Position numbers and translations under genes: made by a program. From NCBI RefSeq assembly GCF_001042655.1, contig NZ_AP012332.1:310001-374000 (forward strand): a DNA stretch of 64,000 bases, read 5' to 3'. The stretch's first letter is position 1; each line of letters starts with the position of its first letter. The notes beneath the pieces are model-generated. The model searched no databases. It saw only the letters and a list, made by a program, of their open reading frames with translations, and was not told where the DNA came from. Positions 1 through 64,000 of this stretch are shown here, piece by piece. Origin of the DNA: Gardnerella vaginalis ATCC 14018 = JCM 11026. GTDB taxonomy: Bacteria; Actinomycetota; Actinomycetes; Actinomycetales; Bifidobacteriaceae.

Positions 1-2
1 AT

Positions 3-56
3 TGGGCGTGCGCTTCAGATATTACACAAGCGTTGTGAACGAAAAGTGTACGCCCA
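3..56. promoter_or_regulatory. Dyad-symmetric region upstream of the arabinose operon, putative operator
   Basis: Two arms, TGGGCGTGCGCT (3-14) and AGTGTACGCCCA (45-56), are inverted copies at 10 of 12 positions. Between them sits a smaller dyad CACAA-GCG-TTGTG (25-37). A regulator-binding site for the downstream sugar operon is a reasonable reading, but the window begins here, so the upstream gene and full promoter are not visible and no regulator can be named. Confidence 0.4.
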
Positions 57-123
57 GTTTTGTTAGTTATTAATAGATATTAACAGGTGTTAATCAGAAT
101 AAAAGAACAATAAGGAGGAATAT

Positions 124-354
124 ATGCCAAAAAAATATATTCAAAAGACTAGAATGTACGCTCTAACTACCTTTTTTATGTCGATTTGGTTATTCCAGTC
201 TTTATATGGTTCTTATAAATCTGGTGATTTATTCGCTTGGTACACTCTTATTTTTTCATTGTGCTTATTAATTGTAATCGGCTATTGCGGTTACAACGCT
301 TTTAAAGGATTCAGTCAAGAGCGTAAAGATAAGAGCGAGGATTCTAAAAAGTAA
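124..354 (+). CDS. Small two-helix membrane protein upstream of araB
   Basis: This 76-residue protein is not one I recognise. A strong ribosome binding site (AAGGAGGA, a few bases before the ATG) supports real translation. It has two hydrophobic stretches, about residues 12-29 and 37-60, separated by a short hydrophilic turn, and ends in a highly charged Lys/Glu/Ser tail. It lies 73 bp before the arabinose kinase on the same strand, so it may be the first gene of that operon or the last gene of a transporter unit lying left of the window. A small accessory subunit of a sugar transporter is one possibility; there is no domain evidence for it. Confidence 0.6.
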   Translation: MPKKYIQKTRMYALTTFFMSIWLFQSLYGSYKSGDLFAWYTLIFSLCLLIVIGYCGYNAFKGFSQERKDKSEDSKK

Positions 355-427
355 TAAATGATTGGGTATTCAAGATTTTCTACATATTTGAATAAATGAA
401 TCTTATAAAAGCATGCAAAGGAGCATC

Positions 428-2041
428 ATGTGTGATATTTCGAGCGTATCATCTAATAAAAAAGATATTATTAATGCAAACACATATCTTGGTATTGAGT
501 TGGGTTCAACTAGAATTAAAGGTGCTTTAATTAATGGACAATATCAAGTTATTGCAGAAGGATCTTATAAGTGGGAAAACAAACTAGAAAATGGTTTGTG
601 GACCTATGATCTATCTGATGCTTGGCATGGAATACAATCTGTTTTTTCTCAGATAAGTAATCAAATTAATAAAGATTACCAATTGCGTTTAAATAATATT
701 GGCGGCATTGGTATTTCAGCAATGATGCATGGTTATTTAGCCTTTGATAATAGAAATAAGTTGCTTGTGCCATTTAGGACTTGGAGAAATACCAATACGC
801 ATGATGCTCACAGAATTCTTTCTAGCGAATTGAATCTTAATATACCGGAGCGCTGGTCGATAGCTCACTTGTATCAATGTGCGCTTGACAAGGAAGAGCA
901 CGTACATAATGTAGCATTCTTTACTACGCTATCTGGCTATATTCATTGGAGGCTTACTGGCAAAAAAGTATTAGGATTGTCGGATGCTTCTGGAATGTTT
1001 CCTATGGATTCAAACATTTTAAGCTGGGATGAGAATGCGCTAAATAAAATTGAGAATCTTCCTGAAATATCTAATCAGCCTTGGAATTTGAAGGATATTT
1101 TACCTACACCTCTTTCCGCTGGAGAATTTGCTGGTCGATTGACAGTTGATGGTGCTTCTCTTCTTGACCCTAGTGGCATTTTGAATCCAGGAATACCATT
1201 TGTTCCTCCTGAAGGAGATGCGGCAACCGGTATGGTTGCAACCAATACATTAAAGCCTGGTACTGGTAATGTTTCGGCTGGTACATCTATTTTTGCAACT
1301 GTTGTTTTAAAGCGCCCTTTGTCAAAAGCTCATAAAGAGTTAGATATAGTTATGACTCCAGATGGTCATTTATCTGCAATGAGTCATGCTAATAATTTCA
1401 CTACAGATTTAAATGCTTGGGTTAATTTATTTGCTCAATTTGCAGATGCAATAAGAAAACCAATATCAATGGATTTGTTATATACAAGCCTGTTTAATTC
1501 TGCTGTTGATAATGGAACTGAATTTGATGCTGGAGGAAATATTAACTACTGTTTTTCTTCTGGAGAGTTTCAAGCAGGTTTGGAAGAAGGGCGATTTGTA
1601 TTTGCTCGCGGTCCGCAAGCAAAACTTTCACTCGGAAACTTTATGCGTGCTCAGCTATATGGAGCATTTTGTCCAGTGACTATTGGAATGAATGTTTTAA
1701 CAAAAGAAGAGCATGTTGAAATTGATTCTTTGCTTGGTCATGGTGGTATTTTTGCCACTCCTGAAGTTTCTCAGCGTATTGCTTCGGCGGCGTTTGGTGT
1801 TCCAGTAACCACTATGCCTACGGCTTCTGAAGGCGGATCGTGGGGAATGGCGATTTTAGCATCATATATTAGGCGAAAAAATATAACATTAATAGACTTT
1901 TTGCAAAATGAAGTATTTGCCCATGTGAATTCAGTTACCGTTTTCCCTCGTAAGGATGACGTGGAAGGATTCCAGAGATATTTTGAGCAATTTATGAGGT
2001 CATTGCCAATAGAACATGCAGCAATAGCGACGATGCCGTAA
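428..2041 (+). CDS. araB: FGGY-family carbohydrate kinase, probable L-ribulokinase
   Basis: The enzyme should phosphorylate L-ribulose to L-ribulose 5-phosphate in cytoplasmic L-arabinose catabolism. The N-terminal phosphate-binding motif GIELGSTRIKGA lies at about residues 22-33 and a second nucleotide-binding motif (SAGTSIFATV) begins the C-terminal half, as in FGGY kinases. The 537-residue length is in the family range. The ATG at 428 is preferred over the in-frame ATG at 413 because AAAGGAG lies just before it. By sequence alone it could be called a xylulokinase-like FGGY kinase; its place directly ahead of araD and araA makes ribulokinase the better call. Confidence 0.8.
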   Translation: MCDISSVSSNKKDIINANTYLGIELGSTRIKGALINGQYQVIAEGSYKWENKLENGLWTYDLSDAWHGIQSVFSQISNQINKDYQLRLNNIGGIGISAMMHGYLAFDNRNKLLVPFRTWRNTNTHDAHRILSSELNLNIPERWSIAHLYQCALDKEEHVHNVAFFTTLSGYIHWRLTGKKVLGLSDASGMFPMDSNILSWDENALNKIENLPEISNQPWNLKDILPTPLSAGEFAGRLTVDGASLLDPSGILNPGIPFVPPEGDAATGMVATNTLKPGTGNVSAGTSIFATVVLKRPLSKAHKELDIVMTPDGHLSAMSHANNFTTDLNAWVNLFAQFADAIRKPISMDLLYTSLFNSAVDNGTEFDAGGNINYCFSSGEFQAGLEEGRFVFARGPQAKLSLGNFMRAQLYGAFCPVTIGMNVLTKEEHVEIDSLLGHGGIFATPEVSQRIASAAFGVPVTTMPTASEGGSWGMAILASYIRRKNITLIDFLQNEVFAHVNSVTVFPRKDDVEGFQRYFEQFMRSLPIEHAAIATMP

Positions 2042-2131
2042 AAATATTGTGCAAAAGATTGCTTAAGCAAGACTAAAAATAGTGTTTTCTCATCATATTT
2101 TTAAAAAATTTATTAGAAAGAAATAGTAATT

Positions 2132-2824
2132 ATGAAAACTTTAAAAGATTATTCAAAAGAAACTCAATCTGAGGTAAAACAGGTACGCGAATTAGTATCC
2201 AATTTGCATGATCAACTTATTAAATGGAATTTAGTTGTGTGGACTGCGGGAAATGTTTCTCAACGTTTGCATACTGCTGATTTAATGGTTATTAAGCCTT
2301 CTGGAGTACGATACGAAAGACTAACTCCTGAATCAATGATTGTTTGTGATCTAGATGGGAATGTTGTTGATGGATCCTATTCTCCAAGTTCTGACACAGC
2401 TTCGCATGCTTATATTTATAGAAATATGCCTGAAGTATTTGGAGTAGTACACACTCATTCGACTTATGCTACTGCTTGGGCTGCTATTGGAGAAAATATA
2501 CCGTGTGGATTAACAATGATGGGAGATGAGTTTGGCGGTCCTGTTCCAGTTGGACCATTCAGGTTGATTGGCAGTGAGGCCATTGGGCAAGGCGTTGTTG
2601 AAACATTACGCAAATATCCTAAGTCGCCAGCGGTTTTGATGCAAAATCACGGTCCTTTCGTAATTGGAAAAGATGCAGAAAGTGCTGTGAAAGCTGCTGC
2701 TATGACAGAAGAAGTAGCCAAAACAATGTGGGCTGCTAGGCAAATAGGGAAAATAATCGATATAAAGAAAGAAGATATCAATTCTCTTAATAAACGATAT
2801 CAAAATGTTTATGGACAAAACTAA
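2132..2824 (+). CDS. araD: L-ribulose-5-phosphate 4-epimerase
   Basis: A class II aldolase/epimerase of 230 residues that converts L-ribulose 5-phosphate to D-xylulose 5-phosphate, feeding the bifid shunt or pentose phosphate reactions. The family's GNVSQR motif is near residue 50, the zinc-binding HTHS pair near residue 105, and the third metal histidine in QNHGPF near residue 172. Length is typical for bacterial AraD. It follows araB by 90 bp and precedes araA by 51 bp on the same strand, consistent with one transcript. An L-fuculose aldolase is the main alternative in this superfamily, but the operon argues against it. Confidence 0.92.
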   Translation: MKTLKDYSKETQSEVKQVRELVSNLHDQLIKWNLVVWTAGNVSQRLHTADLMVIKPSGVRYERLTPESMIVCDLDGNVVDGSYSPSSDTASHAYIYRNMPEVFGVVHTHSTYATAWAAIGENIPCGLTMMGDEFGGPVPVGPFRLIGSEAIGQGVVETLRKYPKSPAVLMQNHGPFVIGKDAESAVKAAAMTEEVAKTMWAARQIGKIIDIKKEDINSLNKRYQNVYGQN

Positions 2825-2875
2825 TAAAAAATAATCTAAAAACAATTACATATATAAGTCTTATAGGAGTAAATA

Positions 2876-4390
2876 ATGGCTATGGAAAATCCTTTTGAGA
2901 ACAAAGAAGTGTGGTTTGCTGTAGGTTCGCAAGAACTATATGGTCCAGAAACACTAGAACAAGTGGCAAAACAAGCTGGCGAAATCGTAGATTATTTAAA
3001 TAATCAACATTCGATACCTGTGAAAATTGTTTTGAAACCAACCTTAAAATCATCTGACGCTGTGCGTAATTTTATGGTTGATGCGTCTTCAAAAGAATCT
3101 TGTATCGGTGTTATTGCTTGGATGCACACGTTCTCGCCAGCAAAAATGTGGATTCGCGGATTAGAACTGTTGCGTAAACCTTTGCTTCAGTTGAATACCC
3201 AGTATCATCGTGAAATACCTTGGGAAAGTATTGATATGGATTTTATGAATTTAAATCAAGCTGCTCATGGAGATAGAGAATTCGGTTATATTGTTTCTAG
3301 ACTTGGTATTAGAAGAAAAATAGTTGTTGGTCATTATACGAATCCAGAAGTTTCGGATCGCATAAATACTTGGGTTCGTGCGTGTTTAGGCTGGTGGGCG
3401 TCTAACAATATGAACGTTATGCGTTGGGGAGACAATATGCGTAACGTTGCTGTTACTGAAGGAGATAAAACTGAAGCTGAGAAAATCTTTGGTGCATCTA
3501 TTAATACTTGGTCTGTAAACGAATTAAATTCATATGTTAATCGTGCTACAGATAAGCAAGCTAAAGATTTGATAGAAGATTATAAAAATAAATACAATAT
3601 TGATCCAGAATTATTAAATCAAAAATATGATTCTCTGTTAATTGCAGCTAAGCAGGAAGTTGGAATGGTATCCATGATGTGTGATTATGATGCTACTGCT
3701 GCAGTAGATAATTTTGAAGATCTTGGTGGTCTTTCCCAACTTCCAGGAGTTGCTGCTCAACGTTTTCCTTCCGAATATGGATGGGGTTTCTCGGCAGAAG
3801 GGGATTGGAAAACCGCAATATTGGTTCGTTTGGGATTAGTTATGGGGTATGGTCTTGAAGGTGGAGCTTCTCTTATGGAAGATTACTCGTATCATTTTGA
3901 GCCAGATAACGAAATGATATTAGGATCACATATGTTAGAAGTTTCGCCTTCTATTGGAAGTATTCAAAAACCTCGTCTTGCTATATATCCATTGGGTATT
4001 GGAGGAAAATCAGATCCTGTTAGACTCGTGTTTACTGCTGCTCCTAAAAAGGATGCTGTTGTGGTTTCTCTTGCGGATATGTGCAGTAGATTTAGACTTT
4101 TAATGAATATTGTCGATGTTGTAGAGCCGTCTGGAAGCCTAAAGAATTTGCCTTGCGCTCGCGCCATGTGGAAACCGCAGCCAAGTCTATCTTTGTCTGC
4201 GCAATGCTGGTTATTAGCTGGTGGATCCCATCATACTTGTATGACAACGTCAATTGGTAGAGAAGTTTGGGAAGATTTTGCGCGTATCTCTGGTGTCGAA
4301 CTAGCTGTGATTGATAAAAACACTAATACCCAAGATTTTGAGCGCAATCTACAGATTTCTCAAATGTATTACAAGCTTAATGTTAAGTAA
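2876..4390 (+). CDS. araA: L-arabinose isomerase
   Basis: This 504-residue enzyme isomerises L-arabinose to L-ribulose in the cytoplasm. The N-terminus (ENKEVWFAVGSQELYGPETL) is the typical AraA opening, and the expected conserved stretches follow, including WMHTFSPAKMWI, the QLNTQYHR segment and the C-terminal GGSHHT substrate/metal region. A GGAG ribosome binding site precedes the ATG. It is the third sugar-catabolic gene of the operon. Codons here and in the two preceding genes are richer in AT-ending and ATA/TTA codons than most of the window, suggesting a different history. Confidence 0.96.
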   Translation: MAMENPFENKEVWFAVGSQELYGPETLEQVAKQAGEIVDYLNNQHSIPVKIVLKPTLKSSDAVRNFMVDASSKESCIGVIAWMHTFSPAKMWIRGLELLRKPLLQLNTQYHREIPWESIDMDFMNLNQAAHGDREFGYIVSRLGIRRKIVVGHYTNPEVSDRINTWVRACLGWWASNNMNVMRWGDNMRNVAVTEGDKTEAEKIFGASINTWSVNELNSYVNRATDKQAKDLIEDYKNKYNIDPELLNQKYDSLLIAAKQEVGMVSMMCDYDATAAVDNFEDLGGLSQLPGVAAQRFPSEYGWGFSAEGDWKTAILVRLGLVMGYGLEGGASLMEDYSYHFEPDNEMILGSHMLEVSPSIGSIQKPRLAIYPLGIGGKSDPVRLVFTAAPKKDAVVVSLADMCSRFRLLMNIVDVVEPSGSLKNLPCARAMWKPQPSLSLSAQCWLLAGGSHHTCMTTSIGREVWEDFARISGVELAVIDKNTNTQDFERNLQISQMYYKLNVK

Positions 4391-4483
4391 TATTGGCATT
4401 ATTACGTCTCTAGTGATGAGTGTTTGTTGTGTTATTATTTCCTTTGAAAATAATGGTCAATTTTATAGCGAAGGGGTGCTTTA

Positions 4484-5344
4484 ATGAATGAAAATATGCA
4501 CATTGTGCCTAACATTTTATTATCGGATGGCAATTCTATACCACAAGTTGGTTTAGGTGTACTTCGAGTTGATAAAGTAAGTATGCATGATGTTGTAGAA
4601 AGCGCTCTTTCGTTAGGATACAGACATATTGATGCTGCAGCTGGATATAACAATGAGAATGAGCTAGGTGAAGTATTGCGCGAAACTGGTTTTAATACTG
4701 GCGAATTGCGAGAAAACCTATGGGTGACTACAAAAGTTAGAGATTCACAGCAGGGGTATGACAGTACTTTGAAGGCTTTTGATTCTCAACTTGCGGATCT
4801 TTGCTTGAACTATGTGGATATGTATATGATTCATTGGCCTACACCATTTGATTGGCGTTCTACAGAAACATGGAAAGCATTTGTTAAGTTGAAAGAGGAA
4901 GGTAGGGTACGTTCGCTTGGTGTGTGTAACTTTATGCCTTCTGATTTGCAGCGTTTATATGATGAAGTTGGTCAGTGGCCTCAAGTGAATCAGATTGAAT
5001 TGCATCCGAGCTGGCAGCAGTCTAATGTAGTTGATTTTTGCAAGAAGCATAATATTGCTATTGAAGCGTATTCTCCATTGGCGCGCGGACGTGATTTGAA
5101 TATCGGCGATGGTGTTTTGGAAACTATTGCTAAGAATCATGATGTTACTTGTGCGCAGGTGATTTTGCGCTGGCATATTGAGCATGGATACATTATCATA
5201 CCTAAATCTGTTTCAGAAAATAGGCAACGTGAAAATATTAATGTTTTTGGATTTAGTCTTAAGGATGATGAAATACGTGCAATAGATGATTTGAACACTA
5301 ATGAGCGAATGGGGCATGACCCTGCAACGTTTAGTTATGCATAA
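4484..5344 (+). CDS. Aldo/keto reductase
   Basis: A cytoplasmic NAD(P)H-dependent oxidoreductase of 286 residues in the aldo/keto reductase (2,5-diketo-gluconate reductase-like) group. Catalytic tetrad candidates are visible: Asp and Tyr in HIDAAAGYNNE, Lys in TTKVRDSQ and His in MIHWPTP; the cofactor region IIPKSVSENRQREN near the C-terminus fits the family. A GAAGGGG ribosome binding site lies before the ATG. It is 93 bp downstream of araA and may be co-transcribed; a role in arabinose or other aldose reduction is possible, but the substrate cannot be read from sequence. Confidence 0.9.
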   Translation: MNENMHIVPNILLSDGNSIPQVGLGVLRVDKVSMHDVVESALSLGYRHIDAAAGYNNENELGEVLRETGFNTGELRENLWVTTKVRDSQQGYDSTLKAFDSQLADLCLNYVDMYMIHWPTPFDWRSTETWKAFVKLKEEGRVRSLGVCNFMPSDLQRLYDEVGQWPQVNQIELHPSWQQSNVVDFCKKHNIAIEAYSPLARGRDLNIGDGVLETIAKNHDVTCAQVILRWHIEHGYIIIPKSVSENRQRENINVFGFSLKDDEIRAIDDLNTNERMGHDPATFSYA

Positions 5345-5480
5345 TTGTGTGGCGTTTGTTTTATTTGTATTTGTGAAGGGGTTATATATGTGACTTATTG
5401 ATTCCTTGTCATCGAGGCTACGAGTGATTAATGGTGGACAGTATAAGTGAACAAAAAATTTTCGTAGCTTTCTCCTATAG

Positions 5481-5524
5481 AGCGGCATGAAGTTTGTGTT
5501 TTACATGATCTTCATGCCGCTTTG
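5481..5524. terminator. Terminator between aldo/keto reductase and the ABC importer
   Basis: A perfect 12-bp stem AGCGGCATGAAG / CTTCATGCCGCT with a 17-base AT-rich loop followed by TTT. It separates convergent genes and can serve the plus-strand transcript. The rest of the 274-bp gap 5345-5618 shows nothing else convincing. Confidence 0.65.
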
Positions 5525-5618
5525 CCCGTGTTTGTAGTCAGATTTGCTTAAAAAGGGAACAAACGCGGGAATGGGGTTACGCTTATGTGAGCGCAATTAC
5601 TGCGTAGTTCACAAAAAA

Positions 5619-6443
5619 TCAATGTCGGAAAGACTTAAAGAAGTTTTGCGTTTCTGGGTCACTGCAAGCATCCATAACTTCGTATGGTGTGCCATTCTCT
5701 GCAACAACGCCGTTTCGCAGCAAAACCACTCTATCGGCAGCTTCGTGCGCAAAATGCATCTCGTGAGTAGCCATTAAAATCGTGGTTCCTTGCTCTTTTA
5801 GTTCCGCAACCATGTCTAGAACTTCGCCAACAAGCATTGGGTCTAGCGCGGAAGTAATCTCGTCTAAAAGCAAAAGTTGTGGGCTTGTCATAAGCGCGCG
5901 TGCAATCGCCACTCGTTGCTGCTGTCCGCCCGAAAGCTGATCCGGATAAGACTTTGCTTTATTTTCTAGCTTAATCCTAGATAGAAGCTCCATTGCGCGG
6001 CTTTCTGCGCGGTCTTTGCTCCAATGATGAACTTTTCGCGCAGCAAGAGTCACATTATCTAAAACGCTCATATGCGTAAAAAGATTGAATTGCTGGAACA
6101 CAACTCCGATTTGAGACCTAATTTGATCCTGATTTATACGAGGATCTGTAATATCTGTGTTTCCAAGCCAAACTTGGCCGTCGTCTACTCGCTCAAGCAG
6201 ATTAATGCACTTCATAAGAGTGGATTTTCCGCTTCCAGAAGGTCCTAAAAGAGCCACCACTTCGTGAGGTGCAATATCAAAAGAAATGCCTTTAAGAACA
6301 GGTGTTGAGTTATACGATTTTCGAATATTGCTTAAGCGCAAAACTGGGGTTGAATCCGTGTAATCACTTGTATTCGTTTGATCACTTGTGTTTGTGTAAT
6401 CGCTCATTTGCTGACTTACCTTCTGGTTTGTTAAGTTATTCAT
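5619..6443 (-). CDS. Polar amino-acid ABC importer, ATP-binding subunit
   Basis: This 274-residue ATPase energises uptake by the neighbouring permease and binding protein. Visible motifs are Walker A (GPSGSGKST), the Q-loop region FQQFNLF, the signature LSGGQQQRVAIARAL, Walker B with LLLLDEITSALD and the switch histidine in MATHEMHFA. The start was set at the ATG whose A is shared with the last base of the permease stop codon (TGATG), with GGAGGA inside the permease end as ribosome binding site; this implies translational coupling. Residues 1-30 are Thr/Ser/Asp-rich. It is GlnQ/HisP-like; the exact amino acid is unknown. Confidence 0.93.
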   Translation of the reverse strand: MNNLTNQKVSQQMSDYTNTSDQTNTSDYTDSTPVLRLSNIRKSYNSTPVLKGISFDIAPHEVVALLGPSGSGKSTLMKCINLLERVDDGQVWLGNTDITDPRINQDQIRSQIGVVFQQFNLFTHMSVLDNVTLAARKVHHWSKDRAESRAMELLSRIKLENKAKSYPDQLSGGQQQRVAIARALMTSPQLLLLDEITSALDPMLVGEVLDMVAELKEQGTTILMATHEMHFAHEAADRVVLLRNGVVAENGTPYEVMDACSDPETQNFFKSFRH

Positions 6444-7345
6444 CACACGGTTCCTCCGTTTAGCTCGCGTTTGCGCAGCCTTGCCGTATACCAATCGTTT
6501 AGAACAATAAACGGAATGCTCAGCGCTATAAACACAACGCTTGCTACAACGTATGGAGTGAAGTTATAAGAAGTTGCAACAGATATTTGCGCGGCTCGAA
6601 CAGCGTCTACAGCGCCCAAAACCGATATAAGTCCTGCATCTTTTTGCATAGATATAAAGTCGTTCATTAAAGCAGGAGCCACTTTTCTTAAGCCAAGAGG
6701 AATTACCACTAATCGCACAGTTTGACCAGATGTTAAGCCAAGTGATCTTGCGGACGCTCGCATAGACGGATGCACGTCTTCAAATCCTGCGCGCAATACC
6801 TCTCCAACGTATGCGGAGTAGCTCATAACAATGGCAATTGTACCGAGTATTGCTGGTGGAATTCGCCCAAAAAGCTGTAATCCTGGTATGCCAAAGCCGA
6901 TTAAGTAAAGCACAACAAGCATTGGTATGCCGCGCATAATAGTTGTGTAGAATTGCGCTATAGCTCGCAAAGGGAAAAGCATTGGGCTTACGCTTGTACG
7001 AATAACTGCGATTAAAGTTCCAAGTATTGCTACTCCAATAACAGCGAAAACAAGCACCTGCAGATTAAGCATTAAGCCTTGCAAAACGGATGGCAAAGAT
7101 AACATAAAGTACTTGCCAGAAAAGAACGTTTCGCGCACTCTTGGCCAACCAGGGCTCATTGCAAGTGCCGCAACGCACACGCCAAGTAATACTAAAGTGC
7201 TTATTATGCTTGTTAAAACTGATTTAAGATTTTGCTTTTTGCGGATTGACCTACGCTCAAGCTCGATATTGCTTAAAGCGTATTCTCCAGCGTTGTTTGA
7301 TTCACTGTTTAATGCATTGCCGTTAAGTACTGTCATTGGCGGCAC
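6443..7345 (-). CDS. Polar amino-acid ABC importer, permease subunit
   Basis: An inner-membrane permease of the HisMQ/GlnP family, 300 residues, with an N-terminal cytoplasmic tail, a first membrane helix at about residues 40-62, and further helices through to the C-terminus. The ATPase-docking EAA loop is visible as GEVLRAGFEDVHPSMRASAR with LGLTSGQ following. I chose the GTG at 7345 because a GAAAGG site is five bases upstream of it, better placed than for the ATG three codons later. It overlaps the ATPase start by one base and lies 144 bp after the binding-protein gene, across a strong hairpin. Confidence 0.92.
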   Translation of the reverse strand: MPPMTVLNGNALNSESNNAGEYALSNIELERRSIRKKQNLKSVLTSIISTLVLLGVCVAALAMSPGWPRVRETFFSGKYFMLSLPSVLQGLMLNLQVLVFAVIGVAILGTLIAVIRTSVSPMLFPLRAIAQFYTTIMRGIPMLVVLYLIGFGIPGLQLFGRIPPAILGTIAIVMSYSAYVGEVLRAGFEDVHPSMRASARSLGLTSGQTVRLVVIPLGLRKVAPALMNDFISMQKDAGLISVLGAVDAVRAAQISVATSYNFTPYVVASVVFIALSIPFIVLNDWYTARLRKRELNGGTV

Positions 7346-7369
7346 TCAAGCCTTTCGACATAATGAATG

Positions 7370-7434
7370 ATACGCACTATTGTAAGCACTTTTATGTGAC
7401 GATTGGGTTACAAGTTGCTTACAATAATGCGTAT
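7370..7434 (-). promoter_or_regulatory. 19-bp intercistronic hairpin between binding protein and permease
   Basis: ATACGCACTATTGTAAGCA (7370-7388) and TGCTTACAATAATGCGTAT (7416-7434) form a 19-bp stem with a 27-base loop. The single non-Watson-Crick position is C-A on the plus strand but G-U on the minus-strand transcript, which fits an RNA structure in the importer mRNA. It probably stabilises the upstream binding-protein message or partly terminates transcription before the permease, giving excess binding protein. Confidence 0.65.
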
Positions 7435-7489
7435 TGGTAATGACGTTAGTACGATTTTTATTTATTTTTATTTATTTTTGGTTTAGTTT

Positions 7490-8359
7490 TTACTTAAGAA
7501 CTGGCAGATTAGTCGTGTACTCTGCAAGCCACTTTTCTTGGAGCTTCTTCAAAGTACCATCTTTTTCTAGCGCATTCACAGCCTTAGTGACGTCTGCAGT
7601 AAGCTTAGAGCCTTTTGGAAGTACCAATCCAGTTCCTTCCTTATCTTCCGATCCTGCAATCTGTCCAAGAACAACACCTTCTTTAACCTGCTTGCTGCGC
7701 ACAATGTTTACGGAAGATGGAGTATCTATAACAAGTGCGTCAATCTGCTTAGAATCAAGAGCCTGAACCAAAGCGTCATTATCGTTAAAGGTTTGAATAT
7801 CGCTCTTAATCTTGTCTTTAGCAAAGCTGTAGCTTGTTGTTCCAACCATTGCGCCAATTGTAGCGGTTTTAAGGTCTGCTAAGGTCTTTGCGTTAGCAAA
7901 CTTGCTATCTTTTTTGACCACAACACCCTGAGTTGCGTTGTAGTAACTTGGCGAAAAGTCTACTGCCTTCTTGCGTTCCTCCGTAATAGAGAACTGCTGA
8001 AGGTTAAAATCAAAGTCTTTTGGTCCTGGGGTTACTGCGGAGTCGAAGGTTGTGCGAACCCACTTTACTTTGTCTTTATCGTATCCGAGTTTCTTTGCAA
8101 CAGCGTATGCTACTGCAGATTCGTAGCCCTTGCCGTTTTCTGGCTTGTTATCGTACATCCAAGGTGTGTAAGTTGGCTGAGCTGTGCCGATTGTCAAAAC
8201 GCCTGGAGTAATCGTCTTTTGGTTTGTATCTTGTGCGTTTTGGCTGCCGCATGCTGCTGTGCTAACCATTGCTGCCATTGCTAATGCTGCTGCTGCAATT
8301 TTTGCAGCAGCGATTGCTACGCGGTTGGTGTGCAAGTTGTTGTGTACGAAAATAGCCAT
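7490..8359 (-). CDS. Polar amino-acid ABC importer, substrate-binding lipoprotein
   Basis: A 289-residue extracellular solute-binding protein of family 3. It has a positively charged N-terminus, a hydrophobic signal stretch (about residues 14-32) and a lipobox ending STAAC, so Cys37 is the probable lipid attachment site on the outer face of the membrane. Family features include the DFDFNLQQFSITEERKKAVDFS segment. AAGGAG four to five bases before the ATG fixes the start. It is the first gene of the importer operon and diverges from the nucleosidase gene. The ligand is not determinable by eye; polar or charged amino acids are usual for this family. Confidence 0.92.
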   Translation of the reverse strand: MAIFVHNNLHTNRVAIAAAKIAAAALAMAAMVSTAACGSQNAQDTNQKTITPGVLTIGTAQPTYTPWMYDNKPENGKGYESAVAYAVAKKLGYDKDKVKWVRTTFDSAVTPGPKDFDFNLQQFSITEERKKAVDFSPSYYNATQGVVVKKDSKFANAKTLADLKTATIGAMVGTTSYSFAKDKIKSDIQTFNDNDALVQALDSKQIDALVIDTPSSVNIVRSKQVKEGVVLGQIAGSEDKEGTGLVLPKGSKLTADVTKAVNALEKDGTLKKLQEKWLAEYTTNLPVLK

Positions 8360-8625
8360 TTTTTCTCCTTGTTTTTGCTAAAACCTTAAGATTTTTCGCT
8401 TATTCGTTTTTTTAAGCGATTTAAGTAGGTTTTGCGGCCGTACATTTGATAGTTTATAAGATGCTGAAAGCATTTAAGGCTTAATTGTTACAGAATTGTT
8501 ATCGCGATTGTTTATAACGCGCTATATTTTGTTGATTTAATACGTGGTTTTGTGGTGATTAGACTTAAGTCGTAGTATGTTAAGTGTCAGTTACATACGG
8601 TGTGTTGCTTTTTGAGGAGTATTTT
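8360..8625. promoter_or_regulatory. Divergent promoter region, ABC importer / nucleosidase
   Basis: This 266-bp AT-rich gap must hold both outward promoters. A short perfect palindrome GACTTAAGTC is visible near 8560, and GAGGAG lies before the nucleosidase ATG. No riboswitch fold or terminator was recognised. Confidence 0.45.
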
Positions 8626-9516
8626 ATGTTAAATAATTTTGAACATAGCGCGGCTGACGATTTTTCTGAAAGTTCTAAAGATTTTAGTCATCTTTCAAAA
8701 CTTGCTGTTATAGTTGCACTTCAAAAAGAAGCTCAGCCTATTCTTCAAGCATTTTGTGGGGATTATAAAACTTGGGATTCGTATGGGGTTACTTTTATTC
8801 AGGGCAAAATCGCTTCGAATGGCAAAGGTGAAAATCCTACTCTTACAATATGTGTTGCTGGAATGGGAAAGTGTGCTGCCGCAGCTGCAGCTCAAGCGTT
8901 GATAATCGAATCCAATCCACAAGTGTTGATTTTTAGCGGAATCGCAGGTGCTTTAAATCCGCGTCTTAATGTTGGAGATATTGTTATAGGCAAGAAACTT
9001 CACTATTTAGAAACAAATACGCAGATTATCGCAGAGTGTGCTCCGTACAAATCTGTTTTTGAATCAGATTCAAAATTATGCGATTTAGCTGCTAAAGAGG
9101 CGCAATTATTAGGATTTAGGCTTGAGAAGTCTTTGGAAGAATCCTCTTCGGTTGCTGGCGACTTATCCTCGGACTTTAAGCAAAGCGCGTCTAATGAAAA
9201 TAGCGTGTCTAACGAAAATTCAAACAACGTTGCTTATGTGTGTGGAAACATAGCAACAAGCGACCAATTTAACACAGATCCTAATATTTTAGACGCTGTG
9301 CGAGTAACGGTTTTTGGTGATTGCGAAGAGATGGAAGGCGCTGCTGCTGCACATATTGCGGCTAAAAACGGTGTTCCATTCCTTGCGATTCGCTCAATGA
9401 GCAACCGTTGTGGAGAATCATACGAATCTGTGGACTCGCATAAGGATGATTTAGTTCTTGCAGCTAATCAAGCAGGATCGTTAACTTTGCGTGTTTTGAA
9501 GGCGCTTGTTAAATAA
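8626..9516 (+). CDS. Phosphorylase-superfamily purine nucleosidase (MTA/SAH nucleosidase-like, Asp-to-Asn variant)
   Basis: A 296-residue member of the PNP/UDP phosphorylase superfamily, closest by eye to 5'-methylthioadenosine/SAH nucleosidase and futalosine hydrolase. The N-terminal VALQKEAQPIL retains the catalytic Glu of MTAN, GIAGALNPRLNVGDIV is the nucleoside-binding loop, and EEMEGAAAAHIAAKNGVPF retains the ribose-binding Glu. The purine-facing position that is Asp in MTAN (AISD) is Asn260 here (SMSN). A Ser/Asn/Glu-rich insertion of about 35 residues precedes NVAYVCGNIA, making the protein longer than the usual ~230. The start at 8626 follows GAGGAG; an upstream in-frame start is not supported. 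It is convergent with the cupin gene. A 6-oxopurine nucleosidase is a plausible alternative to MTAN. Confidence 0.82.
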   Translation: MLNNFEHSAADDFSESSKDFSHLSKLAVIVALQKEAQPILQAFCGDYKTWDSYGVTFIQGKIASNGKGENPTLTICVAGMGKCAAAAAAQALIIESNPQVLIFSGIAGALNPRLNVGDIVIGKKLHYLETNTQIIAECAPYKSVFESDSKLCDLAAKEAQLLGFRLEKSLEESSSVAGDLSSDFKQSASNENSVSNENSNNVAYVCGNIATSDQFNTDPNILDAVRVTVFGDCEEMEGAAAAHIAAKNGVPFLAIRSMSNRCGESYESVDSHKDDLVLAANQAGSLTLRVLKALVK

Positions 9517-9528
9517 CTGCAGACTAGT

Positions 9529-10077
9529 TTACTTATTTGAATCGTTTTGTTCTGCTAAATCAAATCCGCTGAAAGTAAACCCAGGGCTTACTACGCAAGA
9601 AACAAGAACATCGCCATCGCTTGGTATTGTTCTCTGCCATGTCCCAGCAGGAATTACAAGATGTCCGCGCGTGGATAAGCCATTGCATTCCTTAGTGTTT
9701 CCAAGAGTAAAACGCTGCAAATCTGCCTCATCACAAGGGGTTTGACCACATCCACCAAGTTCAATCGTAAGATTTGACGGTCCATGCCATAGCCAAATCT
9801 CGTCTGCATCAACTTTATGCCATGCGCTTGAATCGCCAGAAGGCAAAAGGAAGTAAATAAGAGAGGCCAATGGTCTTGGTGCGTCTGCGCCAGCGTTTTC
9901 GTCAATTTTCGTATCGTTTGTGCTCGCGTTTGAAGTATTTTCATTGTTGGTTGCGCTATATAGTTGCGCTGCTTGCCAGTCGCGGGTGTACCATCCGCCT
10001 TCTGGATGAGCTTCTAGCTGTAATTCTTTAACAAGATTTTTGGCGTAATCACTCATATTTTCTAAACTGACACTCAT
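9529..10077 (-). CDS. DUF985-family cupin protein
   Basis: A 182-residue cupin-fold protein of the DUF985 (cupin 5) family, recognised by the N-terminal LQLEAHPEGGWYTRDW, the SLIYFLLPSGDSSAWHKVDADEIW core, and the C-terminal SCVVSPGFTFSGFDLAE. The function of the family is not established. The region around residues 42-60 is an Asn/Thr/Asp-rich insertion. AAAGGAG is well placed before the ATG. It lies 77 bp downstream of the amidohydrolase on the same strand, and its stop is 12 bp from the stop of the convergent nucleosidase, so it is physically part of the nucleoside cluster. A binding or oxidative role on a nucleoside or thio-compound is conceivable but unsupported. Confidence 0.85.
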   Translation of the reverse strand: MSVSLENMSDYAKNLVKELQLEAHPEGGWYTRDWQAAQLYSATNNENTSNASTNDTKIDENAGADAPRPLASLIYFLLPSGDSSAWHKVDADEIWLWHGPSNLTIELGGCGQTPCDEADLQRFTLGNTKECNGLSTRGHLVIPAGTWQRTIPSDGDVLVSCVVSPGFTFSGFDLAEQNDSNK

Positions 10078-10154
10078 AATGCATGCTCCTTTTATTTTTC
10101 ATATTTGCGTTAAATATTTGCGTTAAATGTGTTCTTATCTGTGCTTGCATCAGA

Positions 10155-11576
10155 TTATTGAGCAAAAGCACCATTATTGTATACAAGATTTCCAGAAATA
10201 ACTGTTGCTTTTGCACTACCTGCACCGTGACGCACAAAATTGTGCAAAGTCTCTTCAACTCCTTGTGGCGAGCTTGTGTCTGTTGGAATATCAAATAATG
10301 CAAGGTCGGCTGTTGCTCCAGCATTAATTTGACCAATTCTGTGCGGTCCTACGTGTAAGCCCATAACGCTTGCGCCGCCTAAAGTAAGCATGCGAATAAT
10401 TCGATGTGTTAAATCATCTTTTCTATACCCTTGCGCTGTTGCTAAATCATAGACTTTTGCAGCGTCGTCTAAAACGTCTAAAGATGGGGAAGAAGATAGT
10501 GAATCCGTACCAATCGCAAGCAAGTTTCCTTCTTCCATGTAGTCGCGAATTGGCGCGTCTCTTTCCGTAACAGTAATGCGGTTGGATCTTGGGCACAATG
10601 CCACTCCCACTCCGCGTTGACGCAAAATTCTTCGGTCTTCGCCATCTGCCCAAACTCCGTGCGCAATATGTACGTCTGGTCCAAGGGATCCGAGCTGATC
10701 CAAAAACTGAATTGCGGAAGCTGTCATTCCATGTGCTTTAAGTTCGCTGTAGCTCGCCCAAACGTTAGCATTCCAATCTGGTGCGGAATACGTGGTGAGT
10801 GTATCGGCGTGATTTCCAGCCTCCATAGGTGTTTCTGCTAAGTGTATGTGCAAGCGCATGTTTAGCTGTCTTGCAATGTCTGGCAAATCCACAAAAGGTT
10901 CGGTTTCTAGACTGTAAGGTGCGTGTGGGCTAATTCCTATACTCGGCACTCTGCCGTTGTCCATCATGTGCCCAAGCATCTCGAGCAGCTTAGCGTAGCC
11001 TTCTTCCTTCCAGTCAACGTTTTTCCAGCCCATTACCTCCCAATAGGATATCCCGTGCATGCCTTGGCTTGCAAGCGCTCCAACTGCTTCGATATCAGTT
11101 ACAATGTCGGCAGCTGCAGTAGTGCCAGCTTCCACCATCATTCTTGCGCCTTCGTATGCAGAAGTTTTCCAAGTCATCAATGATGGGTTATGCTGTTTTT
11201 CTTCTTGTGATTTGTCATAAACAACATTGAATCCTTCTTCCCAATCTCTAAAATTGCGGTATTCGCCGCGGCCTACGCTTGCCATATTAGTGTATTGCAA
11301 ATGCGTGTGTGCGTTTATAAGACCTGGTGTCATAAGACCATGCCAATGTCGTTCGTTGTTAAACATTTTCCTATAGGAATCGTTTGACATTTCATCTTTT
11401 AGAATGTCTAGTACCCACTGTCTTGTTCCAACGTGTACAACGCGTCTATTTGATACTGCTACGGCTCCTTCGGGAATAATAGGACCTGTTACTGGAATAA
11501 CCATTGCTGCACTGTATAAGGTGACTTCGCTAAGCGGCGTTGGGTGTGCAAGTGCGCGTATTGGATCTGTAAACAT
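10155..11576 (-). CDS. Amidohydrolase, SAH/MTA or aminofutalosine deaminase-like
   Basis: A metal-dependent cytoplasmic hydrolase of 473 residues in the TRZ/ATZ and MtaD/MqnX part of the amidohydrolase superfamily; relatives deaminate 5'-substituted adenosines to inosines. The metal HxH (His90, His92) lies in GLINAHTHLQY, further ligands in ISPHAPYS and HLAET, the next in HIAHGVW and the catalytic Asp in GTDSLSSSPSLD. AAGGAAAG precedes the ATG. The gene follows the adenosylhomocysteinase homologue by 92 bp on the same strand and is followed by the DUF985 cupin, suggesting one operon. The precise substrate (SAH, MTA, 5'-deoxyadenosine or another) cannot be fixed from sequence; a guanine or chlorohydrolase activity is less likely. 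Confidence 0.82.
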   Translation of the reverse strand: MFTDPIRALAHPTPLSEVTLYSAAMVIPVTGPIIPEGAVAVSNRRVVHVGTRQWVLDILKDEMSNDSYRKMFNNERHWHGLMTPGLINAHTHLQYTNMASVGRGEYRNFRDWEEGFNVVYDKSQEEKQHNPSLMTWKTSAYEGARMMVEAGTTAAADIVTDIEAVGALASQGMHGISYWEVMGWKNVDWKEEGYAKLLEMLGHMMDNGRVPSIGISPHAPYSLETEPFVDLPDIARQLNMRLHIHLAETPMEAGNHADTLTTYSAPDWNANVWASYSELKAHGMTASAIQFLDQLGSLGPDVHIAHGVWADGEDRRILRQRGVGVALCPRSNRITVTERDAPIRDYMEEGNLLAIGTDSLSSSPSLDVLDDAAKVYDLATAQGYRKDDLTHRIIRMLTLGGASVMGLHVGPHRIGQINAGATADLALFDIPTDTSSPQGVEETLHNFVRHGAGSAKATVISGNLVYNNGAFAQ

Positions 11577-11668
11577 TGCTTTCCTTATGGAATTATCGTT
11601 TAACTAATTTTGTTTCTGTTACTCTATTATTGCTTAGATTTGTTATGATTTGGTTAATTGGATTTCAT

Positions 11669-13183
11669 CTAAATATTTTCGTCTTCGGCAAATCTTGTTA
11701 AATCCCATCTATAACCATTATCTTTATTGGATTCGCTAGCACTATATCCGCGTTCTGCTAATGCAATACTTGCTATTTGATTATCGGAGCTTTCTGGCAA
11801 TTGGTAAATTCCAGAATCAAGCCGATTTTTGTCGCTATTTTTCTTGTTTTTCCCATTGTGCTCTAGCAAATACGCTACTGCGCTTACTTGAACAGCAAAA
11901 CTAAAGTCCATAATCTCAATAGGATTTCCACCGCCAGTAGTGTAATTTGTGCCGTCTCCTTCACTTATTAGTGTGATTTGCGGACCGCACGGAACTTGGA
12001 TTTTTCTTTGTGAAGTTCCAACAAATGGCTTAAAATCAGGGATTTCGTCTAGTGCAATCTCGTTTGCAATTCCGCCAATAACAGCCAAAATCGCGTTTTC
12101 TTGCATGTTTTGCATGTGTTGCAATGTAATCGTGTGTCTAACGCCTGTTGCAGAAACAATCATATTGCTTTTTTTAACAACGCATTCAAGATTATGAGCT
12201 TCAAATCCATCGAAAACTGCGCGTAAGGATTGGACAGGATTTGTATCGCAAATCGTAACTTTTGCACCCAATGCGCGTATTCTTAATGCGAATCCGCGAC
12301 CAACTGGACCGTATCCAACAACAGTTACTTTAGCGTTTTTAAAGCATTCGCTTCCAAGAATTTGCTGCATAGTAGTAACGCATGTTTCGCCAGTTCCATG
12401 ACGATTGTCAAAATCGGTTTTTAGAGCGCTGTTATTTACTGCAATCACAGGGTAGTGCAAGTGTCCAGCTTTTTGCATTGCTTCAAAAGCGCGCACTCCA
12501 CTAGTTGTTTCTTCTGCAACTCCTATTAGATTAGCTGCGATTTGCGGGCGTTCCAGGCTTGCTAGGCGCGCAAAACTTGCACCATCGTCGATTATTATGT
12601 CTGGCTGTATTTCGTCTAAGAGTTTTAGCGCACCTTCATGAGTTTGTTCAGGTGTCCAATCTCGGTTTGCTTGTACTAAAATGCCTTCTTTTTTAAGCTG
12701 ATCTGCTACTCTCTGGTCAGTTTCGTCTGGACCACAAAAAACGCCAACAATCGCTCCGTGCGCGTGCAATTCTCTAAGCAATACAGCTGTTTTTGGTTCC
12801 AACACAAGACAAACAGCTATTCTAACGCCTTCTAAATTAAGACCACTTTCTTGTAAATTGTTAAGTAGCGTGCGCATTACTGGCATATGTTTTTGCGCGT
12901 AATCTATTGCGTCTTTTCCGCTTAAATTAGGCGCATTAACCATAGTGTTTTCTATATTTTCGTAAGATTTAGTGGCATCAAAATCTGCGTATTGTTTACA
13001 AGTCGTAGGAATTATTCCCCAAGATTGCGCGCTCTGTAAGAATTTTTCCACATCACTATTTTGGTCACTATTTTTAGCATTCTCATTTTGAATATTGTTA
13101 TCTCCAATAAACACGCGTGCCCCAGCAAGAGATTGGTTAGTTCTCTGCGAAGTAATAGCAACCCATTCGCTAAAATCAATCAT
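11669..13183 (-). CDS. Divergent adenosylhomocysteinase-family protein
   Basis: A 504-residue homologue of S-adenosylhomocysteine hydrolase. Retained family features are EETTSGV, the NNSALKTDFDN segment with the catalytic Lys and Asp, HGTGE, and the NAD site VVGYGPVGRGFALRIRALGA. Changed features: the canonical CLHMT-x-ET segment reads CLVLEPKT (residues 125-132), so the catalytic His and the adenine-contacting Glu of the classical enzyme become Val127 and Lys131, and NIGHFDxEID reads VIGGIANEIA, losing a second His. The C-terminus lacks the usual final helix-loop motif and ends in a Ser/Asn/Lys-rich tail. GGAG before the ATG fixes the start. It may act on a modified nucleoside such as S-inosylhomocysteine, or have a different reaction. 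Confidence 0.8.
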   Translation of the reverse strand: MIDFSEWVAITSQRTNQSLAGARVFIGDNNIQNENAKNSDQNSDVEKFLQSAQSWGIIPTTCKQYADFDATKSYENIENTMVNAPNLSGKDAIDYAQKHMPVMRTLLNNLQESGLNLEGVRIAVCLVLEPKTAVLLRELHAHGAIVGVFCGPDETDQRVADQLKKEGILVQANRDWTPEQTHEGALKLLDEIQPDIIIDDGASFARLASLERPQIAANLIGVAEETTSGVRAFEAMQKAGHLHYPVIAVNNSALKTDFDNRHGTGETCVTTMQQILGSECFKNAKVTVVGYGPVGRGFALRIRALGAKVTICDTNPVQSLRAVFDGFEAHNLECVVKKSNMIVSATGVRHTITLQHMQNMQENAILAVIGGIANEIALDEIPDFKPFVGTSQRKIQVPCGPQITLISEGDGTNYTTGGGNPIEIMDFSFAVQVSAVAYLLEHNGKNKKNSDKNRLDSGIYQLPESSDNQIASIALAERGYSASESNKDNGYRWDLTRFAEDENI

Positions 13184-13217
13184 ATTAAACTCCTAAAAGC
13201 TCTTATATTTATTATCC

Positions 13218-14663
13218 CTATAATCCAAGTGCGTTCAAAGCTTCTTTTAAATTCTCTACTTCGATTATGTCAATACCGGGAATGCTAATTTTCTTTCGCA
13301 TATTACACACGATCGCACGCTTATAGCCGATCCTAGCTGCTTCTCTAATTCTAGGTTCCATTCTAGAAGCTGGACGAATTTGACCAGTAAGACTAATCTC
13401 ACCAATTGCGCAAGTTAAAGGTAAGACTGCCTTATTTTTGGCTGCGCTCGCCAAACTTGCCACTATTGCTAAATCGCAAGCAGGTTCTTTCGCCTTAGCT
13501 CCAGCAATCGTAGAAACGTAAATGTCTTTAGATAAAAGATTTAATCCACCATGTCTATATAAAACAGCGGTAAGCATGGCAATTCTGTTTGTGTCTACTC
13601 CAGAAACTGCGCGTCTAGGGGCTGGCAGAACCGAATCTGTAACAAGAGCCTGAATTTCAATAGGTATGCTTCTGTGTCCTTCTAAAGTAAAAGTTACGCA
13701 CGTTCCTTCATTTTTACAATCTCCATTAGAAGACAGGAAAAGCCCAGAAGGATCTGGAACCTCTTCAATACCATCGCCACTCATGTCGAAGCAGCCAACT
13801 TCGTCTGTAGGCCCAAAACGATTTTTAACAACGCGAAGCATGCGTAATGCGGTTTGACTATCTCCTTCAAATTGGCAAACAGTGTCTACAAGATGTTCAA
13901 GCGTGCGAGGACCTGCAATCGAGCCGTCTTTTGTAACGTGTCCAACAAGAAGAATTGGAATATCGCAAGTTTTAGCAACGTCTATAAGCGCGCTAGCTAC
14001 TTCTCGAACTTGAGTGGAGCCTCCTGTAATTCCTTCAACATCGCTAGAAACAATAGTTTGTGCCGAATCTACAATTGCAAGAGTTGGCTTATATTTTTCG
14101 ATTAGCGCTAAAGCTGTGTTTAAGTCTGTTGTAGACGCAAGAAGAAGATTTTGACTTATGGCATTTATGCGTGATGCGCGCAATTTTACTTGCGACTTTG
14201 ATTCTTCGCCAGAAATGTACAGGACTAAATTTTTTGTGTATTCGGCATTGTTTTTCGCAGATCCGTTGCAATTCTTGGCAATTTTTCCTGCTGTTTCTAA
14301 AAGTAGAGTAGATTTTCCGATTCCTGGTTCGCCTGCTATAAGCGTGACTGATCCTGGAACAAGCCCTCCTCCTAAAACGCGGTCAAATTCGCTAAATCCT
14401 GTGTGGATTCGCATGCCATTATCTGCTGTAATTTCACTGATTGGCTGAGCATCTACGCTAGAATCAAGATTTGTTATTGTAGAAATGTTATTTTTTGCAT
14501 TTCTAGATCTTGTGGAGGCTCGTGAAACTCCGCTTGTAGCTTTAGACTCGTGAAACTCGTTTAATGTTCCCCATTCGCCGCATTCTGGACAGCGACCATA
14601 CCATTTTGAACCACTCCAACCGCATTCGGAGCATAAGTAGTAAGTAGTAGATTTTGCAGCCAT
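13218..14663 (-). CDS. radA: DNA repair protein RadA (Sms)
   Basis: A 481-residue RecA-like ATPase that promotes branch migration during recombinational repair. It begins with the diagnostic zinc finger (Cys11, Cys14, Cys25, Cys28), followed by a Walker A motif GEPGIGKST, Walker B region LAIVDSAQT, the RadA-specific VVKNRFG motif and a C-terminal Lon-protease-like domain with ACDLAIVASLASAAKNKA. Length is typical. It ends 34 bp before the adenosylhomocysteinase homologue starts, so those genes may share transcripts, but a functional link is not implied. Confidence 0.96.
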   Translation of the reverse strand: MAAKSTTYYLCSECGWSGSKWYGRCPECGEWGTLNEFHESKATSGVSRASTRSRNAKNNISTITNLDSSVDAQPISEITADNGMRIHTGFSEFDRVLGGGLVPGSVTLIAGEPGIGKSTLLLETAGKIAKNCNGSAKNNAEYTKNLVLYISGEESKSQVKLRASRINAISQNLLLASTTDLNTALALIEKYKPTLAIVDSAQTIVSSDVEGITGGSTQVREVASALIDVAKTCDIPILLVGHVTKDGSIAGPRTLEHLVDTVCQFEGDSQTALRMLRVVKNRFGPTDEVGCFDMSGDGIEEVPDPSGLFLSSNGDCKNEGTCVTFTLEGHRSIPIEIQALVTDSVLPAPRRAVSGVDTNRIAMLTAVLYRHGGLNLLSKDIYVSTIAGAKAKEPACDLAIVASLASAAKNKAVLPLTCAIGEISLTGQIRPASRMEPRIREAARIGYKRAIVCNMRKKISIPGIDIIEVENLKEALNALGL

Positions 14664-14756
14664 GATTTGACGCTAGCTGCATTTGTAGACATTTTACCGT
14701 CATACTTTTGTGAGATAATCCAAGTATGTTGAACAGTGTTATGTGGGGTAAAAAAT

Positions 14757-15386
14757 ATGAATTCTTATGCGAATAATCCTTCTAACTCGACTTCATCTGT
14801 ATCTGCTTCTCATAACAACTTACGAAAAGTTCTTATAGTTGCCGTAATAGTGGTCGTTTTAGCTATAGTTTCCGCATTCATATGGCCTGGCTGGGCGTTA
14901 AATCGCCAGCAACCGCAGTCTGCTAAAACTCAGGTGTCTTCTGCAAAAACTCCGTCAATTAAGTCTAAAGATTTGCCTAGTACATCTACTGCACTGTTAA
15001 GATCTATGCCAGATAGTGTTCTTGATTTTGCGCGTGTTGATGCTTCTCCTAGTGCTAAATGGTCTTCCGCATCTCCTTTGGAAGAATACACTGTTAGATA
15101 TTCTACGGGAGAATCTGGCAGTGATGTTTCAGTCGTTGTTGCTCAATGGAGTAGTCGTGATTTAGCAAATAAGCAATATGAGCTTTTGACTGATGCATTA
15201 GCTGGAAGTGATATTGCTTCTGGAAAGATTCAGGTTGCTGGTAAGGCTACTGGAAGCTATGTTTTGAAGGTAGATGATAATAGTAAGACTAAAGCTAGTG
15301 CCATCTGGCAAAATGACACTGTTGTATTTGAAGTGACTGGTTTAAAACAGTCTGTTGAAAGATTCTATAAGCAATTCCCAATGTAA
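14757..15386 (+). CDS. Membrane-anchored protein of unknown function
   Basis: A 209-residue protein I do not recognise. It has an Asn/Ser-rich cytoplasmic N-terminus (about 25 residues), one hydrophobic helix at about residues 27-48 ending in FIWPGW, a Ser/Lys/Thr-rich linker, and a globular extracytoplasmic domain of roughly 130 residues with alternating beta-like stretches (YTVRYSTGESGSDVSVVVAQ, TVVFEVTG). The ATG at 14757 is preferred over the GTG at 14736 because TGGGG is placed eight bases before it. It diverges from radA and precedes the bS22 gene. A cell-surface role is inferred from topology only. Confidence 0.7.
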   Translation: MNSYANNPSNSTSSVSASHNNLRKVLIVAVIVVVLAIVSAFIWPGWALNRQQPQSAKTQVSSAKTPSIKSKDLPSTSTALLRSMPDSVLDFARVDASPSAKWSSASPLEEYTVRYSTGESGSDVSVVVAQWSSRDLANKQYELLTDALAGSDIASGKIQVAGKATGSYVLKVDDNSKTKASAIWQNDTVVFEVTGLKQSVERFYKQFPM

Positions 15387-15512
15387 CTTTCGTAGTGATA
15401 TAGGCTGTTTTGTACGTGTTTTTGTAAAATTTTGTTTTAAAATTTTCCAAAGTCGTCAAAACGGTGTAACATTAGGCAAGTTGCACACTTTACATATGAA
15501 TGGAGGCTTCAG

Positions 15513-15602
15513 ATGGGTTCTGTCATCAAGAAGCGCCGCAAGCGGATGAGCAAGAAGAAGCACCGCAAACTGCTGCGTAAGACTCGTCATCAGCGTAAGT
15601 AG
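15513..15602 (+). CDS. Small ribosomal protein bS22 / AURKAIP1-COX24-domain peptide
   Basis: A 29-residue, extremely basic peptide, [20 protein letters not shown] followed by nine more residues ending in RHQRK. It matches the tiny conserved actinobacterial protein with the AURKAIP1/COX24 C-terminal domain, found on the small ribosomal subunit in mycobacteria (bS22). GGAGG is six bases before the ATG and a strong terminator follows, so it is a monocistronic, probably highly expressed gene. It is easily missed because it is so short; its near-invariant sequence makes the identification firm. Confidence 0.93.
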
Positions 15603-15646
15603 TAGCTGTTTGGCGCGCCTGCCCGTTTGGGCACGTAACACTTTTG

Positions 15647-15679
15647 AAAGCGTTGGATTTTTCCAGCGCTTTTTTTTTT
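15647..15679 (+). terminator. Rho-independent terminator of the bS22 gene
   Basis: An 11-bp stem AAAGCGTTGGA / TCCAGCGCTTT with one G-U pair and a short T loop runs into nine T residues. It is a textbook intrinsic terminator 45 bp after the bS22 stop codon. Confidence 0.9.
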
Positions 15680-15718
15680 ATTGCGATTGAAGACTGCAAT
15701 GATTGAAGAATGTAAAAA

Positions 15719-15771
15719 ATTTCCCGAAAATGTACGTAAAACAGTGGATTTTACGTACATTCTCGGGAAAT
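15719..15771. repeat. Long near-perfect palindrome between bS22 and rpiA
   Basis: Two 23-base arms (15719-15741 and 15749-15771) pair at 22 positions around a seven-base loop CAGTGGA. The outer part of the arm, TTTCCCGAGAATGTACGT (on the reverse strand here), is identical to 60587-60604, where a dispersed intergenic repeat occurs. It may work as the terminator of rpiA, but the sharing of its sequence with other loci marks it as part of a repeat family. Confidence 0.75.
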
Positions 15772-15796
15772 GATTGGTTAAATTTAGATATGCAGT

Positions 15797-16495
15797 TTAC
15801 TTATTTGGGTTTGTAAGAGTGCGCGGACCGTTTGGATCACCAACAATCACAGTGTCAACCATATTCAAGAACAATCCGTGTTCTACAACGCCAACAGTCT
15901 CAATCAAATCCTTAGCAAGCTCTTGCGGGTGCTCAATGCGCTCCAAGTGCAAGTCAACAACAAAGTTATTTTCGTCTGTACGCACTTCCTTGCCATCTGC
16001 ATCAAGACGCAAAACTGGCTTGTATCCGCGCTTTTCAAACTTGCGAATCACTTGTGCAGATCCGAATGGAATTACCTCAACAGGAAGTGGGAACTTGCCG
16101 ATTGTATCAACTACCTTGCTGGCGTCCACAATCCACACAATGCGGTCGGAGTTAATTGCAACAATCTTCTCCCAGAGCAATGCTGCACCGCCGCCCTTAA
16201 TACCGTCAAAGTTTTTATCGACTTCATCTGAACCATCAATAGTAACGTCAATATGGTCAACATCGTTAATGTCAAGAATCTTAATGCCGTAGCCCTCTGC
16301 CTGCTCTTGCGTGCGTCGAGAAGTTGTGACACCAGTGAAGCTCAAGCCTTCTTCTTTTACTCTGCGACCGAGTTCGTCTACAAGAAAACGAACAGTAGAG
16401 CCGGTTCCAAGTCCAACCATCATGCCATTTTGTACGATTTTTGCGGCCTCAATGCCAGCTGCCTTCTTAAGAGCATCTTGCTGTGCTTTATCCAT
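15797..16495 (-). CDS. rpiA: Ribose-5-phosphate isomerase A
   Basis: Interconverts ribose 5-phosphate and ribulose 5-phosphate in the pentose phosphate/bifid pathway. The 232-residue protein shows the RpiA motifs GLGTGSTVRFLVDELG near residue 30, DGSDEVDKNFDGIKGGGAALL near 95 and a catalytic Glu/Lys region, with the C-terminal NMVDTVIVGD. AAAGTAGG precedes the ATG. It is monocistronic, bounded downstream by the palindrome at 15719-15771. Confidence 0.96.
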   Translation of the reverse strand: MDKAQQDALKKAAGIEAAKIVQNGMMVGLGTGSTVRFLVDELGRRVKEEGLSFTGVTTSRRTQEQAEGYGIKILDINDVDHIDVTIDGSDEVDKNFDGIKGGGAALLWEKIVAINSDRIVWIVDASKVVDTIGKFPLPVEVIPFGSAQVIRKFEKRGYKPVLRLDADGKEVRTDENNFVVDLHLERIEHPQELAKDLIETVGVVEHGLFLNMVDTVIVGDPNGPRTLTNPNK

Positions 16496-16611
16496 TTGTG
16501 CCTACTTTCTTATCTTTCTTGTTGGCGTGGCTAAAATAACAGCGCGTTTATAGCGTTTTTACCAACCGCCACTTATTTCATACATACTACATATTAGTCT
16601 GCGTTCAGATT

Positions 16612-17625
16612 TTATTCTGTTTGGTTTGCAGCTTTTGTTTGAATATAAAACTCGGTTGGATCTAGTTTAAGAGTGCCGTCTGGCTGAACATATCCGCTTA
16701 CTTGTATGTTTCCTAATACGTATCGTGGTTGACCATTAAAGCTTTGGCTCGTATTTGGAGCAGGTGTGAATTGTAATGTTCCAGATACGCATAATCCTGG
16801 CACTACTTGATATTTTTGTTCTGATTTATTTTGAGATTGTTTATTTTTACGCGACTCGTCGGATGCTTTCGATTCATCCTGTGTATTACTGTTACGCGTA
16901 GTTGAATCGTTAGCAACGCTGTTATCGGCGTATTTAATGGCATCATCATCGGATGTTTCACGTTTTGTTTCACGATGAAAATCGCCTTTAAAATCAGGAT
17001 TAATATCCTTACCAACGCATCTTCCTATGTGATATTCTGCATTAGAAATCTTGCCGTCTAACAGCATTTTTGCATCTTTTGGTACATCAACACCGTCTGC
17101 ATATGTAGAAGAAATCAACGATTTCCATCCTTCTAGTGGCAGGTATCCATCCTTCAATCTGCTGCGGCAATCTTCAGCATAAGTTCTAGCCAGCTCATCA
17201 ACTTTTTCGTTTCCAGCGTTTCCAGCGTGTCCCTTAACCCAGACGAACTTAACGGAGCCTTCGCGTTTAGTAATCTCCGAATCGATTGCGCGAATCAAAT
17301 CTGCGTTTTTTACAGGCTCTTTTTTGGAGTTCTTCCAACCGTTCTTCTTCCACCCGTGAATCCACGTGGTTGAGCAGTTTATAGCGTATTGCGAATCAGT
17401 TTCGATTGTAAGATCCTCGCTTCCAGGGTGTGCTCTCAACGCTTCGAGTACTGCGCATAACTCACCGATTTGATTCGTGCCATTTGTGGCTCCGCCTGCA
17501 TCCGCGTTTCCTGCATGTTGATGCTCGTTCGTGCTTCCTGCTTCATCAGTGTGGTCTGCCCAAGCCCAACCCATTGATCCATTTGGATTTCCAAGTGCTG
17601 AACCATCGGTAGAAACAACAATCAT
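16612..17625 (-). CDS. RNase HI with long C-terminal extension
   Basis: A 337-residue protein whose first ~150 residues are a ribonuclease HI domain cutting RNA in RNA-DNA hybrids. The four acidic catalytic residues are visible in VVSTDGS, IGELCAV, IETDSQYA and NEKVDELA; KGHAGNAGNEK carries the active-site His. An acidic/Gly/His-rich insertion (roughly residues 25-45) interrupts the first strand region. A middle segment (~155-215), a charged low-complexity linker (~216-268) and a C-terminal beta-rich segment (VVPGLCVSGTLQFTP onward) are not part of RNase HI. Start at 17625 follows GAAAGG. The extension's role is unknown to me. Confidence 0.85.
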   Translation of the reverse strand: MIVVSTDGSALGNPNGSMGWAWADHTDEAGSTNEHQHAGNADAGGATNGTNQIGELCAVLEALRAHPGSEDLTIETDSQYAINCSTTWIHGWKKNGWKNSKKEPVKNADLIRAIDSEITKREGSVKFVWVKGHAGNAGNEKVDELARTYAEDCRSRLKDGYLPLEGWKSLISSTYADGVDVPKDAKMLLDGKISNAEYHIGRCVGKDINPDFKGDFHRETKRETSDDDAIKYADNSVANDSTTRNSNTQDESKASDESRKNKQSQNKSEQKYQVVPGLCVSGTLQFTPAPNTSQSFNGQPRYVLGNIQVSGYVQPDGTLKLDPTEFYIQTKAANQTE

Positions 17626-17707
17626 CACAAAACCTTTCAAAAATGCGCCGGTTGCAGATTGCAACCAGCGCAATTAGTAGATTCTTTACTTACGAAAGAT
17701 TATTACG

Positions 17708-19381
17708 TTACGCTAAAGCCTTGTCTACTACAGCAGTAGCTTCCTCAAGCACCTTGTCAAGTGCCTCTGGAGAAACGAAGGACTCGGCATAAACCTTGTA
17801 AATATTCTCGGTACCAGATGGACGAGCGGCGAACCAATTGTTCTTGGTCGTAACCTTCAAGCCGCCAATCTTTGCGCCGTTTCCAGGAGCTTCCGTAAGC
17901 TTTGCGGTAATATCTTCGCCAGCGAGCTTAGTTGCTTCAACATCGTTGCCACTTAGAGCCGCAAACTTCTGCTTCTGTTCAAGAGTTGTTGGAGTATCTA
18001 CGCGCTTGTACCAGCTTTCTCCAAAGCGAGCAACCTGATCTTGGTGAAGCTGAGCTGGGTTCTTACCAGTCTTTGCAGTAATTTCTGCAGCGAGCAAATC
18101 AGGAATCAAACCATCCTTATCGGTGGTCCACACGCGTCCGTCTTTGCGCAAGAAGCTCATGCCAGAGCTTTCCTCACCGCCGAAAGCAACTTCGCCGCTA
18201 AAGAGTGGGTCAACGAACCACTTGAAGCCAACAGGAACTTCCACAAGCTTAGCGTTAATCGAAGCAGCTACGCGGTCAATCAAGGAAGAAGACACAAGCG
18301 TCTTGCCGATAGCAGTATTCTTTGGCCAATCCGGACGAGCGCCGCCGAACAAGTACTCCACGCACACTGCAATGTAGTGGTTAGGGTTCATAACGCCCCA
18401 ATTCGGGCACACGATACCATGGCGATCGGCATCTGGATCAGTGCCTCCAACCAAATCGTACTTATCCCAAGCGCCAGCGTTAAGCTGATCAACTAAGCCC
18501 TTCATTGCGTAAGGGGAGCTTGGATCCATACGAATCTTGCCATCGTGGTCAATAGTCATGAATCGCCAAGTTGGGTCAACTTCTGGACGCACAACGCCAA
18601 TGTTTAAACCGTACTTTTCGTTCATAAGTGGCCAGTAGTTTACGCTTGCGCCGCCGAGTGGGTCAATTCCCAAACGCACGCCGCTAGAGCGAATCACATC
18701 GAAATCGATTACGTTAGCCAAATCGTTAACGTAGTGCTCGCGGTAATCGAAGCCTTCAACCAAATCAGACTTGATTGCTTCCTCGAAAGGCACGCGCTTA
18801 ACGGACTTGTAGTTGTCGAGCAATTCGTTTGCGCGAGCTGCGATTGCGTTAGTTACGTCTGCTGGGGCAGGGCCGCCTGTTACAGGGTCGTACTTAAAAC
18901 CTCCGTCGGTTGGAGGATTGTGCGATGGAGTGACGACAATGCCATCTGCCAAGCCGTCTCCGCTAAAGCGTTGAGTGCCGTCGGCTGCGCGATTATGCGT
19001 CAAAATAGCCTGAGAAACAACAGGAGTTGGCACGAAATCGCCGCGAGAATCCACGCGAACGTGAACTCCGTTAGCAACCAAAACCTCGATAGCGGTTTTT
19101 TGAGCAGGCTCAGAAAGAGCGTGCGTATCGCGACCAATATAAAGAGGACCAGTTACGCCAGCCTTCTTGCGATATTCAGCAATAGCTTGAGTAATAGCCA
19201 CAATATGAGCTTCGTTAAACGAAGTTTTTAAAGCAGAACCACGGTGACCGGACGTACCGAAAATCACGCGCTGTTCTGGAATATTGGAATTTGGAACTTC
19301 ATCATAGTAAGCGCCAACCAAAGCGTCGACATCTACTAGATCTTCTGGGGTGGCGGGCATTCCCGCATTTTTTGCTACCAT
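17708..19381 (-). CDS. pgm: Phosphoglucomutase (alpha-D-glucose type)
   Basis: Interconverts glucose 1-phosphate and glucose 6-phosphate, supplying glucose 1-phosphate for RmlA and other nucleotide-sugar synthesis. The 557-residue protein has the phosphoserine loop GIVVTPSHNPPTDGG, the metal-binding GTDPDADRHG, the sugar-binding GGEESSGMSF and the C-terminal phosphate-binding ARPSGTENIYKVYAE. Length fits the Pgm family of actinobacteria. It is transcribed alone, between the RNase HI gene and the lipid-kinase gene. Confidence 0.95.
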   Translation of the reverse strand: MVAKNAGMPATPEDLVDVDALVGAYYDEVPNSNIPEQRVIFGTSGHRGSALKTSFNEAHIVAITQAIAEYRKKAGVTGPLYIGRDTHALSEPAQKTAIEVLVANGVHVRVDSRGDFVPTPVVSQAILTHNRAADGTQRFSGDGLADGIVVTPSHNPPTDGGFKYDPVTGGPAPADVTNAIAARANELLDNYKSVKRVPFEEAIKSDLVEGFDYREHYVNDLANVIDFDVIRSSGVRLGIDPLGGASVNYWPLMNEKYGLNIGVVRPEVDPTWRFMTIDHDGKIRMDPSSPYAMKGLVDQLNAGAWDKYDLVGGTDPDADRHGIVCPNWGVMNPNHYIAVCVEYLFGGARPDWPKNTAIGKTLVSSSLIDRVAASINAKLVEVPVGFKWFVDPLFSGEVAFGGEESSGMSFLRKDGRVWTTDKDGLIPDLLAAEITAKTGKNPAQLHQDQVARFGESWYKRVDTPTTLEQKQKFAALSGNDVEATKLAGEDITAKLTEAPGNGAKIGGLKVTTKNNWFAARPSGTENIYKVYAESFVSPEALDKVLEEATAVVDKALA

Positions 19382-19411
19382 AATTTTTTATTTTGCCACG
19401 GCGACGGTATT

Positions 19412-20545
19412 TTAACGTAAGTTAGCATTATTTTGAGTCAAAGAAGATTGTAAACTCTCTGGTATGCGCACGCATAAAGCCTGTTTGTCTACGCTAAAAC
19501 GCAAGTGTTTTGTGTAGCCTAAAATATCTCCATCAACTTGCACAGGAGCAGGTCGTTCTATCTTGACTTCTGCTTCAACACCTTGCGATTGGTCGATTTT
19601 AGAGTTTGTAGAAAGCGGACTTTGCTTTGCTTTTCCTGTAACGGTTTGGTGTACAACGTCTCCAAATAGGTTAGCCCATCCAATTAATCCGCCAGATGTG
19701 TCAATAATTTCGAAGTCTAATATGCCATCATCGTAAACGGCTTCTGGCATTAAAGAAAGCATTGGTATTTGTCCACAATTACCAGCCATAAGTGTGCGGA
19801 ATGATATTCCTCTTGCTGTGTGATTTGTACCGTTTTCTCTAATAAAAGTAACGTCTCCGCGATATTTTGGCGCAAATAAGTGTTTAACGCCAGCAACAAA
19901 GTATGCAAGCCAGCTTATGTTCTTTTTAAGCGCAGGATTAGTGTCGTCTATCATAAGAGCGTCGAATCCAATTCCTGCAATAATCAAAAATGCGTGACCA
20001 TGGTCTTCATACGGCTTGTCGAGTATAAAAACACGCCCAACGTCAACTTTTTTAGATCCGTGGCTTGTTGCAACTCTTAGTGCTGCTTGAACATCATCTA
20101 CTGGAATGCCCATGTTGCGCGCAAACAAGTTCCCTGTGCCAATTGGAATTATTCCCATCGCGTGGTTCGTGCTAGAAACCGCGCTTGCAACCGTTCTAAC
20201 AGTGCCATCTCCACCAACTGCCACAACAACATTTGCCCCGTTTTCTAAGGCTTCGAGTGCGCATTCTCGCCCATCTTTATTTAATTGAGTGTCTATTATT
20301 TCGTATGTGAAATTGTGTGATTTGCAATATTCTTTAATGTCAAGTCTATATTGTTCTGCTTGAGGTTTAGACGGGTTTAGTATGAAAGCGTAATGTACAC
20401 TATCTCCGTGTCGCTCTGCGAGTTTTTCTGCTAAATGATGCTTTTTCAAGGCGCGCGTAACTATCATAATGATGAATGGTGCAAGTACTAGCGCAAAAAC
20501 AATCACCATTAACGCAATCGTCGCTTGAATTGGCATATCTGGCAT
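19412..20545 (-). CDS. Diacylglycerol kinase-family lipid kinase
   Basis: A 377-residue DAGK-catalytic-domain protein (YegS/BmrU-like). It has one N-terminal membrane helix (about residues 7-30), then the NPSKP motif, the ATP-binding VVAVGGDGTVRTVASAV and GIIPIGTGNLFARNMGIP, and a C-terminal beta-sandwich with QVDGDILG. It probably phosphorylates diacylglycerol or a related membrane lipid, recycling lipid by-products of wall glycan synthesis. It diverges from the L,D-transpeptidase gene. Confidence 0.88.
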   Translation of the reverse strand: MPDMPIQATIALMVIVFALVLAPFIIMIVTRALKKHHLAEKLAERHGDSVHYAFILNPSKPQAEQYRLDIKEYCKSHNFTYEIIDTQLNKDGRECALEALENGANVVVAVGGDGTVRTVASAVSSTNHAMGIIPIGTGNLFARNMGIPVDDVQAALRVATSHGSKKVDVGRVFILDKPYEDHGHAFLIIAGIGFDALMIDDTNPALKKNISWLAYFVAGVKHLFAPKYRGDVTFIRENGTNHTARGISFRTLMAGNCGQIPMLSLMPEAVYDDGILDFEIIDTSGGLIGWANLFGDVVHQTVTGKAKQSPLSTNSKIDQSQGVEAEVKIERPAPVQVDGDILGYTKHLRFSVDKQALCVRIPESLQSSLTQNNANLR

Positions 20546-20793
20546 ATTTATTATTCTTGCACATATCTTTAATATATGGTGATTATTTTTAGAATATTTG
20601 CGAATATTTGATTACTTTTCACATTTTCATCACGTATTGAGCATATTTTTTATTTTTGGCTCGCATTTCTATTATTTATTTCTATTATTTCTATTTATAT
20701 GTTTTACATTCCTTATGTGAGTTATATGCTAAGCAAGTGCTAAACTTGCCACATGCGATTTTTGTGCCATTAATCGAGCAGGGGTTTAAGAGT

Positions 20794-22383
20794 ATGTCCG
20801 AGTTAGAACATAATAATCTAGACGCTTTTGAGTCTGAAAATATTGATAATATTGCTAATAATATAGACGTAAACAGTGTAGATAATTACAATATTGACAA
20901 TAACAATATAAATCAGACTGCTGTTTTAAAGAACCGCCATAAGTCGAACAAGTCTGCACTGGTCCTTTTATATTCTTTGGTCATATTTGTTATACTCTTA
21001 GTCTGCGCTTTTCTTGGCACACAAGCGTATTTCCATGATCGTGTTGCCCCTGGTGTACATTTTGCTGGAAGTAGTCAAATTGTTGGCGCTCAGTTGGCAG
21101 CGGTTTCTAAAAATGTAGATAATGCTGTTGATAGCACCAAAATAGAAATTAAAGATGATCGTGGTAAAACAATCAACGCGAATTTTGAAGACTTGTACGT
21201 CAAAGTAGATAAGAGCGCAACGGTTAAAAATATAATGCGATCTAAGCATGATAACGCGTTTACAATGCTTATGCCTTGGGTTCAGAAGACTGTCGCTTTG
21301 CAAGCAACTCGAAACGACATGGATATGGATGCGTATATCATCAAGAAATTTGTTAACGATAAAGATCGTGCAATGCCTTATACGGCAAAATACGATTCTG
21401 GTTCTGAATCTTATGTGGTGGAAGATGGTGTTCCAGGTCGTACAGTAATAACATTGCCTGTTCGTGAGGCTGTTAAAAAATCGCTTGAAAATCCTGGTAA
21501 AACAGTAAAAGTTACTATTGAGTCTCGTAGAATTGAAGCACCGATTAAGCGTGATGTTGCTAAGAAAACTGTGGATCAGCTTAATAATATTCTTACTAAG
21601 AAAATCACTTTAAGTAATGGCGATTCAAAAGATTTTACGATACCTAAATCTGCAATCGCTTCTTGGATTAAGGTTAATGCTGATGAACAGAGAAAGCAGA
21701 TTTCGTTTACTGTAGATAGGGAAGCAGTAAATACTTGGCTTTCAAAAGAGCTTGCTAAGAATCTGAACCAGCAGAAAATAGATCAGGAAGACACTTATAA
21801 TAAGAAGGGTCAGTTCATAATGACCACTCTTAAAGGTGTTAATGGCGTAGAGGTTCGCTATTCAAAGGATGTAGCAAACAAGGTTGTGGATACTATCGAA
21901 AAGGGTACAGACGCAAAGATTACGGTTCCAACAAATGTAGTAAAGTTTGCTGTTGAAAAGAAGATTGTTGAAATGCGTATTGTGGTTGATAAAACCACGC
22001 AGACAGTAAGCGTTTACAAAGATGATCAATTAATACGAACAATGCCAGTTTGCACGGGCTCCAATGGATATTACGAGACGCCAAATGGAACATTCCACAT
22101 TTACTTACGTTATGACGTTCAAGCTATGCAAGGATTTAATAGAGACGGTTCTAGATACTATTTGCCTGGAATTACTTGGGTTAGCTACTTTAACGGTGGA
22201 ATTTCATTCCATACAGCAAGGTGGAATGATGTTGGTATAGCACAAGGATACCCAGCAAAGCATGGTTCTCACGGCTGCATTAATATGTACGAGCAGGATT
22301 CTAAGTGGGTGTACGACAATTGCCCGCGTGGAACAATCGTACAAGTGGTTGGCGAGCAGCCAGATGGTCCAGTTCGTCAATAA
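20794..22383 (+). CDS. L,D-transpeptidase (YkuD domain) with peptidoglycan-binding region
   Basis: A membrane-anchored enzyme forming 3-3 cross-links or attaching proteins in peptidoglycan. The 529-residue protein has an Asn/Asp-rich N-terminus (many NID/NNI repeats), a membrane helix at about residues 53-76, an extracytoplasmic region with PG-binding-4-like repeats, and a C-terminal YkuD domain with the catalytic HGSHGCINM motif (Cys495). The start was set at 20794 where MSELEH follows a GGGG-containing site; the longer ORF begins with an implausible hydrophobic Tyr-rich stretch. Acts outside the membrane. Confidence 0.92.
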   Translation: MSELEHNNLDAFESENIDNIANNIDVNSVDNYNIDNNNINQTAVLKNRHKSNKSALVLLYSLVIFVILLVCAFLGTQAYFHDRVAPGVHFAGSSQIVGAQLAAVSKNVDNAVDSTKIEIKDDRGKTINANFEDLYVKVDKSATVKNIMRSKHDNAFTMLMPWVQKTVALQATRNDMDMDAYIIKKFVNDKDRAMPYTAKYDSGSESYVVEDGVPGRTVITLPVREAVKKSLENPGKTVKVTIESRRIEAPIKRDVAKKTVDQLNNILTKKITLSNGDSKDFTIPKSAIASWIKVNADEQRKQISFTVDREAVNTWLSKELAKNLNQQKIDQEDTYNKKGQFIMTTLKGVNGVEVRYSKDVANKVVDTIEKGTDAKITVPTNVVKFAVEKKIVEMRIVVDKTTQTVSVYKDDQLIRTMPVCTGSNGYYETPNGTFHIYLRYDVQAMQGFNRDGSRYYLPGITWVSYFNGGISFHTARWNDVGIAQGYPAKHGSHGCINMYEQDSKWVYDNCPRGTIVQVVGEQPDGPVRQ

Positions 22384-22447
22384 TTCATTGTAATAGTGAG
22401 TTATAGGCTTTATAAAAGTTATAAAATTCATAAAAGCGAGTAACAAT

Positions 22448-23767
22448 TTGGCTAAATTGGATGACAATAACGCTGCAAAAGGCGGCGAACAAGCCAAGCA
22501 AGAATGTGATTCTCCAGCTGTAGCTAGAAGAATAAGCAGTACGCCTATTCAAGTGCGAGTTACAGCCACGCTTTTTGATGCTCCTTCGGATGAAGAGCGT
22601 ATAGATAAAAAGCCGCCTCTTATTCGATTGGTCAGAAAACTTGTTACATCAAGCGTTGGATTTTGGATGCGTGTAAGCGGTAAGATTATGCGCCGTTTGG
22701 GTTGGTTCCCAAGCGTTGAGCCTTATATTGGTTATGGAACTGATAATTATGCTCGTCTGATTTGCCGTACGGTTCTTGCTCCTAAAGCTGGGCATCATTC
22801 TGTTTTGAAGCGCGGAATATATGCGATGCTTGTTGTCCCTGCTGTTAGGATTCGTGTTTCTTTAAGCATTGATGGTGTTCCTGTTGAATCTGCGCAAGTT
22901 GGTGATTCGTCTGTGTACGATAAGCCAGATGCTAGTTTCAACAGTGGTGCTGAATATTGTGTTTCAGACTGTTCTGGTTATCTTGATTTGATTACCGAAA
23001 GATCACTTAATGTTGGTGAACATAAAGTGTCTTACAAAGTAGATAATCGTGAGCCTGTTGATGCAAGCATGTTTGTTATTTCTGAAAAATCTACTTTAGG
23101 AATAATTTCCGACGTTGATGACACTATTATGGTCACTCAGGCTCCTTCTCCGCTAAGAGCAGCTTACAATCTGCTTATTATGAATCCAGAGCACAGGCAT
23201 GCTGTTAAGGGTATGAATCATTTCTTTAATAAGATTCGTGATTTTGTTCCTAACGCCCCGTTTTTCTATCTTTCAACTTCTCCTTGGAATGTGGAAGCTT
23301 CTATACGACACTTCATTTTGCGTGAAGGTTTTCCATCTGGACCGCTTCTTCTTAGAGATTTAGATCCTAGACCTAAGACTTTTGTGCCGACTGGTCCTCA
23401 GCATAAGCTTGAGTTTGCTCAGCAGCTTATGGATGATTTTCCAGGTATGAGATTTGTGCTTATTGGTGATGATGGTCAGAAGGATCCAGCTACTTATGCG
23501 AGTATTATAAAAAAATTCCCTAATCGAGTTTTAGCGGTAGGCATAAGACAGCTTAAGGTCAATTCAACTATGACCGATTTTAGGAGAGCAATGTCTAAGG
23601 ATTTTGGGGTTACTCTTGCGTCTTCTAGAATTGCAAGCGTTGGTGATGGTAATTTTGTTAATGCTAAGGGTGCTGCTGGAACTTTTGAAGGTGTCCCATT
23701 TTTTGCAGCTCCAGATGGTGAATCTTTGAAAGATATTATGATTCCATTTATTATGGATGCTGTTTAA
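22448..23767 (+). CDS. App1-family phosphatase (DUF2183)
   Basis: A 439-residue protein with the phosphatidate phosphatase APP1 catalytic domain: the HAD-type nucleophile motif SDVDDTIMVTQ, FFYLSTSPWNV and VLIGDDGQKDPATYA. Such bacterial proteins are presumed lipid or phosphate-ester phosphatases. The N-terminal 60 residues are charged; no signal peptide is evident. The only useful start is the TTG at 22448 following GCGAG, 64 bp after the L,D-transpeptidase. It is followed by the oligopeptidase gene at a 68-bp gap, so the three may be co-transcribed. Confidence 0.85.
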   Translation: MAKLDDNNAAKGGEQAKQECDSPAVARRISSTPIQVRVTATLFDAPSDEERIDKKPPLIRLVRKLVTSSVGFWMRVSGKIMRRLGWFPSVEPYIGYGTDNYARLICRTVLAPKAGHHSVLKRGIYAMLVVPAVRIRVSLSIDGVPVESAQVGDSSVYDKPDASFNSGAEYCVSDCSGYLDLITERSLNVGEHKVSYKVDNREPVDASMFVISEKSTLGIISDVDDTIMVTQAPSPLRAAYNLLIMNPEHRHAVKGMNHFFNKIRDFVPNAPFFYLSTSPWNVEASIRHFILREGFPSGPLLLRDLDPRPKTFVPTGPQHKLEFAQQLMDDFPGMRFVLIGDDGQKDPATYASIIKKFPNRVLAVGIRQLKVNSTMTDFRRAMSKDFGVTLASSRIASVGDGNFVNAKGAAGTFEGVPFFAAPDGESLKDIMIPFIMDAV

Positions 23768-23835
23768 TGTTGTGTAGTTGATATTGTGTAATTGTGCAGA
23801 ATTTTTATGTTTTCTATGTGTTGTAAAGGTTATAA

Positions 23836-26337
23836 ATGCAAGATAGTTCGCTAAAAGTCGGTGAGTTTGATTCTTTAAATAAGGCTGCTGGTTGTAAGCC
23901 TATGACCGCTACAAAAATTGATTATGTTCGTGAGTTTCACAATGATGTGTTTGTAGATGAATATGCTTGGATGAAAGACAAAGAGAGCAAAAGACTTCGT
24001 GAATATATTGATTCTCAAAACAAGTACACTGAACAACGCGTTTCTAGGTTAGATTCTTTACGTAAACAACTGTTTAATGAGATGAAATCGCGTATTCAAG
24101 AAACGGATATGTCTGTTCCAACGAGAATGGACGGATATTGGTATTATGTGCGTACCGTAGAAGGTAAACAGTACGGGATTCAATGCCGAATGCCTGTTAA
24201 AAACGAGAATGATTGGGATCCGCCAGTTATAGATGAACGCGCAAATCCTGGAGAAACAGAAGGCGAAGAAGTTATTTTTGACGCCAACAAAGAGGCATCG
24301 GAATTTGGTGGAGATTTCTTCCAACTCGGAGGAATGGATATTAGTTTAGACGGCACGAGAATGTTGTTTGGTGTCGATACTAAGGGTGATGAAAGATTCG
24401 ATTTTTATATTCGTGATTTTTGCAAAAGTAGCAATGATTTTATAACGCTTCGAGATTGCATAAAAGGCATATCTTCTGCGCTTTTAACACCAGACGGAAA
24501 ATGGGTTTTTTATGTGACTTTAGACAGCGCATGGCGACCATACCAAGTGTTTAGACATAAAATTGGAACTTCTGTAGAAGATGATGTAAAAGTTTTTGAA
24601 GAATTGGATGCGAGATTTTTTGTTAGCGTTTACGAAAGTTTCGACGAACGTAGCATTATGATAAACAGCAGCTCCAAAACGACTTCGCGCGTATTAATGC
24701 TTCCATTAAGCACTCCAGAAGCAGATTTTAAGATGGTGTTAAAGCCTATAAAAAACGTGGAATACGATGTTTCTTTCGCATGCTTTGAGAATGCTGGAGA
24801 TGATGGTAAAGATATTCCACTCATGTTTGTAAGCCACAATCTTAAAAATCCTAATTTTCAGATTGATGTTATAGATTTGCGAAAGCGATCTATGGAATCA
24901 ATGCCATTTAACATTGGCGAAGGCGATTGTGTTGTTCAGGGATCTCCTTACGGCTGCAAAAATGGTGATTTATTAGAACCAGGAGCCAGCAAAAAAGCAG
25001 TTAGTGAACCGTATTATAACAGCAAGAATCCTAAGATTTTACAGGGAACTTGCGGATTGAGTATTGATGGTTTAAGCGTTTATAAGAATTATGTGGCTCT
25101 TTCTTTCCGAGCGAATGGCTTGCCTCAGCTTGCTGTTATGCCTAAAAGCAATGCTGTTGAAGATTTTAATGCTGGGCGACCTTGGCGTTTTATTAGGGTT
25201 GGGGCAGAAGGTTTTATAAAAGAAACAGCGGAAGAGTGGCAACCAACCGATGTTGTAAAAGATAATTTGTCTGATTTATCTAATTTATCTATCCAAAATC
25301 AAAATCAAAACACTGCTCGAATTGAACTATCTAAAATAACCAATGAACAAGCTAAAAATAGTCGTGTTTACCTTATTGGAGCAACTGGTAATCCTTCTTA
25401 CGAAGCTCCAAGAATGCGTTATTCTTGTTCAAGCTATGCGACACTAGGGTCTTTGCGTGAAATAGATCCTATTACAGGCAAAAACGTTTTGCTTAAGCGT
25501 GGGAAAATTCTAGGCGATTTTAACGAAAATGACTACGCAGAAAAACGAGTGTGGATTACTGTCCGAGATGGAGAGTGCGTACCCGTATCCCTAGTGTGGC
25601 GTAAAAACACTGTGGCTAAATCACAAGCAATGTTCATCACCGCTTACGGAGCTTATGAAATAAGCAGCGATCCGTATTTTTCTGTGGCGCGCCTAAGCAT
25701 GCTGGATAGAGGAGTGCTGTTCGTACAAGTGCATGTGCGAGGCGGTGGAGAAATGGGTCGTGCGTGGTATGAGAATGGTAGGCGTCGCAACAAAAAACAC
25801 ACGTTTGAAGATTTTGTAGACGTTACGCGCGCTTTGCAACAAGCGGGTTATGCTTCGGCAAATCAGACTGTTGCAAATGGCGGTTCTGCAGGCGGTCTTC
25901 TTATGGGAGCTGTAGCAAATATGGCTCCGCAATACTACGCGGGAATCGAAGCGGATGTTCCGTTTGTTGATGCGCTTACGTCTATGCTAGACGACTCGCT
26001 GCCGCTTACTGTTACAGAGTGGGACGAATGGGGAGACCCATTGCATGATGCGCAAGATTACGCGTATCTAAAGTCGTACACGCCTTACGAGAATGTGCCT
26101 GAACATGTTGAGCCAGGTGAGTTTCCAAAGATTCTTATAACTTCTTCGATTAACGACACTCGCGTTCTTGTTACGGAGCCTCTTAAGTGGCTTGCTCGCT
26201 TGCAGGCTGCAGGCGCGGACGCGATTGCGCGCATTGAAACAGATGGCGGTCACGGTGGAAGCTCTGGCAGGTATAAAAAGTGGGAGGAAGTTTGCTATGA
26301 AAACGCATGGTGTTTAGATGCCATGGGTATTTCGTAG
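23836..26337 (+). CDS. Prolyl oligopeptidase family serine peptidase (oligopeptidase B-like)
   Basis: A cytoplasmic S9A peptidase of 833 residues that cuts short peptides. An N-terminal segment (DYVREFHNDVFVDEYAWMKD) and a seven-bladed propeller are followed by an alpha/beta hydrolase domain. The nucleophile Ser684 lies in NGGSAGGLLMGAV, the acid in SSINDTRVLVTEPLKW and the His in TDGGHGGSSG. It is longer than the usual ~700 residues because of insertions in the propeller (for example around the SDLSNLSIQNQNQN stretch). AAAGG precedes the ATG. Confidence 0.93.
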   Translation: MQDSSLKVGEFDSLNKAAGCKPMTATKIDYVREFHNDVFVDEYAWMKDKESKRLREYIDSQNKYTEQRVSRLDSLRKQLFNEMKSRIQETDMSVPTRMDGYWYYVRTVEGKQYGIQCRMPVKNENDWDPPVIDERANPGETEGEEVIFDANKEASEFGGDFFQLGGMDISLDGTRMLFGVDTKGDERFDFYIRDFCKSSNDFITLRDCIKGISSALLTPDGKWVFYVTLDSAWRPYQVFRHKIGTSVEDDVKVFEELDARFFVSVYESFDERSIMINSSSKTTSRVLMLPLSTPEADFKMVLKPIKNVEYDVSFACFENAGDDGKDIPLMFVSHNLKNPNFQIDVIDLRKRSMESMPFNIGEGDCVVQGSPYGCKNGDLLEPGASKKAVSEPYYNSKNPKILQGTCGLSIDGLSVYKNYVALSFRANGLPQLAVMPKSNAVEDFNAGRPWRFIRVGAEGFIKETAEEWQPTDVVKDNLSDLSNLSIQNQNQNTARIELSKITNEQAKNSRVYLIGATGNPSYEAPRMRYSCSSYATLGSLREIDPITGKNVLLKRGKILGDFNENDYAEKRVWITVRDGECVPVSLVWRKNTVAKSQAMFITAYGAYEISSDPYFSVARLSMLDRGVLFVQVHVRGGGEMGRAWYENGRRRNKKHTFEDFVDVTRALQQAGYASANQTVANGGSAGGLLMGAVANMAPQYYAGIEADVPFVDALTSMLDDSLPLTVTEWDEWGDPLHDAQDYAYLKSYTPYENVPEHVEPGEFPKILITSSINDTRVLVTEPLKWLARLQAAGADAIARIETDGGHGGSSGRYKKWEEVCYENAWCLDAMGIS

Positions 26338-26367
26338 AATATTTTTAAAACACATTGGAGGCTGATT

Positions 26368-27087
26368 GTGGTAAGAATTAAGCCAGATAAGCCCTACACG
26401 GAAGACCTTCCTTTAACGCATACAGCGTTATTTAAGCAAGTGCCACTCGATCAAGCGAGGGAGCTTCTCGAGCATTTGCATGAGTCGGTTTTTTCTAAGG
26501 GGCAGGCGATTTTTAACGAAGGAGATACTGATCGCCGCATGTATCTGCTTGAGCGTGGACGGGTTAAGCTTGTACGCCATTCAAGGGATAATCGTGTGCA
26601 ATTGCTTAGTATCCACACGCACGGTGAGATTCTTGGAGAGATTCCTGTTTTTGACCCGTTCGGCGGTCCGCGTACAGCTTCTGCAATAGCAATTACAGAT
26701 AGAACTCGCGTATTATGGCTAGAAAACGAAGTTCTTTTTAAGTGGCTTGGCCATCATCCTAGGGTTGCTGTAGACATGCTTCAGGTTTTAGCTGCACGTT
26801 TAAGAGCAAATAATGAACATATTTCTGATCTTGTTTTTATGGACGTTCCAGCTAGATTGGCTAAAACGCTTTTAAACCTTGCTTCTAGGTTTGGAGAACC
26901 TGTTAGGGAAGGTGTGCTTGTTCCTCACGATTTAACACAAGAAGAACTTGCTCAACTTGTTGGGTCTTCTAGAGAAACAGTTAATAAAGCGTTGATGGAT
27001 TTTGCTCAGAGGGGTTGGATTAAAAGGCACGGTAGGTCAATTATTATTTACCAACCTGGAATGTTGATTCGCAGAGCAGAAAGATAA
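26368..27087 (+). CDS. Crp/Fnr-family regulator, GlxR-like
   Basis: A 239-residue dimeric DNA-binding protein. Residues ~20-135 form a cyclic-nucleotide-binding domain with HTHGEILGEIPVFDPFGGPRTASA, resembling the cAMP pocket of actinobacterial GlxR; residues ~150-225 hold a winged HTH with LTQEELAQLVGSSRETVNKA. The start is a GTG with a well-placed GGAGG six bases upstream. It would control carbon metabolism and other genes if cAMP is made; the binding of cAMP is inferred. It sits between the oligopeptidase and a class A PBP gene. Confidence 0.92.
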   Translation: MVRIKPDKPYTEDLPLTHTALFKQVPLDQARELLEHLHESVFSKGQAIFNEGDTDRRMYLLERGRVKLVRHSRDNRVQLLSIHTHGEILGEIPVFDPFGGPRTASAIAITDRTRVLWLENEVLFKWLGHHPRVAVDMLQVLAARLRANNEHISDLVFMDVPARLAKTLLNLASRFGEPVREGVLVPHDLTQEELAQLVGSSRETVNKALMDFAQRGWIKRHGRSIIIYQPGMLIRRAER

Positions 27088-27139
27088 ATCGCGATTTTTG
27101 CGTGCCGCAACGTAGAGGCAAACCTCTAGAATAGTTCGC

Positions 27140-29530
27140 ATGCCTAAGAAGAAATCCCTCACAACTCGTCGCGTGTTAGCACTGTTCCTTACGTACATCA
27201 CATTGTGTGTTGCAGGTGGTGTAGTATCAAGTATTTTATTTGTGCCAGGAGTGATGAGCGTAAACAGCGTGGTCAAGTCTGTTGTGCCTTCTCTTAGAGT
27301 TGATGGCATTGATTTTGACGTTACGGCTTTACCTCAAAAGTCGCGTTTATACGCTTCTGATGGCAAAACAGTTATAGCAACATTTTATGCTCAAAATCGC
27401 ACTGTTGTGCCATTAAGACGCATATCGCAATACATGCAGCAGGCAATGGTTGCGCGTGAGGATCGTAGGTTCTTTGAACATTCAGGCGTTGATGTGCAAG
27501 GCGTTATGCGTGCGTTTGTGCAAACGTTTATTAAAAAGTCTGATATGCAAGGTGGATCGTCTTTAACACAGCAATACGTTAAGAATGTTCTTATGATCAA
27601 AGCTAGAGAAGACAATGATCCTATTTCGGAATATCATGCTGCAGAAAGTACTGTTGCTAGAAAATTGCGAGAAATGTTAATCGCAATACAAATGGAGAAA
27701 AAATACTCTAAGCTAGAGATTTTACAGGGATATTTAAACGTTGCACAGTTTGGTAGTAATAATCTTTACGGTGTAGAAACTGCTGCAAAACGCTATTTTA
27801 ATACCACTGCAGCCAATCTTAATCTTGTTCAAGCTGCGACTATTGCATCAATCACAAAGAATCCTTCTAGGTACGATCCTTCTATTGAAGAAAATCAGCC
27901 TGAATCGCAGAAGCAAAGAAATATAGTTCTTGATTTAATGCTTCGACAAAACTTTATAAGTCAAAAAGAACATGATGATGCGGTTACAACACCAATTAAA
28001 AGCACTCTTAATATTCAGCATGAAGTTGCTAACGTCGGTTGCCAGGCTGCTGGAGATGCAGCATTCTTCTGTGATTATGTTACTAAGAAAATCTTGAATT
28101 CTAGAGAATTTGGCAAAACAACTGTAGCAAGGCAGAAGCTGCTTAATGAAGGTGGCTTGGATATTTACACTACAATGGATATAACAGCTAACACAACCGC
28201 CATGAATACAGCTAGGGCCACTATCCCTGTTAATGATCCTAGTGGTTTTGAAGTCTCTATAGCTGCTATAAAGCCTGGTACTGGTGAAGTTCTTGGTTTT
28301 GGAAGCAATCGTATTTATGATGCGACCGATGCGGCGAGGTCTGACCCTACTCACACAGCTATTAACTACGCTGTAGATGAACAAGACGGTGGTGGCTTAG
28401 GCTGGCAGATTGGTTCTACTTGGAAGCCAATCAATCTTGTTGCATGGATGCTTGCTGGAAAATCAATTAATCAGCCTGTACGAACAAACACGTTCTATAA
28501 CAATACTGAATTTTCGTGCGCAAGATATAAAGGTATAGGGCGTTGGTCTGTGAGAAATTCAGATGGTGGAACTGTTAATCCAGAAACACCGTTAATGGGT
28601 TTGGTGCATTCTCACAACACGATTCAGGCTGCTATGGGTGCTCAGCTTAAGCTGTGTGCAGTGGCAGAGGCTGCGAAAACACTTGGATATCACAATTCTC
28701 CAATAGGCCAGGAAGACGTATTTTCTAAGAATTCTCTAAATCCTCCTATGGTGATTGGTGCAGTTCAGGCTTCTCCACTAACAATGGCAAATATTTACGC
28801 AACATTGGGTGCTAATGGTGTTCAATGTGACCCTATTGCAATCAAGCGTGTTATTGATAAAAACGGTAGACGTTTGCGAGTACCAAGCGCTAATTGTCAT
28901 CAGGCTATACCGAAAAAAATTGCTCAAACTGTAGCCTATGCTATAAATCAAGGTGTTGCTCAACCTAGTGGTGTTGCGCATGCTGCTCAATTAGCTGGTG
29001 GTCGTAAAACTTTTGCAAAAACTGGTACTAACGAACAGTATTACATGACTACTGCAGGATTCGTGCCAAATAAGATTAGTGCTTTTGTTGCAATTGGAAA
29101 CGCTGAAGTGCAAAAGAGCTTCAACAACATGAGAATTAATGGTGTTTATCGAAGCGCTTGGTACGGTGTTTACATTGCAACTCCAGCTTGGAAAAAGTTT
29201 ATGGACGATTATCTAAAAGCGGCAAACGTTCCTATCGACAATGAATATGGTAAGCCAGATTCAAAGTATATGGCTGGTGGAAAGATGCCGTCATTAACTC
29301 CGCAAATGCGTCAGGAAGATTCTGCAGAGCAACAGCGTAAGCGCGATGAGGATGCTCGTAGACAGGCGGCTCAAGATCAGGCTCAGGCTCAGGCAAATCA
29401 GGGTGCGGCTTCGACAGATCCTGCGACTGGTGGATCGTCGGTTACTGGCGATGGAAGAACGAGTACATCTTCTGGTTCTACGTACGGTAATACGGATGGA
29501 ACAGGAGACGCATCTTCTGACGATAATTAA
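27140..29530 (+). CDS. Class A penicillin-binding protein (transglycosylase/transpeptidase)
   Basis: A bifunctional peptidoglycan synthase, 796 residues. It has a short cytoplasmic N-terminus, a membrane helix (~residues 13-36), a GT51 domain with AREDRRFFEHSGVD and GGSSLTQQYVKN, and a transpeptidase domain with STWK (Ser426), SHN and KTGTNEQYY. The C-terminal ~70 residues are low complexity, Gln/Ala-rich then Ser/Thr/Gly-rich, probably disordered outside the cell. There is no Shine-Dalgarno; TAGAAT lies seven bases before the ATG, so the message may be leaderless. A small dyad AGAGG-CAAA-CCTCT overlaps that promoter. Confidence 0.95.
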   Translation: MPKKKSLTTRRVLALFLTYITLCVAGGVVSSILFVPGVMSVNSVVKSVVPSLRVDGIDFDVTALPQKSRLYASDGKTVIATFYAQNRTVVPLRRISQYMQQAMVAREDRRFFEHSGVDVQGVMRAFVQTFIKKSDMQGGSSLTQQYVKNVLMIKAREDNDPISEYHAAESTVARKLREMLIAIQMEKKYSKLEILQGYLNVAQFGSNNLYGVETAAKRYFNTTAANLNLVQAATIASITKNPSRYDPSIEENQPESQKQRNIVLDLMLRQNFISQKEHDDAVTTPIKSTLNIQHEVANVGCQAAGDAAFFCDYVTKKILNSREFGKTTVARQKLLNEGGLDIYTTMDITANTTAMNTARATIPVNDPSGFEVSIAAIKPGTGEVLGFGSNRIYDATDAARSDPTHTAINYAVDEQDGGGLGWQIGSTWKPINLVAWMLAGKSINQPVRTNTFYNNTEFSCARYKGIGRWSVRNSDGGTVNPETPLMGLVHSHNTIQAAMGAQLKLCAVAEAAKTLGYHNSPIGQEDVFSKNSLNPPMVIGAVQASPLTMANIYATLGANGVQCDPIAIKRVIDKNGRRLRVPSANCHQAIPKKIAQTVAYAINQGVAQPSGVAHAAQLAGGRKTFAKTGTNEQYYMTTAGFVPNKISAFVAIGNAEVQKSFNNMRINGVYRSAWYGVYIATPAWKKFMDDYLKAANVPIDNEYGKPDSKYMAGGKMPSLTPQMRQEDSAEQQRKRDEDARRQAAQDQAQAQANQGAASTDPATGGSSVTGDGRTSTSSGSTYGNTDGTGDASSDDN

Positions 29531-29562
29531 GCTTCATCTGGTTAGTTGAAAATATTATTAAA

Positions 29563-29613
29563 AAATCAGCTGGCATTGAGGTATTGTGCGAATACTTCGA
29601 TACCAGCTGATTT
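29563..29613. terminator. Bidirectional terminator between the PBP gene and pyrD
   Basis: Two 23-base arms (29563-29585, 29591-29613) pair at 20 positions, the other three being transitions that mostly allow wobble pairs, around a five-base loop. A-runs flank the left and T-runs the right, so it can end transcripts from both convergent genes. Confidence 0.85.
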
Positions 29614-29648
29614 ATTGTAATTTATTGTTATCTATTCTGGTTTTTTTT

Positions 29649-30803
29649 TTAATCTACATCAGCTGAAACTGCATCTTTAACTGTTTCAAACCCATCTTTT
29701 CTGAGTAAATCAGCAAGTCCGCGCTTTAGAACAGTTATTTGTTGAGGACCTCTATACATAAGAGAAGAAACGAACATCACTAGGTCAGCTCCACTTCTAA
29801 TCTTTTCATAAGCTTGTTTTGCAGTAAATACGCCACCTATTCCAGCAATAGCAAACCTGTTGCCAAACTCTTTACGAGTATTTTTAATAAGATCATTACT
29901 CGCGGCGAATGTAGGCGCACCAGAAATTCCACCCTTCCAATCTGCTGGAATATTCAATCCTTCGCGGTTCTTTCGCAGATTTGCAATGCTCACGCCATCA
30001 ACCTTATGTGCGCTTAAAACGTCTAACAAAGACTTAAATTGAGGCCATCCGCCTTTTAGATTCAAAGGCATTTTTACAAGAGTTGGCTGAGGACGATCAA
30101 CTTTATCTAAAACATTAAAAAGCTTATCTAAAGCTTCTGGCTCGCTAAAAGGCTCGCCAGCCATAGTGTTTGGACAAGAAATGTTAACCTCAATCATGGA
30201 GTTTTTGCCACTTGCTCGCTCCATAGATATGCGATAATCTTCAATACCTTCGTCTAAGTCACCAACAAGATTATCATTGGTGCGCGCAATGCTCACAGAA
30301 ACGCGCATGCTTTTAGCATTAGTCCACGCTTTTTCCACTCTAGGAATCACAAACTCGCTGCCATCGTTAGCAAGACCCGCATGAACAAGAAGAGAATCAT
30401 ATTGCGGAAGCCTATGATACCAAGGTTTAGCGTTTCCTTCGCATGGGCGGGCAGTTGTGGAGCCAACTGTTTCAAAACCAAAGCCAGCGTTGTCTAGAAC
30501 TGTGCACAAATCGCAGTTTTTATCGAGTCCTGCGCTTAATCCAAATGGATTCGCAAAATCCACTCCCATAACTCGCGTTTCTAAAACTGGATCCGTGTAA
30601 TTGAGCATTTGCCGCAAAAGCCACATTAATCCAGGAATGCGCTCACTCGTCTTGCAGAAAGCAATCATGCGATCGTGAGCTTCGTCTGGTGGAATGTTAA
30701 ACACTAAGTGCGGCTTAATTACATGCTTATAGCTAAAGGTGAATAAGTCTGTTGCAGCTTTGTTCACAGCATTGTGTAAAGAATTTTCAGATACATAACC
30801 CAT
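29649..30803 (-). CDS. pyrD: Dihydroorotate dehydrogenase, class 2-like with a catalytic Cys
   Basis: Oxidises dihydroorotate to orotate in pyrimidine synthesis. The 384-residue protein has the class 2 layout: an N-terminal extension ending at NIPPDEAHDR, then NPFGLSAGLDKN, GFGFETVGSTTARPCEGNAKP and LANDG, and C-terminal FMN sites AIAGIGGV and MYRGP. The active-site base, Ser in classical membrane-bound class 2 enzymes, is Cys210 here (NISCPN), as in class 1 enzymes. The electron acceptor may therefore not be a quinone. A run of T residues follows the stop (read on the plus strand). Confidence 0.92.
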   Translation of the reverse strand: MGYVSENSLHNAVNKAATDLFTFSYKHVIKPHLVFNIPPDEAHDRMIAFCKTSERIPGLMWLLRQMLNYTDPVLETRVMGVDFANPFGLSAGLDKNCDLCTVLDNAGFGFETVGSTTARPCEGNAKPWYHRLPQYDSLLVHAGLANDGSEFVIPRVEKAWTNAKSMRVSVSIARTNDNLVGDLDEGIEDYRISMERASGKNSMIEVNISCPNTMAGEPFSEPEALDKLFNVLDKVDRPQPTLVKMPLNLKGGWPQFKSLLDVLSAHKVDGVSIANLRKNREGLNIPADWKGGISGAPTFAASNDLIKNTRKEFGNRFAIAGIGGVFTAKQAYEKIRSGADLVMFVSSLMYRGPQQITVLKRGLADLLRKDGFETVKDAVSADVD

Positions 30804-30841
30804 AACTCAATATTATACGACATTCAATATTATGCGACTTT

Positions 30842-30940
30842 CCGCTTTTTGTTGTTGATTTTGGTGTGTTGAGCTACAAAATGCGGAGTTGTTTTTCCGA
30901 GTTTGTACCAAATTTGATCTAAATCACGTACAATCTCGGG
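30842..30940. repeat. Dispersed modular intergenic repeat, copy upstream of the ABC-F gene
   Basis: Positions 30902-30940 are the reverse complement of 60590-60628 with 37 of 39 bases matching. The adjacent 30842-30885 resembles 60537-60580 at both ends, but the central ~16 bases read as the reverse complement of one another, as if flipped. No ORF explains the conservation. Confidence 0.75.
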
Positions 30941-30954
30941 CAGGTCCTGTCGTT

Positions 30955-30990
30955 CGCGCGGTCTAAGCGCTTTACCGCGCGTAGTATAGT
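30955..30990 (+). promoter_or_regulatory. GC-rich hairpin and promoter of the ABC-F gene
   Basis: CGCGCGGT (30955-30962) and ACCGCGCG (30974-30981) form an 8-bp stem, immediately followed by a TATAGT -10-like hexamer (30985-30990). A second candidate -10, TATATT, lies eight bases before the ATG at 31013. The hairpin overlaps where a -35 would be, suggesting a protein-binding site rather than an attenuator. Confidence 0.45.
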
Positions 30991-31012
30991 AGCACAGCTA
31001 TATTTGTGAGTT

Positions 31013-33046
31013 ATGCCTACTTATGATTTGGGACTAGAACGCGTATCGCTTGAATTTGCAACAAAAACTATTTTTAGAAATGTGACTCAAGGCGTTTTTG
31101 AGGGAGACCGTATAGGAATTGTTGGAAAAAACGGAGACGGAAAATCCACGCTTCTTAAGCTTCTTGAGGGTAGTATGGACCCAGATTCTGGCAGAGTTAC
31201 GCGTAGAAGCGGCTTGACATTTGGCATTTTAAGCCAGCGAGATCCACTGGACGATAATGCTACAGTTCGCCAAGCTGCATTGGAGAATCGCCAGGATTAT
31301 GAGTGGGCTGCTGATTCAAAGTCTCGCGAAATTGTTGAGGCTCTTTTGGGCGGAATCAATCTTGAAGCTAAAGTTGGTACGCTTTCTGGAGGTCAGCGTA
31401 GGCGTGCGGATTTGGCTAGGTTGCTGTTGCATGATTGGGATATTTTGGCTTTGGATGAGCCTACGAATCATCTTGATGTGCTTACAATTCATTGGCTCGC
31501 AGAGCATCTTTTGCACAGGTGGCAAGACGGGCAGGGCGCGCTTTTGCTCGTTACGCACGACAGGTGGTTTTTAGACGAAGTTTGCTCTTCTATGTGGGAA
31601 GTTCACGATGGAGCAATCGACCCGTTTGAAGGCGGATACAGTGCGTACATGATGCAGCGCGTTGAGCGCGAACGTCAGGCGGATGTTCGCGAGGAGCGCA
31701 GGCGGAATTTGGCGCGTAAAGAGCTTGCGTGGCTTTCTAGGGGTGCTCGCGCGCGTTCTACTAAGCAAAAGTTTCACGTTAAGCAGGCTCGCGAGCTTAT
31801 AGCAGACGTTCCGCCAATGCGAGATACTCTTGAGTTGAAGAGAATGGCAACTTCTCGTCTTGGTAAGCAAGTTGTTGATTTGATTGATGTTACGCAAATT
31901 TTTGAAGATTCGTCAAATCCTGCTGGAGCCGATGCAGATATTGTAAAATCACCATTTTCTCAGCCTACACATGTTGGTAGCGTTACGATTTCTGTAGACG
32001 AATCGCAAGCAGCCGCACAGTCGCAAGAATCGCAACTATCGCAAGAAGAATCGTCATTAAAAGAAACGTGTGCAGCATTACAAAAAACGATTAGCGGCCG
32101 CATGATTTTAGACAATCAAACGTGGCTAATAGGACCTGGAGACCGATTCGGCATAGTAGGAGCTAATGGCGCTGGAAAATCAACACTTTTAAGCATAATC
32201 GACGGCTCTTTGCGTCCAACTAAAGGGCACGTAAACATTGGTAAAACTGTAAAATTTGCTGTGCTTTCTCAACGATTAGAAGAGCTGGAAAAGCTTGGAA
32301 AATATAAAGTCAAAGAGGTTTTGAGTAGATATAAGCCAAGTTACATAATCGACGGCAAAGAAGTGACTCCTGGTCAACTTATGGAGAGGCTTGGTTTTAA
32401 GCCAGAGCAGCTTATGACACCAATTGCAGATCTTTCAGGCGGCCAGAAACGCCGCATGCAATTGCTTTTGATTCTTCTAAACGAGCCAAATGTGTTGATA
32501 ATGGACGAGCCTGGAAACGATCTAGACACCGACATGCTTGCAGTTATGGAAGATTTACTAGACACATGGCCAGGCACTTTGATTGTTGTATCTCACGACA
32601 GATACTTGCTTGAGCGAGTGACTGATCAGCAATTTGCATTGATTGACGGCAAGATTCGCCATCTTCCAGGCGGAGTTGACGAGTATTTAAAGATTATGGA
32701 AGACTATGAGCGCGCAAATATGCAAGAATCTAAGGCAGATTTTGAGGCGAGTTCTAGGGCGGTTGCTGGCGATTCGTCAGATGCGGATTCTGCGGAAAAA
32801 TCCAATCAAAAATATGAAGCAAAATTAAGCGGAAAAGCTTACTACGATGCTACTAGAAGAGTTTCAGCAATAGAGCGAAAACTAGAAAAGCTTGAGGAAG
32901 AAAAAAGCGAGATTGAGCAAAAAATGGCTAGCCATGATCCTAGCGATTTTGTTGGCTTGCAAGAGCTTAACGAGAAGTTACAGGCGAATCAAAGTGAGTC
33001 GAGCGCGTTAGAAGAAGAGTGGCTTGCGCTTAGTGAGCAAATTTGA
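31013..33046 (+). CDS. ABC-F family ATPase (Uup-like)
   Basis: A soluble tandem-ATPase protein, 677 residues, of the ABC-F family that acts on ribosomes. Two nucleotide-binding domains are visible: Walker A GKNGDGKST and GANGAGKST; signatures LSGGQRRRADLARLLL and LSGGQKRRMQLLLILL; Walker B LALDEPTNHLD and LIMDEPGNDLD. The linker contains the Uup-type LSRGARARSTKQK, followed by a Ser/Gln/Glu-rich insertion (~residues 325-350). The C-terminal ~80 residues form a charged coiled coil, as in Uup. No membrane segment is present, so it is not a transporter. Antibiotic protection is possible but not indicated. Confidence 0.92.
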   Translation: MPTYDLGLERVSLEFATKTIFRNVTQGVFEGDRIGIVGKNGDGKSTLLKLLEGSMDPDSGRVTRRSGLTFGILSQRDPLDDNATVRQAALENRQDYEWAADSKSREIVEALLGGINLEAKVGTLSGGQRRRADLARLLLHDWDILALDEPTNHLDVLTIHWLAEHLLHRWQDGQGALLLVTHDRWFLDEVCSSMWEVHDGAIDPFEGGYSAYMMQRVERERQADVREERRRNLARKELAWLSRGARARSTKQKFHVKQARELIADVPPMRDTLELKRMATSRLGKQVVDLIDVTQIFEDSSNPAGADADIVKSPFSQPTHVGSVTISVDESQAAAQSQESQLSQEESSLKETCAALQKTISGRMILDNQTWLIGPGDRFGIVGANGAGKSTLLSIIDGSLRPTKGHVNIGKTVKFAVLSQRLEELEKLGKYKVKEVLSRYKPSYIIDGKEVTPGQLMERLGFKPEQLMTPIADLSGGQKRRMQLLLILLNEPNVLIMDEPGNDLDTDMLAVMEDLLDTWPGTLIVVSHDRYLLERVTDQQFALIDGKIRHLPGGVDEYLKIMEDYERANMQESKADFEASSRAVAGDSSDADSAEKSNQKYEAKLSGKAYYDATRRVSAIERKLEKLEEEKSEIEQKMASHDPSDFVGLQELNEKLQANQSESSALEEEWLALSEQI

Positions 33047-33132
33047 TGCAAAAGTCTACAGTTTTTGCATTGCGATTTTGCTCAAGATTAATGCTGCATG
33101 CTAGTTAATGCCGCGTGCTAGATTGTTGAATT

Positions 33133-33897
33133 ATGGCTCAAATTAAGGATATGTTGGAATCTGTAAAACCTATTCGCTTTGATGGCAGAGATGTAGACGA
33201 GTTGCGACCAGTAAAAATCACGCGCAATTTTACAAACGTGCCAGAAGGCTCCGTTTTAATCGAGTGTGGTAACACGCGCGTTATGTGCACTGCCACTTTT
33301 ACTATTGGAGTTCCGCGTTGGAGACGAGACACTGGTTTAGGTTGGGTTACAGCCGAATACTCAATGCTTCCAAGAGCCACTGCCGAGCGCACTGATCGCG
33401 AGTCTGTTAAGGGCAAAATCGGCGGCCGCACGCACGAGATTAGTCGCCTTATTGGTCGCTGCCTTAGAGGTGTTATAGATATGAAGGCAATGGGCGAATG
33501 TTTGATTCAAATTGATTGCGATGTTCTTCAAGCAGATGGCGGCACGCGTACAGCTTCGATTACGGGCGCATATGTTGCTCTTGTAGATGCGCTAAATTGG
33601 GCAGAAAAGCACAAGCATATTCGTAGTGCTAAAAACGTTCTTAAAGACTCTGTTTCTGCTGTTTCTGTAGGCGTGATTAATGGCACTCCAATGCTTGATT
33701 TGCCGTATGTAGAAGATAGTCAAGCAATGACAGATATGAATGTTGCTATGACTGGTTCTGGCAATTTTATTGAGATTCAAGGCACTGCGGAACATCGCCC
33801 GTTTAATCGCGATGAGCTTAATGTTTTGCTTGATTTGGCAGCTAAAGGTAATCGTGAGCTTCAGGCTGCTCAGCGCGCTGCTTTAAGTCAAAATTAA
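33133..33897 (+). CDS. rph: Ribonuclease PH
   Basis: A phosphorolytic exoribonuclease that trims tRNA 3' ends. The 254-residue protein shows the RPH stretches [53 protein letters not shown] and [19 protein letters not shown], and ends with the C-terminal helix of the family. No clear ribosome binding site is seen; TAGATT lies eight bases before the ATG, compatible with a leaderless message. It is followed by rdgB, a common bacterial pairing. Confidence 0.96.
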
Positions 33898-33951
33898 ATA
33901 AAGTTTATATCTATATCTGTTTATTCGATAAATTACTAAGGAGTGGCGAGC

Positions 33952-34644
33952 GTGAAACTTGTTGTGGCAACGCATAATGAGGGTAAACTCGTTGAAATTA
34001 AGCGGATTCTTAACGAAGAGTTTGTGGAAATGTCGGAGCATATTGAGCTTGTTACTGCTGGCTCTTTGGGGCTTCCAGATCCAGTAGAAACAGGCGTGAC
34101 TTTTGAGCAAAATGCGTTAATCAAAGCTAGAGATGTTTCTTTAAGAACTGGTTTGCCTGCAATAGCAGATGATTCAGGTTTGATTGTGGATGTTCTCGGA
34201 GCTGCTCCAGGAATATTGTCTGCGCGTTGGAGCGGTGTTCATGGAGATGACAAGGCGAATAATGAGCTTTTGCTTAAACAGCTTGAAGACATTCCAGATC
34301 AGTGTAGAACAGCACGATTCCGCTGTGCTGCAGCTTTAGCTATTCCTAAGGGTTGTGGTGAAACAGAACTTGAAAACACTCTGTGGAAAACAAATGGTTT
34401 TGAAACTGTTCGCGTTGGAGAAATGGTTGGTAGACTGATTAGAGTTCCACGCGGAGAGAATGGTTTTGGTTACGATCCGCTTTTTGTACCAGATAATCAG
34501 CCTGTTAGAAATGGCATTCAAATGCAGGATTTGACAAGTGCTCAGCTTAGTCAAGAAGAAAAGAACGCCATTTCACACAGGGGTAGTGCGTTACGAGCGC
34601 TTTTACCAGAGTTAAAAGCTATGTTCCTTGGGCAAACTAAGTAA
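33952..34644 (+). CDS. rdgB: XTP/dITP diphosphatase (RdgB/HAM1)
   Basis: Removes non-canonical purine nucleotides (ITP, XTP, dITP) from the pool. The 230-residue protein starts VVATHNEGKLVEI, the typical nucleotide-binding opening, and carries ADDSGLIVDVLGAAPGILSARW, GFGYDPLFVP and the C-terminal ISHRGSALRAL. The GTG at 33952 is chosen because AAGGAG lies eight bases before it; the in-frame GTG at 33943 overlaps that site. It is 54 bp after rph and probably co-transcribed. Confidence 0.95.
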   Translation: MKLVVATHNEGKLVEIKRILNEEFVEMSEHIELVTAGSLGLPDPVETGVTFEQNALIKARDVSLRTGLPAIADDSGLIVDVLGAAPGILSARWSGVHGDDKANNELLLKQLEDIPDQCRTARFRCAAALAIPKGCGETELENTLWKTNGFETVRVGEMVGRLIRVPRGENGFGYDPLFVPDNQPVRNGIQMQDLTSAQLSQEEKNAISHRGSALRALLPELKAMFLGQTK

Positions 34645-34701
34645 ATAAACTAAGTAAACCAGAAGTAAACTAGTTGATTTGTAAAATTGGATTTGCGATT
34701 T

Positions 34702-35601
34702 TTAATCCGTGAACAAATCTTTAGATATGATAATGCGATTTTCAGCAACCTGCTTTAAGTGCTTGCCATAATTGCTTTTACCATATTTTTCTGCCGACTC
34801 AAGTAAACGCTCGCGACTAATCCACTGGTTTTCGTATGCAATCTCCTCAAGCACTGCGATTGGAAGCCCTTGTGCTCGCTCTATTGTGCGCACAAATTCG
34901 CCAGCTTCGTAAAGCGAGTCCATTGTGCCAGTGTCTAGCCACGCGTATCCGCGACCAAGAGTCATAACGTTTAGTGAGCCATTTTCTAAGTACATTTTGT
35001 TAAGGTCCGTAATCTCAAGCTCGCCGCGTGCGCTCGGCTTAACTTGTTTTGCAAACTCTGTAACTCTGGAATCGTAGAAGTATAATCCTGTAACAGCATA
35101 GTTCGATGCTGGGTGTTCTGGTTTTTCTACTATGCTAACGGCTTTGTGATTTTCATCAAATTCCACAACGCCGTATCTTTCTGGGTCGTCTACGTAGTAG
35201 CCGAATACTGTAGCACCGTGTTCTACGCGTGCAGCGTGCTTTAAAATAGCTCCTAGGCCATTTCCGTAGAATATATTGTCTCCAAGCACGAGCGCGCAAG
35301 AATCGCCATTTATAAACTCTTCTCCGAGTATAAATGCTTGAGCAAGACCGTCTGGCGATGGCTGAACTTTGTAAGATAAGTTGATTCCAAATTGTTCTCC
35401 GCTTCCAAGTAGCCTTTCAAAATTCGGCAAGTCTTGAGGAGTAGAAATCACAAGAATATCTCGGATTCCAGCCATCATAAGCACGCTAAGAGGGTAATAC
35501 ACCATTGGCTTATCGTAAACTGGCAAAAGCTGCTTAGACGTTACTGTAGTAAGTGGGTATAGGCGTGTGCCAGAACCGCCAGCAAGAATAATGCCTTTCA
35601 T
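34702..35601 (-). CDS. rmlA: Glucose-1-phosphate thymidylyltransferase
   Basis: First step of dTDP-L-rhamnose synthesis: glucose 1-phosphate plus dTTP to dTDP-glucose. The 299-residue protein begins [20 protein letters not shown] and contains [39 protein letters not shown] and [15 protein letters not shown], all typical of RmlA. It is the last gene of the minus-strand unit wzm-wzt-rmlB-rmlCD-rmlA, 14 bp after the fusion gene. Confidence 0.97.
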
Positions 35602-35615
35602 CTTTGAAACATCCT

Positions 35616-37058
35616 TTACTTGTTGTTTTGTTCAATTCTATTTACGTAAGATTCAAGCAAATCTTCCCAATCGCATGGCGTAAATCCAGCGGATTCGATT
35701 TTTTGTAAGTCAAGTGCGCACTTGTGTGGTCTAGGAGAGCCATTAGATATGCGCGTGTAATCGTCTACGCGATTTGCTTCGATTTTGCTTGTGTCTACAT
35801 TAAGTTGTGTAAACACTTTTTGAGCAATATCGTGCCAAGACGCGATTTTTCCTGAACCTGTAAGATTGTATGTTCCGTATTGTGCTTGAGTGTTTAGAAG
35901 ATGGAACATGCCTTTTACTAAGTCGCTTGCAAAAGTGAGTCTGCCAGTTTGATCTATTGGCGCTTGAACACTAACAGATTCGCCATTTTTTAAACGGTTT
36001 GCAAAGTCAATCATGCGCGTTACAAAGTTTCGTCCTTCTCCGACAATCCAGCTTGAGCGAATAATATAATGCTGTGGAACGTTTGCTACTAGAGAATCTG
36101 CTGCAGCTTTTGTTTCGCCGTACACGCCTAGTGGTGCAAAGTCTTCGTTTTCTTTGTGATTTTCTTGAGTGCCGTCGAAAACATAGTCGCTTGAGATGTG
36201 CACAAGAGTAATGTGGTGTTCTTGCGCTATTTTTGCAAGATTTGCCACTCCTTTAACGTTGCTATTCCACGCGGCTCTTCGCCCTTGTAGCGTTTGCGCG
36301 CCATCTACAGACGTGTATGCTGCTGTGTTAATAATCGTTCCGTACAAATCCCAGTCGTAGCGGCTGTAATCGTCTTTATTTGCTATATCGAAGCTATCTA
36401 AGTCTACGTACTCAAATCCTTCTAAATTATTCTCTTTAGCATAATTTTGTATTGCGCGACCAAGTTGACCGTTGCATCCAGTTACAAGAGTGCGTTTTGG
36501 TGCCATTGGCTTTGCGTTTTTTAGCATTGGGTGGTGTAAGTCAGCTTCGCTGCGCTCGGATTCTTCTAAAGGTATTGGCCAATTAATGTGTAAATCTGGG
36601 TCTGCAAGGTTTACAAAAGTGTATGTTTTCTTTTGCTCTAGTGACCAATGTGCGTTTACTAAATAAGTGTATGCCGTGCCATCTTGCAAAGCTTGGAAGC
36701 TGTTTCCTACGCCTCTAGGAACGTAGATTGCTTTGCTAGGGTTTAGTGTGGTTGTGTACACTTGACCGAAGCTTTTACCTGGTCTTAAATCCACCCATGC
36801 GCCAAATACTTCGCCAGTAGCAATGCTTATGTATTTATCCCATGGCTCTGCGTGGATGCCTCTGGTTACTCCGCGTTTTTCGTTGAACGAAATGTTGTTT
36901 TGTACGGGTCCAAAGTCGGGGAGACCTAGAGCCGTCATTTTTGCGCGCTGCCAGTTTTCTTTGAACCATCCGCGGTTATCTCCGTGTACTGGAAGATCAA
37001 ACACGATTAAACCTGGAATATTGGTTTTTGTAACGCTTAGTTCTTTTTCAAATTCCAT
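35616..37058 (-). CDS. Fused dTDP-4-dehydrorhamnose 3,5-epimerase / reductase (RmlC-RmlD)
   Basis: Two consecutive rhamnose-pathway enzymes in one 480-residue polypeptide. Residues 1-~190 are a cupin-type RmlC ([29 protein letters not shown] with the catalytic His, [12 protein letters not shown]). From ~190 a Rossmann-fold RmlD follows, with [23 protein letters not shown] and the YGETK catalytic Tyr-Lys. Such fusions are known in bifidobacteria. Fusion would keep epimerised 4-keto-rhamnose close to the reductase that traps it. It lies between rmlB and rmlA. Confidence 0.93.
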
Positions 37059-37156
37059 AGCATCCTACAAATTCTTTATTTTTGATTAGATTTATGACTA
37101 TTTTTGGCTAGATTTGCATACAATTTGTATACAAGCAGACTTGACTTTTAGGCGAT

Positions 37157-38200
<1,044 letters not shown>

Positions 38201-38248
38201 TTATATGCCTTTTGCTTTTTAGTTTTGATTATTGTTTAAGATTGTTGT

Positions 38249-39022
38249 TTATGCTTTATTGTTTAAGCTTTCTCGCATTGCGTTAAATGCTGGCTCGGCT
38301 TGACCGTCGTAAATCATGTGTGAATGAGACAGCACTATGCAGCGAGAACAAAGTTGCTTAATTTGATCTTCGCTGTGCGAAACAATTACCATTGTTTGCC
38401 CTCGTTTTTGCTGCTCTTTAAGCCTAGTAATACACTTGTGTTGGAAAGCTTCATCTCCAACTGCAAGAATTTCGTCGATTAAGAATATGTCTGGATCGCT
38501 GTGCGCTGCTACAGAAAACGCCAATCGTAAGAACATTCCAGAAGAGTAGAACTTAACTTCTGTATCCATAAAAGGCTCTATTTCGCTAAAGTCTACTATT
38601 GATTGGTATTTATCGTCTATTTCTTCTTTTGTCATTCCAAGAATTGCGCCGTTAAGATACACGTTTTCGCGACCAGTTAAGTCGGCAGCAAATCCTGCTC
38701 CAACTTCGATTAGTCCTGCGATTCTTCCGCGCGCACAAACTTCGCCTTCATCTGGTTGCATAACTCCAGAAAGCATTTTAAGCATAGTAGATTTTCCAGA
38801 TCCATTCATGCCTATTAGTCCAACAGTTTCGCCGCGTTTAATAGTAAAACTAACATTGCTTAAAGCTGTAAAGTTTTGTGTCTCGTGCTTTTTAGACGGC
38901 GGTGTTAGCAAGTTTACAATCGACTCTTTAATCGAATGATTTGCTCGCAGCGAGAATCGTTTAGTAACGTTGGAAACGCTTAACACAACGTCTTCTGGAA
39001 GTGTGTTATAAGGCTTATTCAT
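38249..39022 (-). CDS. Polysaccharide ABC exporter, ATP-binding subunit (Wzt/TagH-like)
   Basis: A 257-residue ATPase of the polysaccharide-export ABC subfamily. Walker A GMNGSGKST, the family-specific GVMQPDEGEVCARGRIAGLIEVGAGF, the signature region KFYSSGMFLRLAFSVAAH with degenerate SSGM, Walker B IFLIDEILAVGDEAF and MVIVSHSEDQI are visible. It lacks the extra C-terminal carbohydrate-binding domain of some Wzt proteins, so chain-end recognition by that domain is not expected. It partners the permease 50 bp upstream. Confidence 0.93.
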   Translation of the reverse strand: MNKPYNTLPEDVVLSVSNVTKRFSLRANHSIKESIVNLLTPPSKKHETQNFTALSNVSFTIKRGETVGLIGMNGSGKSTMLKMLSGVMQPDEGEVCARGRIAGLIEVGAGFAADLTGRENVYLNGAILGMTKEEIDDKYQSIVDFSEIEPFMDTEVKFYSSGMFLRLAFSVAAHSDPDIFLIDEILAVGDEAFQHKCITRLKEQQKRGQTMVIVSHSEDQIKQLCSRCIVLSHSHMIYDGQAEPAFNAMRESLNNKA

Positions 39023-39072
39023 ATATAACTCCTGCTGCTCTTAAAAGTAAAATCCACAAAATCTTAGTAAGC

Positions 39073-39936
39073 TTAAATTTCTTGAGCAAACTTGCCTTCA
39101 AGATGTCTAAATGTAACTTCGCCAATAAGTAGTACAGCAAATGCGACTACAAGGCTTTCGCAAAGTCTTAAAGACCAAGCTCCTGCAAATTGGAAAGTGC
39201 GATCTGTGGCATTTAGCCAGAATCCGCGGTGGAATGCTTCAACGCTTATTGCAATAGGATTTGCATAATACATCTCTAAAACCCATCGTGGTGCGTGGGC
39301 TGCAACCATTTGCCATGTGTAGAAGCACGGCGCAAGCCATACGGCAACCATTGCTACTAAGTCTGTAATATTTTCTGCATCTCTGTAAAAAACGTTTATT
39401 GCTCCAAAGAATAATCCAAGACCAAACGCAAACGTACACACGCTAATAAATCCGATTATTGCCACTATTACGCCTGCAAAATCTGGAATCCACCCCATGC
39501 ATAAAGCTCCGATTATAAGCACGATTACTTGTGGGAAAAAGTGCACAAAAGCAACTCGTAGCGATGCAAGTGGGAATAGTTCTCTAGGAAGATAGATTTT
39601 TTGTATTAAGCCAGCATTAGAAAGTATTGATCTTGTGCAATTAGAGAATGCTTCTACAAAAAAGTTTGTTACTATAATTCCACTAAAAAGGTACAGTGGG
39701 TAGGCTTGAATTCCGCCTCCGCGGCCAAGTCCTAAGAAAATTCCCATTGCAACGTAGAACACTACAAATTGCGTTATTGGCTTTACGTACGTCCAAGCCA
39801 TACCGAGCCACGAACCGCGATATCTTATTCGTACTTCTTTTTTTACAAGTAAGTCAAGCAAATAAAGGTACCTTGGAATGTCTATCAAACCTTTGCTTCT
39901 ACCAGGGTGATAGATGGCGTCAGACTTTGTTGTCAT
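39073..39936 (-). CDS. Polysaccharide ABC exporter, permease (Wzm/TagG-like)
   Basis: An ABC-2 type membrane subunit of 287 residues that moves a lipid-linked glycan across the cytoplasmic membrane. It opens with the amphipathic LLVKKEVRIRYRGSWLGMAW, typical of TagG/Wzm, then about six hydrophobic segments (for example VVFYVAMGIFLGL, LYLFSGIIVTNFFVEAF, VIVAIIGFISVCTFAFGLGLFFGAI). The start at 39936 follows GAAAGG; the longer frame is not needed. It is the promoter-proximal gene of the exporter-rhamnose operon. Confidence 0.93.
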   Translation of the reverse strand: MTTKSDAIYHPGRSKGLIDIPRYLYLLDLLVKKEVRIRYRGSWLGMAWTYVKPITQFVVFYVAMGIFLGLGRGGGIQAYPLYLFSGIIVTNFFVEAFSNCTRSILSNAGLIQKIYLPRELFPLASLRVAFVHFFPQVIVLIIGALCMGWIPDFAGVIVAIIGFISVCTFAFGLGLFFGAINVFYRDAENITDLVAMVAVWLAPCFYTWQMVAAHAPRWVLEMYYANPIAISVEAFHRGFWLNATDRTFQFAGAWSLRLCESLVVAFAVLLIGEVTFRHLEGKFAQEI

Positions 39937-40228
39937 CGCTGCCTTTCTTGCAAAATTTGCAGTGTGTATGCACATATAACTTTGTTAAGTTTACATTTGG
40001 GGATTGATTTGATTCAATATTTGGCTAAATATTTGGTTAAATTATGCGCAGTATTGTGAGCAGTATTATGCGAGATATTATGTTCATCATTATATGTAAT
40101 AATTTTAGCTTTTAGATTAGTTGTTAATGTGATTATTTTGTGATTATTTTGTGATTTTTATGTGATTATATTGTTCTATTTATTTTGGCATGTTTGAAAG
40201 TTTTTATACGCTGCTAAACTGAAAAATT
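39937..40228. promoter_or_regulatory. Divergent promoter region within the polysaccharide locus
   Basis: This very AT-rich 292-bp gap carries promoters for the exporter operon (minus) and the epimerase gene (plus). TTGAAA near 40194 and TAAACT near 40214 are candidate -35/-10 elements ending eight bases before the epimerase ATG, with no Shine-Dalgarno, so a leaderless message is possible. The tandem repeat at 40128-40170 lies in the middle. Confidence 0.5.
40128..40170. repeat. 11-bp tandem repeat, four units
   Basis: TGTGATT recurs at 40128, 40139, 40150 and 40161, exactly 11 bp apart; the repeating unit is TGTGATTATTT with small variations in the last unit. The helical-turn spacing and the resemblance of TGTGA to one half of a Crp/GlxR site suggest either a regulator platform or a slippage-prone promoter spacer. 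Confidence 0.8.
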
Positions 40229-41071
40229 ATGAGTAAGCGAATTCTTGTTACTGGTGCTGGTGGGTATATTGGTCGTCACGTTGTTAAAGCTCTTTTAGAT
40301 GCAGGTGCTAGCGTAATTGCTTCCGACTTGCGTTTAGATGGTGTTGATGAGCGCGCAACGCGTATTGAAGCGAATATTTTTAGCGATGATGCTGATTTGT
40401 TTGCAAAGCTTGGGTCTCCAGACGTTTGCTTGCACATGGCTTGGCGCAACGGTTTTAAGCATGCTGCAGACACGCATATGGAAGATTTATCGAACCATTA
40501 CCGCTTTATTCGTATTATGCTTCAAGGTGGCTTAAAGCAGATTGCTGTTATGGGTTCTATGCACGAAGTTGGCTACTGGGAGGGTGCTATTGACGAGAAC
40601 ACGCCTTGCAAGCCAGCTTCTATGTATGGCATTTCTAAGAATGCTTTGCGCGAAGCTACTTTGCTTTTAGGTAAAGAGTATGATGCAACTGTTCAATGGA
40701 TTCGCGCATACTACATTGTTGGCGACGACGCTCGTGGAAACTCTATTTTCTCTAAGCTTCTTCAAGCTGCTCAAGAAGGAAAGAAGACTTTTCCGTTTAC
40801 TACTGGCAAAAACAAATACGACTTTATTAATGTAGACGTGTTAGCTAAGCAAATTGCTGCAACCGTTTTACAAGATAAAGTAAATGGCGTAATTAATTGC
40901 TGCACGGGGGAGCCTGTTTCGCTTGCAGACCGCGTTGAACGTTACATTCGCGAGAATAATCTTGATATTTCGCTTGAGTATGGCGCATTCCCAGATAGGC
41001 CTTACGATTCTCCAGCAGTTTGGGGAGATAATAGCAAAATCCAAAAGATTATGAGTGATTTTCTAAAATAG
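40229..41071 (+). CDS. NAD-dependent epimerase/dehydratase (SDR family)
   Basis: A 280-residue extended short-chain dehydrogenase acting on a nucleotide sugar. Seen: the Rossmann motif GAGGYIGRHVV at the N-terminus, MGSMHEVG, and YGISKNALREA with the catalytic Tyr-Lys. It is shorter than UDP-galactose 4-epimerases and the substrate cannot be named; within this locus it probably makes a sugar donor or modifies rhamnose. It is the first plus-strand gene of the glycosyltransferase region. Confidence 0.85.
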   Translation: MSKRILVTGAGGYIGRHVVKALLDAGASVIASDLRLDGVDERATRIEANIFSDDADLFAKLGSPDVCLHMAWRNGFKHAADTHMEDLSNHYRFIRIMLQGGLKQIAVMGSMHEVGYWEGAIDENTPCKPASMYGISKNALREATLLLGKEYDATVQWIRAYYIVGDDARGNSIFSKLLQAAQEGKKTFPFTTGKNKYDFINVDVLAKQIAATVLQDKVNGVINCCTGEPVSLADRVERYIRENNLDISLEYGAFPDRPYDSPAVWGDNSKIQKIMSDFLK

Positions 41072-41136
41072 TTATTGCAAATCGTAACTTTTCTGGATTT
41101 TTAATGCTAAATTATGGTTTTTAGAAAGGATTAACA

Positions 41137-42108
41137 TTGCGTGAAACATTGCAAAACAGCAAGTGCCCATGCATATATTTTGTTCTTCCTTGCTACAACG
41201 AGGAGCCTGTTCTTTCGCAGACTTCTAGTATTATTTTAAGCAAAGTTACTTTTCTTATTGAAAATAAGATTATTTCGGATTATAGCCGTATTCTTTTTGT
41301 GGATGATGGTTCTAGAGATTCGACTTGGAATATTATTTGCGATTTACACCAGTCGAATCCTTCGCTTTTTGGCGGTGTAAAGCTTGCGCATAATCGTGGT
41401 CATCAAAATGCTTTGCTTGCTGGCTTAACTACAGCATATAAATCGGGTTGCGATGCTGCAATTTCCATGGACGCCGATTTGCAAGACGATGTTGATGTTG
41501 TTGATCAATTTATTGCAAAATATGTGGAAGGCTACGAGGTTGTGTATGGCGTTCGCTCGTCTAGAGAAACAGACACGTGGTTTAAGCGCAACACTGCATT
41601 AGCTTTTTACAGTGTTTTCAGATGGATGGGCGCAGAAACAGTTCCGAATCATGCCGATTATAGACTTATGGGCAAGAGTGCGTTGAAGGCTCTTTTGGAA
41701 TATAAAGAAGTTAATCTTTTCTTGCGTGGTATAGTGCCATCTATTGGCTTTAACTCAACAAAAGTTGAGTATGTGCGTGGTAAGCGCAAAGCTGGTGTGT
41801 CTAAGTATCCGCTTAAAAAGATGATTTCGTTTGCTATAGATGGCATTACATCTTTTTCTACTAAGCCTTTGAGTTTTGTAACATTTGCAGGATTCGCGTC
41901 TATTTTAGTTTCACTATGCGTATTTGTTTATGTAATAGCTTCTGTTGTGCAAGGAAAAGCAGTTGCTGGCTGGGGCTCTGTTATGTTCTCAATGTGGTTT
42001 ATTGGTGGATTGATTATGCTTTCAATCGGCATTGTGGGCGAATATATTGGAAAGATTTACATGGAATCTAAGCATCGCCCACGTTACGAGATTGAAACTA
42101 CTATTTAG
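41137..42108 (+). CDS. Family 2 glycosyltransferase, GtrB / polyprenyl-phosphate sugar synthase-like
   Basis: A 323-residue membrane glycosyltransferase. The GT-A domain contains YFVLPCYNEEPVL, LFVDDGSRDST and SMDADLQDD; two C-terminal helices (about residues 245-272 and 285-308) end in GIVGEYIGKIYMESKHRPRY, the pattern of GtrB and dolichyl-phosphate-mannose synthase-like enzymes that load a sugar onto a polyprenyl phosphate. Translation starts at a TTG with AGAAAGGA six bases before it. The product is likely used by the neighbouring GtrII-like enzyme. Confidence 0.9.
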   Translation: MRETLQNSKCPCIYFVLPCYNEEPVLSQTSSIILSKVTFLIENKIISDYSRILFVDDGSRDSTWNIICDLHQSNPSLFGGVKLAHNRGHQNALLAGLTTAYKSGCDAAISMDADLQDDVDVVDQFIAKYVEGYEVVYGVRSSRETDTWFKRNTALAFYSVFRWMGAETVPNHADYRLMGKSALKALLEYKEVNLFLRGIVPSIGFNSTKVEYVRGKRKAGVSKYPLKKMISFAIDGITSFSTKPLSFVTFAGFASILVSLCVFVYVIASVVQGKAVAGWGSVMFSMWFIGGLIMLSIGIVGEYIGKIYMESKHRPRYEIETTI

Positions 42109-42147
42109 ATATTTATATATTTAGGTATCTAAATTCTTAACTACTAT

Positions 42148-43842
42148 TTAGTGCTTATTTTGCATTGGTTCAGAGAATTTTACGACTATATACTTGTTAT
42201 CTAAAACAGTAGTGCATTTATCCGAAGGCCAAGAAGGCAGATTTTGTGCGGCCTTTTCTGCGTTTATATAAACGGATTCTAATACAGGATTTTTCATTTT
42301 AAATCCAGTAGTTGAGCGTATAAAACCAGCTTTTACCCATGTGCCGTGAAGAGTTGAGAATCCAATCTCAAACATTGATCGTCCAATAAGTTCAAGATGA
42401 TTTGACTTAAATTCACTAGGATTGTGGTCTGCTATGTGATTGCCAACAAATATTACTTTAAGTGGTTTTTTATGATTTGCTTGTAGTACTTCTATTCTTC
42501 TAGCAACATCTTGAGCAATGTAATAGTCTCGGTTGTAAGTCATGTATTCCGTGTAATACAAGCGGTTTACTGTAAACGACTGACTTAATCCAATAATTGC
42601 AAGAAGAACGCACGCAATAATCGTTGTTAAAGTCTTTTTGCTAAATTGCATAATGTAATGCAACAAATACATGCATGAAAAAGCGCCAGCAAGCGGGTAT
42701 GTTAGTTCCGTTCTAGCCGTGCCTGCTGTGCCGAGTATTACGCTCATCATCATAGGGCTTGCAACTATAGCAATAGCAAAAATAATAGTAAAAGCGTTAA
42801 GCTCTTTACGAATCACTTGAACAATAGTTAATAACACTAAAGCGATTAATGCAATTGTTATAAATACGCTATGGAATATTGTTCTTCCTAGGTACATGTT
42901 TTTTGCATGCAAAAATATAGTATGAATAATTTTTGTTATAGGGTCTTTACCCCAACGCATTTGTTCTTTAATGTACGGATCCGTGAAGGTGTGGTTGGTA
43001 GCGATAACAATTTTATTCAAAATCACATAGCATGCATAGCTTGCTATAAACACGCAAATATACGTAAAAATGTAGCTTACTATGTTCTTAAATTTGCACG
43101 CATAGTCGCCCTTAATTATTAGTGCAATCATGACTGTTCCGGCAACAAAAACAGTAGTCATTGCTAAGTAGAGAGTAAAACCAAAAATTGCAAAAATAAG
43201 TGCCATTAATGCGTATGCTAAAAGAGTCTTAAGTTCTTTACGATTTTGGTACGCATTATGCGCGCACATAAGCGATATGCTAACAAACATTAGCGCACAA
43301 GCTACGTCATCTCCCATAAGCAAGAATCCAAGCATTTCTGCAAGAATAGGAGCGCTTATAAAAGGAATCATAAATAAAGCTGGGTGGAATTTTGCGCCCA
43401 AATTGTGCGCTTTGCTAAACAAGTATGCCCATGTTGTTGCAGAAGCAAAAAGCGCAAGAATCATTAAGATTCCAGCTAATGAATTGTTATACCAGTATCT
43501 TCCTGTAACGTACTTAAAAGCTAGCAATCCAAAGCGTTCTAGGCGAATCCAAGAATTGTAAAGAGCCTTAGATCTAGAGATTATTTCTTCTGTGTCTATA
43601 GAAAAAGTGTTAGAAAAAGCTTTTTGACCGTATGCAATAATCAAAAAAATCGCGCTTATTGCAAGTTCTGCAACATTAGATTTGCAAAAATCAATGAAGT
43701 CTTTAAAGGAATACGTTTTTTCTATAATTGCTCTAGTTGTGCTAGTTGAGTTGCTTTTTTTGCCGCATTTTGCAAGTGTAGCTGAATCTTGTAGTTGATT
43801 AGTGTTTAATTCTTTAATACAACTAGAGTCTGCTTGATTCAT
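42148..43842 (-). CDS. Multi-pass membrane glucosyltransferase, GtrII-like
   Basis: A 564-residue protein with an N-terminal cytoplasmic tail of ~65 residues and about ten hydrophobic segments, ending in an extracytoplasmic domain of ~110 residues. The opening of the membrane region (YGQKAFSNTFSIDTEEII, then SWIRLERFGLLAFKYV) resembles the GtrII family, which transfers glucose from a polyprenyl-phosphate carrier to surface glycans outside the membrane. It is convergent with the GtrB-like gene (39 bp between stops). No GtrA flippase gene is seen nearby. Assignment to GtrII is by eye. Confidence 0.75.
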   Translation of the reverse strand: MNQADSSCIKELNTNQLQDSATLAKCGKKSNSTSTTRAIIEKTYSFKDFIDFCKSNVAELAISAIFLIIAYGQKAFSNTFSIDTEEIISRSKALYNSWIRLERFGLLAFKYVTGRYWYNNSLAGILMILALFASATTWAYLFSKAHNLGAKFHPALFMIPFISAPILAEMLGFLLMGDDVACALMFVSISLMCAHNAYQNRKELKTLLAYALMALIFAIFGFTLYLAMTTVFVAGTVMIALIIKGDYACKFKNIVSYIFTYICVFIASYACYVILNKIVIATNHTFTDPYIKEQMRWGKDPITKIIHTIFLHAKNMYLGRTIFHSVFITIALIALVLLTIVQVIRKELNAFTIIFAIAIVASPMMMSVILGTAGTARTELTYPLAGAFSCMYLLHYIMQFSKKTLTTIIACVLLAIIGLSQSFTVNRLYYTEYMTYNRDYYIAQDVARRIEVLQANHKKPLKVIFVGNHIADHNPSEFKSNHLELIGRSMFEIGFSTLHGTWVKAGFIRSTTGFKMKNPVLESVYINAEKAAQNLPSWPSDKCTTVLDNKYIVVKFSEPMQNKH

Positions 43843-44005
43843 ACTACAACCCTTCTATGCGTTTAACATGCATGTGCTACTCGTTACTAAAAAATATACT
43901 ATAAGATTTTAATGCGTGACAACAATCTAAAAACTGATTGTGTCTAGTAGTACAATAGATATGATTTGTGCTATTTTACCGATTAGTGTGCAATGGAGAC
44001 GATTT

Positions 44006-45292
44006 ATGAATCCTGCAATTTCCGTGGTGGTTCCTGCATACAACAAGGAGCCGTATATTAAGCAGTGCATGGATTCACTTGTTAATCAAACTTTTAAAAA
44101 CATTGAGATTATTGTTGTTGACGATGCTAGTACGGATAATACTTTGCAAATTTTGCGCGATTATGAGCATAAAGATTCTAGAGTAAAAATTATTGTTAAA
44201 GATCATAATTGCGGTAGGCATGTTGCGCGTAAAACTGGTGTTCAGTCGACTAGCGGTGATTACGTTCTTTTTGTTGACGCAGATGATGAGATTGATCTTA
44301 AAGCTTGCGAAGTTCTCTACTCATACGTTACTAATAATCCTGCAGATATATTGCATTTTGGTGTTTCTATTCACCCAGAAGGCAAATCAGATGAAGATTT
44401 TGCATACAGCTACGATCAAATGTATGCGCAAAATAATGGTGATCAAACTGGCGATAATATTATTAAATCAACGTTTTCTAGTGATTTTCCGCATTGGACA
44501 CCTTGGAATGTTATAACAGCGCTTTTTAAAGGTGACTTAGTTCGAGATGCGTTTAAAAAAACAGTTTCAACACGACTTTCTAAAGCAGAAGATGCTTACG
44601 AATATTTCGCTATTGCAGCCTTTGCTCAAACTTTAAAAGACTTAACAGCGTTTCGCGCGCTTAAATACCATATTGGCAGAGGAATTTCTGGAAGATCTAA
44701 GATAAGCGTTGAAAAATTTACTGTAGAACAACGAAGTGTTAAAGATGTTGTAAGCGCTGTTTACGATTTTGCTAATGATTTTGCTAAAGAGCCTTCGATG
44801 AAAAGTCGCAAGCAAACCATTGAAGAAGCCTCACGCTGGTTTGATAATCGTGGATTAAAAATAGTAAAAGATGAGTTCTTGACAAGACTAAAAGTCGAGG
44901 ATTTTCAAGAAGCCATAAACGCTGTTATTGAAGCATGGGGATTAGAGCGCGCGTGCTTGATTGTGCTCGAAGAGCTTGTAGACCTTATGAATCAAGTTGT
45001 AGAAGGCGATTGCATAATAAAACACGGTTCAGTGTGTGATGTTCTTCTTAACGTTTATAGAAATATTAAACCAGATAGTTTTAAAGATCCGCAAAACACA
45101 ACTTACGATAAGCAAGTAGACTTAATGTCTTTGCATATTATGCAGGTTCATCAGCAAAAATATGAAGAAGAACAGAAACGTTTGCAAATTGAAGCGCAAA
45201 AACGTTACGATGCAATGCCAGTGTATAAGCGTTTTGCAAAAAAGATAAAAAATATGGTTAAAAACTTAACTAAATCAAAGAATGATAAATAA
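44006..45292 (+). CDS. Family 2 glycosyltransferase with extended C-terminus
   Basis: A cytoplasmic glycosyltransferase of 428 residues. The N-terminal ~110 residues are a GT-A fold: ISVVVPAYNKEPYIKQCMDS, IEIIVVDDASTDNT and VLFVDADDEID. The remainder lacks an obvious domain and ends in a basic, Gln/Lys-rich helix (~395-428) that could associate with the membrane. GGAGA precedes the ATG at 44006; the longer frame from 43940 adds residues without a site. It leads the row of five to six plus-strand glycan genes. Confidence 0.88.
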   Translation: MNPAISVVVPAYNKEPYIKQCMDSLVNQTFKNIEIIVVDDASTDNTLQILRDYEHKDSRVKIIVKDHNCGRHVARKTGVQSTSGDYVLFVDADDEIDLKACEVLYSYVTNNPADILHFGVSIHPEGKSDEDFAYSYDQMYAQNNGDQTGDNIIKSTFSSDFPHWTPWNVITALFKGDLVRDAFKKTVSTRLSKAEDAYEYFAIAAFAQTLKDLTAFRALKYHIGRGISGRSKISVEKFTVEQRSVKDVVSAVYDFANDFAKEPSMKSRKQTIEEASRWFDNRGLKIVKDEFLTRLKVEDFQEAINAVIEAWGLERACLIVLEELVDLMNQVVEGDCIIKHGSVCDVLLNVYRNIKPDSFKDPQNTTYDKQVDLMSLHIMQVHQQKYEEEQKRLQIEAQKRYDAMPVYKRFAKKIKNMVKNLTKSKNDK

Positions 45293-45380
45293 AGTCTAAA
45301 AAATAAATTTGAGATTAAACAAAATACAAAATTACACAATAGAATAATCAAGGATAATTAAGGGTAAATCAGGAGATAAC

Positions 45381-47294
45381 ATGATTTTGGAAAATCCAAA
45401 GCGCTTGGGCATTTTCTTCTTCTACGATGCGCAAGGTCACGCAGACCATTATGTGTCTACGCTGCTTGACGGATTCAAACCATTCTTTAACGAGCTTGCG
45501 ATTGTAGTTAATGGCAAAATCGACGAGTCAAGCAAAGCGATGCTTAAAGGTTACGCGAACAAGTTTATTTTGCGCGAAAACAAGGGTTTTGACGTGTGGG
45601 CGTACAAAACTGCAATGGACTCTTACGGTTGGGCAGAGTTGGAAAAGTTTGACGAAGTAGTGCTATTTAACGCTACGATTATGGGTCCAGTTTATCCGTT
45701 TAGCGAAATGTTTAACGCTATGAACGCAAAAGACCTTGATTTTTGGGGCATAACAAAGTTCCATAAAGTTAATGGAGATCCGTTTGGATACAGTCCGTAC
45801 GGATATTTGCCAGAGCATATTCAATCGCATTTTCACGCATACAGGAAAAGCTTTGTTCAATCCAAAGATTTTCAGGATTATTGGAACAATCTTCCACCAA
45901 TCAACAGCTACTTTGAGTCTGTTGGATTGCATGAATCAGTATTTACAAAGCGATTTGCAGATAAGGGATACAAGTGGTCTGTATACGTTGATACGAGTGA
46001 TTTAGAAGGCTATTCTTATGGCCCAATAACGTATGCTGCAAGGCAGATTGTGGAATACAAGCGATGCCCGATTTTTAAGCGCAGGTCTTTCTTCCACGAT
46101 TACTCCGACGTTTCTACGCAATCTGTTGGAAACCAAGCATTAGACTTATACGAGTATTTGAAAGACCACACAGATTACAACACGGATTTGATTTGGGAAA
46201 ATGCTTTGCGAAGCATGAATATGGCAGATTTGATGAAGAATCTTCATTTGCGATACATTTTGCCGCAAAATCATGTTGTAGAAAACTCGTCAACAGCTAC
46301 ATCAGAATCTACGGCTAAGCCAAAAGTCGCGTTGTGTATGCACTTGTATTACATGGATTTGCTAGATAAAAGTTTGCACTATATTCAGTCTATGCCGCAA
46401 GGATGTGACGTTATTTTAACTGTAGGATCGAAAGAAAACCAGCAAATTGTGAAACAGCGTGTGGAACATCTTCCATATGACGTAGACGTGCGGTTAATTG
46501 AAAATCGCGGTAGAGACGTGAGCGCATTCTTAGTGGGCGGCGGCGCAGATCTTATGAAGTACGATTACGTATGCTTTGCTCACGATAAAAAAGTCACGCA
46601 ATTATCGCCTCGAAGCATAGGCGACGGATTTGCTTACAAGTGTTTTGAAAATATTCTTGCAAGTAAAGAGTATGTGCAAAACGTTATAAATCTGTTTGAA
46701 ACGCATCCGCGACTTGGAATGGCAATGCCAACGCCGCCAAATCATGCAGACTACTTCCCAGGATTTACATACACTTGGGGTCCAAACTTTGAAGGCACAA
46801 AGAAATTCCTAGAAAAAACGTTAGGAATTAGCGTTCCGCTAGACGAAAACAAAGACGCTATAGCTCCGCTTGGCACAATGTTTTGGTTCCGTACAAAAGC
46901 TATGCGTGGGCTATTGGATAGAAAGTGGACTTACGAAGATTTTCCAGCAGAACCGCTAAAAATAGACGGAACGTTGTTGCACTTTATAGAGCGAGCATAC
47001 GGGTATGTGCCGCAATACAACGGATATTATGACGCATACATATTCTCGGATCACTTTGCGCGAATAGAAATGACTAACCTAGAATTCGATGTTCGAGAAC
47101 TATCAAAATCTGTTAGCACGCCATGGATTAAACGCAATTTGGAAGAAACTTGTAGAGAAGTAATGCGCGGAAAACGATTCCGTTACGCTGCTTTAAGAGT
47201 ATTAAAGAGTATTGCAAAGCGAGTTTTCTATAAAACACTGTACATAGGTCAAAGAATTGTGCACATTGGTCGTAAAGGTAAAGAAGATGAGTGA
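45381..47294 (+). CDS. Rhamnan synthesis F (RgpF) family protein
   Basis: A 637-residue protein of the rhamnan synthesis F family, implicated in assembling rhamnose-containing wall polysaccharides in streptococci. Two related segments are visible: N-terminal (LGIFFFYDAQGHADHYV, LRENKGFDVWAYKTAM) and C-terminal (VALCMHLYYMDLLDKSLHYI, IENRGRDVSAFLVGG), the second closing with LGTMFWFRTKAMRGL. No membrane helix is obvious; the C-terminus is basic. Its presence with rml genes supports a rhamnose polymer. The start codon of the next gene lies inside its last codons. Confidence 0.88.
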   Translation: MILENPKRLGIFFFYDAQGHADHYVSTLLDGFKPFFNELAIVVNGKIDESSKAMLKGYANKFILRENKGFDVWAYKTAMDSYGWAELEKFDEVVLFNATIMGPVYPFSEMFNAMNAKDLDFWGITKFHKVNGDPFGYSPYGYLPEHIQSHFHAYRKSFVQSKDFQDYWNNLPPINSYFESVGLHESVFTKRFADKGYKWSVYVDTSDLEGYSYGPITYAARQIVEYKRCPIFKRRSFFHDYSDVSTQSVGNQALDLYEYLKDHTDYNTDLIWENALRSMNMADLMKNLHLRYILPQNHVVENSSTATSESTAKPKVALCMHLYYMDLLDKSLHYIQSMPQGCDVILTVGSKENQQIVKQRVEHLPYDVDVRLIENRGRDVSAFLVGGGADLMKYDYVCFAHDKKVTQLSPRSIGDGFAYKCFENILASKEYVQNVINLFETHPRLGMAMPTPPNHADYFPGFTYTWGPNFEGTKKFLEKTLGISVPLDENKDAIAPLGTMFWFRTKAMRGLLDRKWTYEDFPAEPLKIDGTLLHFIERAYGYVPQYNGYYDAYIFSDHFARIEMTNLEFDVRELSKSVSTPWIKRNLEETCREVMRGKRFRYAALRVLKSIAKRVFYKTLYIGQRIVHIGRKGKEDE

Positions 47295-48384
47295 TATAAG
47301 CGTAAATACAGCTGCAGCAAATCTTACGCGCGCAAAAAAACCGCGACTTTTCTACTTGGATTGGATTCGCGCAATAGCTGCGATTTTGATTGTTGTAACT
47401 CATTTTAACAATCCATATTTGGAGCCAATGCGGTTCTTCGTAAATAGACCGTTTGGAATCTACATTGGTGGATTAGGAGTATCGCTATTTTTGATTATTT
47501 CTGGCGCTGCTCTTATGTACAACTATGGCGATAGAGAAAGCCTGGATTTGCGCACATTCTACACAAAGCGCGCAAAAACACTATACCCAATGTTTTGGGT
47601 AGCATTCATAGTGGCGAATATTTTATTGTTTATTCGCAATAATGGATATATTTTTGTACCAAGGCATAAAATAACAGCAATTTTTTCGCTTTTTGGAATG
47701 GATGGTTATGCTTCTGCATTCGGCGTAGGTACTTTTTATGTTCTAGGCGAATGGTTCTTAGGGTTCATAATACTGTTTTACATAGTGTTTCCACTTTTAA
47801 GAGTTGGCGTAAATAAAATGCCAATAACAACTGTGTGCGTTGTGTTGGCTCTATACGCTGCAACAGTTGTGTTCTTTACTTTTTACCAGATTCCGCGAGT
47901 ACCGTCTGATATTCTTTTAACAACAAGATTGCCAGAATTAGTATTTGGCATGATTTTTGTAAAGTTTATTAAAAAAGTGCCTTGTTGGCTTGCTGCAGTA
48001 TCTTTTGTGATTCTTGCATTGCAACAATTAACGCATGTTTTACAAGGAAATATTGCCGTTACGATTGTAGGAATATTAGCATTTTTGCTGCTTTCTTATA
48101 TTGGTGAACTTGTTAAAAGTTTTAAGCCATTAAGCGCGTGTACAAAATTTATATCCGCATATTCGTACCCGATTTTTTTGGTACACCATGTGTTGATAAT
48201 GCAAGTGTTTACAGTAATATATCCAGTGTGGCTTAATCGCTGGCAAGCATACGGATTGCTAATCGCAGAGTTTGCGGTGATTCTTGTGCTTTCTGTAATA
48301 CTCAAGCGTTTTACAAACTTGATTGTTGGTTTTGTGAGTAAATGTTGGGTGAAAATCGGCAGCAAGAATCGCAGTTTGGACTAA
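47287..48384 (+). CDS. Acyltransferase 3 family membrane protein
   Basis: A 365-residue integral membrane O-acyltransferase with about ten helices. The first helix is preceded by RLFYLDWIRAIAAILIVVTHF, the family motif with the conserved Arg and His; further helices run to the C-terminus. Such enzymes acetylate or otherwise acylate surface glycans. The ATG at 47287 overlaps the end of the RgpF gene by eight bases, implying coupled translation. Confidence 0.9.
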   Translation: MSDISVNTAAANLTRAKKPRLFYLDWIRAIAAILIVVTHFNNPYLEPMRFFVNRPFGIYIGGLGVSLFLIISGAALMYNYGDRESLDLRTFYTKRAKTLYPMFWVAFIVANILLFIRNNGYIFVPRHKITAIFSLFGMDGYASAFGVGTFYVLGEWFLGFIILFYIVFPLLRVGVNKMPITTVCVVLALYAATVVFFTFYQIPRVPSDILLTTRLPELVFGMIFVKFIKKVPCWLAAVSFVILALQQLTHVLQGNIAVTIVGILAFLLLSYIGELVKSFKPLSACTKFISAYSYPIFLVHHVLIMQVFTVIYPVWLNRWQAYGLLIAEFAVILVLSVILKRFTNLIVGFVSKCWVKIGSKNRSLD

Positions 48385-48385
48385 C

Positions 48386-49267
48386 ATGCGTATTTGTTCT
48401 GGAATAATCACCTATAATCCAACTTTAACAGACGTAAGCACGTGTTTAGAAGCGCTATGCAATCAAGTAGAGCGTGTAATAATCGTAGACAATGCGTCTA
48501 AAAATGTTAAAAGTTTGCAAGAAGTTGTAAGCAAATACGCAAACGTGACTTTAGTTAAAAACAGTCAAAATATTGGTTTTGCAAAAGCATTAACGCAAGT
48601 GTTTGAATGGGCAAAATCGCAAGGTTTCAACTGGGTTCTAACGCTTAACGACGATTCTGTTGTGCCAAGCAACATGATTAGCGAATACAAGAAAATCCTG
48701 GAAAATCAGGGAAGTCTTGTAAATCAAAAAAATTCAAAAAATTCCAAAATCGCAATTGTATGCTCTTTGCTAAAAAACCGTTTAGACGGCACGATTTTAC
48801 ACAGCAAATGCCACGAAGACGAATGCATAACGTCTGGAAGCTTAACAAGCGTAGAAGCGTGGCAGAAAATCGGCGGATTTGACGAATGGCTAGAAATCGA
48901 CGGAGTAGACTTCGACTTTTCAAGGCGACTTGCGCGTGCTGGCTGGCAAATCGTAGAGTGCCAAAACGTTATAATGGAACACCAAATCGGCAAAGCGCGC
49001 TCAATAAACTTGATTATAAAACACCCAATCGTGTGGAATCACAATGCAAATCGCAAGTACTATATAGCGCGAAATATGCAAGTAGTGGATTACAAAATGG
49101 GAACATACTCGTATGCTAAGTCGTTGCGTGCAGTTGTGCGAGATATGATTTTCGTTGCGCTGTGGGAAAAGAATAAATTTGCGAAAATTCGCGCGATGAT
49201 ACGCGGATTTAAGGATGGGCAGCAAAAGATTCGTCAAATGCGCAAAGCAGAACAGAACGCGGTTTGA
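48386..49267 (+). CDS. Family 2 glycosyltransferase, rhamnosyltransferase-like
   Basis: A 293-residue cytoplasmic GT2 enzyme. It opens CSGIITYNPTLTDVSTCLEA, followed by QVERVIIVDNASKN, NIGFAKALTQ and WVLTLNDDSVVP, the pattern of bacterial rhamnosyltransferases; GGFDEWLEIDGVDFDFSRRL provides the acceptor/base region. Its ATG directly follows the acyltransferase stop (one base between), so it is in the same operon. Donor dTDP-rhamnose is inferred from family and locus. Confidence 0.88.
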   Translation: MRICSGIITYNPTLTDVSTCLEALCNQVERVIIVDNASKNVKSLQEVVSKYANVTLVKNSQNIGFAKALTQVFEWAKSQGFNWVLTLNDDSVVPSNMISEYKKILENQGSLVNQKNSKNSKIAIVCSLLKNRLDGTILHSKCHEDECITSGSLTSVEAWQKIGGFDEWLEIDGVDFDFSRRLARAGWQIVECQNVIMEHQIGKARSINLIIKHPIVWNHNANRKYYIARNMQVVDYKMGTYSYAKSLRAVVRDMIFVALWEKNKFAKIRAMIRGFKDGQQKIRQMRKAEQNAV

Positions 49268-49277
49268 AAGGATAGCA

Positions 49278-50405
49278 ATGGAAAATTACGCTAAAAACGA
49301 AAATCCGCTAGTTTCTATAATCGTGCCAGTCTACAATTCTGCAAAATATTTGAGCGGATGCGTGGACTCGATTCTTGCGCAAACGTACAAAAACATAGAG
49401 CTGATTTTGGTAGACGATGGATCAAAAGACGACTCGGGTAAAATTTGCGATTCGTATGCATCAAAAGATTCGCGAGTTAAAGTAATACACCAACAAAACG
49501 GCGGAATATCGCGTGCGCAGAACGCAGGGCTTGATGCAGTGAGTGGGGAATTTATAGCGTTTGCAGACAATGACGATATTCTAGATTGCAAAAATATTGA
49601 GATTTTACTAAACGCTATTTTGCAAAGCGGAGCTAGTATGAGCAAAGCAAAATGGCGTCAATTTGGGCTAAGTAGCTTAGAGCAGATTAAAAAAGAAGCT
49701 GGTTTGGGTGCGCGCGGATTGGGTGCGGAAAAGTCGCAAGTAACCGCGCGTTTAGAGAACGCGACTCAAATAAAAATCGTAAAAAATCCTCTAAAAGCGT
49801 ATCAAACTGTATTTTGCAAAATATTTAGAATAATCGGAAATAAGCTGGGCAAAAACAGCGAAGCGCGCTACTTTAACGAAGCGAATTGGTGCAGGCTTTA
49901 CAAGCGAGAAATCTGGCAGGGAGTGCGATTCCCCGAAGGAAAGTTTGCGCAAGACACGGCGATGGCAAGCGTGCTGTACTCGCGCATGAATTGCGTGGCA
50001 CATGTGGATGAAGTGCTGTATTACTGGCTGCAACGCGAGGATTCCGTAACGCATAAAATGCGAGACGCGGGCTTTTATCACGATCATATAGATGCAGTTC
50101 GAGCAAATTGGGATTTGTGCTTAAAGCACAATGTTGTGCCAGCAAGAAGCTACTACACAATGGTTGGAAACTTAAGGTATGAGCGATGCGCGCTGAAAAG
50201 CGGAGAAAATACGCTTAATGGCGGAAAAAGTAGCGACGCAGAAATCCAAAAAATATACGAAAAAAATTATGTTAAAGACGTAGAATTTGCTAAATCAGCT
50301 GTTAAAAAGCTTACGATTTTGCAGCGCGCGCAATGTTTTACTATGGCGTGTGTGAGAAATCTTGAAAAAATAATCTACGATTACAAAATCAAAAATATGA
50401 AGTAA
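49278..50405 (+). CDS. Family 2 glycosyltransferase
   Basis: A 375-residue glycosyltransferase with the GT-A motifs VSIIVPVYNSAKYLSGCVDS, IELILVDDGSKDDSG and FIAFADNDDIL, and an inserted basic region (~residues 125-185) before a conserved EANWCRLYKREIW. GAAAGG precedes the ATG at 49278, eleven bases after the previous stop. Donor and acceptor are unknown; galactofuranose or rhamnose transfer would suit the locus. Confidence 0.88.
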   Translation: MENYAKNENPLVSIIVPVYNSAKYLSGCVDSILAQTYKNIELILVDDGSKDDSGKICDSYASKDSRVKVIHQQNGGISRAQNAGLDAVSGEFIAFADNDDILDCKNIEILLNAILQSGASMSKAKWRQFGLSSLEQIKKEAGLGARGLGAEKSQVTARLENATQIKIVKNPLKAYQTVFCKIFRIIGNKLGKNSEARYFNEANWCRLYKREIWQGVRFPEGKFAQDTAMASVLYSRMNCVAHVDEVLYYWLQREDSVTHKMRDAGFYHDHIDAVRANWDLCLKHNVVPARSYYTMVGNLRYERCALKSGENTLNGGKSSDAEIQKIYEKNYVKDVEFAKSAVKKLTILQRAQCFTMACVRNLEKIIYDYKIKNMK

Positions 50406-50461
50406 TGCAATTAAAAATCGAAGAGTAAGTGCAAATCAGAAAGCAAGAAATGAGTGGGAAA

Positions 50462-51688
50462 ATGAGCGAATACCCAGATTTAGTAGTTGTTGGAGCAGGA
50501 TTGTTTGGCTTAACTGTAGCTCAGCAGGCTGCAGAACGCGCTGGCGCAAGCGTTGAAATTATTGACGTGCGTAGTCACATTGGCGGAAATGCTTACTCGT
50601 ATTTTGACGAGCGAACGGGAATTGAAATTCACAAGTATGGCGCACATCTTTTTCACACAAGCAACAAGCACGTGTGGGATTACGTGAACCGCTTTACAAC
50701 GTTTACTAACTACGTGCATCGCGTTTACGCAACTCACGACGGCGAAGTGTATTCGTTGCCAATCAACTTAGGTACAATTAACCAATTCTTCCACGCGCAT
50801 TATACGCCAGAAGAAGCTAAGGCTTTGATTGCAAGCCAAGCGGGGGAGTTTGCTGGCAAAGATCCGCAGAATTTGAACGATAAAGGCATTAGTTTAATCG
50901 GGCGCCCGCTTTATGAAGCGTTTATTAAGAATTACACGGCAAAGCAGTGGCAAACGGATCCTTCTAAGCTGCCTGCTGGAATTATCAAGCGCTTGCCTGT
51001 GCGATTTAACTACAATAATCGCTACTTTAAAGACACTTGGGAAGGATTGCCAACGGACGGCTACACAGCTTGGATGCAGCGCATGATTGACGATCCGCGT
51101 ATTCACATTTCGCTTGGCGTGGACTTTTTCGACGAATCGCAGCCGTTTAATAAGCACGCGTTGGCGGAGGCTGGAGTGCCGGTTGTTTATACCGGTCCGG
51201 TTGATAGGTATTTTGACTATGCGCTCGGCGAGTTGAAGTGGCGCACTGTGGACTTTAAGGAAGTGCGTTACCAGGAGAGCGACCACTTTGGCTGCCCAGT
51301 TATGAACTATTCGGATGCAGATGTTCCGTTTACGCGCGCAATTGAGTTTAAGAACTTTAATCCAGAGCGCGAGGAGGTTGAGGGCGTTGCTAGTGGTGAA
51401 GCTGGCGATTGCGCAACTTTCATGCCAGGCAAAAGCGTTAAAGCTGGGGAGACTGTGGTTTGGCAGGAGTATTCTCGCGCTGCAACTCGCGAAGATGAGC
51501 CTTACTATCCAGTGAATACGGAGGAAGATAAAGCATTATATGCGCGCTATGCAGAGCTTGCTGAGGCGCAGCCTAACACTGTTTTCGGTGGACGTTTGGG
51601 CACTTACAGCTATTACGATATGCACAACGTGATTGATATGGCTTTGCGCGCTTACGAATCGCAAGTAGCGCCACTTATTGCTCACTAA
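50462..51688 (+). CDS. glf: UDP-galactopyranose mutase
   Basis: Converts UDP-galactopyranose to UDP-galactofuranose, the donor for galactofuranose residues in surface glycans. The 408-residue flavoenzyme starts DLVVVGAGLFGLTVAQQAAE (FAD site), has HIGGNAYSYFDERTGIEIHKYGAHLFHT, KQWQTDPSKLPAGIIKRLPV and the C-terminal GRLGTYSYYDMHNVID. The ATG at 50462 gives the typical N-terminus; the in-frame ATG at 50450 is an alternative. It ends the plus-strand polysaccharide block. Confidence 0.94.
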   Translation: MSEYPDLVVVGAGLFGLTVAQQAAERAGASVEIIDVRSHIGGNAYSYFDERTGIEIHKYGAHLFHTSNKHVWDYVNRFTTFTNYVHRVYATHDGEVYSLPINLGTINQFFHAHYTPEEAKALIASQAGEFAGKDPQNLNDKGISLIGRPLYEAFIKNYTAKQWQTDPSKLPAGIIKRLPVRFNYNNRYFKDTWEGLPTDGYTAWMQRMIDDPRIHISLGVDFFDESQPFNKHALAEAGVPVVYTGPVDRYFDYALGELKWRTVDFKEVRYQESDHFGCPVMNYSDADVPFTRAIEFKNFNPEREEVEGVASGEAGDCATFMPGKSVKAGETVVWQEYSRAATREDEPYYPVNTEEDKALYARYAELAEAQPNTVFGGRLGTYSYYDMHNVIDMALRAYESQVAPLIAH

Positions 51689-51736
51689 ATGCAAAATATA
51701 AATTAATAAAAATAAATAAAAATAAAGAGCTATACA

Positions 51737-51813
51737 TCAAAAAGTGTATGAAACTAAACTGACTAAATTCTATTTCAAGAACATACATCAGAACAGTTTT
51801 ATACACTTTTTGA
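51737..51813. terminator. Inverted repeat between glf and serS
   Basis: TCAAAAAGTGTAT (51737-51749) and ATACACTTTTTGA (51801-51813) are perfect 13-bp complements, with weaker pairing continuing inward (AAACT...AGTTT). The genes on either side converge, so a two-way transcription stop is likely, though the loop is long. Confidence 0.5.
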
Positions 51814-51903
51814 CATATAACCCAAAAGGAGAAGATTATTTGGTACTAAACTAAATGATCTCGCGTGTCAAGATACAAAATTTAGACTCAAACTATAGTA
51901 AAG

Positions 51904-53190
51904 TCACGCTTCCCACTTAGTAGGCTCAATAACTTCTTTGCCACCCATATAAGCCTGCATAGCCTTTGGAATATCAATCGAACCATCTTCATGCTGATGA
52001 TTTTCCAAAATAGCCACAAGCCAGCGAGTAGTAGCCAAAGTGCCATTAAGCGTGCTAACTGGGCGAGTTCCGCCATCTTCCATGCGTTCGCGAACATTCA
52101 AGCGGCGAGCCTGATACTCAGTGCAGTTAGAAGTAGAAGTAAGCTCACGGTAACGACCCTGAGTTGGAACCCAAGCTTCGCAATCAAACTTACGAGCGGC
52201 AGAAGAACCAAGGTCACCAGCAGCAGTATCAATAATGCGGTAAGGCACTTCCACCTTAGCAAGCATTTCCTGCTCCATACCAAGTAACTTCTGATGCTCA
52301 GCGCGAGAATCTTCCTGCTTGCAATAAACGAACATTTCTACCTTATCGAACTGATGCACGCGAATGATACCAGAAGTATCCTTTCCAGCAGCACCAGCTT
52401 CACGACGGTAGCAGCTCGACCAACCGCAATAACGCAAAGCACCATTGCTTAGGTCAAGAATCTCATCCTCGTGCATACCAGCGAGCGCAACCTCGGATGT
52501 GCCAACCAAATACTGATCATCTGGCTCACGAAGGCGATAAATCTCGTCCGCGTGAGAATTCAAGAAGCCAGTTCCGCGCATTACTTCTGGACGCACAAGC
52601 GTTGGAGTAATCGCAAGCGTAAAACCGTGCTCTTCGGCTTGATCTACAGCCATAGTAAGCATTGCGATTTGCAATCTAGCCACAGCACCGCGCAAGAAGT
52701 AGAAGCGAGAGCCTGCAACCTTTACGCCTCTGCGCATATCAATTCCAGCAACGCCAGTTCCAAGAGTCAAATGATCCTTTGGCTCAAAGCCTTCTGCAGC
52801 AAAGTCGCGAGGTGTTCCAACTTTCTTAACTACAACATAGTCGTCTTCTCCGCCTTCTGGCGCTTCATCTTCAACGATGTTAGAAAGCTTCCACATTGCT
52901 GTAGTGTAGTCGGCAGTAGCCTGCTCAGATTCAGCCTTGTATTCTGCAACCTTTTGAGCAAGTTCTTTAGTCTGAGCAATAAGTGTGGCTTTCTCGCTAT
53001 CTTGAGCAGCTGCAACCTTTTTTCCTATTGCTTTCTGCTCTGCTCTGGCTGCTTCAAAAGCCTTTAAACTGTTGCGGCGCAAGTCGTCTGCACGAAGCAC
53101 CTCATCGACGAGCTCAACGGACTCGCCACGCTTGCGCTGCGATTCCTTAACTACGTCGGCATGTTCACGAATAAATTGGATATCAAGCAT
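51904..53190 (-). CDS. serS: Seryl-tRNA synthetase
   Basis: Class II synthetase charging tRNA-Ser. The 428-residue protein starts [20 protein letters not shown], has the N-terminal coiled-coil arm (~residues 25-105), motif 2 [20 protein letters not shown] and motif 3 [21 protein letters not shown]. The ATG at 53190 gives the canonical N-terminus; the longer frame is rejected. Only 78 bp separate it from divergent trxA, leaving no space for a T-box leader. Confidence 0.97.
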
Positions 53191-53268
53191 GTTTTCTAGC
53201 CTAGTGCCGCAAGGCGACAGATACATATATAATGGCATGAATAAGTGATTACACTAAAAGGGGTAAAA

Positions 53269-53655
53269 ATGGCGGTTATTCATGCTACGCAAGATAATTT
53301 TGAGAAAATTGCTGGTACTAATGAAATAGTTGTTGTTGATTTTTGGGCAACTTGGTGCGGACCATGCCGAGCTTTTGGTCCTATTTTTGAACAAGTTAGC
53401 GAAAAGTTTGACGATGTTCCATTCGTTAAGGTAGACATAGACCAGTCTCCTGATTTGGCAAGTGCTGCGGCGATTAAAGCGGTTCCAACGGTTATGGTTA
53501 TCAAACGTGGAGATGTTATTTATCGTCAGGCTGGTGCTTTGTTGCCAGCCGATTTAGAAGATTTAGTCAATCAAGCTAAGGCTTACGATCCTAGTAAAGA
53601 TGATGAAGGTAATTCTGTAAGCGAATCAAGTGAATCTGAAAATGATGGGGAATAG
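53269..53655 (+). CDS. trxA: Thioredoxin
   Basis: A 128-residue cytoplasmic dithiol reductant with the active site WCGPC (Cys30, Cys33), the buried DFWATW strand, cis-Pro in KAVPTVMVIKRG, and an acidic Ser/Glu tail of ~25 residues beyond the standard fold. AAGGGG precedes the ATG at 53269 and a TATAAT hexamer lies near 53228. It can supply electrons to aerobic enzymes and general disulfide repair. Confidence 0.94.
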   Translation: MAVIHATQDNFEKIAGTNEIVVVDFWATWCGPCRAFGPIFEQVSEKFDDVPFVKVDIDQSPDLASAAAIKAVPTVMVIKRGDVIYRQAGALLPADLEDLVNQAKAYDPSKDDEGNSVSESSESENDGE

Positions 53656-53789
53656 TAGTAAGAACCTTGATTTTAAGCCATTCTCTTTGCATGAGTCTAC
53701 AATTATACATACTTTGTGCAAAAAGCTGTATGAGGATTATTTATTTTTTAGATTTACGCTTTGTGCATTAACTTCTACCAAGGAGAGTT

Positions 53790-54794
53790 ATGACAAGTCA
53801 CCGAAGGAAAACTGTTACACTTACCTCATTGAGTGTTCGTCAGTGGGCAAGAATTGTAGCGATTTTTGTTGGTTTTGTGTCTGTAGTAACTCTTGGTATT
53901 GCGTCTAGGAACTTTTATTCGGCATCAAAGAATCATTCTGCGAAGCCTTACATAACTGCTTATTCTGCTACAGATTCCTCTAATCAGGTTTCGCGTGGTA
54001 TGTATCGTAATTCGCTTAAAAGTGTTAAAAAAGGCGCTACTTCTTACATAACTGTGAATATCAATGGGAGTCATCGTACTGTTCTTGGCACGGATTTTAC
54101 AAACGTTAAGTCTGTTCTAGAAGCTGGAGATATTACTCTTGGGCCTAATGATGTTGTAGAGCCTGCACTTGATTCCAAGGTAACTGAATCGACAGTTATC
54201 AACATTAAGCGTGCAGGCGCAAAGCTTGAAACTTCTGATGAACCGATTGCTTTTAACACGGTTAAGAAGGAAACTGCAGCTCTTCCAAAGGGCACGGAAA
54301 AGGTTAAGGATCAGGGTGCTCCTGGCGTGATGGAAACAAGTAAGATTGTTACTCGCGCAGGTGATAAAGTTGTTTCGTCTAACGTTTTTGTATCGTTTGT
54401 TAAGCAGGCTCCAAAAGATAAGGTCATTCTTGTTGGCACAGGTGGAGCTAGCGTAGATTCAGATTTTGCATCTTCTATTGGTACTACAGTTCCTGCTGGT
54501 GAAATGCAGGAGTGGGCGCATTCTTGGCTTCTTTCTAACGGTTACAGTGAAGCTGATTTTACTGCTACAGTGTTTATTATTTCACATGAATCAGGTTGGC
54601 GCGTAAATGCTATGAATCCTTCTGGAGCATACGGTTTGCCTCAGGCTCTGCCTGGAAGAAAGATGTCTTCTATGGGTGCTGACTGGGCGACTAATTATCA
54701 GACTCAGCTTCGTTGGTTCTGGAATTATTGCAATGGTCGTTACGGTTCCATTCAGGGTGCCTACAGGCATTGGTTGTCTCATAGAAGCTACTGA
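53790..54794 (+). CDS. DUF348/G5-domain wall protein with lysozyme-like C-terminal domain
   Basis: A 334-residue exported protein. A basic N-terminus and a membrane helix (~residues 19-42) are followed by a DUF348-like repeat (ITVNINGSHRTVLGTDFTNV onward), a G5 domain (PIAFNTVKKETAALPKG...VMETSKIVTRAGDKV), and a C-terminal lytic-transglycosylase-like domain with the probable catalytic Glu in FIISHESGWRVNAMNPSGAY and a final YRHW motif. This architecture resembles actinobacterial resuscitation-promoting-factor/RpfB-like proteins that cut peptidoglycan. AGGAGAG precedes the ATG. A terminator follows. Confidence 0.88.
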   Translation: MTSHRRKTVTLTSLSVRQWARIVAIFVGFVSVVTLGIASRNFYSASKNHSAKPYITAYSATDSSNQVSRGMYRNSLKSVKKGATSYITVNINGSHRTVLGTDFTNVKSVLEAGDITLGPNDVVEPALDSKVTESTVINIKRAGAKLETSDEPIAFNTVKKETAALPKGTEKVKDQGAPGVMETSKIVTRAGDKVVSSNVFVSFVKQAPKDKVILVGTGGASVDSDFASSIGTTVPAGEMQEWAHSWLLSNGYSEADFTATVFIISHESGWRVNAMNPSGAYGLPQALPGRKMSSMGADWATNYQTQLRWFWNYCNGRYGSIQGAYRHWLSHRSY

Positions 54795-54905
54795 TTTGTA
54801 TTATACTTGCTACTATTATGAATTTTGCGGCAATTGTAAGTTTGTGAGGATTATAGATTTATAGACGCACAGACTCATAGTGTGTACTTATAGATTTGTT
54901 TTAAG

Positions 54906-54952
54906 GCGATTATCGTAGAGTCAAGTATGTTTCTTGGTTTTACGATAATCGC
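54906..54952 (+). terminator. Hairpin terminator after the G5/lytic protein gene
   Basis: GCGATTATCGTA (54906-54917) pairs perfectly with TACGATAATCGC (54941-54952); CAAG and CTTG inside the loop can extend the structure. A T-rich stretch follows. Confidence 0.65.
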
Positions 54953-54995
54953 TGATTATTTTATGCGTGTTGTGTGAATATGGAAGGAAATTTAA

Positions 54996-56654
54996 GTGAC
55001 AATATTGCCTAGAAAATCATGGTTTAATAAGGGTGATGAATTTGCTAGTGAGCATGCTAGCTGCAAGTCTTTCGTGAACTTGTCTAAACTTAGTCATGCT
55101 CTTGTTGGTGAAGAAGCGTATAAAAACAATCGTCTCACGCGTGCAGCCTTGGTTTCTCTGGCGATTCTAACTTTTATAACTTTTATTGGCAATTTTGCGC
55201 AATTGCAGCTCACTGCTGCATTACCTACTATTGTGCGTGAGTTTAACATAAGTGTTACTACGGGACAGTGGCTTACGTCTATTTTTCAGCTGATTATGGC
55301 TATTATGGTGCCGCTAACAGCATTTTTGACTAGACGATTTTCTACTCGTCAAATTGTTATTACTTCCATGATTCTTTTTACTCTAGGCTCAGTTATGGCG
55401 TGGCTGAGTAATGATTTTATTATGGCGTTAGCTGGGCGAACTCTAGAGGCTATTGGCACTGGAGTTATGTGGCCTGTTCTACAGATTACTGTGTTTTCTG
55501 TATACCCAGTTACTCGTAGAGGAATGGCTATGGGTAGCGTTGGTATGGCAATGAGCATTGCTCCAGCAATTGGACCAACAGTTGGTGGTATGCAAACTGA
55601 TTTTAATGGTTGGCGTTCTATATTCTTATCTCTTACAATTATCGGCGTAATTTCTATTATTCTTTCCATACTTTTCTTACATAATTTCGGTGAACATGAT
55701 CGCTCTGCTAAGGCGGATTTTTTCTCCGTTGGACTTTCAATTGTTGGCTTTGGTGGAGTTATGTTTGGTTTCACAAACATTGAGTCTTATGGTATTTCAA
55801 ATCCGCTTTCGTGGTCACCTATGGTTGTTGGAGCATGTGGAATAACGTGGTTTGTGATTAGACAATTGCGTGCGCGAGTTAAAGGAAAGCAGCCGTTGCT
55901 TGGAATAAGCGTGTTGAAGAATCGCTATTTTACGATTGGCACCGCTTGCGCATGTTTAACATTCTTTGCGTTTAGCTCAATTATGGTGGTTATTCCGCTG
56001 TATATTCAATCAGATCGTGGTTTTTCAGCTACTATGAGTGGTCTGGTATTGTTGCCTGGCGCGTTTGGAATGGCAATTTCGCAATATTTTGGTGGGCGTA
56101 TGCTCGATCGTTTTGGTGTGCGACCTGTAGCAATGGCAGGCTCTCTTATTTTGCTTTTTGGCACAGTTATGATGAGCCTTATCGATAAAGACACATGGAT
56201 TTGGTGGATTTCAATCTGGCAGTTTACGCGACAAATCGGCATGGGATTTTTGCTTATGCCTGTTACAACATGGTCTTTAAATTGCTTGCAACCTAGTGAG
56301 TTGGGCGATGGTTCTGCAGTCACTAATACAATGAGACAGCTTTGGGGTGCTATTGGTGCTCCAGTACTTGTTGTTACTATGGCTACTTTTACTCAGTGGT
56401 ATCATATGCTTACTGGAGTTGGTTCTGCAGATAATTTGGCAGCCAGCATTTTTGGTGTTCAATGGACTTTGAGAATTAGTGCGATTATTACGGCTGTTAT
56501 GGCTTTAATTGTGATTTTTGGGGTTAAAGGTGATGGGGCTGGTTCTGCTCATCAGCTTGCGCGTAAGGCGATTGATCGTATGCGCGTTTTGCATATTCCT
56601 CATGCGTCGGAGCATAAAGACGTTATGCACGATCACACGCATCATCAATACTGA
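54996..56654 (+). CDS. MFS efflux transporter, DHA2 (EmrB/QacA-like) family
   Basis: A 552-residue proton-coupled exporter with about 14 hydrophobic segments after a ~48-residue cytoplasmic N-terminus. Family motifs include LTAALPTIVREFNISVTTGQ, FTLGSVMAWLSNDFIMALAG and the motif-C-like MSIAPAIGPTVGGMQTDFNGW. It probably exports drugs or other amphipathic compounds; the His-rich C-terminus (HDHTHHQY) is unusual. The start is a GTG preceded by GGAAGGAAA. No regulator gene is adjacent on its 5' side. Confidence 0.9.
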   Translation: MTILPRKSWFNKGDEFASEHASCKSFVNLSKLSHALVGEEAYKNNRLTRAALVSLAILTFITFIGNFAQLQLTAALPTIVREFNISVTTGQWLTSIFQLIMAIMVPLTAFLTRRFSTRQIVITSMILFTLGSVMAWLSNDFIMALAGRTLEAIGTGVMWPVLQITVFSVYPVTRRGMAMGSVGMAMSIAPAIGPTVGGMQTDFNGWRSIFLSLTIIGVISIILSILFLHNFGEHDRSAKADFFSVGLSIVGFGGVMFGFTNIESYGISNPLSWSPMVVGACGITWFVIRQLRARVKGKQPLLGISVLKNRYFTIGTACACLTFFAFSSIMVVIPLYIQSDRGFSATMSGLVLLPGAFGMAISQYFGGRMLDRFGVRPVAMAGSLILLFGTVMMSLIDKDTWIWWISIWQFTRQIGMGFLLMPVTTWSLNCLQPSELGDGSAVTNTMRQLWGAIGAPVLVVTMATFTQWYHMLTGVGSADNLAASIFGVQWTLRISAIITAVMALIVIFGVKGDGAGSAHQLARKAIDRMRVLHIPHASEHKDVMHDHTHHQY

Positions 56655-56666
56655 TATATTGCACGC

Positions 56667-56745
56667 TCTTTGACTTGTTTGCTGTTGCGCGCTTTCTTGT
56701 TTGGTATTGTGCATCTTCCTTGTTTGGTGTTGTAGGAGGGCTGGG
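56667..56745. repeat. Imperfect tandem repeats downstream of the MFS gene
   Basis: CTTGTTTG(C/G)T(G/A)TTG recurs three times at roughly 25-bp intervals, and a weaker TACTTGGTATTGCGC occurs near 56782. No ORF or RNA gene explains it; it forms the left part of a 797-bp gene-free stretch (56655-57451). Confidence 0.45.
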
Positions 56746-56797
56746 TGTTTCTATGCTCGCTTGTTATAGCGCATTATTCTTTACTTGGTATTGCGCG

Positions 56798-56917
56798 AAG
56801 TTTGAGTATTTCTCTCCTCGCAAGTGACGCGCACCTTTACGGATATCTTGTGAACGTTAATATTCTAATGTTTTAGGTTGGCGCTATTTATTGCTCGTAG
56901 AGAAATACATCAAACTT
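56798..56917. repeat. 120-bp segment bounded by 18-bp inverted repeats
   Basis: AAGTTTGAGTATTTCTCT (56798-56815) and AGAGAAATACATCAAACTT (56899-56917) are inverted copies with a one-base insertion. The intervening ~83 bp has no ORF. It could be a small MITE-like insertion or a cruciform-forming site next to the larger structured element. Confidence 0.5.
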
Positions 56918-56955
56918 TCTGAATATCTAGAACAATTGCGTATATCTTAATCACC

Positions 56956-57294
56956 GAGATTCTCGATTTTTCTTCTTCATTCGATGAATCACCATCGGAG
57001 GACTGCGAATCGACTTGCATGAGCGCTTTGACTGAGCTTGAAATTCCATAACGCATTTCAAGCTCCTTCAAAGCGTGATTTGGCTTAATGCATAAAGTCC
57101 AGTGGACTTTATGCGCCAAATCAGCCGAACGGCTACTAATAGCCGTGAGGAATAGCGTAGCGCGCGAATGCACTTCGATTCGCTGAGCTTGCTCAAAGTT
57201 GAAAGCACAGTGTGCTTTCAACGCAAGCGAAGACGTGAGCGCGCTGTAACGCGCGAGCGATACATCTCATTCAGTGTGAAAAATCTCGAATCTC
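56956..57294. repeat. Structured hairpin-array element with imperfect terminal inverted repeats
   Basis: The ends (GAGATTC...GATTTTTC from 56956; GAAAAATC...GAATCTC ending 57294) are imperfect inverted repeats. Inside lie successive hairpins: 57024-57075 (outer CGCTTTGA/TCAAAGCG, inner 11 bp), 57077-57122 (outer GATTTGGC/GCCAAATC, bulge TTAAT, inner GCATAAAGTCC, loop AGT), 57127-57145 (ACGGCTA/TAGCCGT) and 57187-57228 (outer GCTTGC/GCAAGC, bulge TCAAA, inner GTTGAAAGCAC, loop AGT). Positions 57154-57264 recur at 60372-60482. No transposase is present. A non-autonomous mobile element or REP-like structure is inferred. Confidence 0.7.
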
Positions 57295-57451
57295 TACCTA
57301 ACTTGGTATTGGTAAATTTTGCATAATCATTTGTTCGTTTTGTTGAATTTTGCAAAATTTTCTTATGAATTTTGTTAACTACCTAACGTTTTTCACATAG
57401 AAACGCTCATTTGAGTTTGTTTTTTGCGTTTAGTTGTGCGATAATGTTCAC

Positions 57452-58252
57452 ATGATTTCTTCTCAGCGTCAGCAGTTGATTTTAAGCCGTCTTCGCACTA
57501 GAGGGGCTGTGCGTATTACTGCTCTTTCTAAAGAGCTAAGTGTTTCGGCAATGACTATTCGTAGGGATATCGCCGAGCTTTCAGACAAAGGTCTTTTAAA
57601 AAGAGTTCATGGTGGTGCTGTTACAACTAACACTCTTCTTTCTGAGCCTCTGTTTTCGGTAAAGTCGCAGATGGATATGGGCTTAAAGGACGCAATCGCC
57701 AGCAAAGCTGTGGATTATGTTCAGCCTGGAGATGTTATAGCTATTGGTGGTGGCACCACTGCTTATGTATTTGCTCAGCATCTACTTGAGTCTCGCAGAG
57801 CTTCTGGTATTACGATTTTAACCAATTCGATTCCTGTTGCAGAGCTTGTTCAGGCGCTTGAGTCTAAAGATATTGAGGTTATTGTTACTGGCGGAGTTAT
57901 TACTAGATCTAATTCTCTGGTTGGTCCTATTGCGGATAAGGTTGTTGCGTCTTTGCGCGTAAACACCGTGTTTTTGGGCACTCATTCCGTGAGCCTACCT
58001 CGTGGATTCCTAATGCCTAATTCTCTTGAAGCTGCTACAGATATGGCTTTGATGGATATTGCGGATCGTACGATTATTTTAACAGATCACACTAAATGGA
58101 CTTGCACATCGCTTTCACTGTTTGCTCGCTTCGACCAAGTGGATACTGTTATTACAGATGATTGTCTGGATGCGGATTCTCAGCTTCGCACGCGTGAGCT
58201 TGTTAAAAATTTGGTTCTTGCTCCTACAATAGATTCTTTGGAAGAAGAGTAG
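57452..58252 (+). CDS. DeoR-family transcriptional regulator
   Basis: A 266-residue sugar-phosphate-responsive regulator. The N-terminal HTH is RQQLILSRLRTRGAVRITAL then LSVSAMTIRRDIAELSDKG and KRVHGGA, diagnostic of DeoR; the C-terminal sensor domain has AIGGGTTAYVFAQHL, LTNSIPVAEL and ADRTIILTDHTKW. The ATG at 57452 lacks a ribosome binding site; GATAAT ends six bases before it, so the mRNA is probably leaderless. Target genes are not adjacent and remain unknown. Confidence 0.92.
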   Translation: MISSQRQQLILSRLRTRGAVRITALSKELSVSAMTIRRDIAELSDKGLLKRVHGGAVTTNTLLSEPLFSVKSQMDMGLKDAIASKAVDYVQPGDVIAIGGGTTAYVFAQHLLESRRASGITILTNSIPVAELVQALESKDIEVIVTGGVITRSNSLVGPIADKVVASLRVNTVFLGTHSVSLPRGFLMPNSLEAATDMALMDIADRTIILTDHTKWTCTSLSLFARFDQVDTVITDDCLDADSQLRTRELVKNLVLAPTIDSLEEE

Positions 58253-58521
58253 CTTGTAGATCAGTATTGCATTACTTATTGCGTATTGTGTGGGGCTTGT
58301 GTTAGGCTCAGTTAGTTCATGACTTTGTAGTGATTACACATTAAAGTTGCGCGGCTTATGCTTGCGATTCACGGTTTGCTTGTTTTGCGCACTTTTGCTG
58401 CTTTGCAGTCTGTAGATTAATTTTGTGCAATTACATTTGTAATTGCGCCTTTGAATGTTCGTAATTACGCATTGTCAACATTATATGTCAACTATGTTGA
58501 AGTAATTTACGAAAGGCTATT
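58253..58521. promoter_or_regulatory. Upstream region of the DEAD-box helicase gene
   Basis: A 10-bp hairpin GTGCAATTAC / GTAATTGCGC with one wobble pair (58425-58448) and a second dyad TCAACAT / ATGTTGA near 58478-58501 are visible. The first may end the deoR transcript, the second lies in the helicase promoter or leader. No RNA gene was recognised. Confidence 0.4.
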
Positions 58522-60363
58522 GTGCCACATACTCATTATGCTGCGTCTGCTAAAACGCAAGGTGCTAAGAAATCTGCTGGTAAAAAATCTGCTGTAAGTC
58601 AGGGAGCTAATAAGAATTTTTCTAAAAAAGGCTATAAGTCTAATAGAAACCCATTTGAATATCAGGGAAATCGTAAGAATAACGAATTTAATGCGCGTAA
58701 AGCACGTAATCGCAAGGCAGACAAAGCTAGAAGTCGTGCTCGTGAAAAGGCTTTGCAATATGAAGAGATTGCAATTCAAGAAGCTGAACAAGATTTTGGC
58801 AAACGCGATTTAAAAAAGCGCGATTTTGATTTTGACAATCGCAATATGAAGAAGAGTAGAGATAGTCGCCACAATAGACACCAGACAAGTCGCCAGCAAC
58901 CGACGACTATTGATACTGAGTCTTCAATAAAGAAAAATCTAGAAATTACAAAAAATTCCGTAATGATTCCAGATACAGCTGTGGAATCTCGAGAAAACTA
59001 TAGTGATGATGTTACTTTTGCACAGCTTGGCGTTCCAGAACCATTGGTTAACGTTTTGCGTGCAGACGGTAAAAACACAGCTTTTCCAATTCAGCAGGCC
59101 ACTCTGCCAGACTCTTTACAGGGTGCAAACATACTTGGTAGAGGGCGTACAGGAAGTGGTAAAACTTTAGCATTCTCGATTCCTCTTGTAGCAAGATTAG
59201 CTGAAAACTTTGTTGATTTAATAAATTCTGGTCGTACTTCTAGAAAAAACAAAAATCGCGAAGATAGTAATATTCCAGCACCTCATGCGATGATTTTGGC
59301 TCCGACGCGAGAACTTGTGCATCAGATTGATGAGGTGATTGCTCCTCTTGCAGCAGCATATGGGATGCATACTGTTACTATTTACGGCGGAGTAAGATAT
59401 CAGAGACAAATTGCTCCGTTAAAGCAAGGTGCTCAGATTATAGTAGCGTGCCCAGGGCGATTAGAAGATTTACTAAAACAAGGCGCATTAACGCTTGAAA
59501 ACATAGAAGTCAGTGTTTTAGATGAGGCTGACGAAATGGCTGATATGGGGTTCTTGCCAGCTGTAACAAGGCTTTTAGAGCAGACAAATCCTAATGGTCA
59601 AAGAATGCTGTTTTCTGCAACTTTGGATAAGCAAGTTGCTGCTATAGTAAATCGCTTCTTGCCAAATGCTGTTGTGCACGCTGTGGATGATGCGGATTCT
59701 CAGGTAGATACAATGACTCATCATGTGTTTGGAGTGTCTGCAGGAGATAAGTATGAGGTTCTACGTAAATTAGCGTCTGGTAAAAAACGCTCTATATTCT
59801 TTACTCGCACAAAATACCAAGCCAAGAACATGGCTAAAAAGTTCATTAGTCAGGGTATTCCAGCCGTCGATTTGCAAGGAAATTTGTCTCAGAATCAGAG
59901 AGATAGGCACTTGGCTGTGTTTTCTGATGGGCTAGTGCGCGTTCTAGTTGCTACAGATGTTGCGGCTAGAGGCATTGATATTAGCGATGTGGCGCTTGTG
60001 GTGCAAACCGAGCCTCCAGAGGATCCAAAATCGTTCTTGCATAGATCTGGGCGTACTGCGCGCGCTGGGGAGTCTGGCGATGTCGTAACTCTTGTGTTGC
60101 CGAATCAAAAGCGCATGGCGAACACTATGCTTCGACGCGCTGGAATTCATGCTAAGGCAGAAGACATTAAGCCAGATTCGCCTGTTTTGCAAGAAATTGT
60201 TGGGGATTTGGCGGATTTGCAAGAGGGCTGGAGTATGCCAGAGCCAGAGCAGCCAAAGCGCAGAGGCAGAGGAAGAAGCAGAGGGCGCGGACGTTCGCGT
60301 GATTTTCACAGTTCGCGTGATTCTCGCAATGGTTTGCGCAAACGCGCGCTCCGAACTGCCTGA
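58522..60363 (+). CDS. DEAD-box RNA helicase
   Basis: A 613-residue ATP-dependent RNA helicase for ribosome assembly or mRNA turnover. A ~150-residue basic, Lys/Arg/Asn-rich N-terminal region precedes the core: Q-motif FPIQQATLPDSLQGANIL, GRTGSGKT, PTRELVHQI, VLDEADEMADMGF, FSATL, VATDVAARGIDISD and HRSGRTARAG. The C-terminus is Arg/Gly-rich (RRGRGRSRGRGRSR). Translation begins at GTG with GAAAGG upstream. The last five codons lie in one arm of a structured repeat that continues past the stop, so the true ancestral C-terminus may have been replaced. Confidence 0.93.
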   Translation: MPHTHYAASAKTQGAKKSAGKKSAVSQGANKNFSKKGYKSNRNPFEYQGNRKNNEFNARKARNRKADKARSRAREKALQYEEIAIQEAEQDFGKRDLKKRDFDFDNRNMKKSRDSRHNRHQTSRQQPTTIDTESSIKKNLEITKNSVMIPDTAVESRENYSDDVTFAQLGVPEPLVNVLRADGKNTAFPIQQATLPDSLQGANILGRGRTGSGKTLAFSIPLVARLAENFVDLINSGRTSRKNKNREDSNIPAPHAMILAPTRELVHQIDEVIAPLAAAYGMHTVTIYGGVRYQRQIAPLKQGAQIIVACPGRLEDLLKQGALTLENIEVSVLDEADEMADMGFLPAVTRLLEQTNPNGQRMLFSATLDKQVAAIVNRFLPNAVVHAVDDADSQVDTMTHHVFGVSAGDKYEVLRKLASGKKRSIFFTRTKYQAKNMAKKFISQGIPAVDLQGNLSQNQRDRHLAVFSDGLVRVLVATDVAARGIDISDVALVVQTEPPEDPKSFLHRSGRTARAGESGDVVTLVLPNQKRMANTMLRRAGIHAKAEDIKPDSPVLQEIVGDLADLQEGWSMPEPEQPKRRGRGRSRGRGRSRDFHSSRDSRNGLRKRALRTA

Positions 60364-60482
60364 GCGCTTAAAGCGTAGCGCGCGAAGGCAACTCGGAGCG
60401 CTGAGCTTGCTTAAGGTTGAAAGCACGGTGTGCTTTCAACGCAAGCGAAGACGTGAGCGCGCTGTAGCGCGCGAACGATTTT
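60346..60482. repeat. Second copy of the bulged-hairpin repeat, overlapping the helicase 3' end
   Basis: 60372-60482 closely matches 57154-57264. The core hairpin is GCTTGC, bulge TTAAG, GTTGAAAGCAC, loop GGT, then the complements (60405-60446). An outer stem pairs 60346-60360 (last helicase codons) with 60387-60401 at 13 of 15 positions. Downstream, GCGCGC...GCGCGC arms close another small hairpin. Confidence 0.75.
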
Positions 60483-60490
60483 ACGCTTTA

Positions 60491-60639
60491 TGTACGTGAT
60501 TTAGGTCGAATTTGGTACAAAGTGCGGAGTTGTTTTCTGCTTTTTGTTGTTCAACACGCCGTAAATCGCTACAAAGTGCGTCAACTTTTCCCGAGAATGT
60601 ACGTGATTTAGGTCAAATTTGGTACAAAACCCGTCAACT
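60491..60639. repeat. Modular intergenic repeat with two direct copies
   Basis: GTACGTGATTTAGGTC plus AATTTGGTACAAA (31 bases including one variable position) occurs at 60492 and again at 60600, 108 bp apart, with one mismatch. The module TGCTTTTTGTTGTT...CTACAAAGTGCG (60537-60580) lies between them. An inverted version of the whole set is found at 30842-30940, and TTTCCCGAGAATGTACGT recurs in the palindrome at 15719-15771. No ORF accounts for it; it occupies the gap between the helicase and DUF3052 genes. Confidence 0.75.
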
Positions 60640-60661
60640 AACTAAGCGACGACTATTTGCG

Positions 60662-61084
60662 CTATTTGCTCTGACCCTTGCCGAATGCGCGCAAGCGGAT
60701 TCCGTTCCAATCTTCGCTTACGGTTAAAGGAGTTGCAGCATTCATGCCAGCTGTTTTAGCAGCGGATTGCACTGTGCTGGAGCTTGGAGAGCCTTCGCGA
60801 CCAGGCTTAGGTGTTAGAACCCACATTGGAGCTTCGTCGTCTAACATGTTTGTGGCATCCATAATCGTGTCTGCCAACTCATCCTCATCGTCGCCATCGC
60901 GCCACCAAATAATGACGCCGTCAACAGATGAGTCGTAATCTTCATCTACCAGATCTTCTCCAGTAAGATTTTCGATATTGTCGCAGATTGCATCGTCAAC
61001 GTCATCGTCCCACAGCCACTGCTGTACGATATCTCCAGGTTGGAAGCCAAATTCTTCTGCATGTTGAAAAGCTGTCTGTTCCAC
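60662..61084 (-). CDS. DUF3052 family protein
   Basis: A 140-residue acidic protein typical of actinobacteria, function unknown. Recognisable pieces are FGFQPGDIVQQWLWDDDVDD, ENLTGEDLVDEDYDSSVDGV, IIWWRDGDDEDELADTIMDA and a C-terminal SEDWNGIRL. The start is set at the GTG at 61084: TATATT ends seven bases before it and no ribosome binding site exists, so it is probably leaderless; the longer frame is basic and unlike the family. It diverges from nrdD. Confidence 0.85.
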   Translation of the reverse strand: MEQTAFQHAEEFGFQPGDIVQQWLWDDDVDDAICDNIENLTGEDLVDEDYDSSVDGVIIWWRDGDDEDELADTIMDATNMLDDEAPMWVLTPKPGREGSPSSSTVQSAAKTAGMNAATPLTVSEDWNGIRLRAFGKGQSK

Positions 61085-61214
61085 GTGACTCAATATATCA
61101 AAGTGCCACGAATTTGTGCGATTTTTAAGTTTAGTGCGTGTTTCTTGATAACGGAATGCATATATATTCCGGTTGCATCGAGACACGCCTCAAAAATCGC
61201 GAAAATATCCAAAA

Positions 61215-61262
61215 TCACTATATATAGTTTGTTTTTTGAATAAAGTTCCCTAGATATTGTGC
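61215..61262. promoter_or_regulatory. Paired NrdR boxes upstream of nrdD
   Basis: The first box, 61215-61230, contains CTATATATAG, a perfect core of the NrdR consensus; the second, 61247-61262, contains CTAGATATTG, nine of ten core positions, followed by TGC. Their starts are 32 bp apart, three helical turns, as is usual for NrdR operator pairs. They precede a TATAGT hexamer at 61274. Confidence 0.8.
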
Positions 61263-61289
61263 AGAGGTTGGGTTATAGTTGAGCAAGTT

Positions 61290-61317
61290 GTTTTGAATAA
61301 TGGTCATTATTCAAAAC
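61290..61317. promoter_or_regulatory. Perfect 12-bp palindrome in the nrdD leader
   Basis: GTTTTGAATAAT and ATTATTCAAAAC are perfect complements around GGTC, 50 bp before the nrdD ATG. It lies downstream of the candidate -10, so it would be an mRNA hairpin or a second operator; it has no T-run directly after it, which argues against a terminator. Confidence 0.65.
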
Positions 61318-61367
61318 AGGATGGATAACAGGATAAATAAACTGTAGATGTAAGAAAGGTCTGTAGG

Positions 61368-63821
61368 ATGCAGGTCTCTGGTACGACTTTAGAAGACATG
61401 ACTTTAGAATCGCAGCTAAGCGATGTTGATGTAGAAATGGCTGATTCTATCTCGGATAGTGATTCTTCTAAGAAGTCTCGTGTGCAGGTCGAAAAGCGTG
61501 ATGGTCGCGTTGTCGATTTTGATCAAATGAACATTATTATGGCAATTAAAGCCGCTTTTAAGGACTTGCGCAAAGAAGTCGGTCCTCAAGAAGAGCAGAT
61601 GATTCGCGATATTACGGACCATATAGAAGCTGAAATTCAGGATCGTTACAATGGACCTGCAAAGATTGAAGATATTCAGACTCTTGTCGAGCATGGTCTT
61701 ATTGAAAATCACCTTTACGAAGTTGCGCGTTGCTACACAAGCTATCGTCTAAACCGAGATATTGACCGCGCTAAGGCAACCGATATTAACGAAGCAGTAA
61801 ATCGTCTTGTAAACCGAGATGAGTCGCTTGTTCGCGAAAACGCCAACAAGGATTCCAATGTTTACGCCACTCAGCGCGATCTTCTTGCAGGCGCTGTTTC
61901 CAAGGCTTCCGCGTTTTCTATGCTTCCTCATGCAGTTTCTAACGCGCATATGAAGGGTGATATTCACTTCCATGATGCTGATTATTCGCCATTTACTTGC
62001 ATGAGCAACTGCTCGCTCCCAGATTTTGGTGATATGCTCGCTAAGGGATTTGCTCTTGGTAACGCAATGATGGATAGCCCAAAGTCTATTGGCACTGCTG
62101 CAACTCAGGTTACGCAGATTATTAAGGATATTGCAGGCGCACAGTACGGCGGTCAAACAGTTAATCGTGCAGACGAGATGCTTGAGCCTTATGCTAAGTG
62201 CGATTATGATAAGAATCTTGCTATGGCTCATGCCATGATTCCTGATTCTACGCCGATCGAAGTTGCCAAAGATATGATTGACGGTTTGAAAGCTCAGGAG
62301 CCTAAGAATCTTCATTGTTCGGATAGGGATCCGCTTCCTGCTGATACTCCTTTTGATGAAAACTTGAGTGAGCTTGATCAGATTCGTGAAATTTACGCAA
62401 AGATTATGACGCGCAAGGCGATTTACGATGCTATGCAAACAATGGAATATCAGATTAATTCCAACCGCGTTTCTAACGGTCAGACTCCGTTCGTAACTGT
62501 TGGATTTGGTTTGGGTACTTCTTGGTTTGCTCGCGAAATTCAACGCGCTATCTTACTTAACCGTATTCGTGGACTCGGCAAAGATCGTCATACTGCAATC
62601 TTCCCTAAGCTTGTGTTTACTATTAAGCATGGTGTAAACGCAGATGCTGGCGATCCGAACTACGATTTGAAGCAGCTTGCGCTTGAGTGCTCTACTAAGC
62701 GCATGTATCCAGATGTTGTGTTCTACGAGAATATTATTAAGATTACTGGCTCCTTTAAGGCTCCTATGGGCTGCCGATCCTTCCTTCAGGGTTGGATTGA
62801 TCCAAAGACTGGCAAAGACGTGGAAGACGGTCGTATGAATCTTGGCGTTGTGACAGTTAACGTGCCGCGTATTGCGCTGGAGTCTCATGGAGACGTGAAC
62901 CGATTCTGGAAGCTTTTTAACGAGCGTATGGAAGTGGCTCATCAGGCTCTGCGATTCCGCATTATGCGTTGCAAGCAGGCAACCCCTGTGAATGCTCCAA
63001 CGCTGTTCCGCTACGGTGCTTTTGGTCGTTTGGAAGCTAACGAAAGCGTGGATCAGCTGTTCCGCAACGAGCGTGCAACGGTGTCTTTGGGCTACATTGG
63101 CTTGTATGAGGCTACATCCGTGTTCTTTGGCAAGGATTGGATGCAAGATCACAGTTGGAACGAAGATGGCAAGCAATTTGCGCTTTCTATGGTTCGCCGA
63201 ATGAATCAGCTTTGCCAGCAGTGGTCAAAGGCTGAAGGCTACCATTATTCCGTTTACTCAACTCCTGCTGAGTCTTTGACGGATCGCTTTAACCGCATGG
63301 ATCGTCAGAAGTTTGGTCGTATTGAAGGCGTTACCGATCACGACTTCTACACCAATTCCTTCCACTATCCGGTTTGGCTGCAGCCAACTCCTATGGAGAA
63401 GCTCCGCTACGAGGTTGACTTCCCGTATCTTGCTTCTGGCGGCTTTATTAACTATTGCGAGTTCCCATGCTTGCAGGCAAATCCTAAAGCTTTGGAGGCT
63501 GTTTGGGATTATGCTTACAAGATTGGTATTGGCTACTTGGGTACGAACACTCCGATTGACCATTGCTTCGTTTGCGGATTCCAGGGCGATTTTGAACCGA
63601 CTAAAGAAGGCTTCCGCTGCCCAGAGTGCGGAAACAGTGACCCAGATAAGTGCAATGTTACTAAGCGCACTTGTGGCTACTTGGGTAATCCTGTTCAGCG
63701 TCCAATGGTTCACGGACGTCACGAGGAAATCGCTCATCGCGTTAAGCACATGTCTGGAGAAACTGGTCATGTTGTTCTTAACAACGGTGAGTCTCGTGAA
63801 TGGTACGAGGAGACCAAGTAG
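61368..63821 (+). CDS. nrdD: Anaerobic (class III) ribonucleoside-triphosphate reductase
   Basis: Makes deoxyribonucleotides under anaerobic conditions using a glycyl radical installed by the radical-SAM activase NrdG. The 817-residue protein starts with a ~40-residue acidic tail, then an ATP-cone (VEKRDGRVVDFDQMNIIMAI), the catalytic barrel with SNCSLPDFGDML, the C-terminal zinc site CFVCGF...CPECG and the radical motif KRTCGYLG, with Gly770 the radical residue by comparison with E. coli. AGAAAGG precedes the ATG. nrdG would be expected just right of the window. Confidence 0.96.
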   Translation: MQVSGTTLEDMTLESQLSDVDVEMADSISDSDSSKKSRVQVEKRDGRVVDFDQMNIIMAIKAAFKDLRKEVGPQEEQMIRDITDHIEAEIQDRYNGPAKIEDIQTLVEHGLIENHLYEVARCYTSYRLNRDIDRAKATDINEAVNRLVNRDESLVRENANKDSNVYATQRDLLAGAVSKASAFSMLPHAVSNAHMKGDIHFHDADYSPFTCMSNCSLPDFGDMLAKGFALGNAMMDSPKSIGTAATQVTQIIKDIAGAQYGGQTVNRADEMLEPYAKCDYDKNLAMAHAMIPDSTPIEVAKDMIDGLKAQEPKNLHCSDRDPLPADTPFDENLSELDQIREIYAKIMTRKAIYDAMQTMEYQINSNRVSNGQTPFVTVGFGLGTSWFAREIQRAILLNRIRGLGKDRHTAIFPKLVFTIKHGVNADAGDPNYDLKQLALECSTKRMYPDVVFYENIIKITGSFKAPMGCRSFLQGWIDPKTGKDVEDGRMNLGVVTVNVPRIALESHGDVNRFWKLFNERMEVAHQALRFRIMRCKQATPVNAPTLFRYGAFGRLEANESVDQLFRNERATVSLGYIGLYEATSVFFGKDWMQDHSWNEDGKQFALSMVRRMNQLCQQWSKAEGYHYSVYSTPAESLTDRFNRMDRQKFGRIEGVTDHDFYTNSFHYPVWLQPTPMEKLRYEVDFPYLASGGFINYCEFPCLQANPKALEAVWDYAYKIGIGYLGTNTPIDHCFVCGFQGDFEPTKEGFRCPECGNSDPDKCNVTKRTCGYLGNPVQRPMVHGRHEEIAHRVKHMSGETGHVVLNNGESREWYEETK

Positions 63822-63885
63822 TAGCGGAATAGCGTGAAATAACGTTTTAGTTTGTGTTTATTATTTGGTGATATGTAATATATCT

Positions 63886-63935
63886 AGCCGTTAGAAAATG
63901 TTGATCGCATTTTTTGACGGCTGGATTTTATTTTA
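63886..63935 (+). terminator. Probable terminator after nrdD
   Basis: AGCCGT (63886-63891) pairs with ACGGCT (63917-63922), with an inner AAAATG/CATTTT pairing, followed by ATTTTATTTTATTT. If it works, a downstream nrdG would need its own promoter or readthrough. Confidence 0.55.
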
Positions 63936-64000
63936 TTTAACAAAAGTTAATACAATCTAACAAAAGTTTATTTAAGATTATTTAATAAAATATTTAAAGC

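What the first reader, a model, noticed from the sequence alone, without database searches (positions are those of the whole stretch)
8626..13183. Possible deaminate-then-cleave pathway for 5'-substituted adenosines through inosyl intermediates
Four adjacent genes encode a nucleosidase of the MTAN/futalosine-hydrolase type, a DUF985 cupin, an MtaD/MqnX-type deaminase and a divergent SAH-hydrolase homologue. In both nucleoside-cleaving proteins, the residue that in adenine-specific relatives contacts the 6-amino group or N7 is changed toward one better suited to a 6-oxo group: Asp to Asn260 in the nucleosidase and Glu to Lys131 in the SAH-hydrolase homologue. The deaminase between them would produce exactly such 6-oxo (inosyl) substrates. 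Established precedents: S-inosylhomocysteine hydrolase plus a SAH deaminase in Methanocaldococcus, the aminofutalosine deaminase/futalosine hydrolase pair, and Asn-versus-Asp base choice in purine nucleoside phosphorylases. 5'-Deoxyadenosine from radical-SAM enzymes such as NrdG is another candidate input. The pathway itself is inference.
Basis: partly seen in the sequence, partly recalled or inferred. Interest (0 to 1): 0.82.

Follow-up and report, generated by a model that had tools for sequence, protein, structure and literature searches.

The report
Import operon with histidine-less SAH-hydrolase relative
A vaginal bacterium and many other bacteria carry an uptake-and-breakdown gene set for what looks like a modified adenosine, built around a relative of a textbook enzyme that has lost its water-handling histidines and so probably does something other than its database name says.

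Summary
The four genes and both residues (Asn260, Lys131) are real. "Deaminate, then cleave" is partly supported, but the set is larger and its key enzyme stranger. (1) Of 79 named loci (best of 293), all 79 have the deaminase, 70 the cupin, 62 an ABC importer (window 5619-8359), 9 an ECF importer, 16 the nucleosidase. (2) Lys131 with Glu129 is the published ExK mark of S-inosylhomocysteine-preferring SAHHs, so not special to this protein. The His-less proteins form one clade (100/100). A plain SIH hydrolase is thus unlikely. (4) The nucleosidase Asn is fixed (117 of 117) and shared with 5 of 5 futalosine hydrolases read; 27 of 27 canonical MTANs read have Asp. (5) LuxS and an MTAN homologue occur in all 37 same-genus genomes, so the set is not needed for own SAH. 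Best guess: salvage of an imported 5'-substituted adenosine through inosyl intermediates, with the SAHH relative acting as a 5'-lyase. Substrate unknown; no activity tested.

The parts
11669..13183 (-). His-less SAHH-family protein, 504 aa
12791..12799 (-). Glu129-Pro-Lys131: ExK hypoxanthine-recognition pair of inosyl-preferring SAHHs
   Evidence: E in 237 and K in 237 of 238 relatives with a residue there
12803..12805 (-). Val127 in place of catalytic His55
   Evidence: 0 His in 238 relatives with a residue there; role of His55 from PMC4647836
12071..12073 (-). Gly371 in place of gate His301
   Evidence: 0 His in 239 relatives with a residue there; role
11924..11926 (-). Asn420 in place of His353
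   Evidence: 239 of 240 relatives Asn, 1 Cys; His353 acts through its main chain, so this loss alone may be mild
12923..13183 (-). N-terminal extension (residues 1-87), perhaps a relic of a second SAHH NAD domain
   Evidence: mostly confident in the model; equivalents elsewhere match SAHH NAD domains (hhalign 92-96%), this extension alone only 2-3%
10155..11576 (-). amidohydrolase, probable deaminase of the MTA/SAH/aminofutalosine type
   Evidence: PF01979; H90, H92, H218, H245, E248, H303, H306, D358 invariant in 13 of 13 aligned, D358 included in the invariant list
9529..10077 (-). DUF985 cupin (Cupin_5)
   Evidence: PF06172; in 70 of 79 named loci
8626..9516 (+). MTAN-like nucleosidase with Asn260
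9403..9405 (+). Asn260 at the position of the MTAN base aspartate
   Evidence: 117 of 117 relatives with a residue there; 5 of 5 over-cut-off futalosine hydrolases read are Asn; 27 of 27 canonical MTANs read are Asp
7490..8359 (-). solute-binding protein of the linked ABC importer
   Evidence: PF00497; follows the cupin in most ABC-type loci
6443..7345 (-). ABC permease
   Evidence: PF00528
5619..6494 (-). ABC ATPase (true start uncertain; model matches begin near residue 50)
   Evidence: PF00005

Best explanation
An import-and-salvage operon for an adenosine derivative that carries a 5' substituent. The ABC importer (replaced elsewhere by an ECF or a sugar-type importer) brings the compound in. 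The amidohydrolase turns the 6-amino into a 6-oxo (inosyl) base. The SAHH-family enzyme binds the hypoxanthine through Glu129/Lys131, oxidises the 3'-OH with NAD+, removes H4' and expels the 5' substituent. Having lost His55 and His301, it does not use the normal water-addition half of the cycle, so it is better called a 5'-lyase or other altered-5' enzyme than a hydrolase. Where present, the Asn260 nucleosidase (in two rhizobial-type loci a nucleoside hydrolase) frees hypoxanthine. The cupin handles a sugar-derived product. Shown here: gene linkage, residue patterns, fold, clade. From published work on relatives: ExK = inosyl preference; roles of His55, His301 and Asp131. Inferred: every reaction, their order, the substrate and the cupin's role.
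For: Deaminase in the same locus as the SAHH-like gene in 79 of 79 named loci, an importer recognised in 71 of 79 (62 ABC, 9 ECF), and the order sah-dea-cup-SBP-permease-ATPase in most ABC-type loci. In two database searches, ExK is kept in 237 of 238 relatives with a residue there, E156 in 234, K186 in 238 and D190 in 239 of 240, D131 in 238 of 239, while positions 55, 301 and 353 are never His; roles from PMC4647836 and PMC10978960. Nucleosidase Asn is fixed and shared with futalosine hydrolases; PDB titles show D197N/D198N MTAN mutants holding MTA or SAH. Three operons pair a His-complete ExK SAHH with the His-less one plus a deaminase; one of them has an annotated nucleoside hydrolase (L189) and another a look-alike ORF (L187, by eye). 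No second SAHH gene in the genome.
Against: No activity was measured, no ligand modelled and no coordinates inspected. ExK is not a strict rule: T. maritima SAHH cleaves both SIH and SAH, and two HxTxE(Q) enzymes also degrade SIH (PMC10978960). Two same-genus genomes keep the importer without the enzymes, so it has uses of its own. The importers belong to different families and do not name one substrate; the alpha-amino-binding Asp of the binding protein is missing in 2 of 14 rows inspected, L153 and L223. No SAH or SAM riboswitch in 8 related loci or the window. The 79 loci came from patterns that include two of the lost-His positions; only (17 of 17 rows His-less) and 59 are free of that bias, and one search covers only the nearest 120 relatives of each of two queries. 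The nucleosidase is absent from most loci.
Confidence: 0.45

Rival explanations
1. An ordinary S-inosylhomocysteine hydrolase pathway as in Methanocaldococcus and Thermotoga: SAH is deaminated, then SIH is hydrolysed to inosine and homocysteine; the histidines are dispensable here.
For: ExK motif and linked deaminase as in the known pathway; archaeal-type SAHHs are the nearest solved structures.
Against: Positions 55 and 301 are not His in any relative with a residue there; in SAHH they activate the water and gate the homocysteine channel. LuxS and an MTAN homologue are in 37 of 37 own and same-genus genomes.
Confidence: 0.15
2. The SAHH relative uses 3'-oxidation for another end: elimination of the base at C1', epimerisation, or plain 3'-dehydrogenation of an inosyl nucleoside.
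For: The oxidation and hypoxanthine-binding residues are the ones conserved. In three operons a His-complete partner could do the 5' hydrolysis, yet the His-less copy is kept beside it.
Against: Asp131, the C4' acid/base, is kept in 238 of 239, which suggests that C4' chemistry continues; 16 of 79 loci also carry a separate nucleosidase.
Confidence: 0.2
3. The SAHH relative is a non-catalytic or regulatory paralogue.
For: Loss of catalytic histidines; in some related loci a degenerate NAD-domain-like piece lies before or at the front of the protein.
Against: Oxidation residues stay almost invariant; in 78 of 79 named loci no second SAHH was found within about 8 kb, so the His-less gene persists alone.
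Confidence: 0.08
4. The genes belong to futalosine/menaquinone metabolism or another base-deamination route unrelated to 5' cleavage.
For: Nucleosidase and deaminase both score against the futalosine models.
Against: No PF02621 (MqnA/MqnD) member in the genome; both scores lie well below the curated cut-offs (83 of 125 and 97 of 320 bits).
Confidence: 0.04

Closest known systems
S-inosyl-L-homocysteine hydrolase plus SAH deaminase (M. jannaschii, T. maritima; PMC10978960: abstract, sections 9, 10, 13 and passages seen)
   Same: Archaeal-type SAHH fold, ExK nucleobase motif, a partner deaminase, NAD-binding domain
   Different: Three conserved active-site histidines lost; importer, cupin and N-terminal extension added; the same-genus genomes also have LuxS and an MTAN homologue, and G044 also a canonical-type SAHH
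Aminofutalosine deaminase plus futalosine hydrolase
   Same: Deaminase then nucleosidase logic (recalled); Asn at the base position of the nucleosidase
   Different: Below the family cut-offs; no MqnA/D in the genome; linked to a SAHH relative
MTA/SAH nucleosidase (MTAN) and LuxS
   Different: Asn for the Asp of the 27 MTANs read; the genome has a separate canonical MTAN and LuxS
Canonical adenosylhomocysteinase (AHCY)
   Same: Overall fold, 3'-oxidation residues
   Different: ExK instead of TxE(Q); His55, His301, His353 lost

Membership tests
S-inosylhomocysteine hydrolase (HxExK SAHH) | E and K of the HxExK motif | tested here: met
   Glu129, Lys131
S-inosylhomocysteine hydrolase (HxExK SAHH) | His of HxExK and His of the GHF gate | tested here: not met
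   Val127, Gly371; 0 His in 238 and 239 relatives with a residue there
S-inosylhomocysteine hydrolase (HxExK SAHH) | 3'-oxidation residues E156, K186, D190 | tested here: met
   234, 238 and 239 of 240 relatives; present in the window protein
S-inosylhomocysteine hydrolase (HxExK SAHH) | hydrolysis of SIH | not testable with these tools
   needs purified protein
Canonical adenosylhomocysteinase | HxTxE(Q) motif | tested here: not met
   V-L-E-P-K
MTAN | base Asp (E. coli Asp197) | tested here: not met
   Asn260; 27 of 27 canonical MTANs read have Asp
MTAN | fold | tested here: met
Futalosine hydrolase (TIGR03664) | curated score | tested here: not met
   83.2 bits against a cut-off of 124.7
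Futalosine hydrolase (TIGR03664) | Asn at the base position | tested here: met
   5 of 5 over-cut-off loci read have Asn, as here; that this defines the family is my reading of these rows
5'-substituted-adenosine deaminase (MTA/SAH/5'-dAdo) | metal and catalytic residues of the amidohydrolase | tested here: met
   invariant in 13 of 13; which residues bind metal is recalled
5'-substituted-adenosine deaminase (MTA/SAH/5'-dAdo) | curated equivalog score | tested here: not met
   110 bits against 522 for 5'-deoxyadenosine deaminase
Polar-amino-acid ABC importer | PF00497 binding protein with the ligand-carboxylate Arg | tested here: met
   96.7 bits against 26.4; Arg129 conserved; its role is recalled
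Polar-amino-acid ABC importer | Asp for the alpha-amino group | tested here: inconclusive
   present in 12 of 14 rows inspected, the window protein among them; missing in L153 and L223; its role is recalled

The most novel reading that the evidence does not exclude
A widespread, unrecognised branch of the adenosylhomocysteinase family has become an NAD-dependent nucleoside 5'-lyase. It takes an imported, deaminated 5'-substituted nucleoside, perhaps one with a very good leaving group such as the sulfonium of S-adenosylmethionine, expels the substituent (for SAM, methionine) and releases a 4',5'-didehydro-5'-deoxyinosine. The Asn-type nucleosidase then opens this to hypoxanthine and a keto-deoxy-sugar, which the cupin processes. 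In operons with a His-complete partner, the partner adds the water instead.
Probability: 0.18. Interest if true: 0.85.

Novelty: new variant of a known kind. Interest (0 to 1): 0.6.

Why it matters
The clade members that bear a name in public records are called adenosylhomocysteinase or SAH hydrolase, with one also listed just as hydrolase, and an NCBIfam equivalog model gives the window protein the first name, so methyl-cycle reconstructions of bifidobacteria, Gardnerella and Microbacteriaceae may be wrong. A SAHH that keeps its redox half and lost its water half would be a new use of 3'-keto nucleoside chemistry. The importer implies that these bacteria take up a modified nucleoside not identified here, which mutants and metabolomics can test directly.

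Tried and rejected
Riboswitches that could name the ligand: in 8 related loci at gathering scores only tRNAs and one fluoride riboswitch; in window 4300-15500 at E<=1 only two chance-level sRNA hits. Menaquinone/futalosine link: no PF02621 in the genome. Complementation of missing LuxS/MTAN: rejected, LuxS and an MTAN homologue are in 37 of 37 own and same-genus genomes. Orphan homologues as clues to substrate: binding-protein relatives (E<=1e-40) in 8 genomes without the SAHH-like gene, and cupins in 3 genomes without it; one of the 8 (L264, 36% identity) lies among nucleoside-catabolism genes (PF00962, PF07831, PF00383); the neighbours of the other seven were only looked at as ORFs and gave no clear hint. 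Bifidobacterial N-terminal extension as NAD-domain relic: hhalign 2-3% by itself, so it rests on the better-scoring equivalents; no unrelated Rossmann domain was run as a control, and the upstream ORF was found in L155, L183 and L170 but not by script in L158, L159, L160, L162 and L172 (L177 not searched). Exact deaminase specificity: the printed PDB alignments did not include TM0936, so its substrate-binding residues were not compared. Literature: 10 searches run, seen as listings; none listed this operon or a His-less SAHH clade; that is a statement about these searches only. Passages of the 2026 SAHH review (PMC13406329) call the GHF gate highly conserved; a term search of its main text found no Bifidobacterium. 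Passages of PMC3914940 report putative luxS genes in all public bifidobacterial genomes of the time.

Full report
What is there. The window lies in a single-contig genome of 1,667,406 bases; the nearest named relatives of its nucleosidase are Gardnerella vaginalis proteins. The four ORFs are as described and belong to PF01048, PF06172, PF01979 and PF05221/PF00670. The nucleosidase is transcribed against the other three genes. Directly beyond it lie three genes of an ABC importer (5619-8359, minus strand): PF00005, PF00528, PF00497.

Conservation of the set. Of 37 own plus same-genus genomes, the same 16 have both the SAHH-like protein and the deaminase at E<=1e-100. The 15 other such loci and one genome of another family (G044) show sah, deaminase and cupin side by side. 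A scan of the named genome collection found 293 relatives and kept the best 79 loci, from Bifidobacteriaceae, Coriobacteria, Clostridiales, Microbacteriaceae and other Actinobacteria, and Rhizobiales. Within about 8 kb, deaminase was found in 79 of 79, cupin in 70, binding protein plus permease of the ABC importer in 62, an ECF importer in 9, neither in 8, and the nucleosidase in 16. Of the 8, L130, L133 and L154 are contigs under 6 kb, L150 stops at its contig end after the deaminase, L187 has a sugar-type importer, and L143, L176 and L179 have none that I recognised. The scan patterns included the positions of two lost histidines, so residue counts from it are biased; the searches are not.

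Partial loss. Two same-genus genomes without sah and deaminase keep only the importer between radA and ribF, and three keep only the cupin near that site (radA and ribF recognised by eye). One genome (G035) has the nucleosidase without the rest.

A partner. In a Rhizobiales contig (L187), a plasmid labelled Roseateles sp. XES5 (L189) and an unnamed actinobacterial genome (L223), the His-less gene follows a second SAHH gene that keeps HxExK and the gate His. These partners form their own group, 100/100 with L224. L189 carries an annotated nucleoside hydrolase and L187 an ORF that looks like it (by eye). None of the three showed the cupin. In three ECF-type loci (L155, L183, L170) an upstream ORF of about 184-215 aa matches the SAHH NAD domain (hhalign 96%, E 5e-9, against archaeal-type and partner sequences), as do 19 N-terminal extensions from non-bifidobacterial loci (92%); the bifidobacterial extension alone does not (2-3%). 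It may be a relic of the partner; this is inference.

The deaminase. Eight listed His/Glu/Asp positions are invariant in 13 of 13 members from all three importer types. It falls far below the curated cut-off of each of the 20 listed NCBIfam models, so it is a distinct branch and its substrate is open.

The importer. The binding proteins keep Arg129 and share unusual Q121-Q122, W67, W100 and R102 (at 93% or more of the rows), which suggests a ligand larger than a simple amino acid. One distant orphan copy lies among nucleoside-catabolism genes.

Reading. The deaminase should make 6-oxo bases, and both the SAHH relative and the nucleosidase carry marks of 6-oxo preference, so deaminate-then-cleave is the best order. 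The importer, and LuxS plus an MTAN homologue in all 37 genus genomes, point to an outside compound rather than own SAH. Loss of the water-side histidines with retention of the redox side argues for altered 5' chemistry. Which compound is imported, and what the cupin does, remain unknown.

Noticed in passing
L258, L259 (G008, G028): Between radA and ribF (by eye) the ABC importer of the set stands without sah, deaminase or cupin.
   Followed up: partly
L266, L267, L268 (G025, G029, G034): Only the DUF985 cupin of the set is left between radA and ribF (by eye).
   Followed up: partly
L192 (Rubrobacter radiotolerans plasmid): A SAHH outside the group with, by motif, Pro at position 55 and Gly at 301 but His353 kept, next to a bile acid:sodium symporter gene: a second case of histidine loss.
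   Followed up: no
L187 6796-9266; L189 7748-10260; L223 8900-11889: Tandem His-complete and His-less SAHH genes, possibly a two-subunit enzyme.
   Followed up: partly
L264 2071-15417: A distant relative of the importer lies among adenosine deaminase, cytidine deaminase, pyrimidine phosphorylase and aldehyde dehydrogenase genes.
   Followed up: partly
window 11669-13183: The NCBIfam model NF004009 names the window protein adenosylhomocysteinase although it lacks the active-site histidines.
   Followed up: no
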